Positions 1 through 64,000 of a stretch of DNA of 64,000 nt are shown one piece after another. A program made the position numbers and the translations under genes. A model generated the notes under the pieces. The model saw nothing but the letters and a program-made list of their open reading frames with translations. It was not told where the DNA came from and made no database searches. Numbering within the stretch: the first letter of the stretch is position 1; the number at the start of each line of letters is the position of its first letter. This DNA is from [Phialemoniopsis] sp. UDSM-2020 (Eukaryota; Ascomycota; Sordariomycetes; Thyridiales; Thyridiaceae): contig JAEILZ010000004.1 of assembly GCA_018873225.1 (NCBI GenBank), positions 310,001 to 374,000 on the forward strand, given 5' to 3'.

Positions 1-1257
1 GGGCCAAGGAGGTAAGATTTTGTTAATCACACGCCTTCGTTCAAGGTCTGACCGGTATTCCAGGTGGTATTGCCGTCGAAGACGCCGCTTGTCTCGCTGT
101 TCTTTTCCCTCGTGATACCCCCAAGGAAGAGATCCCCGAACGATTGGCTCTTCTTGAGAAGATCCGCATGTATCGTGCTCACCGCGTTCAGTATCTCACA
201 CGACTAGCCGGTGCAGATGTGAAGGAAGGGAAGCTCAATCGTAAGTACCAGGGCTCAGCACCTCGCCGGATGCACAGACGGCTGATTCAAAGCAGTTCAC
301 GAGTTTTCCAACTACAACTTTGGCCATGACGAATGGCACAACTCCACCCATGAGCTTCGCAAGTGGTTATGGTCTCGGAACGGTAGCCCCTACATGCGTC
401 AGCCCCTTTCCTTCGGACCCATGGTCAGTCCTCGCCAGGACCACTACGGCAGGCCGATCCCATCTGCGGATGCCAGATTTGTGACGTACTCGGTCAAGTT
501 CAAATCATCCGGGACATATCTACGAACGCTGTTTCCTAGCCCGAGCTATAGCTTCGCTAACCCCGGTACTCTGGTCGATGCTACATTCTTATGCACCGAG
601 CTGAGCAACCTAGACTGGCTTGGCGGCGGCGGGTATCGCTTCTTCGGCCTCTGGATTCACGGTGTCAAGTATACCAAGAAGGATGGGTCCGCGCTGTTTG
701 GGTCTTTCTTGCCGGTATTATTTGAGAACCTGAGCGACCCGATCACCACGGGCAGGGAGGAGGTCGCTATGCCCAAGCTCTTCTGCGATATTGATGTGGT
801 AAGAGACGAAAGCTCTGTCTGCATAAAAGCTGGGTGGAGAGGCGCCGAGTTCTTCACTCTGCGACTCGACGATCTGTCCGAGCAAACACCAACCCAGCCA
901 AATGGTATCAGCTCAGCCTCTAACGGTCTTCCTCCCGCGATGGGACCGCCTCCACCCCCAGAGAATGGCTTGCTTGTGCACAGATATGTCCCAGCTGTGG
1001 GCAGCAAGGGAACTGCAGACGCAGACTACCCAGTCTTTATTAGCAAGGAAGGTGCTACTACCAAGCAGACAGTCGAGAGAACACACCTTGCTGCTAAGGC
1101 TAGTGTCTCCGCACAAGCGGGAGACTGGAAGTCGCTGCCTACGCTCCATCATGTCGCGACCGGGCTGTCCGAGGTACCCATCTATGAGATACTGGAGGCG
1201 AAGATACAAGAAGGTCGTGGCATCGAGGACTTGTCGCAAGCAGCCCGCATAGAGTAG
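1..1257 (+). CDS. FAD-dependent monooxygenase fused to acetoacetate-decarboxylase-like domain (3' part)
   Basis: The gene is cut by the left window edge. Exons are <1-11, 63-240 and 296-1257. Both introns (12-62 with a CTGAC branch site; 241-295) join the frames exactly, leaving about 382 residues. The first ~70 residues contain GGIAVEDAACLA followed by an IPERLALLEKIR-type helix, the end of the FAD-binding fold in salicylate-hydroxylase-like (class A) monooxygenases. The remaining ~300 residues contain YRFFGLWIHGVKY and GREEVAMPKLF, typical of the acetoacetate decarboxylase (ADC) superfamily. The combination suggests hydroxylation and decarboxylation of an aromatic or polyketide acid in one polypeptide, but no substrate can be read. 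The fusion itself is seen in the sequence; the chemistry is inferred. Confidence 0.75.
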
Positions 1258-1379
1258 TCAGTGGCGTGAGATGTGATAGAATGCACTTTATGTTTTGTTG
1301 ATGCTACGTCTACAAGAGGCGCTACCCATGTATGCGTCTTCTCTATCCTTGTGAGCTCTAAGCCAGTCGATACTGCCTT

Positions 1380-3119
1380 CTACACCTTTAGTACCGGTAT
1401 GTTCTTCGCATGCAGATTCTTGAAAGTAGGCGTCGTCCGCCACCCCTTCTCCCGGTTCCACAGGTCCTCGATCGCGCTCGCCCACTTGATCAGCTCCGGC
1501 TCCCGCCACGCCTTGTGCTGCACCGACAGACTGACGGGCATCATGTCGTCGTCGACGCCGATCGGGATGCACATGACCGGGTACCCGGCCTGTGCCGCGT
1601 ACTGCTGGCCGATGCCCGCGCGGTCGCAAAATATGAGCGCGTCGAGCTGCGATTTCTCGCCCGTTTTGGGATCCTTGTACGTGAGCGCCGCGTCGATGCC
1701 GTGTTCGCGCGTCTGCGAGCGGATGTGCTTCAGCGCGGCGTAGTACGTGTCGTCCTTGATGCCCTTGCAGGCGGCGATCTCCTCGAGGTTGGACTGTCCG
1801 TCCATGAACGCGGGCACGTCGCCTGGATTGGCGCCCTCTGTGCCGGTGTTGTCCTTGTTGTACTGGATCAGGTCTTCCACCGAGTGCACGACCCCTCCCT
1901 CGAGGGTGGAAAAGTACTTGTTCATGTCGTTGTAGGCGTCGACCTTTGTGACAGTCCACTCGGACTTGGACGGCTCGCCGTGCTCCCAGTTCCACCCGGC
2001 CTCCTCGTTGACGCGTTCCTCAACACTGGGGAAGTCGACTTCTACAATCTCGGCGCCGACCCGCCTCATGGCGTCTAGAACGGTGGAAGCTACTCTTTTG
2101 CCGGCGGGGTCCACTAAGTTCCAGCATCCCTTCAGTGGCAGGCCGAAGCGCGCTCCTTTCAGTACGTTCATGGTCGAGATGTAGGACAGGTATGACTTTG
2201 GCTGCTTTCGCTCAGGCACCGTAGTGAAGGAGTCTTCCTCGTCCGGTGCGGCCATGACGTCTAAGCCAGCAACGGCATCAGCAACGGTCCGACCCATCGG
2301 ACCTACTGTGTCGAGATTGACGCTGATGGGGATGACTCCAGAGCGAGACGTCAGTCCCACAGTCGGCTTGATCCCAACGACCCCGTTCACTCCAGCTGGC
2401 CCGATGATGGAGGTGTCTGTCTCGGCACCTAGTGCCAGTGGAACGATGTTGGCTGACACTGCGGCTGCCGATCCCGAGCTTGAGCCAGCGGGGCTCCTCT
2501 CGAGGTTGTACGGGTTGCGGCACTGGCCACCGCGGGGACTGTACCCGTTGGAGAAGCTCTTAGACCGCAGGCACGACCACTCGCTCATGTTGGTGTGGCC
2601 GAGGATGATAGCGCCAGCCTCCCGTAGCCTCTTGACGATAAAGGCGTCCTTGGGCACGATGCTACCAAGCAGAGCCCACGACCCAGCTGTCGTCTGCATC
2701 TTGTCCTTGGTGGCCATGGTATCCTTGACTAGCACCGGCACACCGTGCATGGGGCCACGGATCTTGCCATGGGAGCGCTCACGGTCAAGCTTCTCAGCTA
2801 TTCCTATCGCATCAGGATTGATCTCAAGAACTGCCTCGATGTATGGGTTGAGGATCAAGAGGTAATTGAGGCAGTGGGAGACATAATCTGTTGCCGTGAA
2901 GTGGCCTTTGGTATAATGCTCTTGTAGCTCTGGTATTGTGACCTCGAACAGATCATGCCCGTTGACTTTTGGGAGAGCAAATCGTTCAGGCGTCTCACCC
3001 TGCCCATTGGGCCTTTTCCGCAACGAGCGTACAGTCTTTTTATCCCCCTCGCCTCCAGTCTGTGAAGCGGGGTCCGACGACTTACATACGCCGTTGAGTT
3101 CGTGATGTTCTGTATGCAT
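1380..3119 (-). CDS. amidase-signature family amidase
   Basis: Single-exon protein of 579 aa with a canonical amidase-signature core. The catalytic lysine lies in GVPVLVKDT (about K132), the Gly/Ser-rich cis-serine loop in SPAGSSSGSAAA (residues ~209-220), and the nucleophile in GAETDTSIIGPA (about S237), so the Ser-cisSer-Lys triad is complete. There is no signal peptide, so it is probably cytosolic. Length and motifs match fungal amidases that hydrolyse small amides or N-acyl compounds; the substrate cannot be told. It is convergent with the monooxygenase-ADC gene, with 122 nt between the stops. A CCAAT-containing dyad lies about 90 nt upstream of the start. Confidence 0.9.
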   Translation of the reverse strand: MHTEHHELNGVCKSSDPASQTGGEGDKKTVRSLRKRPNGQGETPERFALPKVNGHDLFEVTIPELQEHYTKGHFTATDYVSHCLNYLLILNPYIEAVLEINPDAIGIAEKLDRERSHGKIRGPMHGVPVLVKDTMATKDKMQTTAGSWALLGSIVPKDAFIVKRLREAGAIILGHTNMSEWSCLRSKSFSNGYSPRGGQCRNPYNLERSPAGSSSGSAAAVSANIVPLALGAETDTSIIGPAGVNGVVGIKPTVGLTSRSGVIPISVNLDTVGPMGRTVADAVAGLDVMAAPDEEDSFTTVPERKQPKSYLSYISTMNVLKGARFGLPLKGCWNLVDPAGKRVASTVLDAMRRVGAEIVEVDFPSVEERVNEEAGWNWEHGEPSKSEWTVTKVDAYNDMNKYFSTLEGGVVHSVEDLIQYNKDNTGTEGANPGDVPAFMDGQSNLEEIAACKGIKDDTYYAALKHIRSQTREHGIDAALTYKDPKTGEKSQLDALIFCDRAGIGQQYAAQAGYPVMCIPIGVDDDMMPVSLSVQHKAWREPELIKWASAIEDLWNREKGWRTTPTFKNLHAKNIPVLKV

Positions 3120-3741
3120 TTGGCAAGCAAAGAGGTTGCTATAGGTGAGGGGCAGATCAAGAAATGAGGTTCTACATCAACAGATCTCTACTCTATCGAC
3201 TTCGGAAAGCAATTGGCCACTGGACAAGGGCCAATTGATGATTTTTAACCGTCCCGCAAAAAGAAGACGATCCGTTACTCAATTATGACATCTCTTCGTG
3301 TCTCGGCATTCTCGCTGACGTAAACACTTTCCCCAGACCCGGAGCAAAGCTCGCGGGGCGCGATTCGGTGACGCATCATGTTGAAATGCCCTAAGTGGAT
3401 CTCGTTTTCCCGCCGGTCAGAGCCGGATCAACGCCAACTTTTACTCCTTTCGTGCGGCTCGTTCCTAGTTGACACCTCCACGGGAAAGTCTGGGGTAAAG
3501 GAATGCTTTGTGGTGGCTTGGTCGAGGAGAAGAAGGGTTAATTACCCTTCCCCCTCCCCTTGTGCCTCTTCGTCCACACCACCACTTTTGGTGTCTAATT
3601 TCAGCACAGTCAACCATTTCCAATTTTAGATGCAACTGGTCAGGGAAAGCGCAATGAGCGCCTTGTCCTGTTCAAGCAGTATATACTGTTTTCAATTCCT
3701 GAAGGGCTATCTCACTGATCTGTCGGCTAGGCTGATCAAGC
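3120..3741. other. intergenic region between two minus-strand genes
   Basis: It holds the amidase promoter and, at its far end, the 3' flank of the flavin oxidase gene. I see no convincing gene. The small plus-strand frame at 3378-3629 has pyrimidine-rich low-complexity composition and no recognisable domain. Confidence 0.5.
3210..3237. promoter_or_regulatory. perfect inverted repeat with paired CCAAT boxes
   Basis: CAATTGGCC at 3210-3218 and its exact reverse complement GGCCAATTG at 3229-3237 are separated by 10 nt. Each arm holds a CCAAT core in opposite orientation. The dyad lies about 90 nt upstream of the amidase start codon. The symmetry is seen directly; binding by a CCAAT (HAP-type) complex or a dimeric factor is inferred. 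Confidence 0.45.
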
Positions 3742-5178
3742 TTATCCGGTGGTAGGTTTCCAGAACAATCCTGCCGGATCCCATCTTCCCCTGATCTTTT
3801 CCAATTCCTGGACCTTGTCCTCCGGGTAGAACTCCTTCAAATCGGCAGGAAGGCTCAAATTGTTCGCGAAGCTCAACACAGGACCTGCTTCACCACGCAT
3901 GAATATGTCCTTCATATCCCGCAAATGCTTTTTCTCCTCTCCTTCAGCGCCAACGTCATCGAACCATGAGGTTTGCAGGAGGCCGACTCCCCTAGCTCTC
4001 GCTGGGAAGAAGTCTGGCCTTACCTTTGCCGAGGAGCCCATCTCGATGACCTTGGTTGTATCCCAAGCCGCGATCATGGCGCTGCTCTTTCGCAGGTCCG
4101 GCCGACCCTCCGTGTGCGCCACGTAACGCTCAAACAGCGCGACGATCGTGTCCTCATCAAGGCTGCTCACAAATGTGCCGTCGAGGATCTTGGAGCCGCC
4201 GCGTCCTTCCAGGGCCTTCGTCATCTCGTTGATCTGCACGATGGGCAGAGCAGTCGTGATGGCGACGGCCGCTTTCTCCGACGCGTCGGGCGCGAGCAGC
4301 GCACGGCCGACATCCGACTTCTCCGCCTCAGCAGACGGTCCGAAGTAGAAGGCCACCAGCACTGCGATTGGCGCCCCCGGCTGCGGGCTCTCAGGCGGGC
4401 TGCGCACGCACAGCAGACCAATCGAGACAGGCCCCTTGGCTGGCAGCAACGACGCGAAGATGCGAGCGGCATGTCGGATGTTGGCGCCCGGGAAGACGAT
4501 CCGGCGCTGCCAGACCTTGTCGCCACCGTCGAGGCCCAGGGCGCTCAACGGATACACGCGCATCGTGAGAGAAGTGACGACGCCGAGGCCGTGGCCGGCG
4601 CCGCACAGCGCAGCGAACAGAGCGACCTCGTCACTGTCGAACGAAGACGCGCTGACGTCGCGAAAAACGCCGTCGGTCGCCGTGATGACGCGTGCGCTCT
4701 CCACATTGTCGACCATGAACCCGTGCAGGCTGTTGAAGGGGTTGTTGCCGCCGCCGAGTACGGCGCCGACCACGCCGACGGCGTTGTTGTAGGGCAGGGT
4801 GGTGTAGAAGCCCTTCCCCGCGAGTGCCGGCACCAGCTCGCCCGTCAGCACGCCACCGCCGATCGTCACCGTGCGAGCTGTTTCGTCGATTGTGATGGAC
4901 TTGAAGCGTTTCATGTCTAGATAGAGAGTGTCTTCGGTGATCGGTACGAAAGGAGCATGGCCGCCTCCCGCGACGACCACACGGAGCTTGTGATTTTGCG
5001 CATGACTCAATGCTGCGCTGATGTTTTCCTCCGAATCTGGAACGACCACAAGTTTCGGCGGAGAGATGTGAGCATCTGACCAGCGGGTGATATGCTCACA
5101 GGTGCTGGTGGCGTGCACCTCACACTTGATAGAGTCCAGAGAGTCAGAGTCGGGAGTCATCGTAGAAGTCTTGAACAT
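3742..5178 (-). CDS. FAD-linked oxidoreductase (VAO/PCMH, berberine-bridge-like)
   Basis: Protein of 478 aa from the ATG at 5178. The frame is open further upstream, but those residues are basic and unlike the family, so the internal start is preferred. The PCMH-type FAD domain is clear: PKLVVVPDSEENI, VAGGGHAPF with the usual flavin-linking histidine (~H74), and NNAVGVVGAVLGGGNNPF. The cysteine that gives a second covalent flavin link in berberine-bridge enzymes is not visible in the last motif, so mono-covalent attachment is likely. There is no obvious signal peptide, unlike many secreted oligosaccharide oxidases. It may oxidise a sugar or a secondary metabolite; the substrate is unknown. 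Confidence 0.85.
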   Translation of the reverse strand: MFKTSTMTPDSDSLDSIKCEVHATSTCEHITRWSDAHISPPKLVVVPDSEENISAALSHAQNHKLRVVVAGGGHAPFVPITEDTLYLDMKRFKSITIDETARTVTIGGGVLTGELVPALAGKGFYTTLPYNNAVGVVGAVLGGGNNPFNSLHGFMVDNVESARVITATDGVFRDVSASSFDSDEVALFAALCGAGHGLGVVTSLTMRVYPLSALGLDGGDKVWQRRIVFPGANIRHAARIFASLLPAKGPVSIGLLCVRSPPESPQPGAPIAVLVAFYFGPSAEAEKSDVGRALLAPDASEKAAVAITTALPIVQINEMTKALEGRGGSKILDGTFVSSLDEDTIVALFERYVAHTEGRPDLRKSSAMIAAWDTTKVIEMGSSAKVRPDFFPARARGVGLLQTSWFDDVGAEGEEKKHLRDMKDIFMRGEAGPVLSFANNLSLPADLKEFYPEDKVQELEKIRGRWDPAGLFWKPTTG

Positions 5179-5550
5179 GCGATCGCAGAGCGGTAAGTAG
5201 GTAAGGCGGAAGGAGAAATCTCCAGATGTCAGCAATGAACACTTGGCTCTCATCCACCGACTCCTCCGTGAAGGATTGTGGGGCTTTCTTCGAATAAGCC
5301 TGCTCACAGCATGTCTACAACGTAGTGCTTATGTCGCACCTTGTAGTGCTTATCAGTCTGAGAATAAGACCCTAGGGATTTTAGGGCGCACTCTACTTGC
5401 ATCGCGACGTGAGAGAGGCATATCACATTGATAGCAGCTAAAATGAGATCTTAAACATCACGATATAACTAACCGTGGCCAATGAAACTTTGTATATTGA
5501 ACTCATAAAATAGCCTAGTGAACACACAAAAAAGACCTCCCAACAAGGAT
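5179..5550. other. intergenic, nothing recognised
   Basis: It contains the upstream region of the flavin oxidase gene and the 3' flank of the nuclease gene. It is somewhat AT-rich near 5430-5530. No gene is visible. Confidence 0.5.
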
Positions 5551-8155
5551 CTAAGTAACGGTCACTATCGGGACATCAGCTGATGCTGTAGAGCCAATCG
5601 TAGCTGGGGTTGGCGTCGGCTCTCCCTCTCCGGCTCGAGTAGGAATAGCTTCGACGAAGGGCGCAACCTTGTTGCCCGACTGTCGTTGCTGCTCCTGAAC
5701 AAGGCCCAGCTGCCACTCGATCCACTGATCCAATTGTTCGTCACTAAGTCCTTCAAGAGTCTCGTCACCGAAGTCTATAGCTCCATCATCGCGCTCGTAT
5801 ACATTCGTAAGGTTGTACATATCCCCTCTCGGTACAATCGGAGCGGGTGGTGCAGGAGCTGGTGCCGAAGCTGGAACTGGCGGAGGGGCGGGAGCCGCTC
5901 CTGGGGGTGCTGGAATGCCAGGCAGCACGCCCTGATACGACAAGGGGATCTGATTACGCTTGAACCTTTTTGCGAAGTCTTGTGGAGTAAGAGATGAAAA
6001 TTGCCAAGGTGGATTGCCTCCTGCTGCGAACAAGGCTGCATTGATGGATGCCAGCTCCGGGAGGCCCGTGTAAGACGAGGTATGCTTGGCGAGCTCGGGG
6101 TGCTGGCCGGCGCTATAAAACTCATCATTGGTCAGCAACGCCCAGCCGGGATCAGCGGTCGCCAACATGCTCGGCCAGCACGGGTTGTCTTTCAGCCCAT
6201 CCCATGGATCGTTCGGCAAGCCGTCCCAGTCGGTGAATGTGAACACAGCATGCGCCGTGTTGATCGAGACTGAGGATGTGATAGCTAAGAAAAGGGTAAG
6301 CCTTGCTCTCTGGCCCAAGACTTGAATTTCCCACGCAAGAAGTAAACTTACTCGTGGTTCCGTCAGCACCCTTGGCTTGAGTCACGCGGGCTGGGCCCAC
6401 CTGAGAGACGAAGTCGCTGTTGACGTACGTCTTTCCCCCTGAAACGGTTTGGGCAGCGTTGTCGGTGCAGAATCCAAGCCATATCTTCCCAGCGGGCTGG
6501 TTATCTTCCGCCGGGTTAAATCGAATACGCTGGACCATTTTCAACTTCCGGCGTTTTACCTCGTCGTCACCGGGCCAGAACGCAGCAGGTGGCCACTCGT
6601 CTCTATCACACCCTTTGGTGACCGGATTGCCCTTCTTGTTGGGATAGACCGTACGCGGAATAAATCCGTTTGCCCAAGGCCACCAGTGTTGAGCTCTGCG
6701 TACCCTTGTTTGCAAAGCTGTAGAGCCCCAGTCGCTGGTAGCATACGCCTTGTGCACCCTGCCGCTCGGGGTTTCGGAGCATGTCCAGCGCACCATATCG
6801 GTCGACTGTGTATGGACACTCATCACAGACCTGACATAAAAAGCAGGAATCATTAGAACATGAAAGATCATGAGCGACCAACTGTGGTGAGACTTGCCTG
6901 TAGTGGAAACAAGCCTGGGAGAGTTCTCTAGGGCATTTCTGTCCCACAACCTTTGGATAAGAACTCATCGCCTTGGAAGTCTTGGTGACGTGGACGACAT
7001 TTTTGACACAGTCGGTGCTTGTTTCGTCCGCCCCGAGTGTTCCCTCTGCCAGGTTCGCTCGTTTGGCGAGCTTGCAAGCTGCTCGCGAGCTGGTGCTGGA
7101 CGCTGGATGATCTGTGGTTGATGGTCCTTTAGAAAGCTGGGTCGGTGCCGAAGAGCCATCATCAGACCTTTGGGTCGTTTCCTTAGGTGGCCTTGTGTCT
7201 ACTGACTTGGGAGTTTGGTCCGGCTTCTTTTGTGGATCGGAATCAGGAGGGGGAGTAGCGTGGGGTTTTGGATCGGCAGGCTTTGGGTCGGGCTTCGGCT
7301 GCGGGGCCGGTGTAGGATCGGGCTTTGGTTTCGGATCAGGTTTTGGCTCGGCAGGCTTCGGCTCGGGGGCAGGTTTGGGATCAGGCTTTGGCTCGGGCTT
7401 GGGTGGGTCAGGTCGAGGTTGAGGTGCCTTACAGGCTGCCTTGTTCTTCTTGAAACAGCCTTTGCTGGTCCCAACAGAGTCTGGAGAGGATACTAGTCCG
7501 CCAAAAGCTGTTCCAATGTCGAAGCTGAAAGAAGGGACGCCACAAGTCTTGCCGATCCAATTGTCAAAGAACGAGGCTGCTTCCAGGCCGTTCTCGGAGA
7601 ATGTCTTGGCACCTTGTACTGCAATTCTGGCCGCGTTTGCTATCTCTCCGACAGGAACTGCAGCGGCTCCCACCTCTATGATGGTTGTTATTGCCGATAC
7701 CATCACCGCACAGATAACCTGAGAGAGCTGCTCCAGTCCTTGGATCACGATGTCGAGAAATACCTCAGCAACTGCTAGGTCGCATACGCATTTGCCGGGT
7801 GTGAAAATGAGGCCATCATCGTCTTTGTATACCAGACTTTTGTCCCACTTTTCAAAGTCCATTGGCGGACCCTGACACTGGTATTGTCGATAGTGTTAGA
7901 AACAACCCTGGTGACGAGACAGGTCTAATCACCACTTACACCGACAGACTCCGGGTCCATACCAGGGTTCTGTGTAGGACACCATGTCTTGCAGGGGGCA
8001 AAGCTCTTGTCCCTGTTCTGCGTTCCGTGATAGAAAAGACAAAGACCTTGCCTAGCATAAGCATCGATAAACTCCTTGTCTGATCGAGGCTCAATGTCCA
8101 GACCCGTCGCTAAGACCAATATCTGGACGAGCGTGAGAAGGAGGACGATTCTCAT
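5551..8155 (-). CDS. secreted protein with Pro-rich linker and NucA/NucB-like nuclease domain
   Basis: Four exons on the minus strand (8155-7940, 7877-6898, 6830-6352, 6284-5551) encode 802 aa. The second intron has a GC donor (AG|GCAAGT). Order: signal peptide (residues 1-18); Cys-containing N-terminal part with a hydrophobic stretch around 110-160; Pro/Lys/Asp linker of PKPDPKP-type repeats (~223-280); then a Cys-rich domain with CDRDEWPP at about 473-480, followed by IRFNPAEDNQPAGKIWLGFC. This pattern resembles the C-[DR]-DE-[YW]-P core of DNase NucA/NucB domains. The C-terminal tail is Pro/Ala-rich. A secreted DNase role is inferred from the motif and not proved. It is divergent from a SUKH-like gene, an arrangement that recalls toxin-immunity loci. 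Confidence 0.65.
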
Positions 8156-8879
8156 GTTGAGGAACGTTCTGGCAAGAAGAATGTATAAATGGTGAGTGCA
8201 ATCGATGGGGCAAGTATTGTAGGCAGTGACAGTACGAAGGGTGTGATAACATTGCTTGTGAAAACAAGTTCCCATGGATGTCCTGGACTCTTCCTCCAGA
8301 TGCCACTCTATATACATCTTGATCACGGTGGCTTGGCCTCCTAGTAACTTCCAACAAGCGTTAAGATATTCTGTCAAGAGAAGCCAAAGTCCTTACAAGC
8401 AACTGAAAAGAGCCAACAAAAAGTACGATGCGCCAACAGTGGCCTTGACAGGATGTTGGCCCCCCGTTGCAATTCCCTCAGTGGTTGCATAGTGTCATCC
8501 AACGGTATTCAAAGCGGTCGCTAGGATTGTGGCCTGCAGAGGAGATGTCACAGCCCCGAACGTTGGTGATAGCGAAGGACCCTCGTGCGGCGCGTAGAGT
8601 GGCTATAGGATCAGTCGTTGGCGTGGGTGGGTTCCAGGGTTACTTTGTCAGTGCATCAATTATCGTCTGGCCAATGAGGCATCGACACCTCAGGCTTGGC
8701 GCTTTAACTGCTACGCGCCTGCGCCTCCCAACAGGTCATATTTCTTACCAACAAGACCCAACAGCCTCCGTTCGTTTTGTTCTTTGTTGGCCGGAATGCA
8801 TTTATAGACCACATCCCAACTTTCACATCCCAACTTTTCCAACCGAAGCATCGGTTATCAGCAGATCCAGCAATTCAAA
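8156..8879. promoter_or_regulatory. divergent promoter region of the nuclease and SUKH-like genes
   Basis: This 724-bp spacer separates the two oppositely directed start codons. A TATA-like tttatag lies about 70 nt upstream of the plus-strand start. A frame across 8467-8985 runs antiparallel in logic to the gene start and has no domain, so I do not call it. Shared regulation of the pair is possible but not shown. Confidence 0.4.
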
Positions 8880-9835
8880 ATGGCCACAGACACCGAATCA
8901 GCAGCCAACCGCTTGCAGGACTTGGACAAGGCCGACGACAACGCTAATGACGCGATTGCAGCATACACCTCCTTCATCAGAATAATTGCGAAAATACATG
9001 ACCTCGATCTGGAATATCCTCCGGAAGGAGGTTGGCCAACAGTCACCCAACGCTGGATCGAGCTTCGCGGTTTCGGCCCCAAAGGTGCCGATTTCATGCG
9101 TCGCGTGCCTAAATTAGTTGGCGGTGACGCTGTGCCCATCATGAAGGATACCAATTTCCAATCCCCCATCCCCGAAGAGGAACATATGCATCTCTATGAT
9201 GAGCAAGACAAAGAACTTACAGCGGAGGAAAAGGAGTCGCGCGACAGATGTGATGAGATCCTCGACTGGGACGGATTGCCGCCAGGGTGGATTCTCATCT
9301 CCTGGGGCGAGCGTTACAGATACGAGATCTGGCTAGACATTGATGGGGACGCTGTTCTGTGGTGGCCACGCACAGGTGCGCCCTATGGCAAGGGATCTTA
9401 CACGGGGGATCTCGAGCCGTGGGATCCAATTGCCGACACGTCCCCCCCGGATGAGTGGAAATGCATGCGTCGATTTCGGATCAAGACATTCTTCGACATG
9501 GTCGTAGAGCAGTTCACAGTCATGGTAAGTCATCAGGGAGCAGCCGACATCTATGACAACACTGATTCATGTGCGTGCAGAACTTCATGCCACAACTTGA
9601 GGGGGGAGGCATCGAGGAGGTTGAACCGTGGGGACAGCCTAATGAGGAGCAAAAGAAGAGAATGCAGATTCTGATTGATGCAGGCTGGCCTGGGGATGAC
9701 TTCGACAGGGAAAAGGCTGAAGAGGCAATGGAAGCATGGGGGGAGTCGGGTTACAAGACCGACGATCAATCAAGCTTCTCGAGCAGAGTGGTTGGAATGC
9801 TGCAAGGGTTGCTCAGTAGGTTCCATTTGTACTAG
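8880..9835 (+). CDS. SUKH (SMI1/KNR4)-like protein
   Basis: Two exons (8880-9524, 9581-9835; intron GTAAGT...GTGCAG) encode 299 aa without a signal peptide. The acidic N-terminal half is helical-looking. The segment LPPGWILISWGERYRYEIWLDIDG (split here as residues ~133-144 and ~145-156), then AVLWWPR, IADTSPP and a RFRIKTFFDMVVEQF helix, follows the order of SUKH domains (LPP turn, aromatic beta strands, acidic turn, final 'SF..fL' helix). SUKH proteins include yeast Smi1/Knr4 and many bacterial immunity proteins against nuclease toxins. The start ATG has a good context (aaaATGG). The family call rests on pattern only. Being divergent from a nuclease-like secreted protein raises the possibility of an immunity role. 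Confidence 0.5.
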
Positions 9836-10218
9836 GTTACTATGGATGATCTCACATAAGAACTATCACAAACGCAACATTGGAAAAGGCCATCGATCAT
9901 TTGATTGTTTATGCATGCTTTCCACGTGAAGTCTGAGCTCTCTCGCACGCCTCCAGATTGACCCAGGTTGAGGAAGCACACGGTCCGACAGTGCCCACAC
10001 TTATGCAGACGTCCTGATCCGGGCAACCTAAACAGACCACTTATTCGTCATGTTATCCTACAAGTCGATAGTGTATTGCCAGGCTCGAAGTCCCTGCCTG
10101 GGTAAACATCTCTAGCAATTCGTTATCGAGCTAGCAAATCAAACCGCAGTGATAGCCATGATCATCACTCCGAATGATCATACAGACTGGGCTTAGCTCA
10201 ATCAAGCCCCCGCATCAG

Positions 10219-10230
10219 CGGCACTGTATC
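10219..10230 (+). promoter_or_regulatory. CGGNAYTGTATC site 1
   Basis: CGGCACTGTATC, 183 nt upstream of the M20 amidohydrolase start. It is one of seven matches, all in promoter regions of the nitrogen-salvage cluster. A CGG triplet is the usual half-site of Zn2Cys6 proteins. Confidence 0.55.
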
Positions 10231-10236
10231 TTGCGG

Positions 10237-10248
10237 CGGGATTGTATC
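10237..10248 (+). promoter_or_regulatory. CGGNAYTGTATC site 2
   Basis: CGGGATTGTATC, only 6 nt after site 1 and in the same orientation, giving a direct repeat upstream of the M20 amidohydrolase gene. Confidence 0.55.
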
Positions 10249-10412
10249 TAATCTAGCGCTTCTCCGGAGTGTCCATGACAGTATGTTACTCTTACTTGTG
10301 TGATGGTACATATTTTGGCATGTAAGCGAGCGGGTGCCTCTGAAACGACTCAGGTCCCTTTGTGGGCTGAATACCATTGATTGCCCTCTCGTCACTCTCA
10401 TTCATCAAGACA

Positions 10413-11865
10413 ATGGCTCTGCTGACAACCCTTTCTGCTGCCAGACTCGCTGCCCGCGCCTCCAGACCTAGTCTCAGCGCAGGAGCTTTACAGACTTCTG
10501 TTTCCCTGTTTTGTGGTTCAAGCCGGCCTGTCGCAGCCCATCGGCATACTTCGACGCTTCTCAAAGTAAATCAAACACGCCTCTGGGATACACTCCATCA
10601 TACCGCTCAGTGGGGTGCCACTCCCGACGGTGGCATCAAGCGGCTTACCATGACTGATGAGGATAAGTCCGTGCGGGACTGGTTCGTCACCGTAGCCAAA
10701 TCTCTCGGCTGCGACGTCAAGATCGATGAGGTCGGCAGCATCTTCGCCATCAGACCGGGACGAGATCCGACCCGCGCGCCCATCGGCATCGGATCTCATC
10801 TCGACACCCAGCCGGCCGGTGGTCGTTACGACGGCATTCTCGGGGTCCATGCGGGGCTCGAGGTACTGCGCGTGCTGCAGGAGAACGACTACCAGACCAA
10901 CGCACCCATCGCCGTCGTGAACTGGACGAACGAAGAGGGCGCGCGCTTCAACACGGGCATGCTAGCGAGCGCAGTGTGGGCGGGCAACGAAACGCTCGAG
11001 CATGCGTACGGGCTTAAAGATGCCGAGGGCGCAACCTTTCTCGGCGAACTCGAGCGCATCGGATACAAGGGCCCTGTGAGAGCAAGCCACAAGGCGAACC
11101 CGCTGTCTGCGCACTTTGAACTGCATATCGAACAGGGTCCCGTGCTGGAAGACACGGGAAAGGCTGTCGGCGTGGTGACGGGTGTGCAGGGCATGGGATG
11201 GCTGATGGTCACGGTTGACGGCAAATGTCAGCACTGTGGCACGACACCGATGGACAGGCGTTCGGACGCCTTGTTGGCAGCATCTAAGATGATCTCGCGC
11301 GTCAATGGGATTGCTCTTGAGGCGGGTGGCATGAGCACGGTAGGCGTAATCAACTCTGAACCGCAGAGCCCCGGAACCATCCCCGGAAAGGTGACATTCA
11401 GCGTGGATCTGGAGCATCTGGACAATCCTGCACGAGACAAGATGATAAGGGTCACTCGAGAGGATTTCGCGAGAATAGCGAGGGAAGGATCTTGTGAGGT
11501 TGAGATTGACGACATCTGGGCCAGTCCAGGTGTCAGATTTGACCCCGACTGCATCAGTTGCGTCCGCGAGGCAGCTATCGATCTGGTAGGACCTGATGGA
11601 TTTGCTGAACTTCCGGCAGGGGCTGGGCACGATTCTGTCAACACTTCGCATATCTGTCCAACCTCTATGGTGTTCATCCCCTCAAAGGGTGGCATTTCCC
11701 ATCACCCATCCGAGTATTCGAGTCCTGAGCAATGGTAAGTGAGCACTTGCCCCGTTGTCGGTGCGAATAGTTTACTGATCATAAGGCAGTGCGCTTGGAG
11801 TTCAGGTCTTGCTGGATGCTGTCATCAGATACGACCAGTTGGCATCACGGTCGCCATACCATTAG
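10413..11865 (+). CDS. M20-family N-carbamoyl/ureido amidohydrolase
   Basis: Two exons (10413-11734, 11790-11865) encode 465 aa. The N-terminus MALLTTLSAARLAARASRP is basic and Ser/Ala-rich, like a mitochondrial presequence. The dinuclear-metal core of the hydantoinase/carbamoylase subgroup is complete: GSHLDTQPAGGRYDG (His, Asp), NEEGARF (Glu pair), HIEQGP (His) and SHHPSEYS near the end of exon 1 (His). QCALGVQVLLDAV after the splice completes the C-terminal helix. Relatives are N-carbamoyl-L-amino-acid hydrolase, beta-ureidopropionase, allantoate amidohydrolase and ureidoglycolate amidohydrolase. With allantoicase nearby, an allantoate- or ureidoglycolate-like substrate is plausible, but the motifs cannot separate these. 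Confidence 0.88.
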
Positions 11866-11940
11866 TTACACCCCGAAGACTGAGCATGGATTGATACAGC
11901 TAGAGATAGAAGATACATGATATGTCCCACATCTTTCTAC

Positions 11941-12678
11941 CTACAGGTCATAGATGTTCTGTGGAAGATAGTCGGGAAATAGCCATGATAGCCCATCATC
12001 AAACATTTGCCATGGTTGAGAATGTGTGATGTCTGAAAACGCCGCTAGATCATGAAGCTGAGGATGTGACGCTCCTGAGCTGCCGTCGCAAGATTGGTAG
12101 GTTTGACCGAGCCGGGCAGATTCCTGTCCGAGAGTTGGCTCCAAAGGAATGCCCGACAGCGTCCCGTTGAAGTGATTTGAGCTACCCATTGACTCGTCTG
12201 ACCACGAGTCGGCATCGTTAGGCGAGTGAAAAGCATAACGAGACAAGACATCGGCGTTGGTCAAAGTGCCATTGACTTCAAAGCCGTATGGTGGACGGGA
12301 GTCATTGCAGATGTCGCCGGAGTATAGGGGTTTATACGATTGTCTGCGTTCAGTTTCCTCGTCTTTCTTTGCCTGCGAGGTCTCTTGAGCCACCATGCGG
12401 TCGACTGTCACGGTGGTACAACACCGGCCGAGACGGCTGCACTTGGTGCACTTCTCATCTCCAGCATCCTTGCGTACGCAGCGGATCTTTCTTGTCCTGC
12501 AATAATCTTGACAATGGATTTCAGTATATGCTGGCTGGATTTGACGCGAAAGGTCAAAGATCTTACCACATGCCAGGGAGGCCCGGTAATAACCCAGCTT
12601 CGACCCGCGAGACTGTGCCTTGGAGCCAACACGTCCGCAAAGGGTGGATGAATTCTTCTTGGTCAGCACTCGAGACAT
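11941..12678 (-). CDS. short Zn2Cys6 transcription factor, candidate cluster regulator
   Basis: Two exons (12678-12567, 12506-11941) encode 225 aa. Splicing out the 60-nt intron is what restores the zinc cluster: ACDYC + RTRKIRC + 9 residues + C-TK-C-SRLGR-C, at about residues 37-66. Without the splice the first cysteine pair is lost. The rest is hydrophilic and Ser/Asn-rich and ends with an aromatic acidic tail (FDDGLSWLFPDYL), which could be an activation segment. There is no fungal-specific TF domain, so it is a minimal-type regulator. It is convergent with the M20 gene, 75 nt between stops, and lies inside the catabolic cluster, so a pathway-specific role is likely by position. Confidence 0.8.
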   Translation of the reverse strand: MSRVLTKKNSSTLCGRVGSKAQSRGSKLGYYRASLACGKIFDLSRQIQPAYTEIHCQDYCRTRKIRCVRKDAGDEKCTKCSRLGRCCTTVTVDRMVAQETSQAKKDEETERRQSYKPLYSGDICNDSRPPYGFEVNGTLTNADVLSRYAFHSPNDADSWSDESMGSSNHFNGTLSGIPLEPTLGQESARLGQTYQSCDGSSGASHPQLHDLAAFSDITHSQPWQMFDDGLSWLFPDYLPQNIYDL

Positions 12679-12977
12679 GGAACGAGAATCTGAACAGCAA
12701 ATTGAACGAGTTGTTACTGCTCCAAAAACGTAATGAGGGAATGTGAAGTTCGGAACCACGCGGGGGAACGGGGAACACTGCTTATCAGCAAGTGGAGGAG
12801 AACGGGGAAGGGATGTGGACCCAGGCAAGATAAGCAATGGTGACTTGGTTGACAAGCTCGTACACTAATGAAGCTGATATGACCCTTGATAGCGTGGCTA
12901 AGATAGGCGATTCCCCAGACATTCCGGGGTAGGCCGATCTGTCGTCGGATATGCCCACCCCAGTTTTTCCTCGCCCG
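12679..12977. other. short spacer upstream of the Zn2Cys6 regulator
   Basis: This 299-bp spacer contains the regulator's promoter and the 3' flank of the AroM-family gene. No copy of CGGNAYTGTATC is present, so self-regulation through that word is not indicated. Confidence 0.4.
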
Positions 12978-13697
12978 TCAGGTTTGGCCCTCTCTTCGAA
13001 TCAGGTCCACCACTAAGGCCTTCGCTCCAAGTACTTCGAGGCCCTCTTGTTCCAATACCTGTCCTTGTGCAATAGAGTAGCCAAAACAGTCCAATAGTAC
13101 CGTCTGAACGCCCTGCTGCCGTAGCTCCCTGCCCAATGCAGTCCATGCTTCCAGGTCGGCAGTGGGTCCGATGGTCAGAGCACGAACTTGGGCGCCTGCC
13201 GGGAGTCTACTCTTCCATCTGTCTGTGAGCGGCTGCGTCTGTTGGGGGACGGGGCACAAGACTGTCACTTGTTCATCTAAGGCCCATGCCCGCTCAGCCG
13301 CTGCGGCCGCGAGCACTTGGCCTGGGAGAATGTGTCTGATGCCGCCTGCCGAGCTGTCCAGCTTGAAGTCTGTGGTACAAGTCACCACGGCAATGCTTGC
13401 TCCCTCAGCCGCAGCAGTGCTGAGGGCTTTGTTCAGTTCCGGGGTGAGCTTTGCGTGTGACACGAGGATATCATCACCGGCCCCGTTGCATGATCGGAGG
13501 GGCATCTCGTAGCTCTCGGGGGCAAAAAGCGTTGCAAGCTCTGCAGTAGGGTAGGCGTCGAGAGGGGCGACGGCGATGATATTCCATCCATGAGGTATAA
13601 GAGAAGCAAAGTCTGGGTCGATCTTCGATGATGGCTGTGTTTGACCAATATCGAGGAGAGCCACTGTGCCCTTCTGTCGTGACGCCTGGGTCGACAT
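12978..13697 (-). CDS. AroM-family protein (Asp/Glu-racemase-like fold)
   Basis: Intronless, 239 aa. It starts with TVALLDIGQTQPS, the AroM-type N-terminal strand, and contains VVTCTTDF (C107) and VLLDCFGYS (C204). The two cysteines sit where Asp/Glu/hydantoin racemases carry their catalytic Cys pair. AroM proteins are best known from bacteria, where their function is poorly defined. Here the gene lies between a Zn2Cys6 regulator and an NCS1 permease in a cluster with a hydantoinase-like enzyme and allantoicase. Bacterial hydantoin and allantoin loci often include a racemase of this superfamily, so a racemase-like role is a reasonable inference. Lack of introns and the mainly bacterial family would fit an old transfer, but that needs a tree. 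Confidence 0.75.
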   Translation of the reverse strand: MSTQASRQKGTVALLDIGQTQPSSKIDPDFASLIPHGWNIIAVAPLDAYPTAELATLFAPESYEMPLRSCNGAGDDILVSHAKLTPELNKALSTAAAEGASIAVVTCTTDFKLDSSAGGIRHILPGQVLAAAAAERAWALDEQVTVLCPVPQQTQPLTDRWKSRLPAGAQVRALTIGPTADLEAWTALGRELRQQGVQTVLLDCFGYSIAQGQVLEQEGLEVLGAKALVVDLIRREGQT

Positions 13698-14110
13698 GGC
13701 TGGCTTGGTGGAAACCTGATGCGATGAAGGTAAGATAGCTGATACAAGGTAGAAAAATTGGTGTTTCTTCTGTGTAGATGCGAAAAGGATGGTGGATGGT
13801 TTGGTATTTATGCAATGCTCTTAGGTAAAGTCGTTCGGAAATTCACTCGTTGTTGCGGGTCTAGCGAGGCAATAGACCAGGTGAACGAAGTGTCTACCCA
13901 CTTATTATCAAATCCATCCTGATGATGGCTTCTAGATACAATATTCAGAAAAAGAAATAAAGTGGATATTGATTAACAAGATATTCTCGGTACCCAAACG
14001 CTATCAACAGACTACGGAACGTCAAAGTACAAGGGCATAGCGAAATCAAGAACAAAACGTTCCGATGACCTGAACTTTCATGTCGGCTGTGCATCCGCGG
14101 AGGGCGATGC
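13698..14110. other. intergenic between AroM-family gene and permease
   Basis: No gene is seen. I found no full CGGNAYTGTATC match on either strand; GATACAATATTC near 13934 matches only the TGTATC part in reverse. Confidence 0.4.
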
Positions 14111-15802
14111 TTACAGCTTGCCGATAGCTTTGGTAGAGTCGATGCGGTCTTCCTCGACACTATCTGCCTGTTCCACAACAGACATGCCATCGATAGAATC
14201 ATCTAGACCCGAGGCCATCTCCTCCCACTTGAGTCCAGCGATATTCTTGACGTTCTGATGAGGCCAGATCTTGACGAGAACGTAGTAGATCACCCAACCG
14301 CTCACAAAGGTCAAAAACCAGCCCAAATATCCCAGCTTGACACCGGCATCCGGCACCTCGGCGCCGACTTTGTTCACGAAACCAATCATGCACAGGGCGA
14401 CAGACGCAAGGTAGGCGATATATGCCTGGATGTTCCAGCCGCCCGTATACCAGTAACTCTGGTTCTTGGAGTTGCCCACGTAGATACTTGGCACAAACAC
14501 GTTGCCTTTGCTGATGTTCCAGTATTCGCATAGCATTATGCTCACCGCAGGGCCCATGAAGATGCCATAGGCTCCCATGAAGTTCAAAAACGTCTCGGCT
14601 GAGACGTAGATCTTCCAGGGGCAAATGCACCATGCAAGCAGGTGAACAATGATGTAGCCGCGAGTCATGGTTAAATGCCGGGGCCAGAGCATGGACGTGT
14701 CGGAGCCAAAAGGGATCAGGTTGGAAGAGATATTTTGGCACAAAGTCTGGAAAGCCCACACTAGCGCCAGCAGGAAGACGCCAAAACGGGCCCCTGAGTT
14801 CCAGTGTTGCTCCAGCATGTACGACATGATGTCCCATGGCTTCCAGAGCGTCTGGCCGGATGAGCTTTGTAACGCGGATGTGCCGAGAATGCCGAGAACA
14901 GCGGACAGGGGGTTGAACAAGACATTGCAGAATAGGACAGGGCCCATAATGGCCGTTGGCGTGTTGGACCAGCGGGCCATGTCGGGGATAGATTCGATGT
15001 AAGGTGAGCCGTTACTGATGGACGAGGTCATGGCATAGACCACGAGCCATCCCGTCTTGCTGCTGCTCAGCTCTCCCGTGTTGTCGAAATCCCCCAGGCC
15101 AAGCTTGCCCTTGGAGCTGGCGATGCAGTAGATGAAGAGCCCTAGGATCGCCGGGAAGCAGCAGACACAGGCCATGGTGAACAGCAGCTTCATCTGATGC
15201 GGGCGGCGGAAGAGAAACGGAATGTAGATCAGCCAGAACAAGAAATAGCACAGAAAGTCCTTCGTTTTGTATCCGATACTGGCCGGTACATGGTTCGGCA
15301 TATCGGTGTAACTGGAACCAAAGATGGCCTTCAACATGATGTCGAGATAGCTCGCACCCTCATACATGCGGGTGGCGTACCACACTGCAGCGAGGATAGC
15401 ACGAACGGCGACCTGGTAGGAACTCCCCCACATGCCGTAGACGGTACGAGCCACGGCCGGAAAGCCAATATGGTAGCGAGCAGCCGCCTTGGAGTTGGCC
15501 GCCTGGACGCAGCCGCTCAGGCTGGAAGTGACAAAGGCAATGACAATGGCGACTTTCCAGCCGAGCCCCACACCGATGACACTGCTTCCGCCTTGCCAGT
15601 TGTTGAATCCGGTGCCGATGAAGTAAAGGAGATAAGTGTGCCAGTGCCATGTACGCTTGCTCGGGGGCGTGGGATCCATGTCTTGGTTTGACCATATTTG
15701 GCCATTCGAGTCTTCCAAGTTGGACTTTTCGACTCGAAGGTCGTCTCGGAGCCGCTGACCCCAGGTGTGGAAGCCACTCTTGGCCTTCTGTATAACAGTC
15801 AT
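14111..15802 (-). CDS. NCS1-family nucleobase/allantoin/hydantoin permease
   Basis: Intronless, 563 aa from the ATG at 15802; an in-frame ATG 27 nt upstream would add 9 residues. Roughly 12 hydrophobic segments are visible. Family marks are DMDPTPPSKRTWHWHTY before TM1, FNNWQGGSSVIGVGLGW in TM1, AARYHIGFPAVARTVYGMWGS and AAVWYATRMYEGASY. This matches fungal Fur/Dal-type nucleobase-cation-symport-1 carriers, plasma-membrane importers of uracil, allantoin or uridine; the bacterial hydantoin carrier Mhp1 is in the same family. The substrate is inferred from the neighbouring hydantoinase-like enzyme and allantoicase: allantoin or a related hydantoin. Two CGGNAYTGTATC-like words lie 180 and 370 nt upstream. 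Confidence 0.9.
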   Translation of the reverse strand: MTVIQKAKSGFHTWGQRLRDDLRVEKSNLEDSNGQIWSNQDMDPTPPSKRTWHWHTYLLYFIGTGFNNWQGGSSVIGVGLGWKVAIVIAFVTSSLSGCVQAANSKAAARYHIGFPAVARTVYGMWGSSYQVAVRAILAAVWYATRMYEGASYLDIMLKAIFGSSYTDMPNHVPASIGYKTKDFLCYFLFWLIYIPFLFRRPHQMKLLFTMACVCCFPAILGLFIYCIASSKGKLGLGDFDNTGELSSSKTGWLVVYAMTSSISNGSPYIESIPDMARWSNTPTAIMGPVLFCNVLFNPLSAVLGILGTSALQSSSGQTLWKPWDIMSYMLEQHWNSGARFGVFLLALVWAFQTLCQNISSNLIPFGSDTSMLWPRHLTMTRGYIIVHLLAWCICPWKIYVSAETFLNFMGAYGIFMGPAVSIMLCEYWNISKGNVFVPSIYVGNSKNQSYWYTGGWNIQAYIAYLASVALCMIGFVNKVGAEVPDAGVKLGYLGWFLTFVSGWVIYYVLVKIWPHQNVKNIAGLKWEEMASGLDDSIDGMSVVEQADSVEEDRIDSTKAIGKL

Positions 15803-15979
15803 TGCTGGGACGATAGAACAAGATAACAACAGGTGGATGTCGACTCAAGTGTTGCCATAGAATTATTTCTTTCACCTGAAGCAGGGTCGATCCTTGAGAT
15901 TATATCACTTCGTGAGAAGCCCAGCCCTCCAGAACGGCCGGGGGATCGTAATGTCTGACCATCCCCCTTTCGATGATAC

Positions 15980-15991
15980 CGGGACTGTATC
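15980..15991 (+). promoter_or_regulatory. CGGNAYTGTATC site 3
   Basis: CGGGACTGTATC, 178 nt upstream of the permease start codon, which lies on the opposite strand. Its last base begins a CGATAA GATA-factor core. Confidence 0.55.
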
Positions 15992-16169
15992 GATAAGAGC
16001 ACACCCCCTGGTTGGACTCGCGCAAGCTTGGGAAGACTAGCGTGGATAATACGCCGCGGGGCGAGGTCTTATGTTGGGTGACTAGGTTGTCAATGTGGGG
16101 AGGTGTTATCAGGTCGGGGATGGATAGATCCGCAACTAAGCTTGGTTTAGAGGGTCAACACTCTGAGCA

Positions 16170-16181
16170 TGGCACTGTATC
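16170..16181 (+). promoter_or_regulatory. CGGNAYTGTATC-like site 4
   Basis: TGGCACTGTATC, one mismatch in the CGG triplet, 368 nt upstream of the permease start. Confidence 0.4.
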
Positions 16182-16306
16182 GAGTGTTTGCTACCTTGCT
16201 GCGTTCTCAAATGATCTTGTGAAGTTCAGAAACGCTAGCCGTATGATATGTCGTCCTCTACAGTGCGTTTTTGTATAACAACAGCAGATAATTTTGCTAT
16301 CGGGCT

Positions 16307-18024
16307 CTAAGGTTCTACGGGACGCCACTCGCTGGTCCAGACGTTTCTAGATCCTGGCAGAGATGAAGTGCCTCGCTTGACAAACTGGCCAAACGATGAA
16401 CTCCCGATGATTTTGCCTTCACGATACACAACCTTGCCACGGAGAATGGTGTACTTCGGCCAGTTTCTAAACGTTCTGCCTTCGAAGGGTGTGTAGTCGA
16501 TCCTGTGGTGTAACATCTCGTTTCGCAGCTTGAACGGCGCCATTGCGCCCTCCGGATACCAGATCGTTATGTCCGCGTCGAATCCAGGTGCGAGGCATCC
16601 CTTCTTCTCCAGCCCGTACAGCTTGGCCGGATTTGTCGAAGTTAATTCCACAAATTTCTGAGGCGTGATCCGTCCGTCCAGTACACCCTCAAAAAGGAGC
16701 GGCAAGCGTGTCTCGAGGCCCGGCAAGCCATTGGGTGTGTGACTGAACTTTCCCTGAGGAGCATTCGTGCCTTGAAGACCTTTCTGTTTGCCATGTGGGT
16801 GGTGGAAGCTGGCGGGTGCATGGTCCGAGGAAACAATTGTAAATGTACCATTCTGAAGCCCGCGCCACATCGCCTCGAGATCAGAAGAGCCCGCGCGAAG
16901 CGGAGGAGAGCAAACGCACTTGGCCCCTGTTTGAAGATGTTACTATAAGCGTGATGCGTTGGATAGCGGCGAGATGCGTTACAAAGCATACCTTCAAAGT
17001 CAGGTCTTCGCATCGCTTCTGCCATTAAATAGAGGTAATGTGGACACGTCTCCCCGTGGACTGGAAGAAGTCTAGTCTGAGCGTTTCGAATGGTAGTTGC
17101 GGCGAGCTCACTTGAGACATGCACCAGAAGGATAGGCGTGTCCATGAGCTCAGATAGACTGATGACTCGATTCTAAATACACTTGATTAATTCCACAACT
17201 TGTCAAGCGAAGGCTATTGAGTTGAAGCACTTCTACTTACTGTAGCTTCCGACTCAACGAGCGGTGGTCTCGATGTCCCGTGGTGGTACGGCGCCGTCAT
17301 GCCTCTCTTCTCCAACTGCTCAGTCATCCACTCTACCACATCCGCATTCTCAGCATGGACCATCGTTGTGATCCCAAGGCGTCGAGCTACATTCATAACG
17401 TCTAGGATCTGGTAGTCGCTGAGACGTGCCGATGCATACGTCATGTAGATCTTGACGCTTGTGATGCCGTACTCTTCGACCATGGTGCTCAGATCATGCT
17501 CTAGGACCTGCCTTGTTGGATTGGTGATGATGGCGTGGAAGGCATAGTCGCAATAGGCCTGGCCGGCGGCTAACCGATGATACTCGTCCACAACCGGCAC
17601 AAGACTCTCATCGGCGCGGTGCTGCTGCGCAAAGCTGATGATGGTAGTTGTCCCGCCGGCGATGGCGCTGCGCGTGCCGCTCTCGTACGTGTCACCGGCA
17701 AAGGTGTGCAGATCAGGAATCTTTCCATCAGTAGCAATGGTGACCTGTGGCTCGCCGGGCCCGGGGTCGTGCCACTGCGCGAGGTGGACGTGAGCATCCA
17801 CGCCTCCCGGTGTGACGTATGCGCCCTCGGCATCGATCTCTTCTGATTTTGAAGCCACTGGGATGTTACTGCCAAGAGCTATAATCGTTCCTCCCTACGT
17901 ACTGTCAGTAGACGACCTCATCAATCTGTTCGCGATTCACTACCTTGATGACAATGTCACAAGCCGGCCATATGTCGGCCGCGGTGACTACCGTCGCCCT
18001 TCGTATCACAAGATCTGCATCCAT
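16307..18024 (-). CDS. hydantoinase/dihydropyrimidinase-type amidohydrolase
   Basis: Four exons (18024-17944, 17894-17241, 17172-16992, 16926-16307) encode 511 aa; all three introns are 49-68 nt and keep frame. The metal centre of cyclic amidohydrolases is complete: DAHVH (H62, H64), VKIYMTY with the carboxylated lysine (~K175), MVHAEN (H207), LLVHVSS (H263) and SSDHAP (Asp). GETCPHYL and FEGAKCVCSPPLR are typical of D-hydantoinase/dihydropyrimidinase. The C-terminal part (APGFDADITIW) closes the beta-sandwich. It opens a cyclic ureide (dihydropyrimidine, hydantoin or allantoin). Next to allantoicase, an allantoinase-like role is possible, but the motifs fit hydantoinase better. It shares a 612-bp promoter region with the divergent allantoicase gene. 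Confidence 0.9.
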
Positions 18025-18210
18025 TTCGTTTTGCCTAGTGTGTAGCTTCTTTGTCGAGTCCAGTCTTGACCCTTCAATATACCAGTCATGTTTCAAAATG
18101 TGTGCAAGACCGTTGGTGTTCAAACGACAATGCCTAGCTACTCCTCGATGACCCCCGGTCTAAGCTTAACCCGCTATCACTTTCAGGGGCTCGGCCATCT
18201 CTTTCCCAGG

Positions 18211-18222
18211 CGGTACTGTATC
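18211..18222 (+). promoter_or_regulatory. CGGNAYTGTATC site 5
   Basis: CGGTACTGTATC in the divergent promoter, 187 nt from the amidohydrolase start. Confidence 0.55.
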
Positions 18223-18299
18223 GATGGTGTGATGGCTTCTCATTGGACGCATCGGGGTCGCCCCGTTGATAGTCGGACCCATCCTTATCTTCGCCCGGA

Positions 18300-18311
18300 C
18301 GGGACTGTATC
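18300..18311 (+). promoter_or_regulatory. CGGNAYTGTATC site 6
   Basis: CGGGACTGTATC in the divergent promoter, identical to site 3 upstream of the permease. Confidence 0.55.
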
Positions 18312-18438
18312 TCCAGCCACTCTTCAATCCGGGGGTAAGCTCCTCCGCAAGATAGCTTGTACAACTTCGAGATTGACTAGTGTCTACAACGATGGCTAGT
18401 GTTCCTCTGGAATAGTGCCAACACGCAAGATGTGGAAT

Positions 18439-18450
18439 CGGTATTGTATC
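18439..18450 (+). promoter_or_regulatory. CGGNAYTGTATC site 7
   Basis: CGGTATTGTATC, 187 nt upstream of the allantoicase start codon. Confidence 0.55.
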
Positions 18451-18636
18451 TCTTGGGGTGTGTGACTAGCACCATGTCTCAACGAGGCTAGTCGTTGACG
18501 TCTGGGAGTGATTTAACCACCAAAGTGAGTTTAGCAGTTTAACAGTTGATAAAACATACACAATTCTCAGGAAGACTTAATTCAGGATGCAGGATTTTTC
18601 GCCATCGTGATCTAGCCTTCAAGAAGTGTAACGAAG

Positions 18637-19746
18637 ATGTCAGAATATCAGACCGTCGATGTTCCTGTCACACCCCTTTCAGGGGAGGAGATTGACACAA
18701 CGCTGAAGGCTGAGACCATCGGTAGGCATTGCTTGAATTCCCCCTTTGACAAGAAAATGACCAGCTGACTGCCTGCAGACCTCATCTCTGCCTCTTTAGG
18801 TGGCCGTGTGCTCTCCTTCTCCGACCAGTGGTTCGCCGAAGCCAGCAACCTCATCAACCCCGCCAAGCCCATCACCATCCCCGGCAAGGTCGTGTACACA
18901 GGAGGCTGGTACGACGGCTGGGAGACGCGCCGGCACAACCCGAGCCCATTCGACTACGTGATCATTCGCCTAGGAGCAACATCAGGCATCGTGTCCGGTG
19001 CCGAGGTCGATACGGCATTCTTCAACGGCAACGAGGCGCCGGCCATCTCCGTCGAAGGTTGCGTATCGGACGACGACGACCAGGTCGTGAGCTGGGGCGC
19101 CGAACGCGGCGCATGGAAGACCATCATCGGCTACCAGCCCTGTGGCCCCAACAGGCGCCAGGGCTGGCGGCTGCAGGACCCGACCACCAAGGCCTACACG
19201 CACATCCGCCTCAATATGTATCCTGACGGTGGCATCGCCCGGTTCCGCCTGTACGGGCGGGTCGTGCCCGTATTTCCGACGGATGCGGCAGCCGAGGTCG
19301 ATTTTGCCGCGACGATCTACGGCGGCCGCGCTGTGCGCTGGAGCGACCAGCACTTTGGCGGCGTGGACAGGCTGCTGCTGCCGGGGCGCGGCAAGGACAT
19401 GTCTGACGGCTGGGAGACGGCGCGGTGCCGGGTGCCGGGTCACCGGGACTGGGTCATTGTAAAGCTTGGCGCAAGGGCGAAGGTCAGTAGGATCGTTGTC
19501 GACACTGCGCACTTTCGTGGCAACTATCCTGAATCCGTTATCGTACGCGGTCTGGACTATAGTGGAGAGGCAGAGCCTGGATATGAAGAAACATCCTGGA
19601 TAGATCTCGTCGACAGATCAAAGTGCCAGCCAGACAAGGAGCACGAGTTTCTGAGCCAAGTCACGACCCCTATTACACATGCCATGCTAGTGATGATACC
19701 GGACGGTGGGATCAAGAGATTCCGGGTCTTTGGTACAAGAGTGTAA
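18637..19746 (+). CDS. allantoicase
   Basis: Two exons (18637-18721, 18779-19746) encode 350 aa. The 57-nt intron joins ETIG|DLISASLGG exactly. Allantoicase is a tandem duplication, and both copies are visible: YDGWETRR followed by FDYVIIRLG and VDTAFFNGN in the first half, then SDGWETAR followed by RDWVIVKLG and VDTAHFRGN in the second. Each copy ends with a PDGGIxRFR motif, and length is normal for the family. The enzyme converts allantoate to ureidoglycolate and urea in purine catabolism. It is divergent from the amidohydrolase gene and is the firmest functional anchor for the cluster. Confidence 0.95.
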
Positions 19747-19980
19747 AAGAGCCAGCCCCGAGAACGACTACTATGCATTTGGAATTGGCTGCTCCAAATA
19801 TTACAGGATATAGAGAAGATTTTCAAGAGAACGTCAGTTTGAATCTAATAAGGCACTCGGTGGGCTGAAGATGTGTAAGATTCGTTTGCTATCTCATATA
19901 ATACCTAGTACTATCGAAGTCAATCTGTGCCGACAAAACTGGGTTGACATCCACTGGTGAATTCAACAGCTACTTTAGCT

Positions 19981-21882
19981 TTAACAGCTGGATTTGCACG
20001 CCGTTGGTGGGCAGTACCCGTGGGCACAGTCAAAGCTACAAAGACCGAGGTAGCTGTCAGGCTCACCATCTAAGGGGCATCCTGGCGGTGCTGTCTCTGG
20101 GCTCGAGACCGGTGTACCGTAGGAGGTGCAGACGCAAGGGCCTGGTGGACAGTACCCATGGTTGCATGCAAAGTTGCAGAGACCTAAGAGGTTGCCAGAT
20201 TGACCTGGCGCGACGGTGCCGCCATTGCATGTCCCTGTCGGCTGGCTCGTTGGTATCGAAGAGGTACTGGTAACCCCAGCGGAGGTCTTTGTCGTTGTTG
20301 TCGGCGAGCCGCCGCCGCCACCACCACCGCCGTTCCCAGTTGTAGCGGCGGTGCCTAAAGATGGCTTGGCCTGGCATGTGGTGACATGCAAGCCGGCAGT
20401 CAGCGACGCGAGGCCATCGGATCCAAGCGGATCTGAGAAGCCATCTGGCACGGTGCCAACATATGCGTTGAAGTTGTAGATACCGCAAATGCAGATCTCC
20501 GAGATATCCTTCAGCGAGGTCGAGCTCATGACCACCTGACTATTCCGACTGAGGGAGAAGGTCTGCTTCCCTGTTCCCATGGGCACCTGGAATGCGGCAG
20601 CTCCAGCTGGGGCAGCGAAGGTCTGCGAGTTCCGGCCCGAGGTGACAGTGACTGTGCCCGGAGACGTGAGCAGGGACACGACAAAGACTGCGTCCTGCAT
20701 GGTCTGGTACCCGTTTGGCCTGCCTTGGAAGTAGTTGCCGGAGTCATTCTTGGCTGGGACCATGGTTGTGTCAGTTGCATCACAGTTCAAGCCTGCTAAA
20801 GTCGGGCGATACCAGTAGACGAGCTGGTCCGACTTGATGTAACTGTTCACGGAAGTCGCTCCATCGTGGTATGCGGCGATGAACGGCTTCGCCATGTCTA
20901 ACCAACCGTCATGTGGCATATCGTTGGTCCACTTTGAATTCCCATCATCGTAATGCTTCGACGACAGAGGCCCGATGTAGTGGGATTCGCCATAGTCATT
21001 CCAGGTGATGATCTCGAGATACTGGGGGCCATCCGACAGGATCTCGTTCCACCGGTGCCACCACAGCAGATCTCCAGGGAAGACCCAGTTCTTGCTATAA
21101 TCGACTTCAGGGCCAAAGTGCGTGCTAAACCAGGGAGAAACTGGAGCAATGTATGGCTTTGATCCTAGCCACGATCGATACTTTTTATCTCCATCTTCAA
21201 CGGTGACGGTAGCTCCGGCTTTTGGAGCCTTGTTATTCCCGTCGTTGTCCCAGCCCATCCAGTTGAGGGCACCGTCAATTTTGGCGGGACTAGATGTCTG
21301 TTCAGGGTGAAAGTTTGGAGCCCAGAAGACATCGACACCAGCGGCTGATCTCATGGCATCAACATCAAGACCATCGCCGGCAAATGACGACGCGAAGACC
21401 TTGTTGTTCACCTTGAGCTGTGCGGGCAGCGATCCGTACTGGGCAATCTTCTGACCCACTGCAACGGCGTCGGAAGAGGCATGGTACCAGTTGAAGTCAA
21501 ATGAAATGAAGACTTTCATGCCATTATTTGCTGCTGACTGGTAGGCGTAGCCAAGTTGCGTGTCTGTATACGGGTCGACCCCGATGTTGAGCGCGAATGC
21601 GTCGATGCCCAGTGATTTTGCCCGTCGCATATCATCGTCATAGTCTGACGCACTGGTCCTATCGCCGACGATACCAATCTATAGGCTCAAGGTCAGCGCT
21701 GTAGCCCGGTATGATGAAGTATAGCTACACACCATGAAGTGACAGAAGACCAGCCTGTTAGTCGCTGCTCTAGCATTGTTGTTCCTTGGTGTCTGTATCT
21801 CTTGAGCAGCACCAGATGCGGGCGCGGCACGTGCTAGACAAGCCGCCCAGAGGCAAGCCTTGACGATGGAAAGAAATCGCAT
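19981..21882 (-). CDS. secreted GH71 alpha-1,3-glucanase (mutanase) with two CBM24-like modules
   Basis: Two exons (21882-21733, 21678-19981; 54-nt intron) encode 615 aa. A signal peptide covers about residues 1-20. The GH71 catalytic domain follows (HFMIGIVGDRTSASDYDDDMRRAKSLG split across the intron, FISFDFNWYH, VFWAPNFHPEQ, WMGWDNDG, EIITWNDYGESHY). After a beta-rich domain comes a Gly8 and Ser/Thr-rich linker, then two Cys-rich repeats of the type GLC-F-C-HGYCPP-C, typical of CBM24 alpha-1,3-glucan-binding modules. It probably hydrolyses alpha-1,3-glucan in fungal cell walls, its own during remodelling or another fungus's during mycoparasitism. The second CBM ends at the stop codon. Confidence 0.9.
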
Positions 21883-23739
21883 GATAATGAATCAGCAAGC
21901 GCAAAGCTTGGTCAGTACATCAAGATGGAAGAGGAGGTCTTACTTGGTGTTTCTATATACCTGTATTGAAAGACGGGTATATACAAAAACACAGACGAGA
22001 GAACTTAAAACGGCAAGTGACACTGCCATGAGGGCCAATGAAACGCTACGTTTGGAAACAGAGCCGTCAATGTTGGATCAGACCAAACAATCGGCGCGAC
22101 TATCGATGCGACCCTTCAGTGTGACCCTCGGATGCATTACTATGCTCACGCGCGCGCGCACAGCATTCCAAGTGGAAATCTCGGCCGCTGCCGACGTACA
22201 AGCTTGTAATATCCCAACAGAAAGTGCCAGTCTTGTTTGAGCAAGTTATTTACCTATCAAAGAAGACTCTGTTGATGCTCTGCTAGAGTCCTACGCGAAT
22301 GGATCTGAGACACAACCGACAGTGCTCGCTCAACAGTGTGGTAGCAGCCAAGTGTTAAAGCCTGAGTGGTAGCCGCCTCAACTCGAACAGCCCAGTTGCT
22401 GAATCCCACAAAGTTAACGTCAGTAACTAGTTGGGCAAGGGTATTAAGCAAATTGGCAGTCAGGAGACAGTTCTCTGCGAGGGGAAAGCGGGTGCATTAC
22501 TAAAGGACCGAATCACCGTAACGTTACATATGTACACTCGCTCCTTCGCTCCAACACTCGTAGTCCAAGCGTCATGGATCTTATTAAGACTCCCTGGTAC
22601 GACTTGTCTCCGAGTTCTCTGCCGAATCACAGCACCGTGCAATGAATATATGATGGCTTTGCATCGCATGCTAAAGAGTACCGCCTGACACGAGCCTGGC
22701 ACGTGTAGAGCTATGGCAAATTACGCCTGGCAGCCGCACAGTACTTGCACTGAGTTGCTCTAGTTCCCTTGTCTACTTTAGTAATTACCACGATGATAAA
22801 CCGAGGTTTCCCTATAGGATGCCGGTGGTACGGCCCTCTTAGTAAAAGTACAGTGCATCCCTTCTTATGCTGCAAATGGGGTCTTTGAAGGAGCCATCTG
22901 CGTGCACCCAGGAAATGCAAGTGTCGATTAAGTAGGCCCGATATACTTATTACTTTCTGATTCAGATCACAAATGAAACTAGAACAGTGAATTGACTTTG
23001 ATAACTACGGAGGAAAGAAATTCGGTTGATGATGGCTGGAGCGGTGCTGAGATGCCAAGGAAAGGGGAGGTCACGTGCTGATAGTATCGCTTATCTCACT
23101 GCTGAAGCCATCACGACTTTGACGCGATCTAGGCTACCACGACATACACAGCAACGGACCATACATTTTGCGCCCAGTCGCAGTTCACACGCAGCCCTTG
23201 AGTGTTCCGTGATTCCATACTTGTGTCTCTTTCAGTTTTAGGTAACAGAGGCAGCTCGTCGAGAGTCTCATACGTCGCAGCTGCTCCCATCCTGCGTGGA
23301 TCACTACTCGCGAGGGACCCGAGGATTCTAGGTGGCTAGCTGGAGATGCAATGACCCAGGCATCCAAGTGCAACATCATCATCGAGTTTTCGGTCCGTCT
23401 TACACGAGGTTGAACAGGGCGGCGCGCGCTTGTGCCATATTCCCCAACGTTTCTCCCGCCGGCACACCGGTCCTGCGCGACGCTCTGATTAGCGTAGCCT
23501 TGACAGCTGTGGTTTCACTTAAACGCCAAAGCCTCCTCAGGGTGTCACTACATAGAAAGTGGCCGGCAGTCACTTGGACTTTGGAGCAAAGTATCACCTT
23601 GTGTCACTGGCGCGAGCCTTCCGGAGCTGTCACGTCGCACCGCCGGAACCCAAGCATCTCGCCTCTCCATACTCTATATCAGGCCCGACAGTCGCGCAGG
23701 CGCTCCCGCTGGTCTCGAGGAACCACTCCACACGTCACC
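21883..23739. other. 1.86-kb intergenic region, no gene recognised
   Basis: It lies between two divergent genes. A TATA-like tctatata lies about 70 nt upstream of the glucanase start. The 666-codon frame that begins at 23332 covers 136 upstream codons with no homology-like content, so I treat them as leader. No repeat or RNA gene is seen. Confidence 0.5.
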
Positions 23740-25332
23740 ATGTCGGGCCCGTCATGGCACCCTCTGCCGGTGGCGCATCATGATATCCCCACGCTGCTAG
23801 TCTCGACGGCGTTCACCCCATCGTCGTATACGATTCACATCACTGACATGGCCAACCTCTGGTCGGAGAATCTCGAGAGGAAAGCCATCTGCATGCGCGG
23901 CTTTAAGGAAGACACCAGTATTGATCCGAGCGAGGACAGCGAGCAGATGGGGCTGTTCCTTGGCAAAATTCGCGCTGCATTCGACCAGGACGCGCCAGAT
24001 CACAACAGTACCAGCTTAGCGCTGGCGGGCACCTCAGAGGGCGATCTCGTCTTGCGCGTCACCTGCGTACTGCCCAAACCCCTGAAACCCCTCAAGTGGC
24101 CAGTATACCTGAAGAAGTGTCCAGGGTCGTCCATCGCCACAGAGCTGGTCTTACCCTTGATACAGGCCCACCACACCCGAGTGCAGGAGACGGACACGCT
24201 GGTGTCACTGCTGAAGGAGAAGGACGCGGTCATTGCGAAGTTACTTGACAAGCACGAATCTATGGGAACCGGGCTTGAGAACATCTTCACCGCCCTCTCC
24301 AGCAAGCGCAAGGTCTCGAGGGCCGCCGCGGAGGATCGGATCAAGGGCCTCGCACCATTCAGAGAATCAGAAGTCAAGGCAAGACTGGACCGGGCCCACA
24401 ATGGCGACTCGTCTTTGGATGTCAAGGGGTTAATTCAAGAAGCCTTCGGAGGAAAGGGGCTACGCTATCGATCAGATCTCGACATTGCGGCGTCGGCGGA
24501 TCTGGACACCTGGTGGACGACTTTAAAAAGCGGAAGTGGAGTGCAACTCGTCGAACGCAAGAAGGAGGCGTCTCCGGCCGTCGAAGCTGCCCCACCGACG
24601 CCGACCAAGCCCGCAGACGACGATGACGACTTTCAAGTACAAGCAACGCCGCCTCATCTCATGTCAGCGAAGAAGCGCGAGGCCGCGACCAAGCGCACTG
24701 TTCCTGATGACGAGGACGACGGCACCACCGACGAGGACGCGCCCATCCCGGACAGCAACCCGCCTCCAAAGCCGTCATCGTCAGCGCCCAAAAAGTCCAA
24801 GCTGGGAGCCATTGGCAAGAAGAAACAGGCCACACCCCCGCCGAAATCGCCTTCTCCTGCCCCAGAGGAACAGCCCGCCGAGGATGTCACCATGGACGAC
24901 GCCGCCTCCGCAACAGCCTCGGAGGCTGATGAAGCTCCGGAGTCTAGCCCACCACCTGCACCAAAGCCATCTTCGCAGCCGAAGAAAGGAGGTTTGGGAA
25001 GGATCGGAGGCGGCAAGGCGAAGGCAGCTGCTAAGGCAAAATCGAAGTCGCCATCTCCGGAGCCGCCGGCATCGCAAGGCGCGAGCAAGCCTGCTGGGCA
25101 GAGGAAGCTGGGCCAGATTGGCAAGAAAAAGGAGCCGGCCAAGTCTGAAGAGCCAGACAAGGGCGAGGACTCTAGGGGTCGAGGCCGGACGCCGGCGGGT
25201 GAGAAGCCTAAGGAGGAGGAAAAGCCGCGCGAGACCTCGGAGGAAAGGGCGGACAGGAAGCGAGCGGAGTTGCAGAAGGAGCTTCAGAGGAAGGCTGCTG
25301 CTGGGCCTGCAAAGAAGAAGCGGAAGTTCTAA
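23740..25332 (+). CDS. XLF/Nej1 non-homologous end-joining factor
   Basis: Intronless, 530 aa from an ATG in CACCATG context. The N-terminal XLF head is recognisable: WHPLP, PTLLVSTAF, YTIHITDMANLWSENLERKAICMRG and IDPSEDSEQMGLFLGKI. A coiled-coil stalk (ETDTLVSLLKEKDAVIAKLLDKHE) follows at about residues 148-175. The second half is low-complexity, Pro/Lys/Asp/Ser-rich and holds three LGxIG-basic motifs (residues ~353-362, 418-426, 455-464). The protein ends KKKRKF, matching the basic-aromatic Ku-binding tail of XLF proteins. It acts with Lif1/XRCC4 and DNA ligase IV in nuclear double-strand break joining. The tail is longer than in human XLF (299 aa). Confidence 0.85.
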   Translation: MSGPSWHPLPVAHHDIPTLLVSTAFTPSSYTIHITDMANLWSENLERKAICMRGFKEDTSIDPSEDSEQMGLFLGKIRAAFDQDAPDHNSTSLALAGTSEGDLVLRVTCVLPKPLKPLKWPVYLKKCPGSSIATELVLPLIQAHHTRVQETDTLVSLLKEKDAVIAKLLDKHESMGTGLENIFTALSSKRKVSRAAAEDRIKGLAPFRESEVKARLDRAHNGDSSLDVKGLIQEAFGGKGLRYRSDLDIAASADLDTWWTTLKSGSGVQLVERKKEASPAVEAAPPTPTKPADDDDDFQVQATPPHLMSAKKREAATKRTVPDDEDDGTTDEDAPIPDSNPPPKPSSSAPKKSKLGAIGKKKQATPPPKSPSPAPEEQPAEDVTMDDAASATASEADEAPESSPPPAPKPSSQPKKGGLGRIGGGKAKAAAKAKSKSPSPEPPASQGASKPAGQRKLGQIGKKKEPAKSEEPDKGEDSRGRGRTPAGEKPKEEEKPRETSEERADRKRAELQKELQRKAAAGPAKKKRKF

Positions 25333-26252
25333 GAGAGATCGGGGGGCAGGATATCACCACTTTGCTTTGGCTCGAAGACTAGCATCGCAGGATTTTCGTC
25401 ACGATCACCAAGGGATGCAGGCAATACAGGCATTGCTGAGCTCTGTCACACAGTCGAAGCACGTTACTCGCGGTAACGGAGAATTTATTCTGTTGTGCAT
25501 CTTCCCGCCGTTATGATAGAGTCTTACGAGGTATTACGTCAAATGAGCGAGGAAGCCTGGCGGTGAGTCCTGCGCATGCTGTGACTCTCTCAAGCCGTGC
25601 AACAGCTGTCGTAATTACGGCTTGGGTGAGACACCGTGTTGCGCTTTGCAGGCGGGGATGAGCAAAATTGAACGTAAGATGAGCAGAAGAGTCGCGAGTG
25701 CAAGACCTTGCGCGATCAATGAACCTCGGTTGATATAGCTCTCCCACCGACTTCAACATCCCAGGTTGCCATGGTGCCTGGTGCTCTCAGCCCTGGAGGG
25801 CATTCGTAGATTTGCTAGTTGATCTTATTAGTGGAGCTCACATGGGGTTCGTCCCCCGAGTCCACTAAAGATCACCTGAAAACATCCAGTAATTATTCAT
25901 CAACTACCTGAAGCTCAAGGGCCCCACCTCCACGGGATCGCAGTTTCCTTGATCAGTCTAAACATTGTTTACTTTTGTTTACTTCTTACGCATGAGTGAC
26001 TTCCTTCATATCGTAAAGCAGGACGCGCTGACCAACATATTTCTCTCATACGTAGTATTTTGAAACTCATTCATCTCACAGGAAGACAAGCCACGAGGGG
26101 CACCGAATCTTTGTCGACCCTCTTCTATCATTCATGTCTGGATTGGGCATTGTGTCGTCATGGGCTGAACATGTGGTGGTCTGAGGCAGATCGGCCCGTT
26201 GCTGCTCAGAGCAAGCCAACGGACGTTCCATTCCTCCCATCATCGCAGCCGC

Positions 26253-26651
26253 ATGGAGGTGAAAGGCCTGATCACCGTTTTGCTTGCCTTTGCACTGGCA
26301 GCCGCCGACATCGCCTACCCAGTACCAACGACAGAGATCATCGACCAACAGAGAAATGTTGGCAGGCCGAGGGATCATGAGCTCCTGCACGAGTACGCTT
26401 TTGGAGCCTACCTTCGGCATGGCCTTGCGCGGACTCGACTTTTCCACTTCCTCGTGAAAGTTTTCATGACATTACGGATGTGTCAAACGTTGACAATGAC
26501 CCCCATCCTGCAAGCCCTCGACTTTCGTTGCCATCGCCAGACAATGTCTCGAGTCTTGCCGAAGAGGCCCTCTTCCGATGATGCATCGACGCATCGGATA
26601 TGCTGTCGCTCTCGCAGCAGTCCCGTATCCGCTGTTGATCTCCGCTACTAG
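26253..26651 (+). CDS. doubtful small secreted protein or gene relic
   Basis: An open frame of 132 codons starts MEVKGLITVLLAFALAAADIAYPVP, a convincing signal peptide with a likely cleavage near residue 18-20. After about residue 50 the composition becomes erratic, and protein-like stretches move to the other two frames (for example a segment reading DVSNVDNDPHPASPRLSLPS around 26474-26534). That pattern fits either a spliced gene I cannot resolve or a frameshifted relic. No family is recognised. Confidence 0.2.
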   Translation: MEVKGLITVLLAFALAAADIAYPVPTTEIIDQQRNVGRPRDHELLHEYAFGAYLRHGLARTRLFHFLVKVFMTLRMCQTLTMTPILQALDFRCHRQTMSRVLPKRPSSDDASTHRICCRSRSSPVSAVDLRY

Positions 26652-28274
26652 TCCTCCAAGCCGCTGTCAGAGACCTGTCAGATTAGACAGCTCAGATCCT
26701 CCTGCCACCACCTGCATCTGCACCAGCCTAGCCAAGACCGGTGAGGGAACGGAACGGTGAGGTCCCTACGAGGTGCGCAGGGGTCAATAGCCAATCATCA
26801 TTTCCTCAGCGCTCATTTTCAGGGAGCGACACAGCTTGGAAGCCGCCGTAATGCTCGTTTTGGACAAAGACATGTGCTGCAGGCTAATGCGGCATCTGCT
26901 GCGCGGAAGCGCCCGCTTTGATTTCTCTCGCAGGTCCGCCTGCATTCTTCAGCTGTCAACCGTCAGACCCTTTGTCTGCGACCGATGCAGACAATGCTCG
27001 TGTCTGACACGGCTGCGTTGACGGATGATCTACGAGCCAGGATCAGGGCAAGGCGGGCCGGCGCCTGATCTCGTCCTGACCTGCGCCCGCATCGATGCCA
27101 TCTCCGGATGTACACAGCTGCCTTCCGCGGCAACCCTCACTCATCCTTTGACTGCCATCATCGTTACCATCATCTGACTTCGTTCTATGGTTTGAAAGCA
27201 GAATGGGCGCATTACTTCGGGGAAGGGCAAGTCGAACTGTGAAATCGCAGTTACCATTCGAAGCTCTGACAGGCAATGGCATCTCAAAATGGCCCAGAGT
27301 CAGGAAACCGAATACACACTGGCCTGACCCTGGTCAGTGACCCAGCTACCAGGTCACAGTCCAACCACCCACCGGTTTCAATACGACCTCATGCAGAGTG
27401 TTTCGCTACCACGTACCAGGTCAACACTGTTCGCTTATTAGGCATCCGGCAGGGTGATCACAGATACGATGCGATCTATCCGGAATTTTCATTACGTCCT
27501 GGCATTCTCGTTTCCCATCTTTGAGAGATTGGATGCCCATGTGATGCACTCAGTATGGCAAGCGCCATTGTTTCTTTAGGGTGTCTTTTGCCCGTTTTGG
27601 CGACGTGCGTCACTTTGTTGGCAACGCTGGACAACCTACTACGTGAAGCACCTATGACATCGCGAGGCCCTGCATGTCCCACCCCCTAATCTGTGAACCC
27701 CCCTTTCAGCCACTCTCGCTGATCGACCGGATGTGATGCCTAAACCCTGGACCCTGCAGCATCATCTGCTCCACTACTCATGCAACGAATCATTCTACTC
27801 CAGACTCGAGAATCTTGCAATATTGTTGAGATTTGCAGGGGATCACAATGTCCTCGACCGAACAAGGCAACCCGGGGGTGGTGTGTGCCAACAAGTTGAC
27901 AGGTCACAGGTGAGAGCACAAGGAGTAGCTTTGGCAGCCCCGGCCGCAAGACACTCCCGCCGTTTCACGAATGCGGGCGGAGAAAACGGTGTGCATCGCG
28001 GTTACAATCTTGGTTGTGGCACCCTTCTTCGACATAAGGCCGTAGTGCGAAAAGCGGTGACTGCTTTCGCGGCGACGATATGCCAGGGATGAGGTCTGGC
28101 AAAAAGAAGTGATTACTCGGTCATCAAAATGGACTAGCACGACTTCTTCTCGTATCTGGAATTGACAGTCCAATCGACAATAGATGTCTCTACTGTTGGC
28201 TGCTCTACAATCAGAGGGGTCCTCTTGTCAATTGCTCTGTGGTTGGCAACGATGCTGCACGCCACGCTCTGTTC

Positions 28275-28304
28275 CGCACCAACAGGTCTCGCACCAACAG
28301 GTCT
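28275..28304. repeat. 15-bp tandem duplication (x2)
   Basis: CGCACCAACAGGTCT occurs twice without interruption. The unit is a multiple of three, but no coding sequence is established here. Confidence 0.8.
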
Positions 28305-31300
28305 TTCTCTTGAACGGGTGACATGGAGGCTGAGCCTGTACTCGGTTTCGTCACAGCACTCGGTGGACAGAACAGCCGGCTTCCGATGACAGCGGGCGAG
28401 TTAGTCTTCGCTAGCACTGCTTTGACAGGTGACACGGCATGGGACCGATTTAGCTCCAGGTCCTCACCGGCAACGTGAAATTCGAGGGGAGACGTCGCAC
28501 CAGCACACACAGCCCTCAGCGACAGGATGACGTGTTTTCTCGAGGTCTCGAACGTGGACGGTCGAGGAATCACCTTTGAGGGACACAGTTTCAAATGAAT
28601 CGCTCGGATCTCGATGTCGAGACCTTCGAGTCCAATGGACGGAAAGTGTGGTCGCCGAGGACGCCGCAGTTGCGTGTTAAGCGCCCAACAACGGGCACAC
28701 CTTCGGCCGTTATGCCCTTACCCAGCGTTTTCAGGGATGGACAGTCAGGTTCAGGATGTGGGAGGAGACCAGTACCCAGATCATACCAAGCTGGCTGCTG
28801 GCCCCCAATACGCCAGCACTTGCGCCAACGTCGCTCGTATTGGATGTATCGGAAAACGGTTCGGCGACCAGTGACCATAAACCATGGAACCATAGCAGTC
28901 ACTACACATATGCACCCAGTGCTGTTATTTACCAGAAGACAAGTCGCCACTGCATCATTGCAAGCCGAGTCAGGCTGAAGAAGACGCGGAAGTCAGAGAG
29001 ACAGAGTGAGCTCGAGGACGTCGCGGAGGGGAGATGCACCGTTCCAGGCCGTACTTGGACCAGTCAGACGACACAACGACCCTCCACCACCACAACGGTC
29101 TGGCCGAACCATAGCAGAATAAGCTCTCCTCCCAGTCCAGCCCCCATCCCAACCCCGCAAGGCCCAGTTCTCAGACTATTAATTCTAGAGCAATAACTGG
29201 ACCAGGAATCTGGGAATTGCAGCCTTGCGGGCGCCAATCAGCCTCGTTACCAACTGGGCGGTATCCAATGCCATTGAGTTTGCGGTCCAGGATGATGAGG
29301 CATGAGACCATTCCTTGGTTCAGGTCTTTGCCTCATCCAGATTAGCGATGAGCGAGGTGTGATTTTCATTTTCATTGCCAAGACAGCTCGTGTCGTCCGG
29401 GGTTTGAAATTGGCTGAGACCAGGAGTGGTGGAAGAATCCGGACGAATGAGCTGAAGGGCAGTGATGCTGAATGCGCATCCCTTTTAACTGCAACGAGGC
29501 AGCATCTCGTGTTTTTCTGCATCCACGCCCCCCTTCCACCCCAACCCTTCAATTTAGTGTCCGCTTTGGGAAAAGCACTAATCACGAATCTTGACCGGGC
29601 AGAGCAATTGAACGACCGTTTGAGATCCTGGCACATCGGTCGAGTCCAGTCTGTGTCAATGGCATGGGTTATTTTGATCCAGGCTTAGTCGCCGCCCTCC
29701 CTTGTCTTTTCGTATCTCGTCACATGAGACATCTGTTAGACGCAGGGTAACGGGTTCAGACGCCCCAACCGCCATCCCCGCCGGTGCGAGAAGCCATCTG
29801 TGGAAGACATTGTCGCAAACGCAAAGTTTTAGGAGAGACTGTGACGCCATGAGGATATTTTGTGGTGGCAACTTTTCGTCACTGACGTTCGCCATCAAGA
29901 TGTACACTTCAGAAATCATCGAGCAATCAAGAGTTCAGTGTTATCGGGCCTTACCTCTTCAGGCACATCCACAAACACACGCGTGGCCTGTCGATCACAA
30001 GTAGGTGGCTTGTGGAAGAGGTGGGCTACTCAAGACCCTTATCTCATAACGGTTTTCATACTAGCGACATGATCACCACCATCTCCCCAGTGTCAATCTT
30101 GAAAAATCTCACACTTTAACTACCCTTGCATCACAAGATGCCTCGAGCACGCACGAGGAGGAGGCGCGCTAGCGGGGGACACTAACGACTTGACACTCGC
30201 ATGGCGCAGGCGCGGCGCCGAAGTCTAATGGCTTCCCCCACCTCGTCCCGTAAAATGATGTTTTCGGTCCCGATATTGGCGTGGACGAGGCCGCGGCGAG
30301 AACCGTGGACGGAGGAAACACAAGCGGCCGGGGGCGGACGGACGGCGTCGTAAGCGAGACGGGCACCTCGTCTTTTCCTGACCCTTTTCTCGTCGAGGCC
30401 TCGCTAGGCAAGCCAAGAAACGGGTTATCCTCCAAGCCACTTGTTCTGCCTAGTTCATCTTACACTGCCCTCTTTGCCTTTGTCGTTGGTACATGGGCTG
30501 GGGGAAAGTGACGCCAGAGAAAGAGGCAAAGACTACCACCACCACCACGGCCGGCGGACGATCGTCGAGAAGACCAGACTATCGACGAAAACAGCAAATT
30601 AAGCGAATGGAGCGAATCGTAGGCCGAGATCCCAACGTCTCGGGACGAAGCACTGACAAAGAAGAAACCTCGTGGCCTTTCGGGGCCAACGAGGAAGAGG
30701 GAGGGAGGCTTGAGGAGGCGTGCCCTACCTCCCACCCTCTTCTCATCTTCGATGTGGGTGTTGCCAAAGATTGTTCCCTCTGATGGATGGCCATCACTAC
30801 GTTTCTTACTACGAGGAGACTTTGAAGGACGATCACATCTCTGTTCTGCCGTCAGTCCTGGAGCGAGGCATCGGCGATCGAAATCAAGATCAATCTGAGA
30901 TTTTTGTGGTGTTGCTGAAAGCAGTCATATCAAGTCAATCTGCCTTGCACTGTCAAATCACAGCACATGGGGCTTTAATATCCCTGTGCCGCCGCCGTGC
31001 AGTGCCAGTGACACCCTTCAGTGATGGAGGCTGATCCCTGTTGTACAGGGCACACCGGTTGACAGCGGTTGCTACAGGGTGTAAGTAAGGGGTCAATGGA
31101 GCGACCGGATCAAGACTCAGCGCAAAAGCAGCATGTGCATGTCCCTTGACATGCCCCTCGTGTTTCTCCTTCTCCTAGGCACTTACACACCTACGCAACC
31201 TTCATCATCAGCCCAAGACCAGGTACCATGGGCGTGTGTAAGAGACCGTCTCAGCTGGCCGCCGTAGTTACCATGCCACCACGCCAAAACTCAAAATTCC

Positions 31301-31870
31301 TCGATCTCCCTACACCAACACACCCAAAACCCTACTCAAGTAGCGAGCGAGCCAATCAAGGGCCTTCGACGATTTATGACTGTTCTGAGACTGAATCATT
31401 AAATATTTTCCATTTGACTAAGACTAGAGCTTTGCAGCATTAGAGGTACCGTTGAAGTACGGTGAGGTCAGAAAAGGGTCTTTCGCTCGCTAAAAAGTCT
31501 ATGCCGCGCGCGCACACACACAAGTTTTCCCAGCAGAAGAGGTGAAAGGAAAATGGGGCATGACGAAAATCGTAGAGAGTGTGTAGGAAACGTAAAGCAT
31601 GGCAAAGGTATCATTGTACCTTTTTCTCTTTTCCTTTCGTTTTCCGTAAACAGACAAACCCCCCAGACCAGCAGAAAGTAGAGCAGACACACCAGAGAAA
31701 CACACAGTTTCGACCAACCAGACCAATCATCCCAGAAATAACAAGCAAAAATCGTGCAGAAAACCACATGGCCTTTCCCATACATCCAACAAGCAAAAGA
31801 AGTACGCCACCGTCTATGCCTAATTCGTACAACTCCATGTACCATACTGCATCAAGACACACGGCAGTGC

Positions 31871-34800
31871 TCACTCCTGAGACTGCTGCTGAAGTTGGAA
31901 AGAGTAAGCATCCTCAGTATTACCGGCACCACCCTGCACCCAACTGTTGCGGGGATACTGGCAACCACCACTGCTGCCCAGCATCTGGCCCATCTCCTCT
32001 GCGCTCGCAAACAGCGGCATGCTTTCTCCACTCGGGGGAGACGAGCCGGCCTCGTAGACGCCGACCACATCGCCCAGGCCGTAGGGGAAGCTGGCAGGCG
32101 GGCCGAAGCTCTGCGTAAGCAACATGCTGCTGCTGTCGCCGCTGTAGGTTGACGACTGCTGCGACAAGAACGGCGCCATGTCGACGCTGCCGCCGTCCGT
32201 GGGCGTCAGGGGCTCGTCGGCCAGAGACTCGCTCTTGACAGTCGGAGCACGCGCCATCATGAGGCCACCCGCACCGTTGAACGCTGTCGGCGGCGGCGGA
32301 GTAAACGACGGAGGCGGCGGCGGGATAACCTGCTCCGCCTCAGGCGAGACGTAGTCATACATGCGGTGGTATCCCTGGGAAGCAGGCGTAGACACAGGAG
32401 GATAGGCACCGTACTCGAGGCCCAGCATCTCCATGCCCGCCGGCTGCTGCGGGTAGCTGGCGCCCTCGAGCACGTACTGGTGATGCGTTCCCGCGGCGTA
32501 CGCGGCGCGCACCTGGGGATAGCCCACGGGCGGCGGTCCGCCCCGGACGTAGGGGTACACGTCCGAGACGCTGCTGCGCGGCTGCTGCTGCTGGTACATG
32601 GCCATCATGCGGCTGCGCGCCGCCGCGCGGGACCGGTGGCTCGACAGGCCGCCCTTGCGGCCGGAAGCGGCGCGCGCGGGCAGGTGGTGATGACCGGCCG
32701 ATACGGCGGCGGCTTGGGCCGCTGCGGCGGCGGCGGCCTGCCTGCTCTTGTTGGCGGCCTGCTTGCGGTAGCGCGTCGTGCTGATGACGTAGCCCTGCCG
32801 GATGGCGAAGTCGGCGAGGACCCATTCCGAGGGCGGCTTGGGCTGCGCGTTACTGCTATTGTTGCTGCCGCTGCCTTTCTTTCTTGACGACTTGGTTACG
32901 GTGTTGTCGTTTGATGTCTTGGTCCTTGCGGCGGCGGGAGTGGTGATGGGAGCGTCGACGTCGACATCTTGGTCGTCATCGTTCTGACCGTGCGTAGCAG
33001 TACCGTCGGCACCAGATGGCGGTGGCTTGGCGGAGGTCCCCGAGGGCGATGACTCGTCCTGCTTGGGCGACTGCGGCGGCGCAACCTTGCGCTCGCGCTT
33101 GACGAAGGCCTGTAGGGAAAAGGACAAGGTCTCAGTAAACTTTTGGTTCAGATGAGGGAAGTATGGGCGCTTGTTTCGGGGACCAGGTGAGCCCGGCCAC
33201 TAGCTCAGGGCTTGGCAGACAAGCTAAGGGGGAAGATTCAAAATGATCACCGCCCCGCTAACGAAGGGCAAGTCGAACTAGCGCCTTGGAAGATCCCCTA
33301 GGGCTTGCTTCCCCGGACAGCACTAGCTGTGACCGGCTGGGGTTGCCCCTGTAGCCTCTTCCAGGGTGTGGAGGGTGGGGTGGTGTGTGCTCAGTGTGCG
33401 AGTGTAGGGGTGTGCGTCTGTCTTGTCTTGTCTTCTCCCATCTCTTTCGTTGGAGTACCCTGGACAGGCTCTTGTCTAGCCTCGACCTTTTTTGACAGGA
33501 CACTTGACAGGACAGGAGAAAGCGGGGTCTTTCTTCTGTGATCGAGGCCAAAAAGGACTGCCGCCACCAACAAAGCCATGTGCTCTGCTAGCGCGGACCG
33601 CCCTTCCCCCCTCCCACCTTTGCCTACCGCACGTAGTCTTCAAGAGGTAGCCTCTCTCTCTCTCCGTGCGTAGACTGGTGTGTGTGTGGAGCAAGAAAGA
33701 CACGAGGGGACGAAGAAGAGGAAAGGAGAGGTCTCGGTACTCACGTCGTTCATGCTGAGGTTATGCCGGATGCTGTTCTGCCACCCCTGGCCCTGGCCCT
33801 TGGCCGCCTTGGTCGTGTTGTCGCGGAACCACTGGTACAGCTCCTGGATCGTCATGGCGTGCGACGGCACGCTCATGAAGGCCTTGAAGATGAGCTGCGC
33901 GTACGGCTCGTCGGCCGCCTCTGCTGCTGCTGCGGCCGCGGCGCTGCGGTGATGGCCGCCGCCGCTCTCTGCTTGCAGTATGTTGTTCATGTCAAGATGC
34001 TGCTCCGGGTAGTGTAGGGGATATTGCTGCGGAAGGCCGTCGGCGGTGTTGGGAGCGTAGTCTGGTGTGCTCATCATGTCGTCCAGGTGCTGCGAGTCGT
34101 AGTGCTCGCTCCCGGAGCCGGGAACGAGGTAGGTCGTGGGCTGGTGGTAGGCTGTGTCATAAGCACTTCCGTATTCAAGGTTCCCAGGAACCATGCCGCC
34201 CGATATAGGCGAGACGGGCACCGGGTATGAGGAGGAAGAAGAAGGTAGTCCATCCATGGTGACGACAGCGCCATCTTCCTGACAAGACAGATCGTCGGCG
34301 GCTGAAAGCCACATCTCGGTGCGGTCGTTCTGCATGTCCTGCTGCTGATGGGTGTGGTCCATCGCAGCGGTCGACGAGAGCGGCGTCGCCCAAGAGTACG
34401 GCGAGCAGCAGCGCTGAAACGCAGAAGTGACAGTCTGGTGGAAGGAGGAGGACGTGGTGGCAGTGGTGGTGGCGGACGGGGAGGAGGACGAGGCGGAGGG
34501 AGAGCAGCACGAGAAGTCGGCTGCCTTGAGGATGTCGAGACCGCCTGAGGAGACACCGCGGAAGCTGTCTTGTTCTCCGAGTGGAGAGCAGGAGGAGCCG
34601 TGGAGGGAGTAGTTTTCATAGTCCTCTGCTGCCACGGTGGCGCCCGGGCCCGCTGCTGCTCCCTCTCCTCCAGCGGTGGCAGCTGTCGGTGACGAAAAGG
34701 CAGACAGGGGCGAGGTCCAGAAGCCGTCCGCGCTGCTGCTGGCGCCGCCGCTGCTGCTGACGCTGACCCTGGCGGCCAGGGCCCGGCTCGCTTGCTGAAG

Positions 34801-35154
34801 CCGCTTTCGCTCGTGCGGAGAAGACGGGAAGGGAGTTCGCAGCGGAGTCATCATGGCCGGCTGCTGCTGCTGCTTCTCCTGCTTGACCACGAGGCAGTGC
34901 GCCTGGTCCCGCTTGCTGCTGCGGCGCGGGAAGAGGGAGGAGGAGGAGGAGGAGGTCAGCGTGCTACCGCCGGCCATGCTTGCTGATTCCACGTGGTGGT
35001 TTGCAAAGGTCGTCATGGTGCCGGAGCGGGTCGATTGCGTCGTGCAAGTCGCGCCGGTGGTGACTGGGAATGGGGAGGCGAGCTCGTATCTCCCGATGCT
35101 GTTGCTTCTGCTGCTGGTTTTAGACGGCAAACCGTGCCGGGAACTGGGAGTCAT
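31871..35154 (-). CDS. forkhead-domain transcription factor
   Basis: Two exons (35154-33745, 33109-31871) encode 882 aa. The intron is 635 nt, long for this genome, and splits the DNA-binding domain straight after recognition helix H3. Exon 1 ends with EPYAQLIFKAFMSVPSHAMT, IQELYQWFRDNT and GWQNSIRHNLSMND (residues ~413-470). Exon 2 begins AFVKRERKV, then an ~84-residue low-complexity insert, then SEWVLADF and the basic TTRYRKQ wing (~564-586). There is no FHA domain, so it is not an Fkh1/2 orthologue. The flanks are Ser/Gln/Ala/Pro-rich, suggesting activation regions. It is flanked by 4.3 kb and 6.5 kb without genes, as is common for developmental regulators. No symbol is assigned. Confidence 0.88.
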
Positions 35155-35190
35155 TCCTTTTGCTGTTGCTCTTTCCTCTTCGTCTCTGTA

Positions 35191-35194
<4 letters not shown>

Positions 35195-35228
<34 letters not shown>
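35195..35228. repeat. (TG)17 microsatellite in the forkhead leader
   Basis: Thirty-four nucleotides of uninterrupted TG, 41-74 nt upstream of the forkhead start; the minus-strand transcript would read (CA)17 in its 5' leader. Confidence 0.9.
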
Positions 35229-35233
<5 letters not shown>

Positions 35234-36267
35234 CTTGCTGACTCAAGTGAAGAGAAAGATTTCCTGTTTGGGCCAGAGTAACACTGCCGAAGCGAGACAG
35301 ATTGATTGTCTTAATTGCCCGGGAAGTTTTCCAGAATGTCTCTGTGTATCAAGGGATATACAAGAAGAAACACCGAGAGATGGATATTAAACAATGGGGG
35401 CAAAGAGGTAAGAAGGAGGATATGTGCAGTTGCAGGTGGGAAGAGGTTGAAGCTGCTTGGATGTGGACTTTTCCAAAACGAAGTAAAATAGGCAAAGTGC
35501 AGGGTGGTCAGTGTCGTCAAGTATTCGGGGTCCCTGTCGACGTGATTGTATCCTACCTGGCGCCAAGGCCGCAAGCCAGAAGGTTTAATTTTTGTTCCTC
35601 TTGTGTTGGAGAATGGGGAAAAAGGGACAAGTCGAGGCAGATTCCCTTGCCCAGTCGATCATAGGAAGTGGCCGAAGTGGTAATAGAAGCGAGACATGAG
35701 AGAGACAAGCGTGCCAAATGGATGGCGTTGTCCCTGGTTCTCGGGACCTTCTTGATATTTGGATTAAGGTTGGGGTAGCGGTAGCTTGATCGACTTACAA
35801 GAGCCTACATGCATGCAACGGCCGAGCCCACCAGGGCAGAGAGAGGAACAACGGCACTAGGCCCCAATATTGGGGGGGTGTATCTAAGGGAGGGCGTGGC
35901 AGATGTAGATGCCATGCCAGGCGAGGCCGCCGCGTGCCCCATCTCAAGATACAAGTACATGTAGACGTACAAGGGGGGACCGGGGTGTGTGTGGTGGAGG
36001 AACTACTGGGCTAGCTCGCAGAAGAGCATGGGAGACCTTCCCGGTGAAGGACACAAAAAGGTCGGCAAGGAATTCAAGCTACCCTGCCTGAGTGAGGTGG
36101 GTGCAAGCAGACAGTGCAGGGATACCATGGCCATGCAGGCCAAGCATCAACAGCCCATGGCCTGCATCGTAGATTTGAGAGAGAGAGGGAGATGGAGGGG
36201 TACATCACAGCCTCTCTCTGTGTATCTCGTCTCTTCCCAAAAGGGACAAAAGATGGCGTCCCAACAG

Positions 36268-36287
36268 ACACACACACACACACACAC
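36268..36287. repeat. (AC)10 microsatellite
   Basis: Twenty nucleotides of AC repeats in the forkhead upstream region. Confidence 0.85.
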
Positions 36288-36705
36288 AACGTCACTCCCC
36301 CTTGCCCCTGGCCAATCCGGGGCTTTACTCGGCCTTGCTGCTCACACTACGAAGGTACCTCCTGGTTGGTGCTGCACCCGCTTTCATACGCCAGACGTGC
36401 TGCAACATGTTGTTGGGCGTTGCAGAAACGACGGCAGCGGTCAAGAAAGAGGGAATGGCAGATGGGGGCCACAGGGCGGTCCTATGATCTGCGCAACCTC
36501 GACTACGTGGAAGCAGCATGCACTGCACATATCTGCACTGCCTGGGCCTGTGCGCCCGTTTGTCGCCCATCGTATCAGAGTCGCCGGTTCTGGGTACCTA
36601 GGTAGGATGAAAGGGGCGTGGGCCTGCAAGAAGAGGCCCGTTTGTGCAATCGTGGGTGGGAAAACTTGTGTATGTGCGAGTGTGTGCGTGTCAGTGTTAG
36701 TGCCG

Positions 36706-36735
36706 GTCAGTCAGTCAGTCAGTCAGTCAGTCAGT
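36706..36735. repeat. (GTCA)n tetranucleotide microsatellite
   Basis: About seven copies of GTCA, followed after a short interruption by two further copies near 36739. Confidence 0.85.
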
Positions 36736-39473
36736 TCCAGTCAGTCAGCCAGTGAATGCGTGGAAGGGGAACTAGGAAGAGAAAGCGTGCGTGCGTAGCG
36801 TCTGCAACTTGCTGGTGTCGCTAAAATTGCTGCTTGTACTGAAACGGTAATGGGAGCGAGCGAGCGACTGAGGAGTCCCAGGACAAAGAGCAGAGGGAGC
36901 AGAAGGCAAGTTCCATGTTCGATGCCCCTTCATGGCGCAAACGGAGCCTCTGTTTGACAGAAACGGTCTACCCACCCATCCCTCTTCACCGTGTCCTCAC
37001 CATGCCTCACCGTCAGTGGCCCATGGCGTGGCTCTCTACGCGCTAGCGATTAAGACAGACACATGCACATGCCAAGCGGAGCCTAGGGAAGCCAAATCAG
37101 GGGGGTGTGAGTCTAAGTCAGCGACTAAGCAAGTTACAGTGCTGCCCGTACACAATTCGAAACACAGACGTGGTAAGGGATCTAGAGGTGCGCCTCTGCG
37201 TGTCCTAACATACGACGGCGCACCCATCAAAAGGCCAGATCCGGTTCTGATGGAGCTTGAGATACCCACCAGAGGGGTAGCCAAATTCAATCACCCGTGG
37301 ATGATCCAATCCGTGCCTCATTGTGAAGAAGCTCCAGGGCCGTCTGTTGTTTGGTCTGGACTTCGGGGTCTGGGCTGGATTGTGGGCTGTTTTAGCGAGC
37401 CGTTGCGGGAAACCGGGTTAGCAGCACCTTTTGATGGAGCCCTCCTCAGGGCACCATGGATCGGGATGCAGGTGCACCGAAATAGTGCAGATAGAGCCCA
37501 GATAACCGAGTCACAAGCGAACCGTTCAGTGGACCACCGGGCTCCATAACGTTGGGGCTAGTGGGTGTTCTCAGGGCATGGGGGGTGAGGGAAAGGGGAA
37601 TCAGGAATGGAGGAAAGACGGGTGGGTGAAGGGTTAAGATGGATGACTGGAGCTAAGTTTAATGTGACAGCCGTGTCTGAGTACTAGATGCCGTAGGGGA
37701 GAAAACATGTAACGAGAAGAGGAAAATGATGAGCAGCAAAAAGACCCCTGTTCGTCATGTCAGAGGATGATCTCCAAAACGAGATCTCCATGCTTGCTCT
37801 GCCCCACCACCCTCTTCTCTCAAACAGGATAACGAGCGAGGGTGTTGATGGGCTGCGGAGACGCAGAGATTGGATCTAGCAAAAAGGGCTGGGGATCAGT
37901 CGGGAGACGGGACAACAGAACTGTCCTCACAGCCCAGAAGAAGTGACATCTAACTACTTGGAACTACGTAGACCTGAGTGGGGAACAGAGCACATGTCGA
38001 TGAAAGGACGGGATCGTCATTTTACCACGGTCATTGTGCCCTCTCAGTGGTCCTCTCGCTTGGCAGATTTCTAGCGCTGTTGGCTCTGCTTGTGGCTTGC
38101 CGAGTCGCAAGTTGTTCGGGAGTCCCCCACAGCCGTGCTGTTCTGGAGAAAGCCGAGTGGACGAGTAGCAGTGGGTGACGGTAACCGGGTAGCTTGTACG
38201 TACTAGAGCAAGGAGAGGTGAGCCGTATAGGGCAGGAAACGCAGGATAGCCGCACACACGAATCGTTGAAGAATGAGAATGTGAGAAAGGGCAGGTAAAC
38301 GGTGGCGGCGGGGGTTACAAGGTTCGGAGTCAGGTCTTGTCCCTCTGTCTGCATCTGATTTGCGGCTGGTTGCAAACGCCTCAATCTCTAAGGCCTGTCT
38401 GCTGTCGATGAGATTCGCCAGCGGCATCGCCAGACCTCACTTCCAGAGAGCGGTCAGGGAATGCGATGCAGCGGCAGACATCCGGGCATTCTGTCGTGTA
38501 TCTCATGCATAAAATAGTGCCGTCTTCTAGAAGGCCTCATGGAAAGAAAGGCCGGGTAAGGCACGAAGCAATCCAAACAATTGATAGATCTGCTTTCTTT
38601 CTTTCCCTTGTCCCCTTCCCTGGCTGCATCACGCATCGCGGGCCGAGAGAACAACGGAGAAGCATGGCGTGCCAGCTAGGGGGAAACAAGCAGTCGAGTG
38701 GAGATGAAACAATGCTCTTTTTCCTGCCCTTTCTTGGTGTCTAGTCTATCTGATTGCTCAATGCTGATGTTGTCATCGCTGTGCAGCACAAGAAAAAGGT
38801 GCCCAAATCCATGGACAGTGCCCGTCCGTCCCACTGCTTGCGTGCATGATCTGCTCTGGGGGGTCCAGTCCCTCCTCTCCCTTGAAATTGCTGCAGAATC
38901 TTCGCTTCTTCATTCCAGGTTGGGCCAATGCTACCCATCCAAGCGCCCTCCCAGAGCCGCAGTTGTGCGTGTATGCCGTGATCTGCTCCCGCGCCGTCCA
39001 GAGTGGTCTTAAGCGAGGACCTAGAGCCCTAAGCCGATGTCCTGATGCCGCCCGCCGTAGAGCCACGCGATATACAGCTGCATCCTGCAGACGGGCTGAC
39101 GGCCGGTTCGGCCGGACGCACAAAGGGGCGACGCCCCTCAACCATGGTCAGGCGACACAGCAGGGAAGGTGGTACAGGATGGAGAGAAAGAAAGACCTGC
39201 GACAACGGTAGTGGTGACATCTTGGTAGCACAAAATCGCTCTGCAACGCAGCAGGGTCCCCTTCGTTCATCTCATCTCGCCTGCTACCCGCCCGCGCTGG
39301 CTGACCAGAGATGTGCCTCCAATTCGTCCCGCCAAAACCCCATGACATCTTCCCATTTCCCCTTTGGGACGTTGGCAGGCCCAGCCGGCTACGATCCGGC
39401 GAATCCACGCATACCTGGCTGCATGCGGCGGCAGCAGACACCGAGAACCTGGTTTAATTGTTGAGCCGTTACT

Positions 39474-41233
39474 CTACTTGCGGTAGTAAATCTAGGAGAA
39501 TGACATGTCAGTTTTAAATCCCATGTTGCGGACTCGGCTTCCTCAATCTGGAACACTTGCCTTTTTGAATTGGAAATGGAGCTGGAGGATCCCCTGTAGA
39601 TGCGACAAACAAACCCGAGAGGTTAGCATGGATCTCTTTGCATGGCCACGTATCAAAGAGATGAGCGACGGATCAACACGAACGACGTCGGCGGCAGCAG
39701 CACGGCCAGCGAACCGAGCATCGTGGCTTGCTGACCGGTTGAAGATTTTGCAAAAAGACTTACCTTGTCGAAGCTGCTCTTGAACCCCCTCTCCTTCTTG
39801 GCACTGTAATCCCACTCCCGGTCGACGATCCTAAACGCAATGTCCTCGTAGGGTGGGCCGGCGATGAAGCGGATGAGGCACGTATCCTCCTCGCCCGCGG
39901 GCGCAAACGACTCGCCGCGGCGCCTGCCCCCTTCGCGCACAATCTTGTAGGTCGGGGCCTTCGTCTTGTCGATGAGGTCCGGGTAGAAGATGTTGAACTT
40001 GTAGCCCTGCACCACCTTGGGCGGCGGGTTGTCGTGGTCGTAGTGCGTCTGGTTGTACTTGTTCCACTCGTAGCCCATCTGCACCCGGTTGAAGTAGCGC
40101 GGCTTGCGCGGCCGGTACTTGTCTGCCCACTGGGGCCTGCCACCGCCGGCGGCGCCACTGGGGACCGCTTCTTCTGCCATGAAGATCTCCTCGTCTTCGC
40201 CGATGCCGCGGGCGACCTCCCTCTCGTAGAGCGCCTTGGTGGCCTGCGAAAAGTCTTCATTGCCCGTCTGCGCAAATCGTGCTGTGCCGGGGGGCGGCGC
40301 AGCGGCAGCGTCACGGCTGATGGCCGAAGGATTGAATGAGGTCTTTGGCTTGGCAGCCACGGCGCCTGATGTGGCAGAAGCCTTGCGGACAGAGTCACCG
40401 GGCGCGAGCCCTTGCTCCTCCAGCAGCTTCGCCTTCTCCGGGTCCGACTGCTTGAGCAGCTCGATCCGCGCCTCCTTGATCTCCTGACACACCTTCTTTA
40501 GCTTAGCCTTGGCCTTCCACACCAGCAGGCTCTTGAGCAGCGCCTCCCAATAGTCCGTGTCGATGGGCTCATTAGACCGCAGCTTGGCCCGGATCTGCTT
40601 CTCGAGCGCCTCGAGCTGCTCAAACGTCTTGGGCTCGAGGATCTTGTCAATGTCGGCCGACACGGAGCTGACGGCCCTGCCCTCCGGGCCCTGGCCGCGC
40701 AGCCTCTGCCTCTTGTCGTCACAGAGCGCCAGCAGCGCCCTCCAATACTCGCGGTTGCGCGCGTTGGTCTCGAGCGTCTTGTAGGAGGTAATGTCGGTGT
40801 CGAGCTCGCGCAGCTGCTCCTCGTTCAGGCTTTCAAGCACGCGCTCCGCCGAGGGCACCTCGATCTCGACGTCGGCATCGTCGTCGTCAAAGACGTCGCG
40901 GTCGGTGTCGACGAAGCGCAGGGCGAAAGCGAGCAGGTCGATGGGCTTGGCGCGGCCCTCGCGCACGCGGATGTCGGCCTTCTTCTTGGCCTGCTTGAGC
41001 ACAAACTTGTCCTCATCGGCGACGAACTGCCGCGACTGCTCGTCCGCCGTCAGGTATCTAGCGTTACTGGAAGCCTTCGAGGAAGCGCCTGCGGCAGCTG
41101 GGGGTGTCGCGCGACTCGAGGATGAGGACTTGGTGATGCGGTTGCTGGGGTCGTGGCGGGGACCGGTGACGTCCCTGTCACGGCGTTTGGGCGACCTGAG
41201 GCCCGCGATCATGGCTTGACGTCCAGGATCCAT
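39474..41233 (-). CDS. Cactin-like spliceosome-associated protein
   Basis: Three exons (41233-39764, 39593-39561, 39491-39474) encode 506 aa. The second intron has a GC donor (AAG|GCAAGT), and the last exon codes only IYYRK-stop. The C-terminal Cactin domain is unmistakable: KPRYFNRVQMGYEWNKYNQT, HYDHDNPPPKVVQGYKFNIF, YPDLIDKTKAPTYKIV, IRFIAGPPYEDIAFRIVDREW and a final FQFKKIYYRK. The middle region (residues ~80-290) is charged and helical, as in the family's conserved mid-domain. Cactin is a nuclear factor of the spliceosome needed for accurate splicing. The micro-exons at the 3' end are found by matching the conserved C-terminus. Confidence 0.9.
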
Positions 41234-41707
41234 GTTGGGCTGGCGTTGTTGACTTAAGCTGCACTTTATTGCCTCAATGTTGTGGTGGTGGTATTTTTTT
41301 CTTCCTCGCTGGTCCCAGGCGATAAGCTGCCTGAAACTTTGGGGTAAGTTGCCCCACGTGATGTCACTCCAGGCTTCACCGGCCGCTGTGGAACTCGGAA
41401 ATGTTCACCGAGACAGGGAAGGCACTACCTGCATGTGGTAAAATAGCCCTGGAGCCGAGACATGGAATTACGTTACAGCCTTATTTGAACAGCCTCAAAA
41501 AGAAGTAGACAGAAATGCACTCATATAGTAAAGCGCAGATAGTGTTGCGATAATTCTCGACATCATTATGTTCTCCCAGTGCTTGAAAACTACAGCCTAC
41601 ACTCGTGTGATCATACAATGCAGCCTCCAAAGGGTATCATCATCACTCCTTATAATACAAATCATACAATGCCCATTCTCCGACTCCAAAGACCCAACCC
41701 AACATCC
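41234..41707. other. intergenic, nothing recognised
   Basis: It holds the Cactin promoter and the 3' flank of the RTC1-like gene. The first half contains a short GT/T-rich tract at 41279-41306. No gene is seen. Confidence 0.5.
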
Positions 41708-44700
41708 TCACCTCCTATCCTCCGTCCCAGCAAACTTGACACTCTTCCGCCTCTCCCTCTCCCTCTGCTCCCCTCCGCCGCCAGCGCTAGACATACCCCC
41801 GCTCCGCCCAGGACTGCTCCCAAGCACCACCCTCGCGCCGACGCCCTCGCGATCACCGACGACCAACGCCTCACGCACGCTCTCCACCGCTCTACTCTGC
41901 GCGACATCGTTCCCATCGCCTCGCACTCCACCAGCGGACCCGAAAGGCAACATCGCCGACCCGCCACTGACCCTTCGGTCATGGTGCACGACACCCCTAT
42001 CTCCACCCAGCGGCGAGGCCTTGAGCGCCCCCGTGCCGGCAGCACCAGCAGACGGTCCCCCGACGCTCCCGCGCGCCACCTCGCGCATCGACCGCGTGAG
42101 CTCCTCGCTGCGCGTCGCCGCGCTCTCCGTCCGCCACCGGCCCGGCAGGCACGGGTGCCCGCACCCGTCGAGCGGGCAGCACCCGTCCGAGAACTCGGCG
42201 CCCGTGCCGGACTCCGGGATGTGCGACTCGGGCGCCCCGATGAGCGGGCTGCCGTTGGCGGCGCCGTCGGCGGCCGAGGAGTGCCACGCCTCGAGGCAGG
42301 TCGAGTGCCCACCGTGGCCGCAGCCGGGGCAGTACCACCACGTCGACAGGACGTTTGGGTCTTCTTCGTCGTCGTGGCCGGCGGCGGAGGTGCGGCCGTC
42401 GTGGTGGGCTCCATAGAGCGGCGTCTGCTCGAGCGGGAAGACGTTGGGCGTGATGTCTCGGTGCTTGCAGACGGCGCAGGGCCCCATGGTCTCGCGACAC
42501 CGGTCGCATACCCAGACCGTGTCATTCGATTTGGACGTCCGATCAATGTCTCGAGGCTTGCGGCACTTGGAGCACAAGAATCCAACCGACACACCATTTT
42601 GCGCCAGGGTGAAGACGGGGCTGTAGCTCTCGCCCCAGTCAGAGAAGAGGCCACCAGGCCACCCCTTGACGCAGAGCTTGCGGAGAAGGGCAGCCTCAAC
42701 AAATAGCTTCATTCCCATGAGTCGGCTATGGTGCTGTCGCAGTATGCCGCCCGCCTGGAAACTGTCGATCACGTCATTGGGCACAAGCGGCTTCAGAAGT
42801 AGGATGATGGCGGCGGCGTTGAGTGCCGAAGATTTAGTTTCGAAAGCCAACGCGCGCGAAATGAGGGTATAAGGTTGCAGAGGAGCCGGCCTCCTCGTGC
42901 GAACACCTTTGTCACTGTTGAGGGGATACGGGACTGCAGGATCCGAAGGCCACATGAAATGGTCTGACTCGATGACCTGAGGTGAGTTCTCGTCCTCGAA
43001 TGGGCCGGAGTCGTCTAGGCTTGCTGCTACAGAATCTGCATCGGCAATCTCGATCTGCGGCAAGCCGATGTTAGAGTCGCTCTCATAGCGACTAGAGAAT
43101 CCTTGTGACGGGATGCTGCCGCTCGTAGTCTGCGTGATCATCCTATAATCCTCATCCGTCGTGTCTGTCATGCTGGTGCTTGTCCGCCGGAGCGTCCTTC
43201 GCAACAGCTGCGACGAACCCGGTGAGTTTTGTAGCTGTTTCCCCCGTATGCGGCTCTGATACTCGCCATCCGCGGCATCACTGGCACTGGAGCGGCGATG
43301 CACGGGGATCCGCTCAGGGTTTGTATTCCTTCGAGATAGACTGCTACCGGATGAACTGGTCTGGCCAGACTGACCCGAAGTTTGAGAAATAGAGAAGAGC
43401 TGGGCAAAGCTCTCCTCGGAGTCCATCCGCAATGGAAGTGGCTTTTCTCTGCTCGGTGACCGGGGCTCAATTTGGTCAGAGACCTCTGGCTCCCTCCTCG
43501 TCTGCGGTACATCGATTGCATGCGCCATAGTGTCCATGTCGTAAAAGTCGTATCCCTCCGTGCTCGATATCTTGGTGCCGTCGCTTGCAATGCTCGTCTC
43601 CGAAAGTGGCATCGAGTCCAGACGGCGACGAGGCTCGATCGACTGCAGATGCGCCGCAGGAGGCAAGTTGAAGTCGTCGCCCTCTGGGACCGGTGGGAGA
43701 TCCATATGTGATCCTACGGTCTGCAGCGGCTCTGATCTTGTGCGGGTATCGGCGTAGTTATCGACAGGACGCGCAATGGGCGTGGGTACATTAGAGGTGC
43801 TCTCGAACTCCTCAGCCAGTAGAGACCTCAATGGCGCGTGCTTGTCCAAGATGCTCGACGACGAGTGCGACTTGCGCGGAGTGTCGTCCGATTCGGGAAT
43901 CGAAGCCATCGACAGAAGCCTCGGTCTCTCCAGGGCCTGTGACTCCTTCCATGCCTTCCACGCAGGGGACTGGTTCTTTTGCCTCGCCATGCGTCTTTCT
44001 AGGTGGAAATGTGCCCTCCTTGAGAGCAGGCGATCCACGGCAAATGAGAGAATGCGCCAGGTCTGGGCCAGCCGGAACTGTCCAACATTCTCTGCGGCCC
44101 TCGCGTAATGTTCGATGATGCCCGCGACTCGCTCTGCCATGAGCGGGCCGTCTCGCACGTACGGTAGGTCCGTCTTCAGTGTTTCTAGGTAGTGCATAGT
44201 CAGGTATTGGTAGACATTGACCTTCGCTCCCGAAGGCACGGGACCAATAGCCATTGCTTGCTGCGATCTGAATGGCCCCGTCATCCTGAGTGTCTGTTCC
44301 AGACCAAAGACTTGATCATCTGAACTGGGTCCGGTTGGTGGTGTGGTACTCAGTGTGTGAACTGATCTGACGCTTGGCCTTCGCCTACGTCCAGACCGTT
44401 TCCGTGGCCCGAGAAAGCTGCCTACGACGTCATCTTCCGAGTCACTGCGGCTGACGCTTAGCATAGGTGCTGCCGGGCTTGAACCTTGTGGAGTAGACGG
44501 CACAGTCTCGGCCTCGCGCATGGTGGGAAGTCGAGGCCGGCGTGCTTGGGGCCGCTCATCCAGAAACATCAACACTTCGCCTCGCGCGGAAAAGGTCATG
44601 CTCGAGACGGAGGTGCGATCGAGGACCTTGGGCGCGAAAGCAACATCGCACTGGTTGAAAAGACCATCCTGCCCAACGGTCCAAAGGAGATCTGTGTCAT

Positions 44701-45817
44701 GCCACAGGATGCCAGAAGGCGAGAAGTCGAACCTGTCAATTTCCTTGTAGGGCATGGTCGGTCGCGCAAGGTCCCAGATATGCACCGTATTGATGCCGAA
44801 CCGCTTCTGGCTCGTCTCGTCGTATGTAACCGCGACCTGCGCAGCCCTCTTGCCCTGCGCAGTCGCTGACCACTGGCCTGGGCGCCATGCGAGATCCGCC
44901 ACCAGCCCAGGTGTCGAAATTGTCCACTTAGGCTTCTGTCTCTTGTCTCTTGTCATATCCCAGACATGACACTTATTATCCCAACCACCACTGATCAGGT
45001 GCTCTCCGTCCGGATGCCATGAAACCGAAGTGCATGTCTTCTCGTGCGCATTGATCCGCAGGAGCGGCGCGGCAGCCTTGCGTATATCCCACTTCAACAC
45101 CACGCCCTGCTCGGTACCGCAAGCGAAGAAGAAGGCCTCCTTGGGCGACCACTTGACGTGGCGCACACCTTCTGCGTTGCACTTGAACGCCTGTGATGTC
45201 CTGAAGCTTGGTCCCCTGCGGGTCTGTACCGGCTCTCTGATGTCGAACAGTCGCACTACGCCGTCCTGGCTGCCGGACAGCAAGAAGGAACCACGGTGCG
45301 GGTTGACATCGAGCGTGTTGACCTGGCGCGAGTCCTCGGCCATCTGTATCGTGTCTAGCGGAGAGCCGCCAGGTGTCGCGGTGCCCACGCGCGTTATGTC
45401 ATACCGAAAGATCTTGCCGTTGGCGCAGGCAGTGAAGATCTTGCCCTCGTGGCCCTTGGCCCATTTGACGTCGCGAATAGAGAGCTGGTCGGCGGTGGAG
45501 GAAGATGAAGCAGACGCGGCGCGCTGCGAGGTGATGAGGGCGCGGAGGTCGAGCCCGTCCTTGACGCTGGTGCCATCAATTTTTACGATCTTGAGGATGT
45601 GGCGGCCGGCGAGGACGGCTGACTTGCCATCCGGGGAGGCGTCGATGCGGGCGATGGGCACGCCGGAGTGGTAGACTGCATTTTGGGAGGCATTGGGGCG
45701 ATACGCCGCGACGGCAGGGGAGGAGGTGATGCCGGCGGTGTTTTCGTTGGAGGTGTCGACGGTCGGTGGCTTGCCTAATAGCTTGCGCATGATCTTCGTC
45801 TGGTTGCCGATGTACAT
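41708..45817 (-). CDS. RTC1: Rtc1/WDR24-like WD40-RING subunit of the SEA (GATOR2) complex
   Basis: Intronless, 1369 aa. A WD40 propeller spans about residues 55-400 (RDVKWAKGHEGKIFTAC, SGSQDGVVRLFDIR, HVKWSPKEAFFFACG, SVSWHPDGEHLISGGWDNKCHVWD, HIWDLARP). A long Ser-rich disordered middle follows. The end carries an atypical RING/zinc ribbon (CSKCRKP, WVCDRCRE, CAVCKHRD, WYCPGCGHGGHSTCLEAWH, CPLDGCGHPC), typical of Rtc1/WDR24. The protein acts at the vacuolar membrane in nutrient signalling to TORC1. The C-terminal ~140 residues after the RING are GC-rich and poorly conserved in appearance. Large antisense open frames over this gene are GC-driven shadows. Confidence 0.9.
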   Translation of the reverse strand: MYIGNQTKIMRKLLGKPPTVDTSNENTAGITSSPAVAAYRPNASQNAVYHSGVPIARIDASPDGKSAVLAGRHILKIVKIDGTSVKDGLDLRALITSQRAASASSSSTADQLSIRDVKWAKGHEGKIFTACANGKIFRYDITRVGTATPGGSPLDTIQMAEDSRQVNTLDVNPHRGSFLLSGSQDGVVRLFDIREPVQTRRGPSFRTSQAFKCNAEGVRHVKWSPKEAFFFACGTEQGVVLKWDIRKAAAPLLRINAHEKTCTSVSWHPDGEHLISGGWDNKCHVWDMTRDKRQKPKWTISTPGLVADLAWRPGQWSATAQGKRAAQVAVTYDETSQKRFGINTVHIWDLARPTMPYKEIDRFDFSPSGILWHDTDLLWTVGQDGLFNQCDVAFAPKVLDRTSVSSMTFSARGEVLMFLDERPQARRPRLPTMREAETVPSTPQGSSPAAPMLSVSRSDSEDDVVGSFLGPRKRSGRRRRPSVRSVHTLSTTPPTGPSSDDQVFGLEQTLRMTGPFRSQQAMAIGPVPSGAKVNVYQYLTMHYLETLKTDLPYVRDGPLMAERVAGIIEHYARAAENVGQFRLAQTWRILSFAVDRLLSRRAHFHLERRMARQKNQSPAWKAWKESQALERPRLLSMASIPESDDTPRKSHSSSSILDKHAPLRSLLAEEFESTSNVPTPIARPVDNYADTRTRSEPLQTVGSHMDLPPVPEGDDFNLPPAAHLQSIEPRRRLDSMPLSETSIASDGTKISSTEGYDFYDMDTMAHAIDVPQTRREPEVSDQIEPRSPSREKPLPLRMDSEESFAQLFSISQTSGQSGQTSSSGSSLSRRNTNPERIPVHRRSSASDAADGEYQSRIRGKQLQNSPGSSQLLRRTLRRTSTSMTDTTDEDYRMITQTTSGSIPSQGFSSRYESDSNIGLPQIEIADADSVAASLDDSGPFEDENSPQVIESDHFMWPSDPAVPYPLNSDKGVRTRRPAPLQPYTLISRALAFETKSSALNAAAIILLLKPLVPNDVIDSFQAGGILRQHHSRLMGMKLFVEAALLRKLCVKGWPGGLFSDWGESYSPVFTLAQNGVSVGFLCSKCRKPRDIDRTSKSNDTVWVCDRCRETMGPCAVCKHRDITPNVFPLEQTPLYGAHHDGRTSAAGHDDEEDPNVLSTWWYCPGCGHGGHSTCLEAWHSSAADGAANGSPLIGAPESHIPESGTGAEFSDGCCPLDGCGHPCLPGRWRTESAATRSEELTRSMREVARGSVGGPSAGAAGTGALKASPLGGDRGVVHHDRRVSGGSAMLPFGSAGGVRGDGNDVAQSRAVESVREALVVGDREGVGARVVLGSSPGRSGGMSSAGGGGEQRERERRKSVKFAGTEDRR

Positions 45818-46355
45818 GTCAGTCGGGGAGGAGCGGGAGCTGGCGATGCTCGAAGCAGCGCGGCCGTGGCCACGGACTGGTGGGTGTCGGTCGGGGTTCA
45901 GCCGGAATATCGCTGCATCGTGCTATTGGCGAGATGGTATGAGCCAAGAGATCGAATGCCAGCCGCAATTGGGGTACCGACTGCACCGGGCTCGACTGAT
46001 GTACTTGCGACACTTGTAAAAAGTAATATGTGGTGGTTTGACGACGGAAGGAGGTGCTGGGCTGCCAATCGGTCTTCCACACACCAAGATAAGGAAGCTC
46101 TCCACTGTAATCCCCCACCACTAAACCTTGCTGGTGCTGGGCTAGGTAGCATTCCACAGATGGGTTTACAAGTGCCTGGTGAAACTGAACGCAGCAACGC
46201 AGAGTTAGACAAATGTGTCGTCGAATACAAAAAGTCAAGATCGAAGCTGCGATTCAAGTACAGGTATCTACGTCAAATGGCAACAGAGCACCATAGCAAA
46301 ATTAAATGGACATCCTCAGCCAGAACGCGTGAAGGGCAAAAAAAGGAAATCATCT
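45818..46355. other. intergenic between RTC1-like gene and tRNA pair
   Basis: It holds the RTC1-like promoter and the 3' flank of the minus-strand tRNA gene. Small overlapping frames on both strands have no domains. Confidence 0.5.
46338..46344 (-). terminator. Pol III T-run for tRNA-Arg (minus)
   Basis: Seven T residues on the minus strand, 11 nt after the tRNA 3' end, fit a Pol III terminator. Confidence 0.7.
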
Positions 46356-46426
46356 GACCACGCTGGGGGTCGAACCCAGAACCTCTTGATTCGTAGTCAA
46401 GCACTCTGCCATTGAGCCACGCGGCC
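46356..46426 (-). tRNA. tRNA-Arg(ACG)
   Basis: Seventy-one nucleotides fold as a standard tRNA without intron. The acceptor stem GGCCGCG pairs with CGTGGTC, the anticodon stem CTTGA/TCAAG encloses CTACGAA (anticodon ACG), and the T arm is CTGGG-TTCGACC-CCCAG. The A box (TGGCTCAATGG) and B box (GGTTCGACCCC) are present. It reads CGU/CGC/CGA arginine codons after A34-to-inosine editing. CCA is not encoded. Confidence 0.95.
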
Positions 46427-46808
46427 GTATCTGAAGTATGCTGGTCTATCTCGGCTTATACAGCCAGCATATCCAGAGGAGGTGTCATGTTGAAAGTCTT
46501 CAATCATCAATTGAAGCCCAATACTGTCTGATCAGAAGGGCGGGAATTCTCTTTCCGGAAGCACCTTCAAAAATGTTTCGAAAAATTATCAGTATCAAAT
46601 AACGAAGGTTTGTGTTGAGTGTACTTCCTACCACAGTCCTGCACACACTAAGTATTCGGAACATGACGCGATCCTGTCACTCCGCCATTGTGCACGCTGA
46701 TTTGCCTGATTTGCTTGAGGGCGAACTCGCTTCTCTACAGCTGTTCCTCGACAGATCTGAAGTCTGAGGTACAGAAGCCGGAAATCCTTGCAAAAGCAAC
46801 CAATCACA
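46427..46808. other. spacer between the head-to-head tRNA-Arg genes
   Basis: This 382-bp spacer is bounded by the 5' ends of the two inverted tRNA genes. I see no gene and no further inverted homology beyond the tRNA 5' ends. Confidence 0.6.
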
Positions 46809-46879
46809 GGCCGCGTGGCTCAATGGCAGAGTGCTTGACTACGAATCAAGAGGTTCTGGGTTCGACCCCCAGCGTGGTC
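46809..46879 (+). tRNA. tRNA-Arg(ACG), second copy
   Basis: Identical over its 71 nt to the minus-strand copy at 46356-46426, with the same folding and ACG anticodon. The two genes point away from each other. The first 3'-flank bases (AGATGAT) are also shared, so the duplicated unit extends slightly beyond the mature tRNA. Confidence 0.95.
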
Positions 46880-46891
46880 AGATGATCTTTC

Positions 46892-46899
46892 TTTTTTTT
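46892..46899 (+). terminator. Pol III T-run for tRNA-Arg (plus)
   Basis: A run of eight T residues, 12 nt after the tRNA 3' end, fits a Pol III terminator. Confidence 0.75.
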
Positions 46900-49546
46900 C
46901 TCCAACAGAATCAAGGTCTTGGCATTTACAACTTTTTGTCTTTCTCTACTCTCCTGCTTGTCTTTTTCCTCCGAGACAGACGTCATGGAGATTGATATGC
47001 TGCTGGATTACATTCGTATCGTTTTTGAAGGATACTTGTCAAAGATGTCGGGCGTAAGTCAACATTTGTTGGTTTCGATTAAAAATGTTTATTTTCAAAA
47101 CAGTGATAACTTTCTAATTATACGACACCATACGACCACGACCTTGTACTGCGCAAACTCTTAGACTCTACCTTCAAACTATTCTACAGATGTTTGAAAC
47201 TACTGAAGACCCAAGCCTTTCTTAAGAGGGGATGTTCTTGTTACAACTCCATACCAGAGGCTGCTATCCCCCGTTGACTTTGAATTTCTTCAGCCGTGTG
47301 AGACGAGCCAGCATTAACCTCAACCTCGATAATCGGGCGACCCAATTATCGATGAATCTCAGAAGAGTTGTGAAATACTATGAGGATAAATATGAACAAT
47401 GTTCGATACGAGTTGGGCACCGCGTTGCAGATCAGCTGCCCCGTGGTAGTCCGTTTTGCTACGATGATGCATTGTGACCTCGTAGGCACAGAATATGGCC
47501 ATCTTCATAGGTATGCGGTGACCAAACAAAGGTCTTGGCGCATTCGGTCCTTGAGCTTCGAATCCTCTGTCCATCGGGACGTCATGTCTCCTTGAGCTCA
47601 ACGCCTCTAAAAGCCCTGCCCTGTCGGCTCCTCAGCTGTCTTCCGAGGCTGATTGTATTTGACTTGTATCCGATCATCGCCGCGTCGCTTGACTGTCGTG
47701 TATTCCTCTTCGATAAGACCTCGGACGTACCGACATGCCGAGGGCGTTTTGTTAGCCGTTGAGCTGCTGACGTATGCGTAGCAAGTCGAACAAGGATTCC
47801 GCAATCGTGCGTCCGGGCAGTGAAAGGACCATGTGATACGCCCGAGGACACCGAGACAAGAAAGCCTGCCAGTTTCATCAACAGTACATTCTCGTGACCA
47901 GGCGCGTGCACAAGGTGACTGAGTTGAAGATGTCTCTTGACTTCTTTCACAGATTCTTTGATATCCTTGGCATCCTGGGCATATGTCGTCGTGGCCGTTT
48001 TCCCTTCGTCTCTAGACAAACTGCTGAGCTGCGTCGGTATCGTAGTTTTGATGTACCATTCAGCTCCATGTCCACGAAGTGTTTCGAAGATTTACTTGAC
48101 GATCGTGATTGCGTGTCCTGCTCAGCAGGACCGCGAGGCGGAATTGCAATGGCGTACGCATATCGATTGACAGGGTTCAAGAGAAGTCAAGGATGGTTGA
48201 CCTCTCACTGTAGTCGTCTTGCTGTTGCGAACCAAAGGCCAGGAGAGGGCAAGAAGAGCCTACTGCTTGGTCTCGTCAGGCTCGCGGGATGAGGGCGGTT
48301 GCAAAGGTGTTCCGTCAACGGGATCCAGGTTATCGACCCAAGTGCATGATATCGAAGAAGGCCTAGATTTTCAATCCTATATATCTACAATCTCGGCATT
48401 TGACTCCGTCCTGGATCCCACCAAACATCGGCACTTGCGTTGGAATAGGCATCAAGGTTAATCCTCCTGGATCCCAGTACCTTGGCAACAGAAATCACTC
48501 ATAGCAGAAAAGGGGCCAAGACAGATACACCTTGTTGTCGATGCAACGTGGAATGGGGCTTGGACAAAAATGACTCAGCCCGCAGGTTGCAACCCACAAG
48601 ACCGGGGCTTGCCGATGGGGAGAAAAGCTTGTCTTCGAGTTATCCTTGTGCGCTTTTGGAAAGTTCGGTCTAGACTCCGAATTGCTCAGCCCTGTCGATC
48701 ACTCCATTCGTTACCGCTACTCCGTACAGAAGAAAGCTTTCAGCTCCCGACAATGGCACCGGCCCCTTCATTAACGCAATGAGTACGGATCCCTCTAATC
48801 GTGTCAATTGATGGGACCTGCGATCCCCCAAGGAGGTACAAAAAGTGGCTGCCTAGCTTCAACCCTCCCTTGAAAATCACTAACAGCCCATATTTGAATG
48901 TGGGAGGCCCCGTTACGGACATCATTACTCTGGTACTTTCTTCAGCCTCAACGCATTTACCAGATCAGGAAGGTCACTGCCTAGGCTCTCTTGGTCTAGT
49001 CCACTTTCCAAGCATTGGTCGAACACGAGAATCGCCCTCGAGCCGCGTCGTGATGCGCTTAACGTTACACAAAGAAATCGATGAAATGAACATGAATACG
49101 AACAGTCTGCGTATCGTTTTTCTCTGCCAAATGTACGCGTAATAAAAGGACCGCAAAGATCAGCTCTCCTCGGAAGCAAGAGGGAGGTCTGGCGTACTCG
49201 TCTTCTACCCACATTTCCACATTACGGCCGAAGCATGGTCATGGTTTTTGAATGGTGGTCCCGGAATCACGACTTTTGTGGATCAAATACAAAGCGGAGG
49301 GCTTGAGGCTTGGAGAGGATCTTGTCTGACAGGCCTACCAAGTGTTCGCGGATTCTAGCCACAATCGACAAGGATCGGCGAAGGATTTGGACTTCATCAC
49401 ATATATGATCTCAGAAGAGTAGCTGTCTGACTGCTTGCCTAGCAGCTTTGCTTGGCAATATTCACGTTCGGGCCAACCCCGATATTGATAAACTATGGCT
49501 GACATGACAGCAAATGCTGTAACGAATCTTGGCATTGAGGTGTCTA
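46900..49546. other. 2.6-kb gene-poor region
   Basis: No intact gene is recognised. One probable relic on the minus strand is listed separately. The remainder has short frames on all strands without domains. Confidence 0.5.
47582..48124 (-). pseudogene. possible gene relic with in-frame stops
   Basis: In one minus-strand frame a protein-like stretch (around IFETLRGHGAEWYIK, then AQDAKDIKESVKEVKRHLQ) runs to a stop at 47582. It continues upstream through a TAA at 48092-48094 (preceded by GHAITIVK) and a TGA at 48122-48124. A TAA in place of CAA would be a C-to-T change of the kind repeat-induced point mutation makes. No family is recognised, and no intron removes the stops convincingly. It could also be a chance frame. 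Confidence 0.25.
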
Positions 49547-50396
49547 CTATTCTATCTGGTAGGATATTTTTGTGATGCCCTGCTGTCTCTTGATCTTCCG
49601 GACAATGATCTTCCCGACCAAGCCGGTCTGACGGACATGAGTACCGCCACACATGTAAGCGCCCTTTCCTTGAATGTCAACTGCTCTAAACAATTCATTC
49701 GCATCCCCATCCTCCTCCGGCTGAGTCCAAGACTTGCCCTTGAACTCCTCCCTCGTCCACCAGTGCGCCGTGATGGGCAGGTTGTCTGCCACGATCTGGT
49801 TGGCCAGCTTCTCGATCTCGGTCTTCTTCTCACCCGGAATCAAGCCCCTGAACTCGACGAATGACACGTCCGGGTAGTGCTGCGCCTTGAGCTCCGTCAG
49901 GCCGGGGATGTCCAGCGCCCGCACCGCCGACGACAGGATGTGGCCCGCGTCGTGGATGCGCGAGTGCAGCGTGCGGGTCGCGGCGTCGACCTCCTGCCGC
50001 ACGATGGCCTGCGGCTCGAACGGTACACCGGCGTCTGAGTACGCGCCCTGATGCACGATCTGGCCGTCGCCGAGCTTGCGCACCGACTGCACGGCGAAGG
50101 ACGAGGCCCCGTCGGCGGACTTCATATGGCCGACATCGTTGGGCTGGCCGCCGCCGCGGGCGTAAAAGATGGTCGCGTCGGTGACTACCAGGTGGTCGGA
50201 GGGCTGCGCGCCCTTGAACATCTCCTTGATCTCATCTTCTGCGGATGAGAGCGGGATGCTGGCCAGTACCGTTGCGGACACCTTGAGGGTATCCGCTGTG
50301 TCATTTTGCTGGTACAGCGCGCGGGTCGGGGGGAGCTTGAAACTGGTCAATAAAAGGGTTCTGAAGCATCAGATCACGGTCACGTACCTCGTTCAT
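49547..50396 (-). CDS. AlaX-type trans-editing protein (alanyl-tRNA editing domain)
   Basis: The body of the protein, from LPPTRALYQQ to the end, is a stand-alone alanyl-tRNA synthetase editing domain. Zinc-site motifs are HDAGHIL (HxxxH) and CGGTH, and the GGGQPNDVGH loop is typical. The in-frame start at 50350 is only TTG. A better model has a 9-nt first exon (50396-50388, MNE) and a 52-nt intron (50387-50336), giving 265 aa; this tiny exon is my inference. The protein deacylates mischarged Ser- or Gly-tRNA(Ala) in trans, protecting translation fidelity. It is presumably cytosolic. Confidence 0.85.
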
Positions 50397-50915
50397 ATTG
50401 TTTAAATTTTTCATCAAACATGTTGAGGTTGAGAGTCAAGTCAGGGCGCTGAGAGATCTACGATTAAACCACTAATCAGCCCCTCAATGACAATAGGGCG
50501 CGGGCGATCTCCAGCGCTCCGGCTGTCGCAGATGGGGTTTGATGGGGCTGTCAGCACTCAACTTTCTTAGTTGATCGCATCCCACTACCAGAATGGTGTG
50601 CTTCACATCATGAGATTGGACAACACCAGGTCACGATAACGCAGGGACGGCTAGACTGGCCAGTAAATGTTATGAGTCGATTTGCTATACAAAAGTTCAA
50701 TGAGTTGTGAGGTTCATGTCCCGCCCATGTATCTAGATATCCTCTGTTACGCGCACCTTGTCTACCGGTTTTGTGTCCCAACTCCCCGAAACCCATCAAC
50801 CACTCCCTTGTAAAGAACGGGTATCTGAACCATAGAAACAAGAACAATGGATCATCGAATCATAGAATGACAGATACGCCAGACAGCCACTTTCCAGACC
50901 TGCCTCCTCCTTCCT
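50397..50915. other. intergenic, nothing recognised
   Basis: It holds the AlaX promoter and the 3' flank of the large Zn2Cys6 gene. No gene is seen. Confidence 0.5.
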
Positions 50916-53900
50916 TTAAACGTGCGAAGCCCACACACTACCCGACATGCCCCCATTCGCCTCGAGCTCAAAACCCCTGATATTCTCTCCAAAGTTCTGC
51001 CAGTCAAAGTTGTCGTCCATGTTGACGTCCTCCCCAGGCGCGGTAGGCATCACAGCGCTGGCTGCTGCGCCTGCGCTGGGCATGACGCCACTGGGAAAGT
51101 GTCCCGCGGCAGCAGGATCCCCTGCAGCCAAACCCGCCGCGGCGTAGGGCGAGTTGTCAAAGTACGGCGCGCTGGGCCACAGCCACGGTGGCAAGTCGTC
51201 CTTGTGCAAGACCGGGGCGTTGGCAGTGGGCGCCTGCTGTTGTTGCTGCTGAGGCGGCACGGTCGTAGTCGGGACGTCGATGGGCCAGGTCGTTGCCCGC
51301 GTCGTGGCTGGGGTACCGCCGCTCATGCTCGTGGCGCTGCTTCCCGTCGGGGTAAGTCCGGACATGGCGGTATTCCCGCCGTTGTTATTGTTGTTGTTTT
51401 GCTGGTTGTTACTTTGTATGTTCAAGGTGTGGGGAGGGTAGTTGAAGACGCCCATCTGCTGGACATCGTTGGCGAGCTCGTTTGAGTAGATCATGGGGAT
51501 CCAGTCGGCGGGCTCAAATGCGGGCTGAGACATGATGGAGTCCATGAAAGAGTAGAGACCCTTGGTGCGCATCTGCTCCTCCACGGTCGGCGGATTTCTG
51601 GCGACGCCGGCGTTCTGCGTAGCGGCCGGCTGTCGGCCTGTCGGCCGTCCGCCTTGAGGCGCCTCGGCCCACGTAAGCTGGGCCGCGGGTTGTTCCGCCG
51701 GTGCGGTAGCAGGCTGACCAGACTCTGCCGTCGCCTTGGCCTTGGCCTCGTCCTCCTCCTTCCACTTCTGCCGCAGATGCGGCGGCGGCTCCCCAATCCT
51801 GTCGAGCGGCGGGTCGCCGACCAGCACGCGCCACCGCTGCCGCGCGGCCAGACTCTTCATCCCGCCGCGCATGCCGTCCATCGACTCGGGCGTCGCCTTG
51901 ACGCGGTCCTCGCGGTCGAGCTCGACGGCGGCCTGCGGGTCGGCCTTGAGGCGCGCGAGCTCGGTCTCGCGGTGGCGCCGGGCTTTCGCGTAGAGCTTCT
52001 TGAACGGCAGCCAGATGGCCGAGTGCTCGGCCATCTTCTCGATGTCGAGCGTCGAGTTGGGCGCGAGGAAGGCGGCGCCCAGGGCCGCCCACGCGCGCTC
52101 GACGCTCGCGCTCCAGGGCCGGTGCGCGACCTCCATCATGACGTAGGCGACTGCGTGCCACTGCGTGTACGTCTGGAAGATCCAGCGGTACTGCCTCGTG
52201 CGCGGGTCGCTGTTGAGCAGGTGGTTGTACTCGAAGATCTCGGTCGCCGCGGCGAAGAGGCGGTCGCGCACGTCGGCCGACAGGTCCTCGTTGCCCGGGC
52301 CGCGGAACAGGAAGGGCTGGTACAGCACGAGGACGAGCTTGGCGATGATGACGCGGGCGACGTTGGCGGCGATCCAGAAGAAAGGGTTGCTCTCGAGGGA
52401 GCTGTCGCGGAAATACTTGTTCTCGATGCGGCTGTAGACGCCGCGCAGGACCGTCTCGCGCAGCTCGAGCGACTTGAGCGCGTCCTCGGGGCAGGCCTCG
52501 GAGCTGCCTGCTGACGTGGCCGTGTGTAGGCGGCGGCCGACTTGGCAGATCTCGCAGCGGATCACGGTGAAGGTGGTGTCGGTGGAGCCAGACCGTTCGG
52601 GCGGCAAGATCTTGCTGTCCGGGCTTATGTCTTCGTCGTTGATGTTGAGGGGTATGCGTGTGTCGTGTGTCGACTCGAGTATCGTCAGGTCGGTGCCTTG
52701 GTCTTCGGCCGAGCGCAGGTCGATCATGCAGATGGCCCACCAAAGGCGGCGGCGCATCTCGATCTCAAACGGGGTGAGGTTGTCAAAGTTGGTACCGTCG
52801 CGCTGCAGGCCCATAGACTGAGCAATACGGATACCCAACCCAGTCAATGTCCAGGCAGACCGGGCATCATCGTTTCGCCGGACAAAGGCCAAGTAGAGCA
52901 CAAATGCCTGCAGTGTTGTTAGGTCAGAAGAGGTCAGGAACTGAGCTCGTGCAAGCGCCTGCTCGAGTGCAAAGCGGTGTTGCGCAAGCAGCTTTGTCCG
53001 GTCGGCATTGAAGTTGATCTTGACCTACGGGAAGAGTCAGCATAACAATTCGCCCTGCAAGTAAGAGCAAGCAAAACTCACATCCTCGTCATCCATCGAA
53101 GTAAGGGCGCCGAAATACATGGCAAACATAAGCGCCTCGGACTGGGGCGTGAGGCTGTCCAGATTCCTCGACGAGCGCACCAGCTTGTCCATGGTAGGCC
53201 CGTGCAACACCTTAACGAGGGGATCTACATTCTCCTGGTATATTTGCCAGAAGTACAGCGCTTGCGAGGGCAACGGATGGAACTTCTTGAGATCGAGATC
53301 GCAAGAGCGGTACCCAAAGAGAAACGCGTGGTGAACGGCTTGCGAAGAGTTATCAGCGGGCTCCTCCACGTCGCTTCCAGCCTCGGAATGGTCAGTGTCG
53401 TCTGAGTTCAAGCCAGACTCGGCACTGGCGCGCAGTTCGTCCAACTGTTGCAATATAGATTAGCCATGTCCCACACAGTCGCAGTTCGTTGGGGAAAGGG
53501 CAGACAAACCTCGTCATTGATCTTGGACCAAAACGCGCTGCTAACATATCGCGTCTTGCCCGCGTCGTTTATCACCAGCCGACCAAACTTCTTCTGCACC
53601 TCGCCAGTCAGGTTCCGCTTCGGCGGCGGGAAGGTCGAGTTGTATCCGGTGATAAAGATGCCCGAATTGGGCGGACACGACGGGCTGTGACCCTCGTGCG
53701 TCTGGGCGGGCGAACCCTGGCTCCTGTTGCTCCCGCCGCTCACGCTGCCCAGCCTGTGATCCGCCACCGCGCTTCCCGACCCTCCTTCGCCAGCGCCGTA
53801 CGTCGCCTCGGGCGAGTTACCGCTGCTCGACTGGTGCCTCGACGTCTCGACCTCAATCTGGCCGCTCAGCTCCTCGACGATGCCCTCGAGCTTGCGCAGG

Positions 53901-54316
53901 CGCTTCATGAGCTCGACCTCGCGCTCGCTCGACTGCGACTTGCCGCCCGCGCCGCCGCCGGCCGCGGCGCTGTTGGGGTCCTTGCGCCGGGGCCTGCGGG
54001 GCGCGCGCTCGGGCGCCGGGAAGACGCAGGGGATCTGGGCGCGGCGGCAGTTGGCGCAGGGCATGGTCTTGTCGCAGCGGACCTTGCGGCGGCGGCAGGT
54101 GACGCAGCTGCGCGGGTTCATGTCGCCGCTCGGCACCGTATTGGGCGTGTAGACGGAGGCGCCGCGCGGCAGGGACTGCACGAGCTGGTTGACGCTCGCG
54201 GTCGAGGGCACGGGGCCCGGCTCGTGGTCGAGGTCGTGGACGGAGGCATTGTCGTCGTGGTCGTGATCGTGGTCGTGCAGACTCCCGGGGGAGTCGGCGT
54301 CGATGCTCTCGGCCAT
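50916..54316 (-). CDS. Zn2Cys6 transcription factor with fungal-specific TF domain
   Basis: Three exons (54316-53510, 53444-53082, 53024-50916) encode 1092 aa. The zinc cluster is SC-VT-C-RRRKVR-C-DKTMP-C-AN-C-RRAQIP-C at about residues 70-97, followed by a Pro/Arg-rich linker and a heptad-like segment (MKRLRKLEGIVEELSGQIE) for dimerisation. The fungal-specific TF domain (middle homology region) extends from about residue 300 to 700, with RIAQSMGLQRDG and RRRLWWAICMID as typical marks. The C-terminus is Gln/Asn/Pro-rich and ends in an acidic aromatic stretch (DNFDWQNFGE), a likely activation domain. His/Asp repeats near residues 14-22 are low complexity. No target pathway can be read; its neighbours are not an obvious cluster. 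Confidence 0.9.
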
Positions 54317-56509
54317 GTGTACGGGTTGACTTCGGTCGCTATGAAGGGAGTCTTCGGACTGGGGGAGGGAAAAATGTCGCTTTGTGTAGCAATCAACGGA
54401 ATTCCGGCGGTTGCTGAATCGCCTGGCTCAACGGCAAGCAGAGTCGCCCAAGGCCTCAATGCAGCGAGTAGTATTCGCTCGTCACGCACTCGCAGTGCTG
54501 ATTGAGCCCATGTGAGCCCTGTAATCGGTTACAGATGCGCTTGAATGACAAGAACAGTGGTTGTAGAAGGAGGATGTTGAAGTCTTGCAGCCTCGGCAGA
54601 GCAATTTGGTGTTGCGAAGTCGGGATGATTTGGGGCTGTTGGCTGATCCTAAGCACAAAAAGCTTATTGATGGTTCTAGAACGTCATCAGAAGGTGGGCG
54701 AGTGGGAGGGATAGGGTGGTGTGTATGTGTGTCAGACGGTCTCCTCCGAGTGTGTGGGCATCTGCCTTTGTTTCACAACGCCCGCCGCACACGGTGTCTG
54801 CCTCGTCTCGGACCTTGTACTGGCAGATGGAGCTATGGATCGCTCAACCAATTTACAGCTCAGGCACGCAGAGACATGTCGGTAGAAGGCAACCAAACGT
54901 TGGTTGAAGGGCAGGGCCATGATAAAATCTCACTCCCTAGGAGCATCCGCGGATTTCCATGGGTGCTAATCTACAGCTAGCCGGTCGCCAAAGCATACAC
55001 AGAACGGCAAATCCCATCACCCCAAAGCTTGGTTACATGGGCGAGAAGTGGATCAAAGTGGCCCTGGCCTGCTGCTAGCAAAAACCCCTCGATCAAGCGC
55101 TCCATTTGAATGAGAAAGTCTCTCAGCGCTAGAGCTAACTGCAACCTGGTACCTCTACCATATGGGGCTCGCACCGATAAGTCCGCCGCGCCGAAGCCAA
55201 TTTCCAGGTCACAAGCAATTCATCGTCACCTAGCTTGCATGATGACTCAACTGATCACTCTGATGCCCTGGCCTTTCGGATTTACTGTTCACATGCTGAC
55301 CCGAGCCAACAAGCCTGATCTCTTTCTATTCTAGCTCCCATTGAATCAGTTGCTGATCTGTAGAGGATAACGAAATCCTGTCGTCCGGAGTGGTTTCCTG
55401 CTTACTTCATGCAAGGCAAAATCCATTCCGCAATGGACCTCGAGACGGCCTGTTCCTTGCCCGCCCCGCAATCAAGATAACAACAGCCCTACAGAAGTAG
55501 CCAGTGCAAGCAGGTAATGCATGGATGGATTTTAGCTCTGAAAATTAAGCTTAGCTGTTGGAGCCGCTGGAGTACGTCGCATAGACTTGTGCGAACAACG
55601 ACCATCAATGCTGCTGTCAAGCCTGGACTCAAAATGAAGAATGATGTCTGTCAATTTATTCAGGTCATATCAAAGATTGATCGCCGATTGAAAAGTGTCA
55701 TTGAACAATGCAAGGACTAGCGGTGAAAATATGCCTCTTTTCCTGTAATTGACGCAAGGACTACCTGAATGGTGTCGGTGTTTCGCCGCCTGTAAGCGCC
55801 GCCCCGAATTTCCCGAGCGGTGCGGCCAGCATCGCATCGCCGAGGCCGAACTTGTCTTCGGACAATTCGAGTACTGCCCACCCTACTAGTCGATCACGAC
55901 TTCTAGTCTCTGAGTTAGCAAACTTTGGGTATGTTTTGTTCAAAAACTAAGAAGTATGTGTGTTGGCAGCAAGCTTGGAAGACATCTTTTCTACAATTGT
56001 AATGATTTGGCCCTGGCGGTCTGGGTTGATTCGCAACGATCGTCTATGACTGAGGTCTTCCTTTGTCAAGTGCATTGTCTATACGATAAAGAATTCGCTT
56101 TGGTCGAGTTCGCTTGATTGAAAACAGGAGTTACCCTTACATCAAAGGGAAATCATCGTCAACCATTGTGAGAGACCAAAGTTGTATTGTAGTCTCACGA
56201 ACACAAAGGCAACAAGAAGAACAATTAGATTATATTCGAACAACATAGCAGGTTTCATTGTCTGATTGTACAAAGCTACTATCATATCCAACGATGTCGA
56301 GATGTATAAAGCACTCAAGTCCGTTGGCTCAACATGTCGTTTATCTTGCTCATCATCAGCATATTCATTTCTTCACTCCGACCTGCAAAGCGGCTTTGTC
56401 TCACGATACTTGCACAACTTGTCATCGGCATTCACTCACTCCAGCCAGCATCCTTGCGGATCAACAGCCCCAGTTCGGATCGATTATCAGCCTCGAAAAG
56501 TCAATCGAC
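54317..56509. other. 2.2-kb intergenic region
   Basis: No recognisable gene is present. The next gene's frame is open back to 56258 with other ATGs (56258, 56294), but the upstream residues are atypical for it. The region between divergent genes probably holds long promoters. Confidence 0.45.
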
Positions 56510-57256
56510 ATGGCTCGCAAGACTCGGAGTTCCACCGCTGCAGTTCGCCAGAATGCGAGAGACCCAGCGAGTGTAACCAATATCTCGAATTCGTCAACCG
56601 ATTCAAACAACACAATTTTCTCGATATCGCCCCGGGCAACTGCCGCTGGTCGTACCCTCAAGAGGAAGAGGACCCCAAGTCTGCCCCAGACTCGAAGCCG
56701 TGCCAATGCCCCACGGACGGACAATACTGACACGCCCTCTTCGCCTGCAGTATCAGACGCAGGAAGTGATGACTCGACAGGCTCGGCCAGGTCTGTCATC
56801 TTCGTCGAGCCTACCTCGCTCAGAGAGAGGGTTGCGATCCTGGAGAGAAGAGTCGAACCGCTGGACGGTATTCAAGTCATGATGGCCGGACTGCCCGGTG
56901 ATCCCAACAATGACTTCTACATGGCTATCCAGCGTCAACTGACCCCTTGGTATAGGTTCTCTCATGAGATCCAACAGGAACTACGGCGGCTGACCGACAG
57001 AATTGACACTCTAGAACGAGAGAAGGCAGAGTCGAGTGGTCGAGAGAACTCGGCCACGAAGATCTTTGACCTCGATGCGCACTTCGACAGCAACGAAGAC
57101 GCACCATACGACCTTGAAGACCATGAGGACGGGAGCGACGATGACTTTTACGAGCAGCTGGAAGAAGCTGCCCGCGCGGCGAAGCGTCAACGTCTGGATC
57201 CTGATTCTTGTTCAAGTGAGACGGTCACTTCTCTAGATGAGTTTACCATCTGCTAG
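56510..57256 (+). CDS. hypothetical nuclear coiled-coil protein
   Basis: Intronless, 248 aa from the ATG at 56510 (gacATGG). No family is recognised. The first 100 residues are basic and Ser/Thr-rich with a likely nuclear localisation signal (RTLKRKRTPS, ~48-57). Two short heptad-like helices follow (LRERVAILERRVEPL; ELRRLTDRIDTLEREKA), then a strongly acidic segment (DLEDHEDGSDDDFYEQLEE) and a basic AAKRQRL near the end. The composition suggests a nuclear or chromatin-associated scaffold, but this is only inference. Longer in-frame starts up to 56258 are possible. Confidence 0.5.
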   Translation: MARKTRSSTAAVRQNARDPASVTNISNSSTDSNNTIFSISPRATAAGRTLKRKRTPSLPQTRSRANAPRTDNTDTPSSPAVSDAGSDDSTGSARSVIFVEPTSLRERVAILERRVEPLDGIQVMMAGLPGDPNNDFYMAIQRQLTPWYRFSHEIQQELRRLTDRIDTLEREKAESSGRENSATKIFDLDAHFDSNEDAPYDLEDHEDGSDDDFYEQLEEAARAAKRQRLDPDSCSSETVTSLDEFTIC

Positions 57257-58000
57257 TTCTTTGCATACATCGCGTTGCTTATCTTTCCTAGCTGTCCATG
57301 ATCTAGTTCAATTTAGCGTTTCTCTGCTTCTACCTAAATTCGTGGCAAAGCCCATCAAAGACTCGATTAAGTGCGCAAAGTGTTCTGGCTCAACAAGTGA
57401 AGTAGCCGTTTTGTAAATATAGTTTTGTGCAGGAATAATTGAACCTGGCCAGTCCGCCCTCACACACCTTTGCTGATCCTCAATAGAATTGCATTGGAAC
57501 AAAGCGTAGCCGTAACCTTGTCGGACATTCGCATCTTGGCTTTCTTGGCTTGGTGCGGTTCGTGAGACGCGAAATTACGGCTAAATTGCCGTGCTCCGGT
57601 GGCACTGATCCGGTGAAGTAAAGTCCGTACGCGAGAGACTCCCGGCCTATGATTGACTAGCTTATCTCCTTCAGGAATTGTGGTTTAAAAGCTCTTTCAG
57701 TGGCCGATGCAATGGAATGCTACCCAATTAGTACGCTCGAGATCCTACGTTGTCGCTCGACAACTAGCACGGTGGCATAGATGTACTTGAATGCCCGGAT
57801 TCCCAAGCACTGAACAGCCAATATGCTTTGAGCCGGGATTACGCGACATATTAAAGTCGAAGAGGCTCTTATAATCTGCCCCTCACTGCCATGCATGCAT
57901 ATAAAGAGAGGAGCTGCTACCGAACTCCCGCCTTCCTGAAGACGAAGGAAGGATTTCCGGGCCAAGCACCTTCTATCTCGGCCTCCAGCATTTCATCATT
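57257..58000. other. intergenic and promoter of the DUF8021 gene
   Basis: No gene is seen. A TATA box lies near the right end. AT content is high at 57400-57430 and around 57840. Confidence 0.5.
57900..57906 (+). promoter_or_regulatory. TATA box upstream of the DUF8021 gene
   Basis: TATAAAG, 95 nt upstream of the start codon. Confidence 0.5.
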
Positions 58001-58810
58001 ATGCACCACTTGCTACTCCTCCTCGCGGGTCTGGCCAGCCATGCCTCCGCAGCATGCGATCGTGCCATGCTGAAGGACATCACAGCGGCCTACCTCAAGG
58101 CCCAGGCCGCCGGCGACCCCAAGATGCCCGCGCTCGGCGCCGCCGTCAACTACACCGAGAACGACGTCGTCATGGACATCTCCAAGGGCGTGCTGTCGCA
58201 GCCCGTCGTCGTCGACTTCGACCGCAGCCTGCTCGACACGACGCAGTGCGCTACCTTCACCGAGATCTCGGCCGCCACCAACGAGCACCCCTACGTGATC
58301 CACACGCGCATCCTCCTCGGCGAGGACGGCAAGATCGGCACGATCCAGTCCGTCGTCGCCGACGCGGGTGACTGGGCCTTCAACGCCACGGGCCACCTGT
58401 ACTGGAACAAGCTCGAGAACTGGGATCCGATCCCGGCCGACAAGCGCGACAGCCGCGAGGTCATCCAGGCCGCGGGCGACGCGTACCTCGACAACTGGGG
58501 CGACTACAGCGTGCCGGTGCCGTACGGCACGCCCTGCGCGCGGCTCGAGGGCGGCATGTACACGGGCAGCGAGGCGACCAAGAACAACACGTGCACCATG
58601 GGCGAGTTCCCGGAGGCGTTCAAGGTGACGAACCGCCGATACGTCATCGACGAGGAGGTTGGCGGCGTCGACATCTTCAACGACTTCCCATTCATCGACA
58701 CGACCAGGCCTGAGGGGACGCCGAGCACGAACTTCATGCGTATCGAGGGTGGAGAGATCCGGTACATCCATGAGAATACGGTGTGCGCGACGAAGGACTG
58801 CGGCAGATGA
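58001..58810 (+). CDS. secreted DUF8021 (SnoaL-like) protein
   Basis: Intronless, 269 aa. A signal peptide with a Leu-rich core is followed by cleavage near SHASA-ACDR. The mature part carries the marks of the fungal DUF8021 family: ACDRAMLKDITAAYL, VNYTENDVVMDI, LDTTQCATFTEI, VVADAGDWAFNATGHLYW, ENWDPIPADKRDSREVIQAAGDAYLD, GTPCARLEGGMYTG and a C-terminal IEGGEIRYIHENTVC. Six cysteines are likely paired. The family has a SnoaL/NTF2-like cone fold; function is not established, and it is often found in secretomes and near biosynthetic genes. It is convergent with a Zn2Cys6 gene 139 nt away. Confidence 0.85.
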   Translation: MHHLLLLLAGLASHASAACDRAMLKDITAAYLKAQAAGDPKMPALGAAVNYTENDVVMDISKGVLSQPVVVDFDRSLLDTTQCATFTEISAATNEHPYVIHTRILLGEDGKIGTIQSVVADAGDWAFNATGHLYWNKLENWDPIPADKRDSREVIQAAGDAYLDNWGDYSVPVPYGTPCARLEGGMYTGSEATKNNTCTMGEFPEAFKVTNRRYVIDEEVGGVDIFNDFPFIDTTRPEGTPSTNFMRIEGGEIRYIHENTVCATKDCGR

Positions 58811-58949
58811 GCTTGTTTTGGTCCAGTGTTTGGAAGGAGGGGGGATGGGTGCCAATGTACATACGCCTGGAGATATAAAAGAGACAAGGGAATGAATTTG
58901 CCTTTATACATTACGCAATCTCCGGAAGAACCATCTCGCTGTTGTTGCT

Positions 58950-59717
58950 TTAGTTGGCTTGCTGTGAGCTAATGCCATCCCCCGCTCGATCTACCTGGCT
59001 CGAGAGCTCGATCAAAGCAGACTCAAGATAGGTATAATCTGTTTGCCGTGAGGTAGACTGCATGCCATGGACAATTGCTAGTCCGCCATTGAGGTGAACA
59101 GGCGTGGAGTTTGGATGACCTTGTAGGATCTCGATCGTTGCGAAAAGAACACATGCTAGAGCTGCTAACTCCTTGCTGTTGAGTGATCCATCAAGGCTTG
59201 CATTGAGAGCCCGAATAGCCATGTTGTAATGGATAGTCGGCAAGCCCGGGGTCTCACTTGCATTTTCTTGAGGCGGTAGGTAATGGGACCTGCTTAAGGC
59301 GCTGATTGCAAGGGCAGCGTAGTAGATGCTTGGCTCCGCGTGTGCGGCGCAGAGGATAATGCTCTCCCACAAAGGATCATCGTAGAACAAGGCGAACTCA
59401 CCAGCACAGACGTGCTGGAAGTAAGCGAAGATGTCCGCCTCGGAACCAGCCTGGCTCAGCAGGTGGGGTGGCAAGGAGACGATGACCGCCGGACGTGTCG
59501 GAACGAAGTCACAGCGCCAGCCAGCCCTGGTGCATTGAGCGCAAGCCGGTTTCGTCTCGTCACATTTCTTGTGTCTAGTTCTGAAAAAGGAAGAGTTCAG
59601 TTGGTGTGCGTGGGGTGAGCTATCGATGGGCGTTCGACCATACTTGCAAGTTTGACATCCGGTCTTGACCTTGACCACTCCCCTAGCACCGTTCCGAGAC
59701 TTTCTTACGGTCCCCAT
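58950..59717 (-). CDS. short Zn2Cys6 protein, probably truncated
   Basis: Two exons (59717-59644, 59580-58950) encode 234 aa. The intron splits the zinc cluster; once joined it reads C-QT-C-KTRHKK-C-DETKPA-C-AQ-C-TRAGWR-C (residues 21-48), a perfect match. The following ~180 residues (DIFAYFQHVCAGEFALFYDDPLWESIILCAA, YYAALAISALSR, YNMAIRALNASL) match the start of the fungal TF domain of Zn2Cys6 proteins, which normally extends 250 or more residues further. The frame ends at SSQQAN-stop just before the 3' end of the convergent DUF8021 gene, with no room for more exons, so the protein looks C-terminally truncated. Confidence 0.75.
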   Translation of the reverse strand: MGTVRKSRNGARGVVKVKTGCQTCKYGRTPIDSSPHAHQLNSSFFRTRHKKCDETKPACAQCTRAGWRCDFVPTRPAVIVSLPPHLLSQAGSEADIFAYFQHVCAGEFALFYDDPLWESIILCAAHAEPSIYYAALAISALSRSHYLPPQENASETPGLPTIHYNMAIRALNASLDGSLNSKELAALACVLFATIEILQGHPNSTPVHLNGGLAIVHGMQSTSRQTDYTYLESALIELSSQVDRAGDGISSQQAN

Positions 59718-60241
59718 GGCGATTCTAGATCTCTCATGAGTTTTCGATCATATCTCATCACCTTGATAGCTCTAGACTTCATGCTGGCCGGGATTGCCGT
59801 CAGAAAATTTGGTGGACGAAGCTTGATGCACACGAGGGAACGTCAAGATAAGCTGCAGCTGCCTCCAACATTGGCACCTTAGACTTCTTCGGGACTGGCG
59901 GGACTTGTGTTCTCGCAGCTTCATTGGCTAGGGCGTAACTTGGGATGTACCTTTTGGCGCTGACTCCGCTTTCTTCCGGCCGACATTATGCGACTACCGT
60001 TGGGAAAGACAACATTCTCCTGGAGAGAGAAATACAGATGATCTGATAGGACGCTGCGTAAACTGACACTTGCCATCCTCTAGGTCATTCAGCTATGACT
60101 CCGCAGCTCATTTGTCTAAGCATCATGGAGATCACTCGAAAGGCGCGAACTCAAGTATAAAAGCGAAAGAGAAGCCCCCGTTACTACAAAACCGATGTCC
60201 TTTATTCATTGATGCTTTTCTGTTTTGTGTAACACTCGATC
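59718..60241. other. divergent promoter region, Zn2Cys6 gene and epoxide hydrolase
   Basis: This 524-bp spacer lies between head-to-head genes. A TATA box precedes the epoxide hydrolase. No gene is seen. Confidence 0.45.
60156..60163 (+). promoter_or_regulatory. TATA box of the epoxide hydrolase gene
   Basis: TATAAAAG, 79-86 nt upstream of the start codon. Confidence 0.55.
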
Positions 60242-61537
60242 ATGTCTGCCTCTCCATTCGAGACAATCGTCTCCAATGAGAAGCTTGAGCGCTTGCAGCA
60301 GAAGCTTGCACTCACAGAGTTTCCCGATGATACTCCAACCGGTGCGTCATGGAATTGGGGGCCACCCGTCGCCGAGATCAAACGGCTCGTCGGTGTCTGG
60401 CAGTCTTCCTATGACTGGCGGAAGGTCGAGTCACGACTCAACACACTCCCTCAATACCTCGTCCCAGTTTACGTCGAAGGATTTGGAACCTACAGCATCC
60501 ACTGCATTCACAAGAAAAGCACATCGGCCAAGGCAATCCCTCTCCTGTTTCTGCACGGATGGCCAGGTAGCTTTTTGGAATGCACCAAAATTATTGATGA
60601 CCTGGTCAATGGCCCTTCCGGGGCGCCGACATTCCACGTTGTCGCACCGAGCCTAATTGACTTTGGGTTCTCTTCTCCGAGTGTAAAGGTGGGTTCCTGA
60701 CCAGGCTTTCTGAGACATTTTCGGAAGATACTCAGACTGAAACACAACTACAGAAAGGATTCAACATGGATCAGCATGCTGAAGCCTACGACAAGCTAAT
60801 GCAGCAGCTAGGGTACGATCAATATGGTGCGTACAGTCAGCATGCCTTCCCTCTACACGAACTGACGATCTCTTCAAGTCATCCAAGCTGGTGATCTTGG
60901 CTGCCTCGTTACTAGGTACATAGTCAAGAAAAACGGAATGCGATGCAAGGGGTACCACACAAACACGTCCTGGCCCGCTCAGCCTGATGCCGAAAAACAC
61001 CCAGACCTATACAACAAGCCCTTGACCGAGGAAGAGAAAGAAGGACTAGCTCGGCTTGCTGTCTTCTCTCAGGAGGGGCACGGGTATTACAAACAGATGT
61101 CGACCAAGCCACTCACGATCGGGTACGGGCTCAGAGATAGCCCGGTGGCTCTACTGGCCTGGATGTATGAGAAATTGCGTGACTGGAGTGATGAGTATCC
61201 CTGGACGGACGAGGAGATCTTGACGTGGGTCAGCATCTACTATTTCGCAACGGCCGGGCCGGAAGCCGCGAGTAACATCTACTATGCGATGGAACACAGT
61301 GACCCTCCTGCATTCGCCGCATCACAGAGCTACGTCAATGTCCCTATTGGGGTTGCTAGGTTTCAGAACGACTTGGTCGTACTGCCCAAGGCTTGGAATG
61401 AGACCCTCGGCCCAGTTGTGTTCACGAGTGAGCATGAGAGGGGCGGGCACTTTGCGGCATGGGAGCGCCCTGATGCTATCATTGCCGATCTCCGAAATAT
61501 GTTTAGCAAGTCGCCTTTCGCGTCTCTAGCCGTATGA
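60242..61537 (+). CDS. epoxide hydrolase (EHN-type alpha/beta hydrolase)
   Basis: Three exons (60242-60688, 60754-60826, 60879-61537) encode 392 aa. The N-terminal EHN segment (residues 1-100: FPDDTPTGASWNWG, YDWRKVESRLNTLPQYLVPV) marks the microsomal/juvenile-hormone type. The oxyanion loop is HGWPGS (~105-110), the nucleophile elbow QAGDLGCLV gives Asp179, and the catalytic histidine is in ERGGHFAAWERPD. A membrane anchor is absent, so the enzyme is probably soluble. It opens epoxides to diols in detoxification or secondary metabolism. The divergent truncated Zn2Cys6 gene suggests, but does not prove, local regulation. Confidence 0.9.
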
Positions 61538-62482
61538 AATAAAGTTAGGTAATCGATATTCAACTCTCGTGTCATTCTTGTTCAACATGACAACATACGA
61601 AAACCAAGGCTATGCGGCTAGCCGATCACAATCAATGAAGTGATCAACATGACCTGATGTTGAAACATTTATCGGAACAATAAGCCGAGTGATCGCCCCT
61701 TGAGTAAAGCATTCCCCTGATACCCGAACCTGGACATGGTCATGTTCGAGCAACATCTCTGCCGTGCCAAGCAGACAAGGAGAATGTAATGTCATCTTAG
61801 TTCTTACATGAGACCAAGCTTACTGTTTCACAAAAGATTAAGTCTTCCATTTACTGGACGGCTACTTTGCCTTACCGTCTTGGCTGATTCTTACTGCCAT
61901 GTTGGGTCACGGTGTGCCTACACCGCATGTGCTGTGCAACTTGATCAACCAAACCCAGTGCAAGATGACGGGACTACGTGCCTGCAGTCTTGAACGACTG
62001 AGAGTTGAAAATACTCAGGTATGAACTCGTTTACTGATGTAGTCTCTGCTGCAAATGTTTCATAGATATTGCTTAGGATGGTGCTTAGGCTTTTTACTAC
62101 CGAACATGCATCGTATAAGGACATATCCAAGGTCTCCAAGTGCAATGTTGCACATACTCCTCACAAGGTATCAACGCCAAGGCTCTGAGCCGTCACCGAC
62201 CAAGATCAGCTGCCGTGGGTGTACTCAGTTTGATGGAATGTGTGGTACGTGTGTCCGATGATCTGCATTCACCATGTTGATTCGAGAGTGTGAATGACCA
62301 ATTGCTAGACGAGTTGCTTGCAAAGGAACGATGCAGGAAACATAAAGCTCGAGTTGTCTATATAAAACCGAGCTTTTCCTCTCTCAAACCTATGGTCAAT
62401 ATCCTCGAACGGCATCCCTCTACACACTTCAACGAATAAATCATTACAAGCCAAAACAAGCTGTTCAATTCCTCCTCTTTCG
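61538..62482. other. intergenic and promoter of the Cys-rich peptide gene
   Basis: No gene is seen. A TATA box lies near the right end. Confidence 0.5.
62359..62367 (+). promoter_or_regulatory. TATA box of the Cys-rich peptide gene
   Basis: TATATAAAA, 116-124 nt upstream of the start codon. Confidence 0.5.
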
Positions 62483-62872
62483 ATGCTCTCAAAGATGCTC
62501 ACCATCAAGAACATCATCCTCATTGCCTTGGCTAACGGCATCAGTGCCAGCCCAGCCAGCACGACCGAGTGCGGCGACCTGGGTGTGATGGAGGCCCCAG
62601 CAGGCGTCGATCCAAACAACGTTCGCGCCTGTGCTGGCCATCCTCTGGGCAACGCAGCTAGCACGCTGGCCAAGCGCGACTGCTGGTGGGGCAGGGCCAC
62701 TGGGTGCACGAAGAACTACTGCTGGAAGAAGTGCGGCGGGGATGGGCAATGGTGCTGGACGGCCGCGCACGACGGCTGGGGCGAATGGATCAAGTGCTCT
62801 AGGGACGAGGACTGCAACGAGAGTATGCCTTGCAGCCAGGGAAACTGCAAGGACTGTGGATGTAGCTGCTGA
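62483..62872 (+). CDS. secreted cysteine-rich peptide precursor with Kex2 site
   Basis: Intronless, 129 aa. A signal peptide (about residues 1-22) is followed by a propeptide of about 43 residues containing two cysteines and ending LAKR, a Kex2 cleavage site. The mature peptide would be residues 66-129 (64 aa) with 12 cysteines and several tryptophans: DCWWGRATGC, NYCWKKCGG, WCWTAAHDGWGEW, then a Cys-dense tail CKDCGCSC. The design is that of fungal secreted effectors, antimicrobial peptides or killer-type proteins; no family is recognised with confidence, so the activity is unknown. The gene stands alone, with a TATA box. Confidence 0.75.
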   Translation: MLSKMLTIKNIILIALANGISASPASTTECGDLGVMEAPAGVDPNNVRACAGHPLGNAASTLAKRDCWWGRATGCTKNYCWKKCGGDGQWCWTAAHDGWGEWIKCSRDEDCNESMPCSQGNCKDCGCSC

Positions 62873-63671
62873 GCCGGATTTCGGGTGTAGAGGTATGCCT
62901 TGCTATGTAGGAGGGAGGCAGGACTGGGCCAGTGCGAGAGATGTGGGGAGCATTCGAGATGTATTCGGTCCTTAATAATTACCTGCAATGATCAAACATC
63001 GGGTTTCACCTGTAATCATGAGACGGTCAGTTCCGACACAGTGATCAATCACAGTGGCCAACTTCATGCATATAACCTACATTTGAATAAGGACAACAGT
63101 TCTCCATGAAGTATATCATAATAACACCGTCACCCTTGCTTGAAATTGACCTGTGGTGACTGAATGTGCAGATGGCTAGACACGGGTGTGTAATGTAGGC
63201 TTTGAGCTCGACCATGGTTGTCGGACATGAGGTACCAAGAAGTCCGTGGCTTCGGCGTGACTACACACGGCGTGCACTGACCGAATGAGATAGTTCTGTC
63301 AATCTTGGGTCAGAAAGCTCTAGTGCGAGAAGAAAACAGACGATAACCACACATATTCTGCAGGCCCTGATGACTCCCATGGAATTCGAGAGGGTTTTCA
63401 GTCCTGTCCAGTCGACTATATATGCCCATCAGCTGTCCCCGGATCTTCACCACATACCCTGTCAGTGTTCTATTCAAGGCACTCTGAAATCCGGTCTGAT
63501 ACGACCCCAAAGAATCCCCCAATCCTCACTGCCTTGACGCTCTTGTGAAACCTACGCGTATATTGACTTGCACCAGCCAGCTCTTTGCACCTTGCATCTC
63601 AGCCAACCACCTGCGTGCTTTCTCGACACATCATCCTCACAACACAATCACTCCAAAACAAGGCTGCAGAA
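62873..63671. other. intergenic, nothing recognised
   Basis: It lies between two plus-strand genes. No gene or repeat is seen. Confidence 0.5.
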
Positions 63672-64000
63672 ATGGCAAAGGGGAAACCTTTACAGGACGG
63701 CGACATTTACCATCTGTTCAAGAACCTCGGCAAGGCATCATCATCTTCCGCCGAATTCGACAAGCAGCAATGGGTCGAAAGCCTGAGCTCGGAGCACAAA
63801 GACTTGCTTAAGCTTGAGATCGAGACGCTTGGAGACACATGGATGGCTGAGCTCCATTCATTTCTCTTAACGGAGGAATTTCTTCGATTGAAAAGGTTCC
63901 TCGCTGCCGAGACTTCAATGGGAAGAAAGTGGTTACCCTCCGCAAATGACCTATACTCTTGGTAGGATCTCTTCCCGTGCTACAATCCACCTGGATGCCA
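63672..64000 (+). CDS. uracil-DNA glycosylase, N-terminal exon (cut by window end)
   Basis: The first exon is 63672-63961, ending at a GTAGGA donor inside the codon after LYS; the rest lies outside the window. The 96 residues visible include QQWVESLSSEHKDLLKLEIETLGDTWM (here in two parts, ~37-50 and ~51-63), then LKRFLAAE and WLPSANDLYSW. This matches the helix-rich start of family-1 uracil-DNA glycosylases (WVESLxxEQxxLLxLExxTL, FLxLKxFL, FPPxxDxxSW). Catalytic motifs are not in the window. The protein removes uracil from DNA in base-excision repair. In-frame ATGs do not occur closer to the domain. Confidence 0.6.

Follow-up and report, generated by a model that had tools for sequence, protein, structure and literature searches.

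Which protein reads a 12-bp word that recurs in the promoters of a small fungal gene cluster, and is that word a regulatory element at all? We addressed these questions in a 64-kb window (the whole stretch of DNA analyzed) with a cluster of predicted hydantoinase, M20 carbamoylase, NCS1 permease, and allantoicase genes. Judged by their predicted products, these genes look made for the breakdown of ring-shaped nitrogen compounds, with hydantoin, allantoin, and dihydropyrimidine as the candidates. The word, CGGNAYTGTATC, had six exact matches in the window, and a further copy at 16170 carried one mismatch, TGG instead of CGG, so that the C was absent. All seven were on the plus strand and were distributed over three intergenic regions of the cluster (Table 1), just as the original prediction had listed them. 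The identity of TGTATC in all seven copies follows in part from the definition of the word.

Table 1. Features of the cluster in window coordinates. Distances are measured between the ATG of the gene model used here and the nearer edge of the copy.
Feature	Position	Strand	Details
Word copy 1	10219..10230	+	CGGCACTGTATC; M20 ATG at 183 nt
Word copy 2	10237..10248	+	CGGGATTGTATC; M20 ATG at 165 nt
M20 amidohydrolase (hydantoinase/carbamoylase family)	10413..11865	+	PF01546, 76 bits; intron 11735-11789
Short Zn2Cys6 protein, 225 aa	11941..12678	-	intron 12566-12507
AroM-family protein, possible racemase	12978..13697	-	PF07302, 94.8 bits
Second CGG-less partial copy	13741..13752	-	CTACCTTGTATC; racemase promoter
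CGG-less partial copy	13935..13946	-	GAATATTGTATC; racemase promoter
NCS1 permease	14111..15802	-	PF02133, 258.1 bits
Word copy 3	15980..15991	+	CGGGACTGTATC; permease ATG at 178 nt
Word copy 4	16170..16181	+	TGGCACTGTATC, one mismatch; permease ATG at 368 nt
D-hydantoinase/dihydropyrimidinase	16307..18024	-	four-exon model; TIGR02033, 439.9 bits (cutoff, 393.25)
Word copy 5	18211..18222	+	CGGTACTGTATC; hydantoinase ATG at 187 nt, allantoicase ATG at 415 nt
Word copy 6	18300..18311	+	CGGGACTGTATC; middle of divergent hydantoinase-allantoicase promoter; hydantoinase ATG at 276 nt, allantoicase ATG at 326 nt
Word copy 7	18439..18450	+	CGGTATTGTATC; allantoicase ATG at 187 nt, hydantoinase ATG at 415 nt
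Allantoicase	18637..19746	+	intron 18722-18778; TIGR02961, 384.4 bits (cutoff, 277.9); PF03561

The six exact matches compare with 0.03 expected in the window, and none of 100 shuffles held six or more. No further exact match was found on either strand of the 64 kb, as had been claimed; what the claim overlooked was a one-mismatch copy at 35541 (plus strand, CGTGATTGTATC), outside the cluster. That copy is unremarkable, because about 1.5 matches with up to one mismatch are expected per 64 kb at the genome-wide rate. At two mismatches, the window held 34 matches versus 22.6 expected, and therefore the signal resides in the near-exact copies.

Since the word was picked after looking, we compared all 12-mer patterns of equal degeneracy (ten positions fixed, one free, and one two-fold degenerate). 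The best such pattern in the cluster segment was this word, with 6 copies. In 26 control segments of equal length (19 of which were loci fetched for holding one word copy each and so are not a random sample), the best pattern reached 3 copies in 21 and 4 copies in 5. Dinucleotide shuffles of the cluster gave similar numbers, with 3 copies in 285 and 4 copies in 15 of the 300. Counting by Hamming distance gave 5 copies in the cluster at distance 1 versus at most 4 in the controls; at distance 2, where such counting is insensitive as an enrichment test, the cluster was less special (8 versus up to 10).

Across the 44.18-Mb genome, the exact word had 28 matches, of which 6 lay in the cluster and 22 outside it, and the reversed-word control had 24. 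The copies had been described as confined to the cluster, which is true of the exact copies in the window but not of the genome. The 22 outside copies are at about chance level, and the copies concentrate in the cluster, where the rate outside it predicts 0.004 exact copies per 8.2 kb. Many unrelated matches elsewhere had been named as what would count against the prediction, and matches at chance level do it no damage. We examined 19 of the 22, with 10 kb each (the other three being two on C10 and one on C11); 13 lay outside open reading frames (ORFs) of at least 150 aa and 6 inside. A domain scan of 20 ORFs at 14 of these sites, comprising the neighbors of the 13 non-ORF copies and one ORF overlapping an inside copy, found no hydantoinase, M20, NCS1, allantoicase, or uricase domain. 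Closest to the theme was a nucleoside-hydrolase-like Sde182 domain at locus L026, in a gene whose end faces the site. We also looked for further members of the regulon among purine/ureide genes. Around the uricase, the second allantoicase, and the two closest hydantoinase paralogues, covering about 1.5 kb beyond each match, no site exceeded 12.94 bits, whereas the seven word copies score 16.55 to 18.89 bits.

Position relative to the start codons was also tested. The original prediction had placed copies about 160 to 195 nt upstream of four start codons, and this was borne out with the start codons of our gene models. For the M20 hydrolase, permease, hydantoinase, and allantoicase, spacings of 183, 178, 187, and 187 nt were matched in tightness by 19 of 40,001 random placements with equal copy numbers and regions, in a test that was devised after seeing the data and that depends on those start codons. 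Orientation relative to the gene is not fixed, as all seven copies are on the plus strand and two of the four genes lie on each strand; by the same reasoning, an RNA element was ruled out. The flanks of the seven copies are dissimilar, with no flank column above 1.1 bits, which rules out pieces of one duplicated repeat. Copies 1 and 2, in the M20 promoter, form the only GGNAYTGTATC pair within 1 to 30 nt in the genome (control, 0).

We are thus highly confident that the word is a nonrandom, position-conserved promoter element common to four cluster genes. A coincidence picked by eye from 64 kb would fit the absence of a genome-wide excess (exact, 28 versus 24 in the control; up to one mismatch, 1006 versus 925) but is scarcely credible beside equal-degeneracy patterns that reach at most 4 copies versus 6 and four ATG distances within 9 nt of each other.

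Amid the word-bearing target genes sits a gene for a short Zn2Cys6 protein. Its reading frame requires a 60-nt intron with GT...AG ends, and the spliced product has an intact cysteine signature at residues 37 to 67 (C-X2-C-X6-C-X9-C-X2-C-X6-C), which fits the pattern that we used for Zn2Cys6 proteins (C-X2-C-X6-C-X5-12-C-X2-C-X6-8-C). The claim of a Zn2Cys6 gene in the middle of the cluster was upheld by this signature and by the gene's place between the target genes, although PF00172, the sole Pfam family at an E value of ≤1, scored 19.9 bits (E = 8.2e-4), narrowly below the cutoff of 21. The Fungal_trans middle domain, which is usual in Zn2Cys6 regulators but not required, was not found in the 225 residues. 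Ahead of the zinc cluster, residues 1 to 36 form a basic stretch with 8 Lys/Arg and no Asp/Glu, and the last 40 residues hold 6 acidic residues and no Lys/Arg. In the motif CRTRKIRC, the RK aligns with the RK of Hap1, in alignments to Hap1 and Gal4 that are meaningless by themselves (E = 0.26 and 0.66, respectively). By our own matching of the numbering, the Lys of this motif sits where a Lys of Gal4 contacts CGG (PMC5559640). None of 93 candidates was a homologue at an E value of ≤0.001, and the protein has no close paralogue in its own genome, where its best match was 50% over 38 residues.

From these features, we lean slightly toward the linked 225-aa protein as the candidate reader of the word. 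The fuller proposal, that a pathway-specific activator, likely this protein, uses the word as its operator, with the binding mode, inducer, and AreA contribution that follow, we consider evenly balanced. The activator, most likely the Zn2Cys6 protein encoded within the cluster, would drive the M20 hydrolase, permease, hydantoinase, and allantoicase jointly through the word. A single DNA-binding unit would bind the asymmetric site, with the zinc cluster reading the G-rich end (CGG) and the basic N-terminal arm helping to hold AYTGTATC. In response to a ureide or hydantoin, its acidic, aromatic tail would turn on transcription, with an AreA-type GATA factor joining in when preferred nitrogen runs scarce. 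Binding, its mode, the inducer, activation, and the part of AreA are all inferred. Overall, the promoters of a small catabolic cluster share a real, position-conserved element, for which the proposed regulator is plausible.

Known zinc cluster proteins offer partial parallels. Fission yeast Pho7, also a Zn2Cys6 protein, recognizes an asymmetric site of 12 nt, TCG(G/C)(A/T)xxTTxAA; two of its sites hold a single CGG, and monomeric binding is raised as one possibility (PMC5559640). The likeness lies in an asymmetric 12-nt site for a Zn2Cys6 protein, the reader here being predicted; the word differs, Pho7 serves phosphate rather than nitrogen, and at the CGG-contacting Lys position of Gal4, Pho7 has Asn whereas the 225-aa protein has Lys (PMC5559640). 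TerR, grouped here with AlcR and Pho7 among the monomeric readers of a single CGG, is a cluster-specific Zn2Cys6 regulator with sites in the terrein cluster promoters; its binding domain is monomeric, and tight binding depends on a basic stretch preceding the zinc cluster (PMC4360782). The 225-aa protein shares such a stretch. However, the best TerR sites are direct CGG repeats (TCGGHHWYHCGGH), and TerR belongs to secondary metabolism (PMC4360782). If this regulator does read the word, the site would be a second long asymmetric one for a Zn2Cys6 protein after that of Pho7, and it would define a tightly bounded regulon in a nonmodel fungus, with a predicted site for every target. That a gene cluster can have a specific regulator with a promoter word of its own is already well known.

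The regulator promoter (12679-12977) lacks the word even at up to two mismatches, and there is therefore no autoregulation via the word. The racemase promoter (13698-14110) likewise lacks it at this tolerance. The whole set had been proposed as one regulon; four genes do share the word, but because two of the six cluster genes lack it, a whole-cluster regulon was overstated. There is also evidence against CGG as the half-site that matters. Copy 16170 reads TGG, and the two partial copies in the racemase promoter have no CGG at all, which is unexpected if the reader recognizes CGG.

The reader could instead be encoded elsewhere, for example by a full-size Zn2Cys6 gene to the left of the window or at an unlinked locus, with the short gene a bystander or partner. 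Two adjoining ORFs at G000:C6:301892-304401, with Zn_clus at 33.2 bits and Fungal_trans at 40.1 bits, are probably one full-size Zn2Cys6 gene about 16 kb to the left, and the short gene's own promoter is without the word. The UaY gene of A. nidulans is unlinked to its purine targets. Purine genes of this species are under UaY control (PMC5746545). Against this reading, which we regard as rather unlikely, the short gene lies centrally among the targets, the UaY site is not present in the five cluster intergenic regions, and CGGN6CCG is not present in the three word-bearing ones.

We examined these same regions for signs of nitrogen control. HGATAR is the consensus for AreA-type GATA factors. 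The five cluster intergenic regions (2406 bp) hold 22 HGATAR sites, or 9.1 per kb, versus a background of 2.65 per kb (51 kb of non-ORF DNA), an enrichment of about 3.5-fold. This background is DNA outside ORFs of at least 100 aa rather than proven promoters. Region by region, there were 4, 4, 3, 6, and 5 sites versus 0.8 to 1.6 expected in each. Random sets drawn from the background segments never matched this density in 20,000 draws, and 3 of 78 such segments were at least as dense as the sparsest cluster region. The enrichment thus supports nitrogen control. One of the HGATAR sites, at 15991, overlaps copy 3. UaY recognizes TCGGN6CCGA, which occurred 0 times in the five regions, and control by UaY through its site was not supported. 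The UaY purine regulon of A. nidulans resembles the present cluster in Zn2Cys6 control (here predicted), which in A. nidulans serves a ureide-producing pathway, and its site is absent here.

The GATA sites suggest another reading, a composite site in which CGG serves the Zn2Cys6 protein and GATAC on the opposite strand serves a GATA-type factor at fixed spacing. TGTATC is GATACA on the opposite strand, and all nine copies that lie in the racemase promoter or the three regions with the word contain HGATAC, for which our own arithmetic gives a chance of about 0.06. The TGTATC part occurs twice in the racemase promoter without CGG, and HGATAR sites are enriched nearby. There, two minus-strand YTGTATC matches compare with 0.065 expected (P of about 0.002 for that region alone, in a test made after seeing the data). 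The 9-mer ATTGTATCT is common to the partial copy at 13935 and word copies 2 and 7, and no other occurrence was found in the window outside 9835-18750. What counts against the composite site is that conservation extends to the intervening bases (A, Y, T, and G), where a free spacer would not require it, that the racemase test is post hoc, and that GATA factors are expected to favor GATAA/G over GATAC. On balance, we find it doubtful. Slightly more doubtful still is the combination of a minimal 225-aa activator without a middle domain and an undescribed asymmetric 12-bp CGG/GATACA composite site in a hydantoin/ureide cluster. Were the composite site true, pathway-specific and nitrogen control would meet on one element, and the CGG-less racemase copies would answer to the GATA side alone.

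Returning to the preferred reading, an in-cluster activator with AreA, a precedent for such a scheme is the hxn nicotinate cluster of A. nidulans, in which catabolic nitrogen genes are under the in-cluster HxnR and the GATA factor AreA (PMC5746545). The likeness is to the predicted combination here of a specific in-cluster factor and AreA; the differences are that HxnR is a Cys2/His2 protein and that the pathway is that of nicotinate (PMC5746545).

If true, the pairing would in addition point to a likely cluster for hydantoin/ureide catabolism. At the level of titles and abstracts, we found no description in the literature of this word or of a fungal cluster so composed, and no title about a TGTATC site in fungal promoters or for transcription factors. 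The M20 protein scored above the cutoffs of TIGR01879 and of NF006769, the latter for a subfamily named allantoate amidohydrolase (460.7; cutoff, 452 [NCBIfam]), and its best solved relative is beta-alanine synthase (1r43). The best solved relative of the hydantoinase is dihydropyrimidinase (2fty), and the cluster amidohydrolase fell below the allantoinase cutoff (TIGR03178, 236.1 versus 357.85). In yeast, ureide genes are reportedly clustered as well, in the DAL cluster. Here, however, the cluster has a D-hydantoinase over its cutoff, an allantoinase score below, and an AroM-family neighbor. Bacterial hyu clusters have adjoining genes for hydantoinase, carbamoylase, racemase, and NCS1 permease. 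The present cluster differs in being fungal, in having an allantoicase, and in having an AroM-family protein replace the usual hydantoin racemase. Racemase activity of that protein is a guess; three homologues, at 53 to 55% identity, were found among 7998 scored candidates. Beyond the cluster, the genome has a second allantoicase (C5:2994023), a uricase gene on C1, and, on C4 and C8, the nearest paralogues of the cluster's hydantoinase, at 48% and 56%.

The racemase promoter (13698-14110) holds two copies of YTGTATC that lack the CGG, both on the minus strand. HGATAR, the GATA-factor consensus, occurs 22 times in 2406 bp of cluster intergenic DNA, about 3.5 times background, counted over five regions (9835-10412, 12679-12977, 13698-14110, 15803-16306 and 18025-18636). 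A CGGN6CCG sequence at 12925-12936, in the short Zn2Cys6 gene's promoter, is similar to the UaY site but does not match it. Since this palindromic pattern gives 36 strand-wise counts across the window, we regard its presence here as a weak sign.

Outside the cluster, the one-mismatch copy of the word is expected by chance; it lies about 230 nt upstream of a forkhead-domain ORF (35310-33640). To the left of the M20 gene, at a distance of about 16 kb, two adjoining ORFs with Fungal_trans and Zn_clus domains probably represent one full-size Zn2Cys6 gene.

Features within and beyond the cluster (window coordinates unless a contig, C, of the same genome, G000, is given)
Feature	Position	Strand	Basis
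YTGTATC without CGG, racemase promoter	13946-13935	minus	
YTGTATC without CGG, racemase promoter	13752-13741	minus	
Word, one mismatch	35541-35552		
Fungal_trans ORF	50916-53024	minus	domain match
Adjoining Fungal_trans and Zn_clus ORFs	G000:C6:301892-304401 (locus L009:1892-4401)	minus	domain matches
Hydantoinase paralogue	G000:C8:25633-26820		56% identical
Hydantoinase paralogue	C4:3491095-3492588		48% identical

A contig end is about 25 kb from the C8 hydantoinase paralogue. This genome has two AroM-family genes, one in the cluster (12978-13697, minus strand) and one at G000:C1:4635488-4636153. The cluster gene is the more divergent, scoring 94 bits against the family model versus 246 bits, and its protein has three relatives (53-55% identity) in the protein collection.
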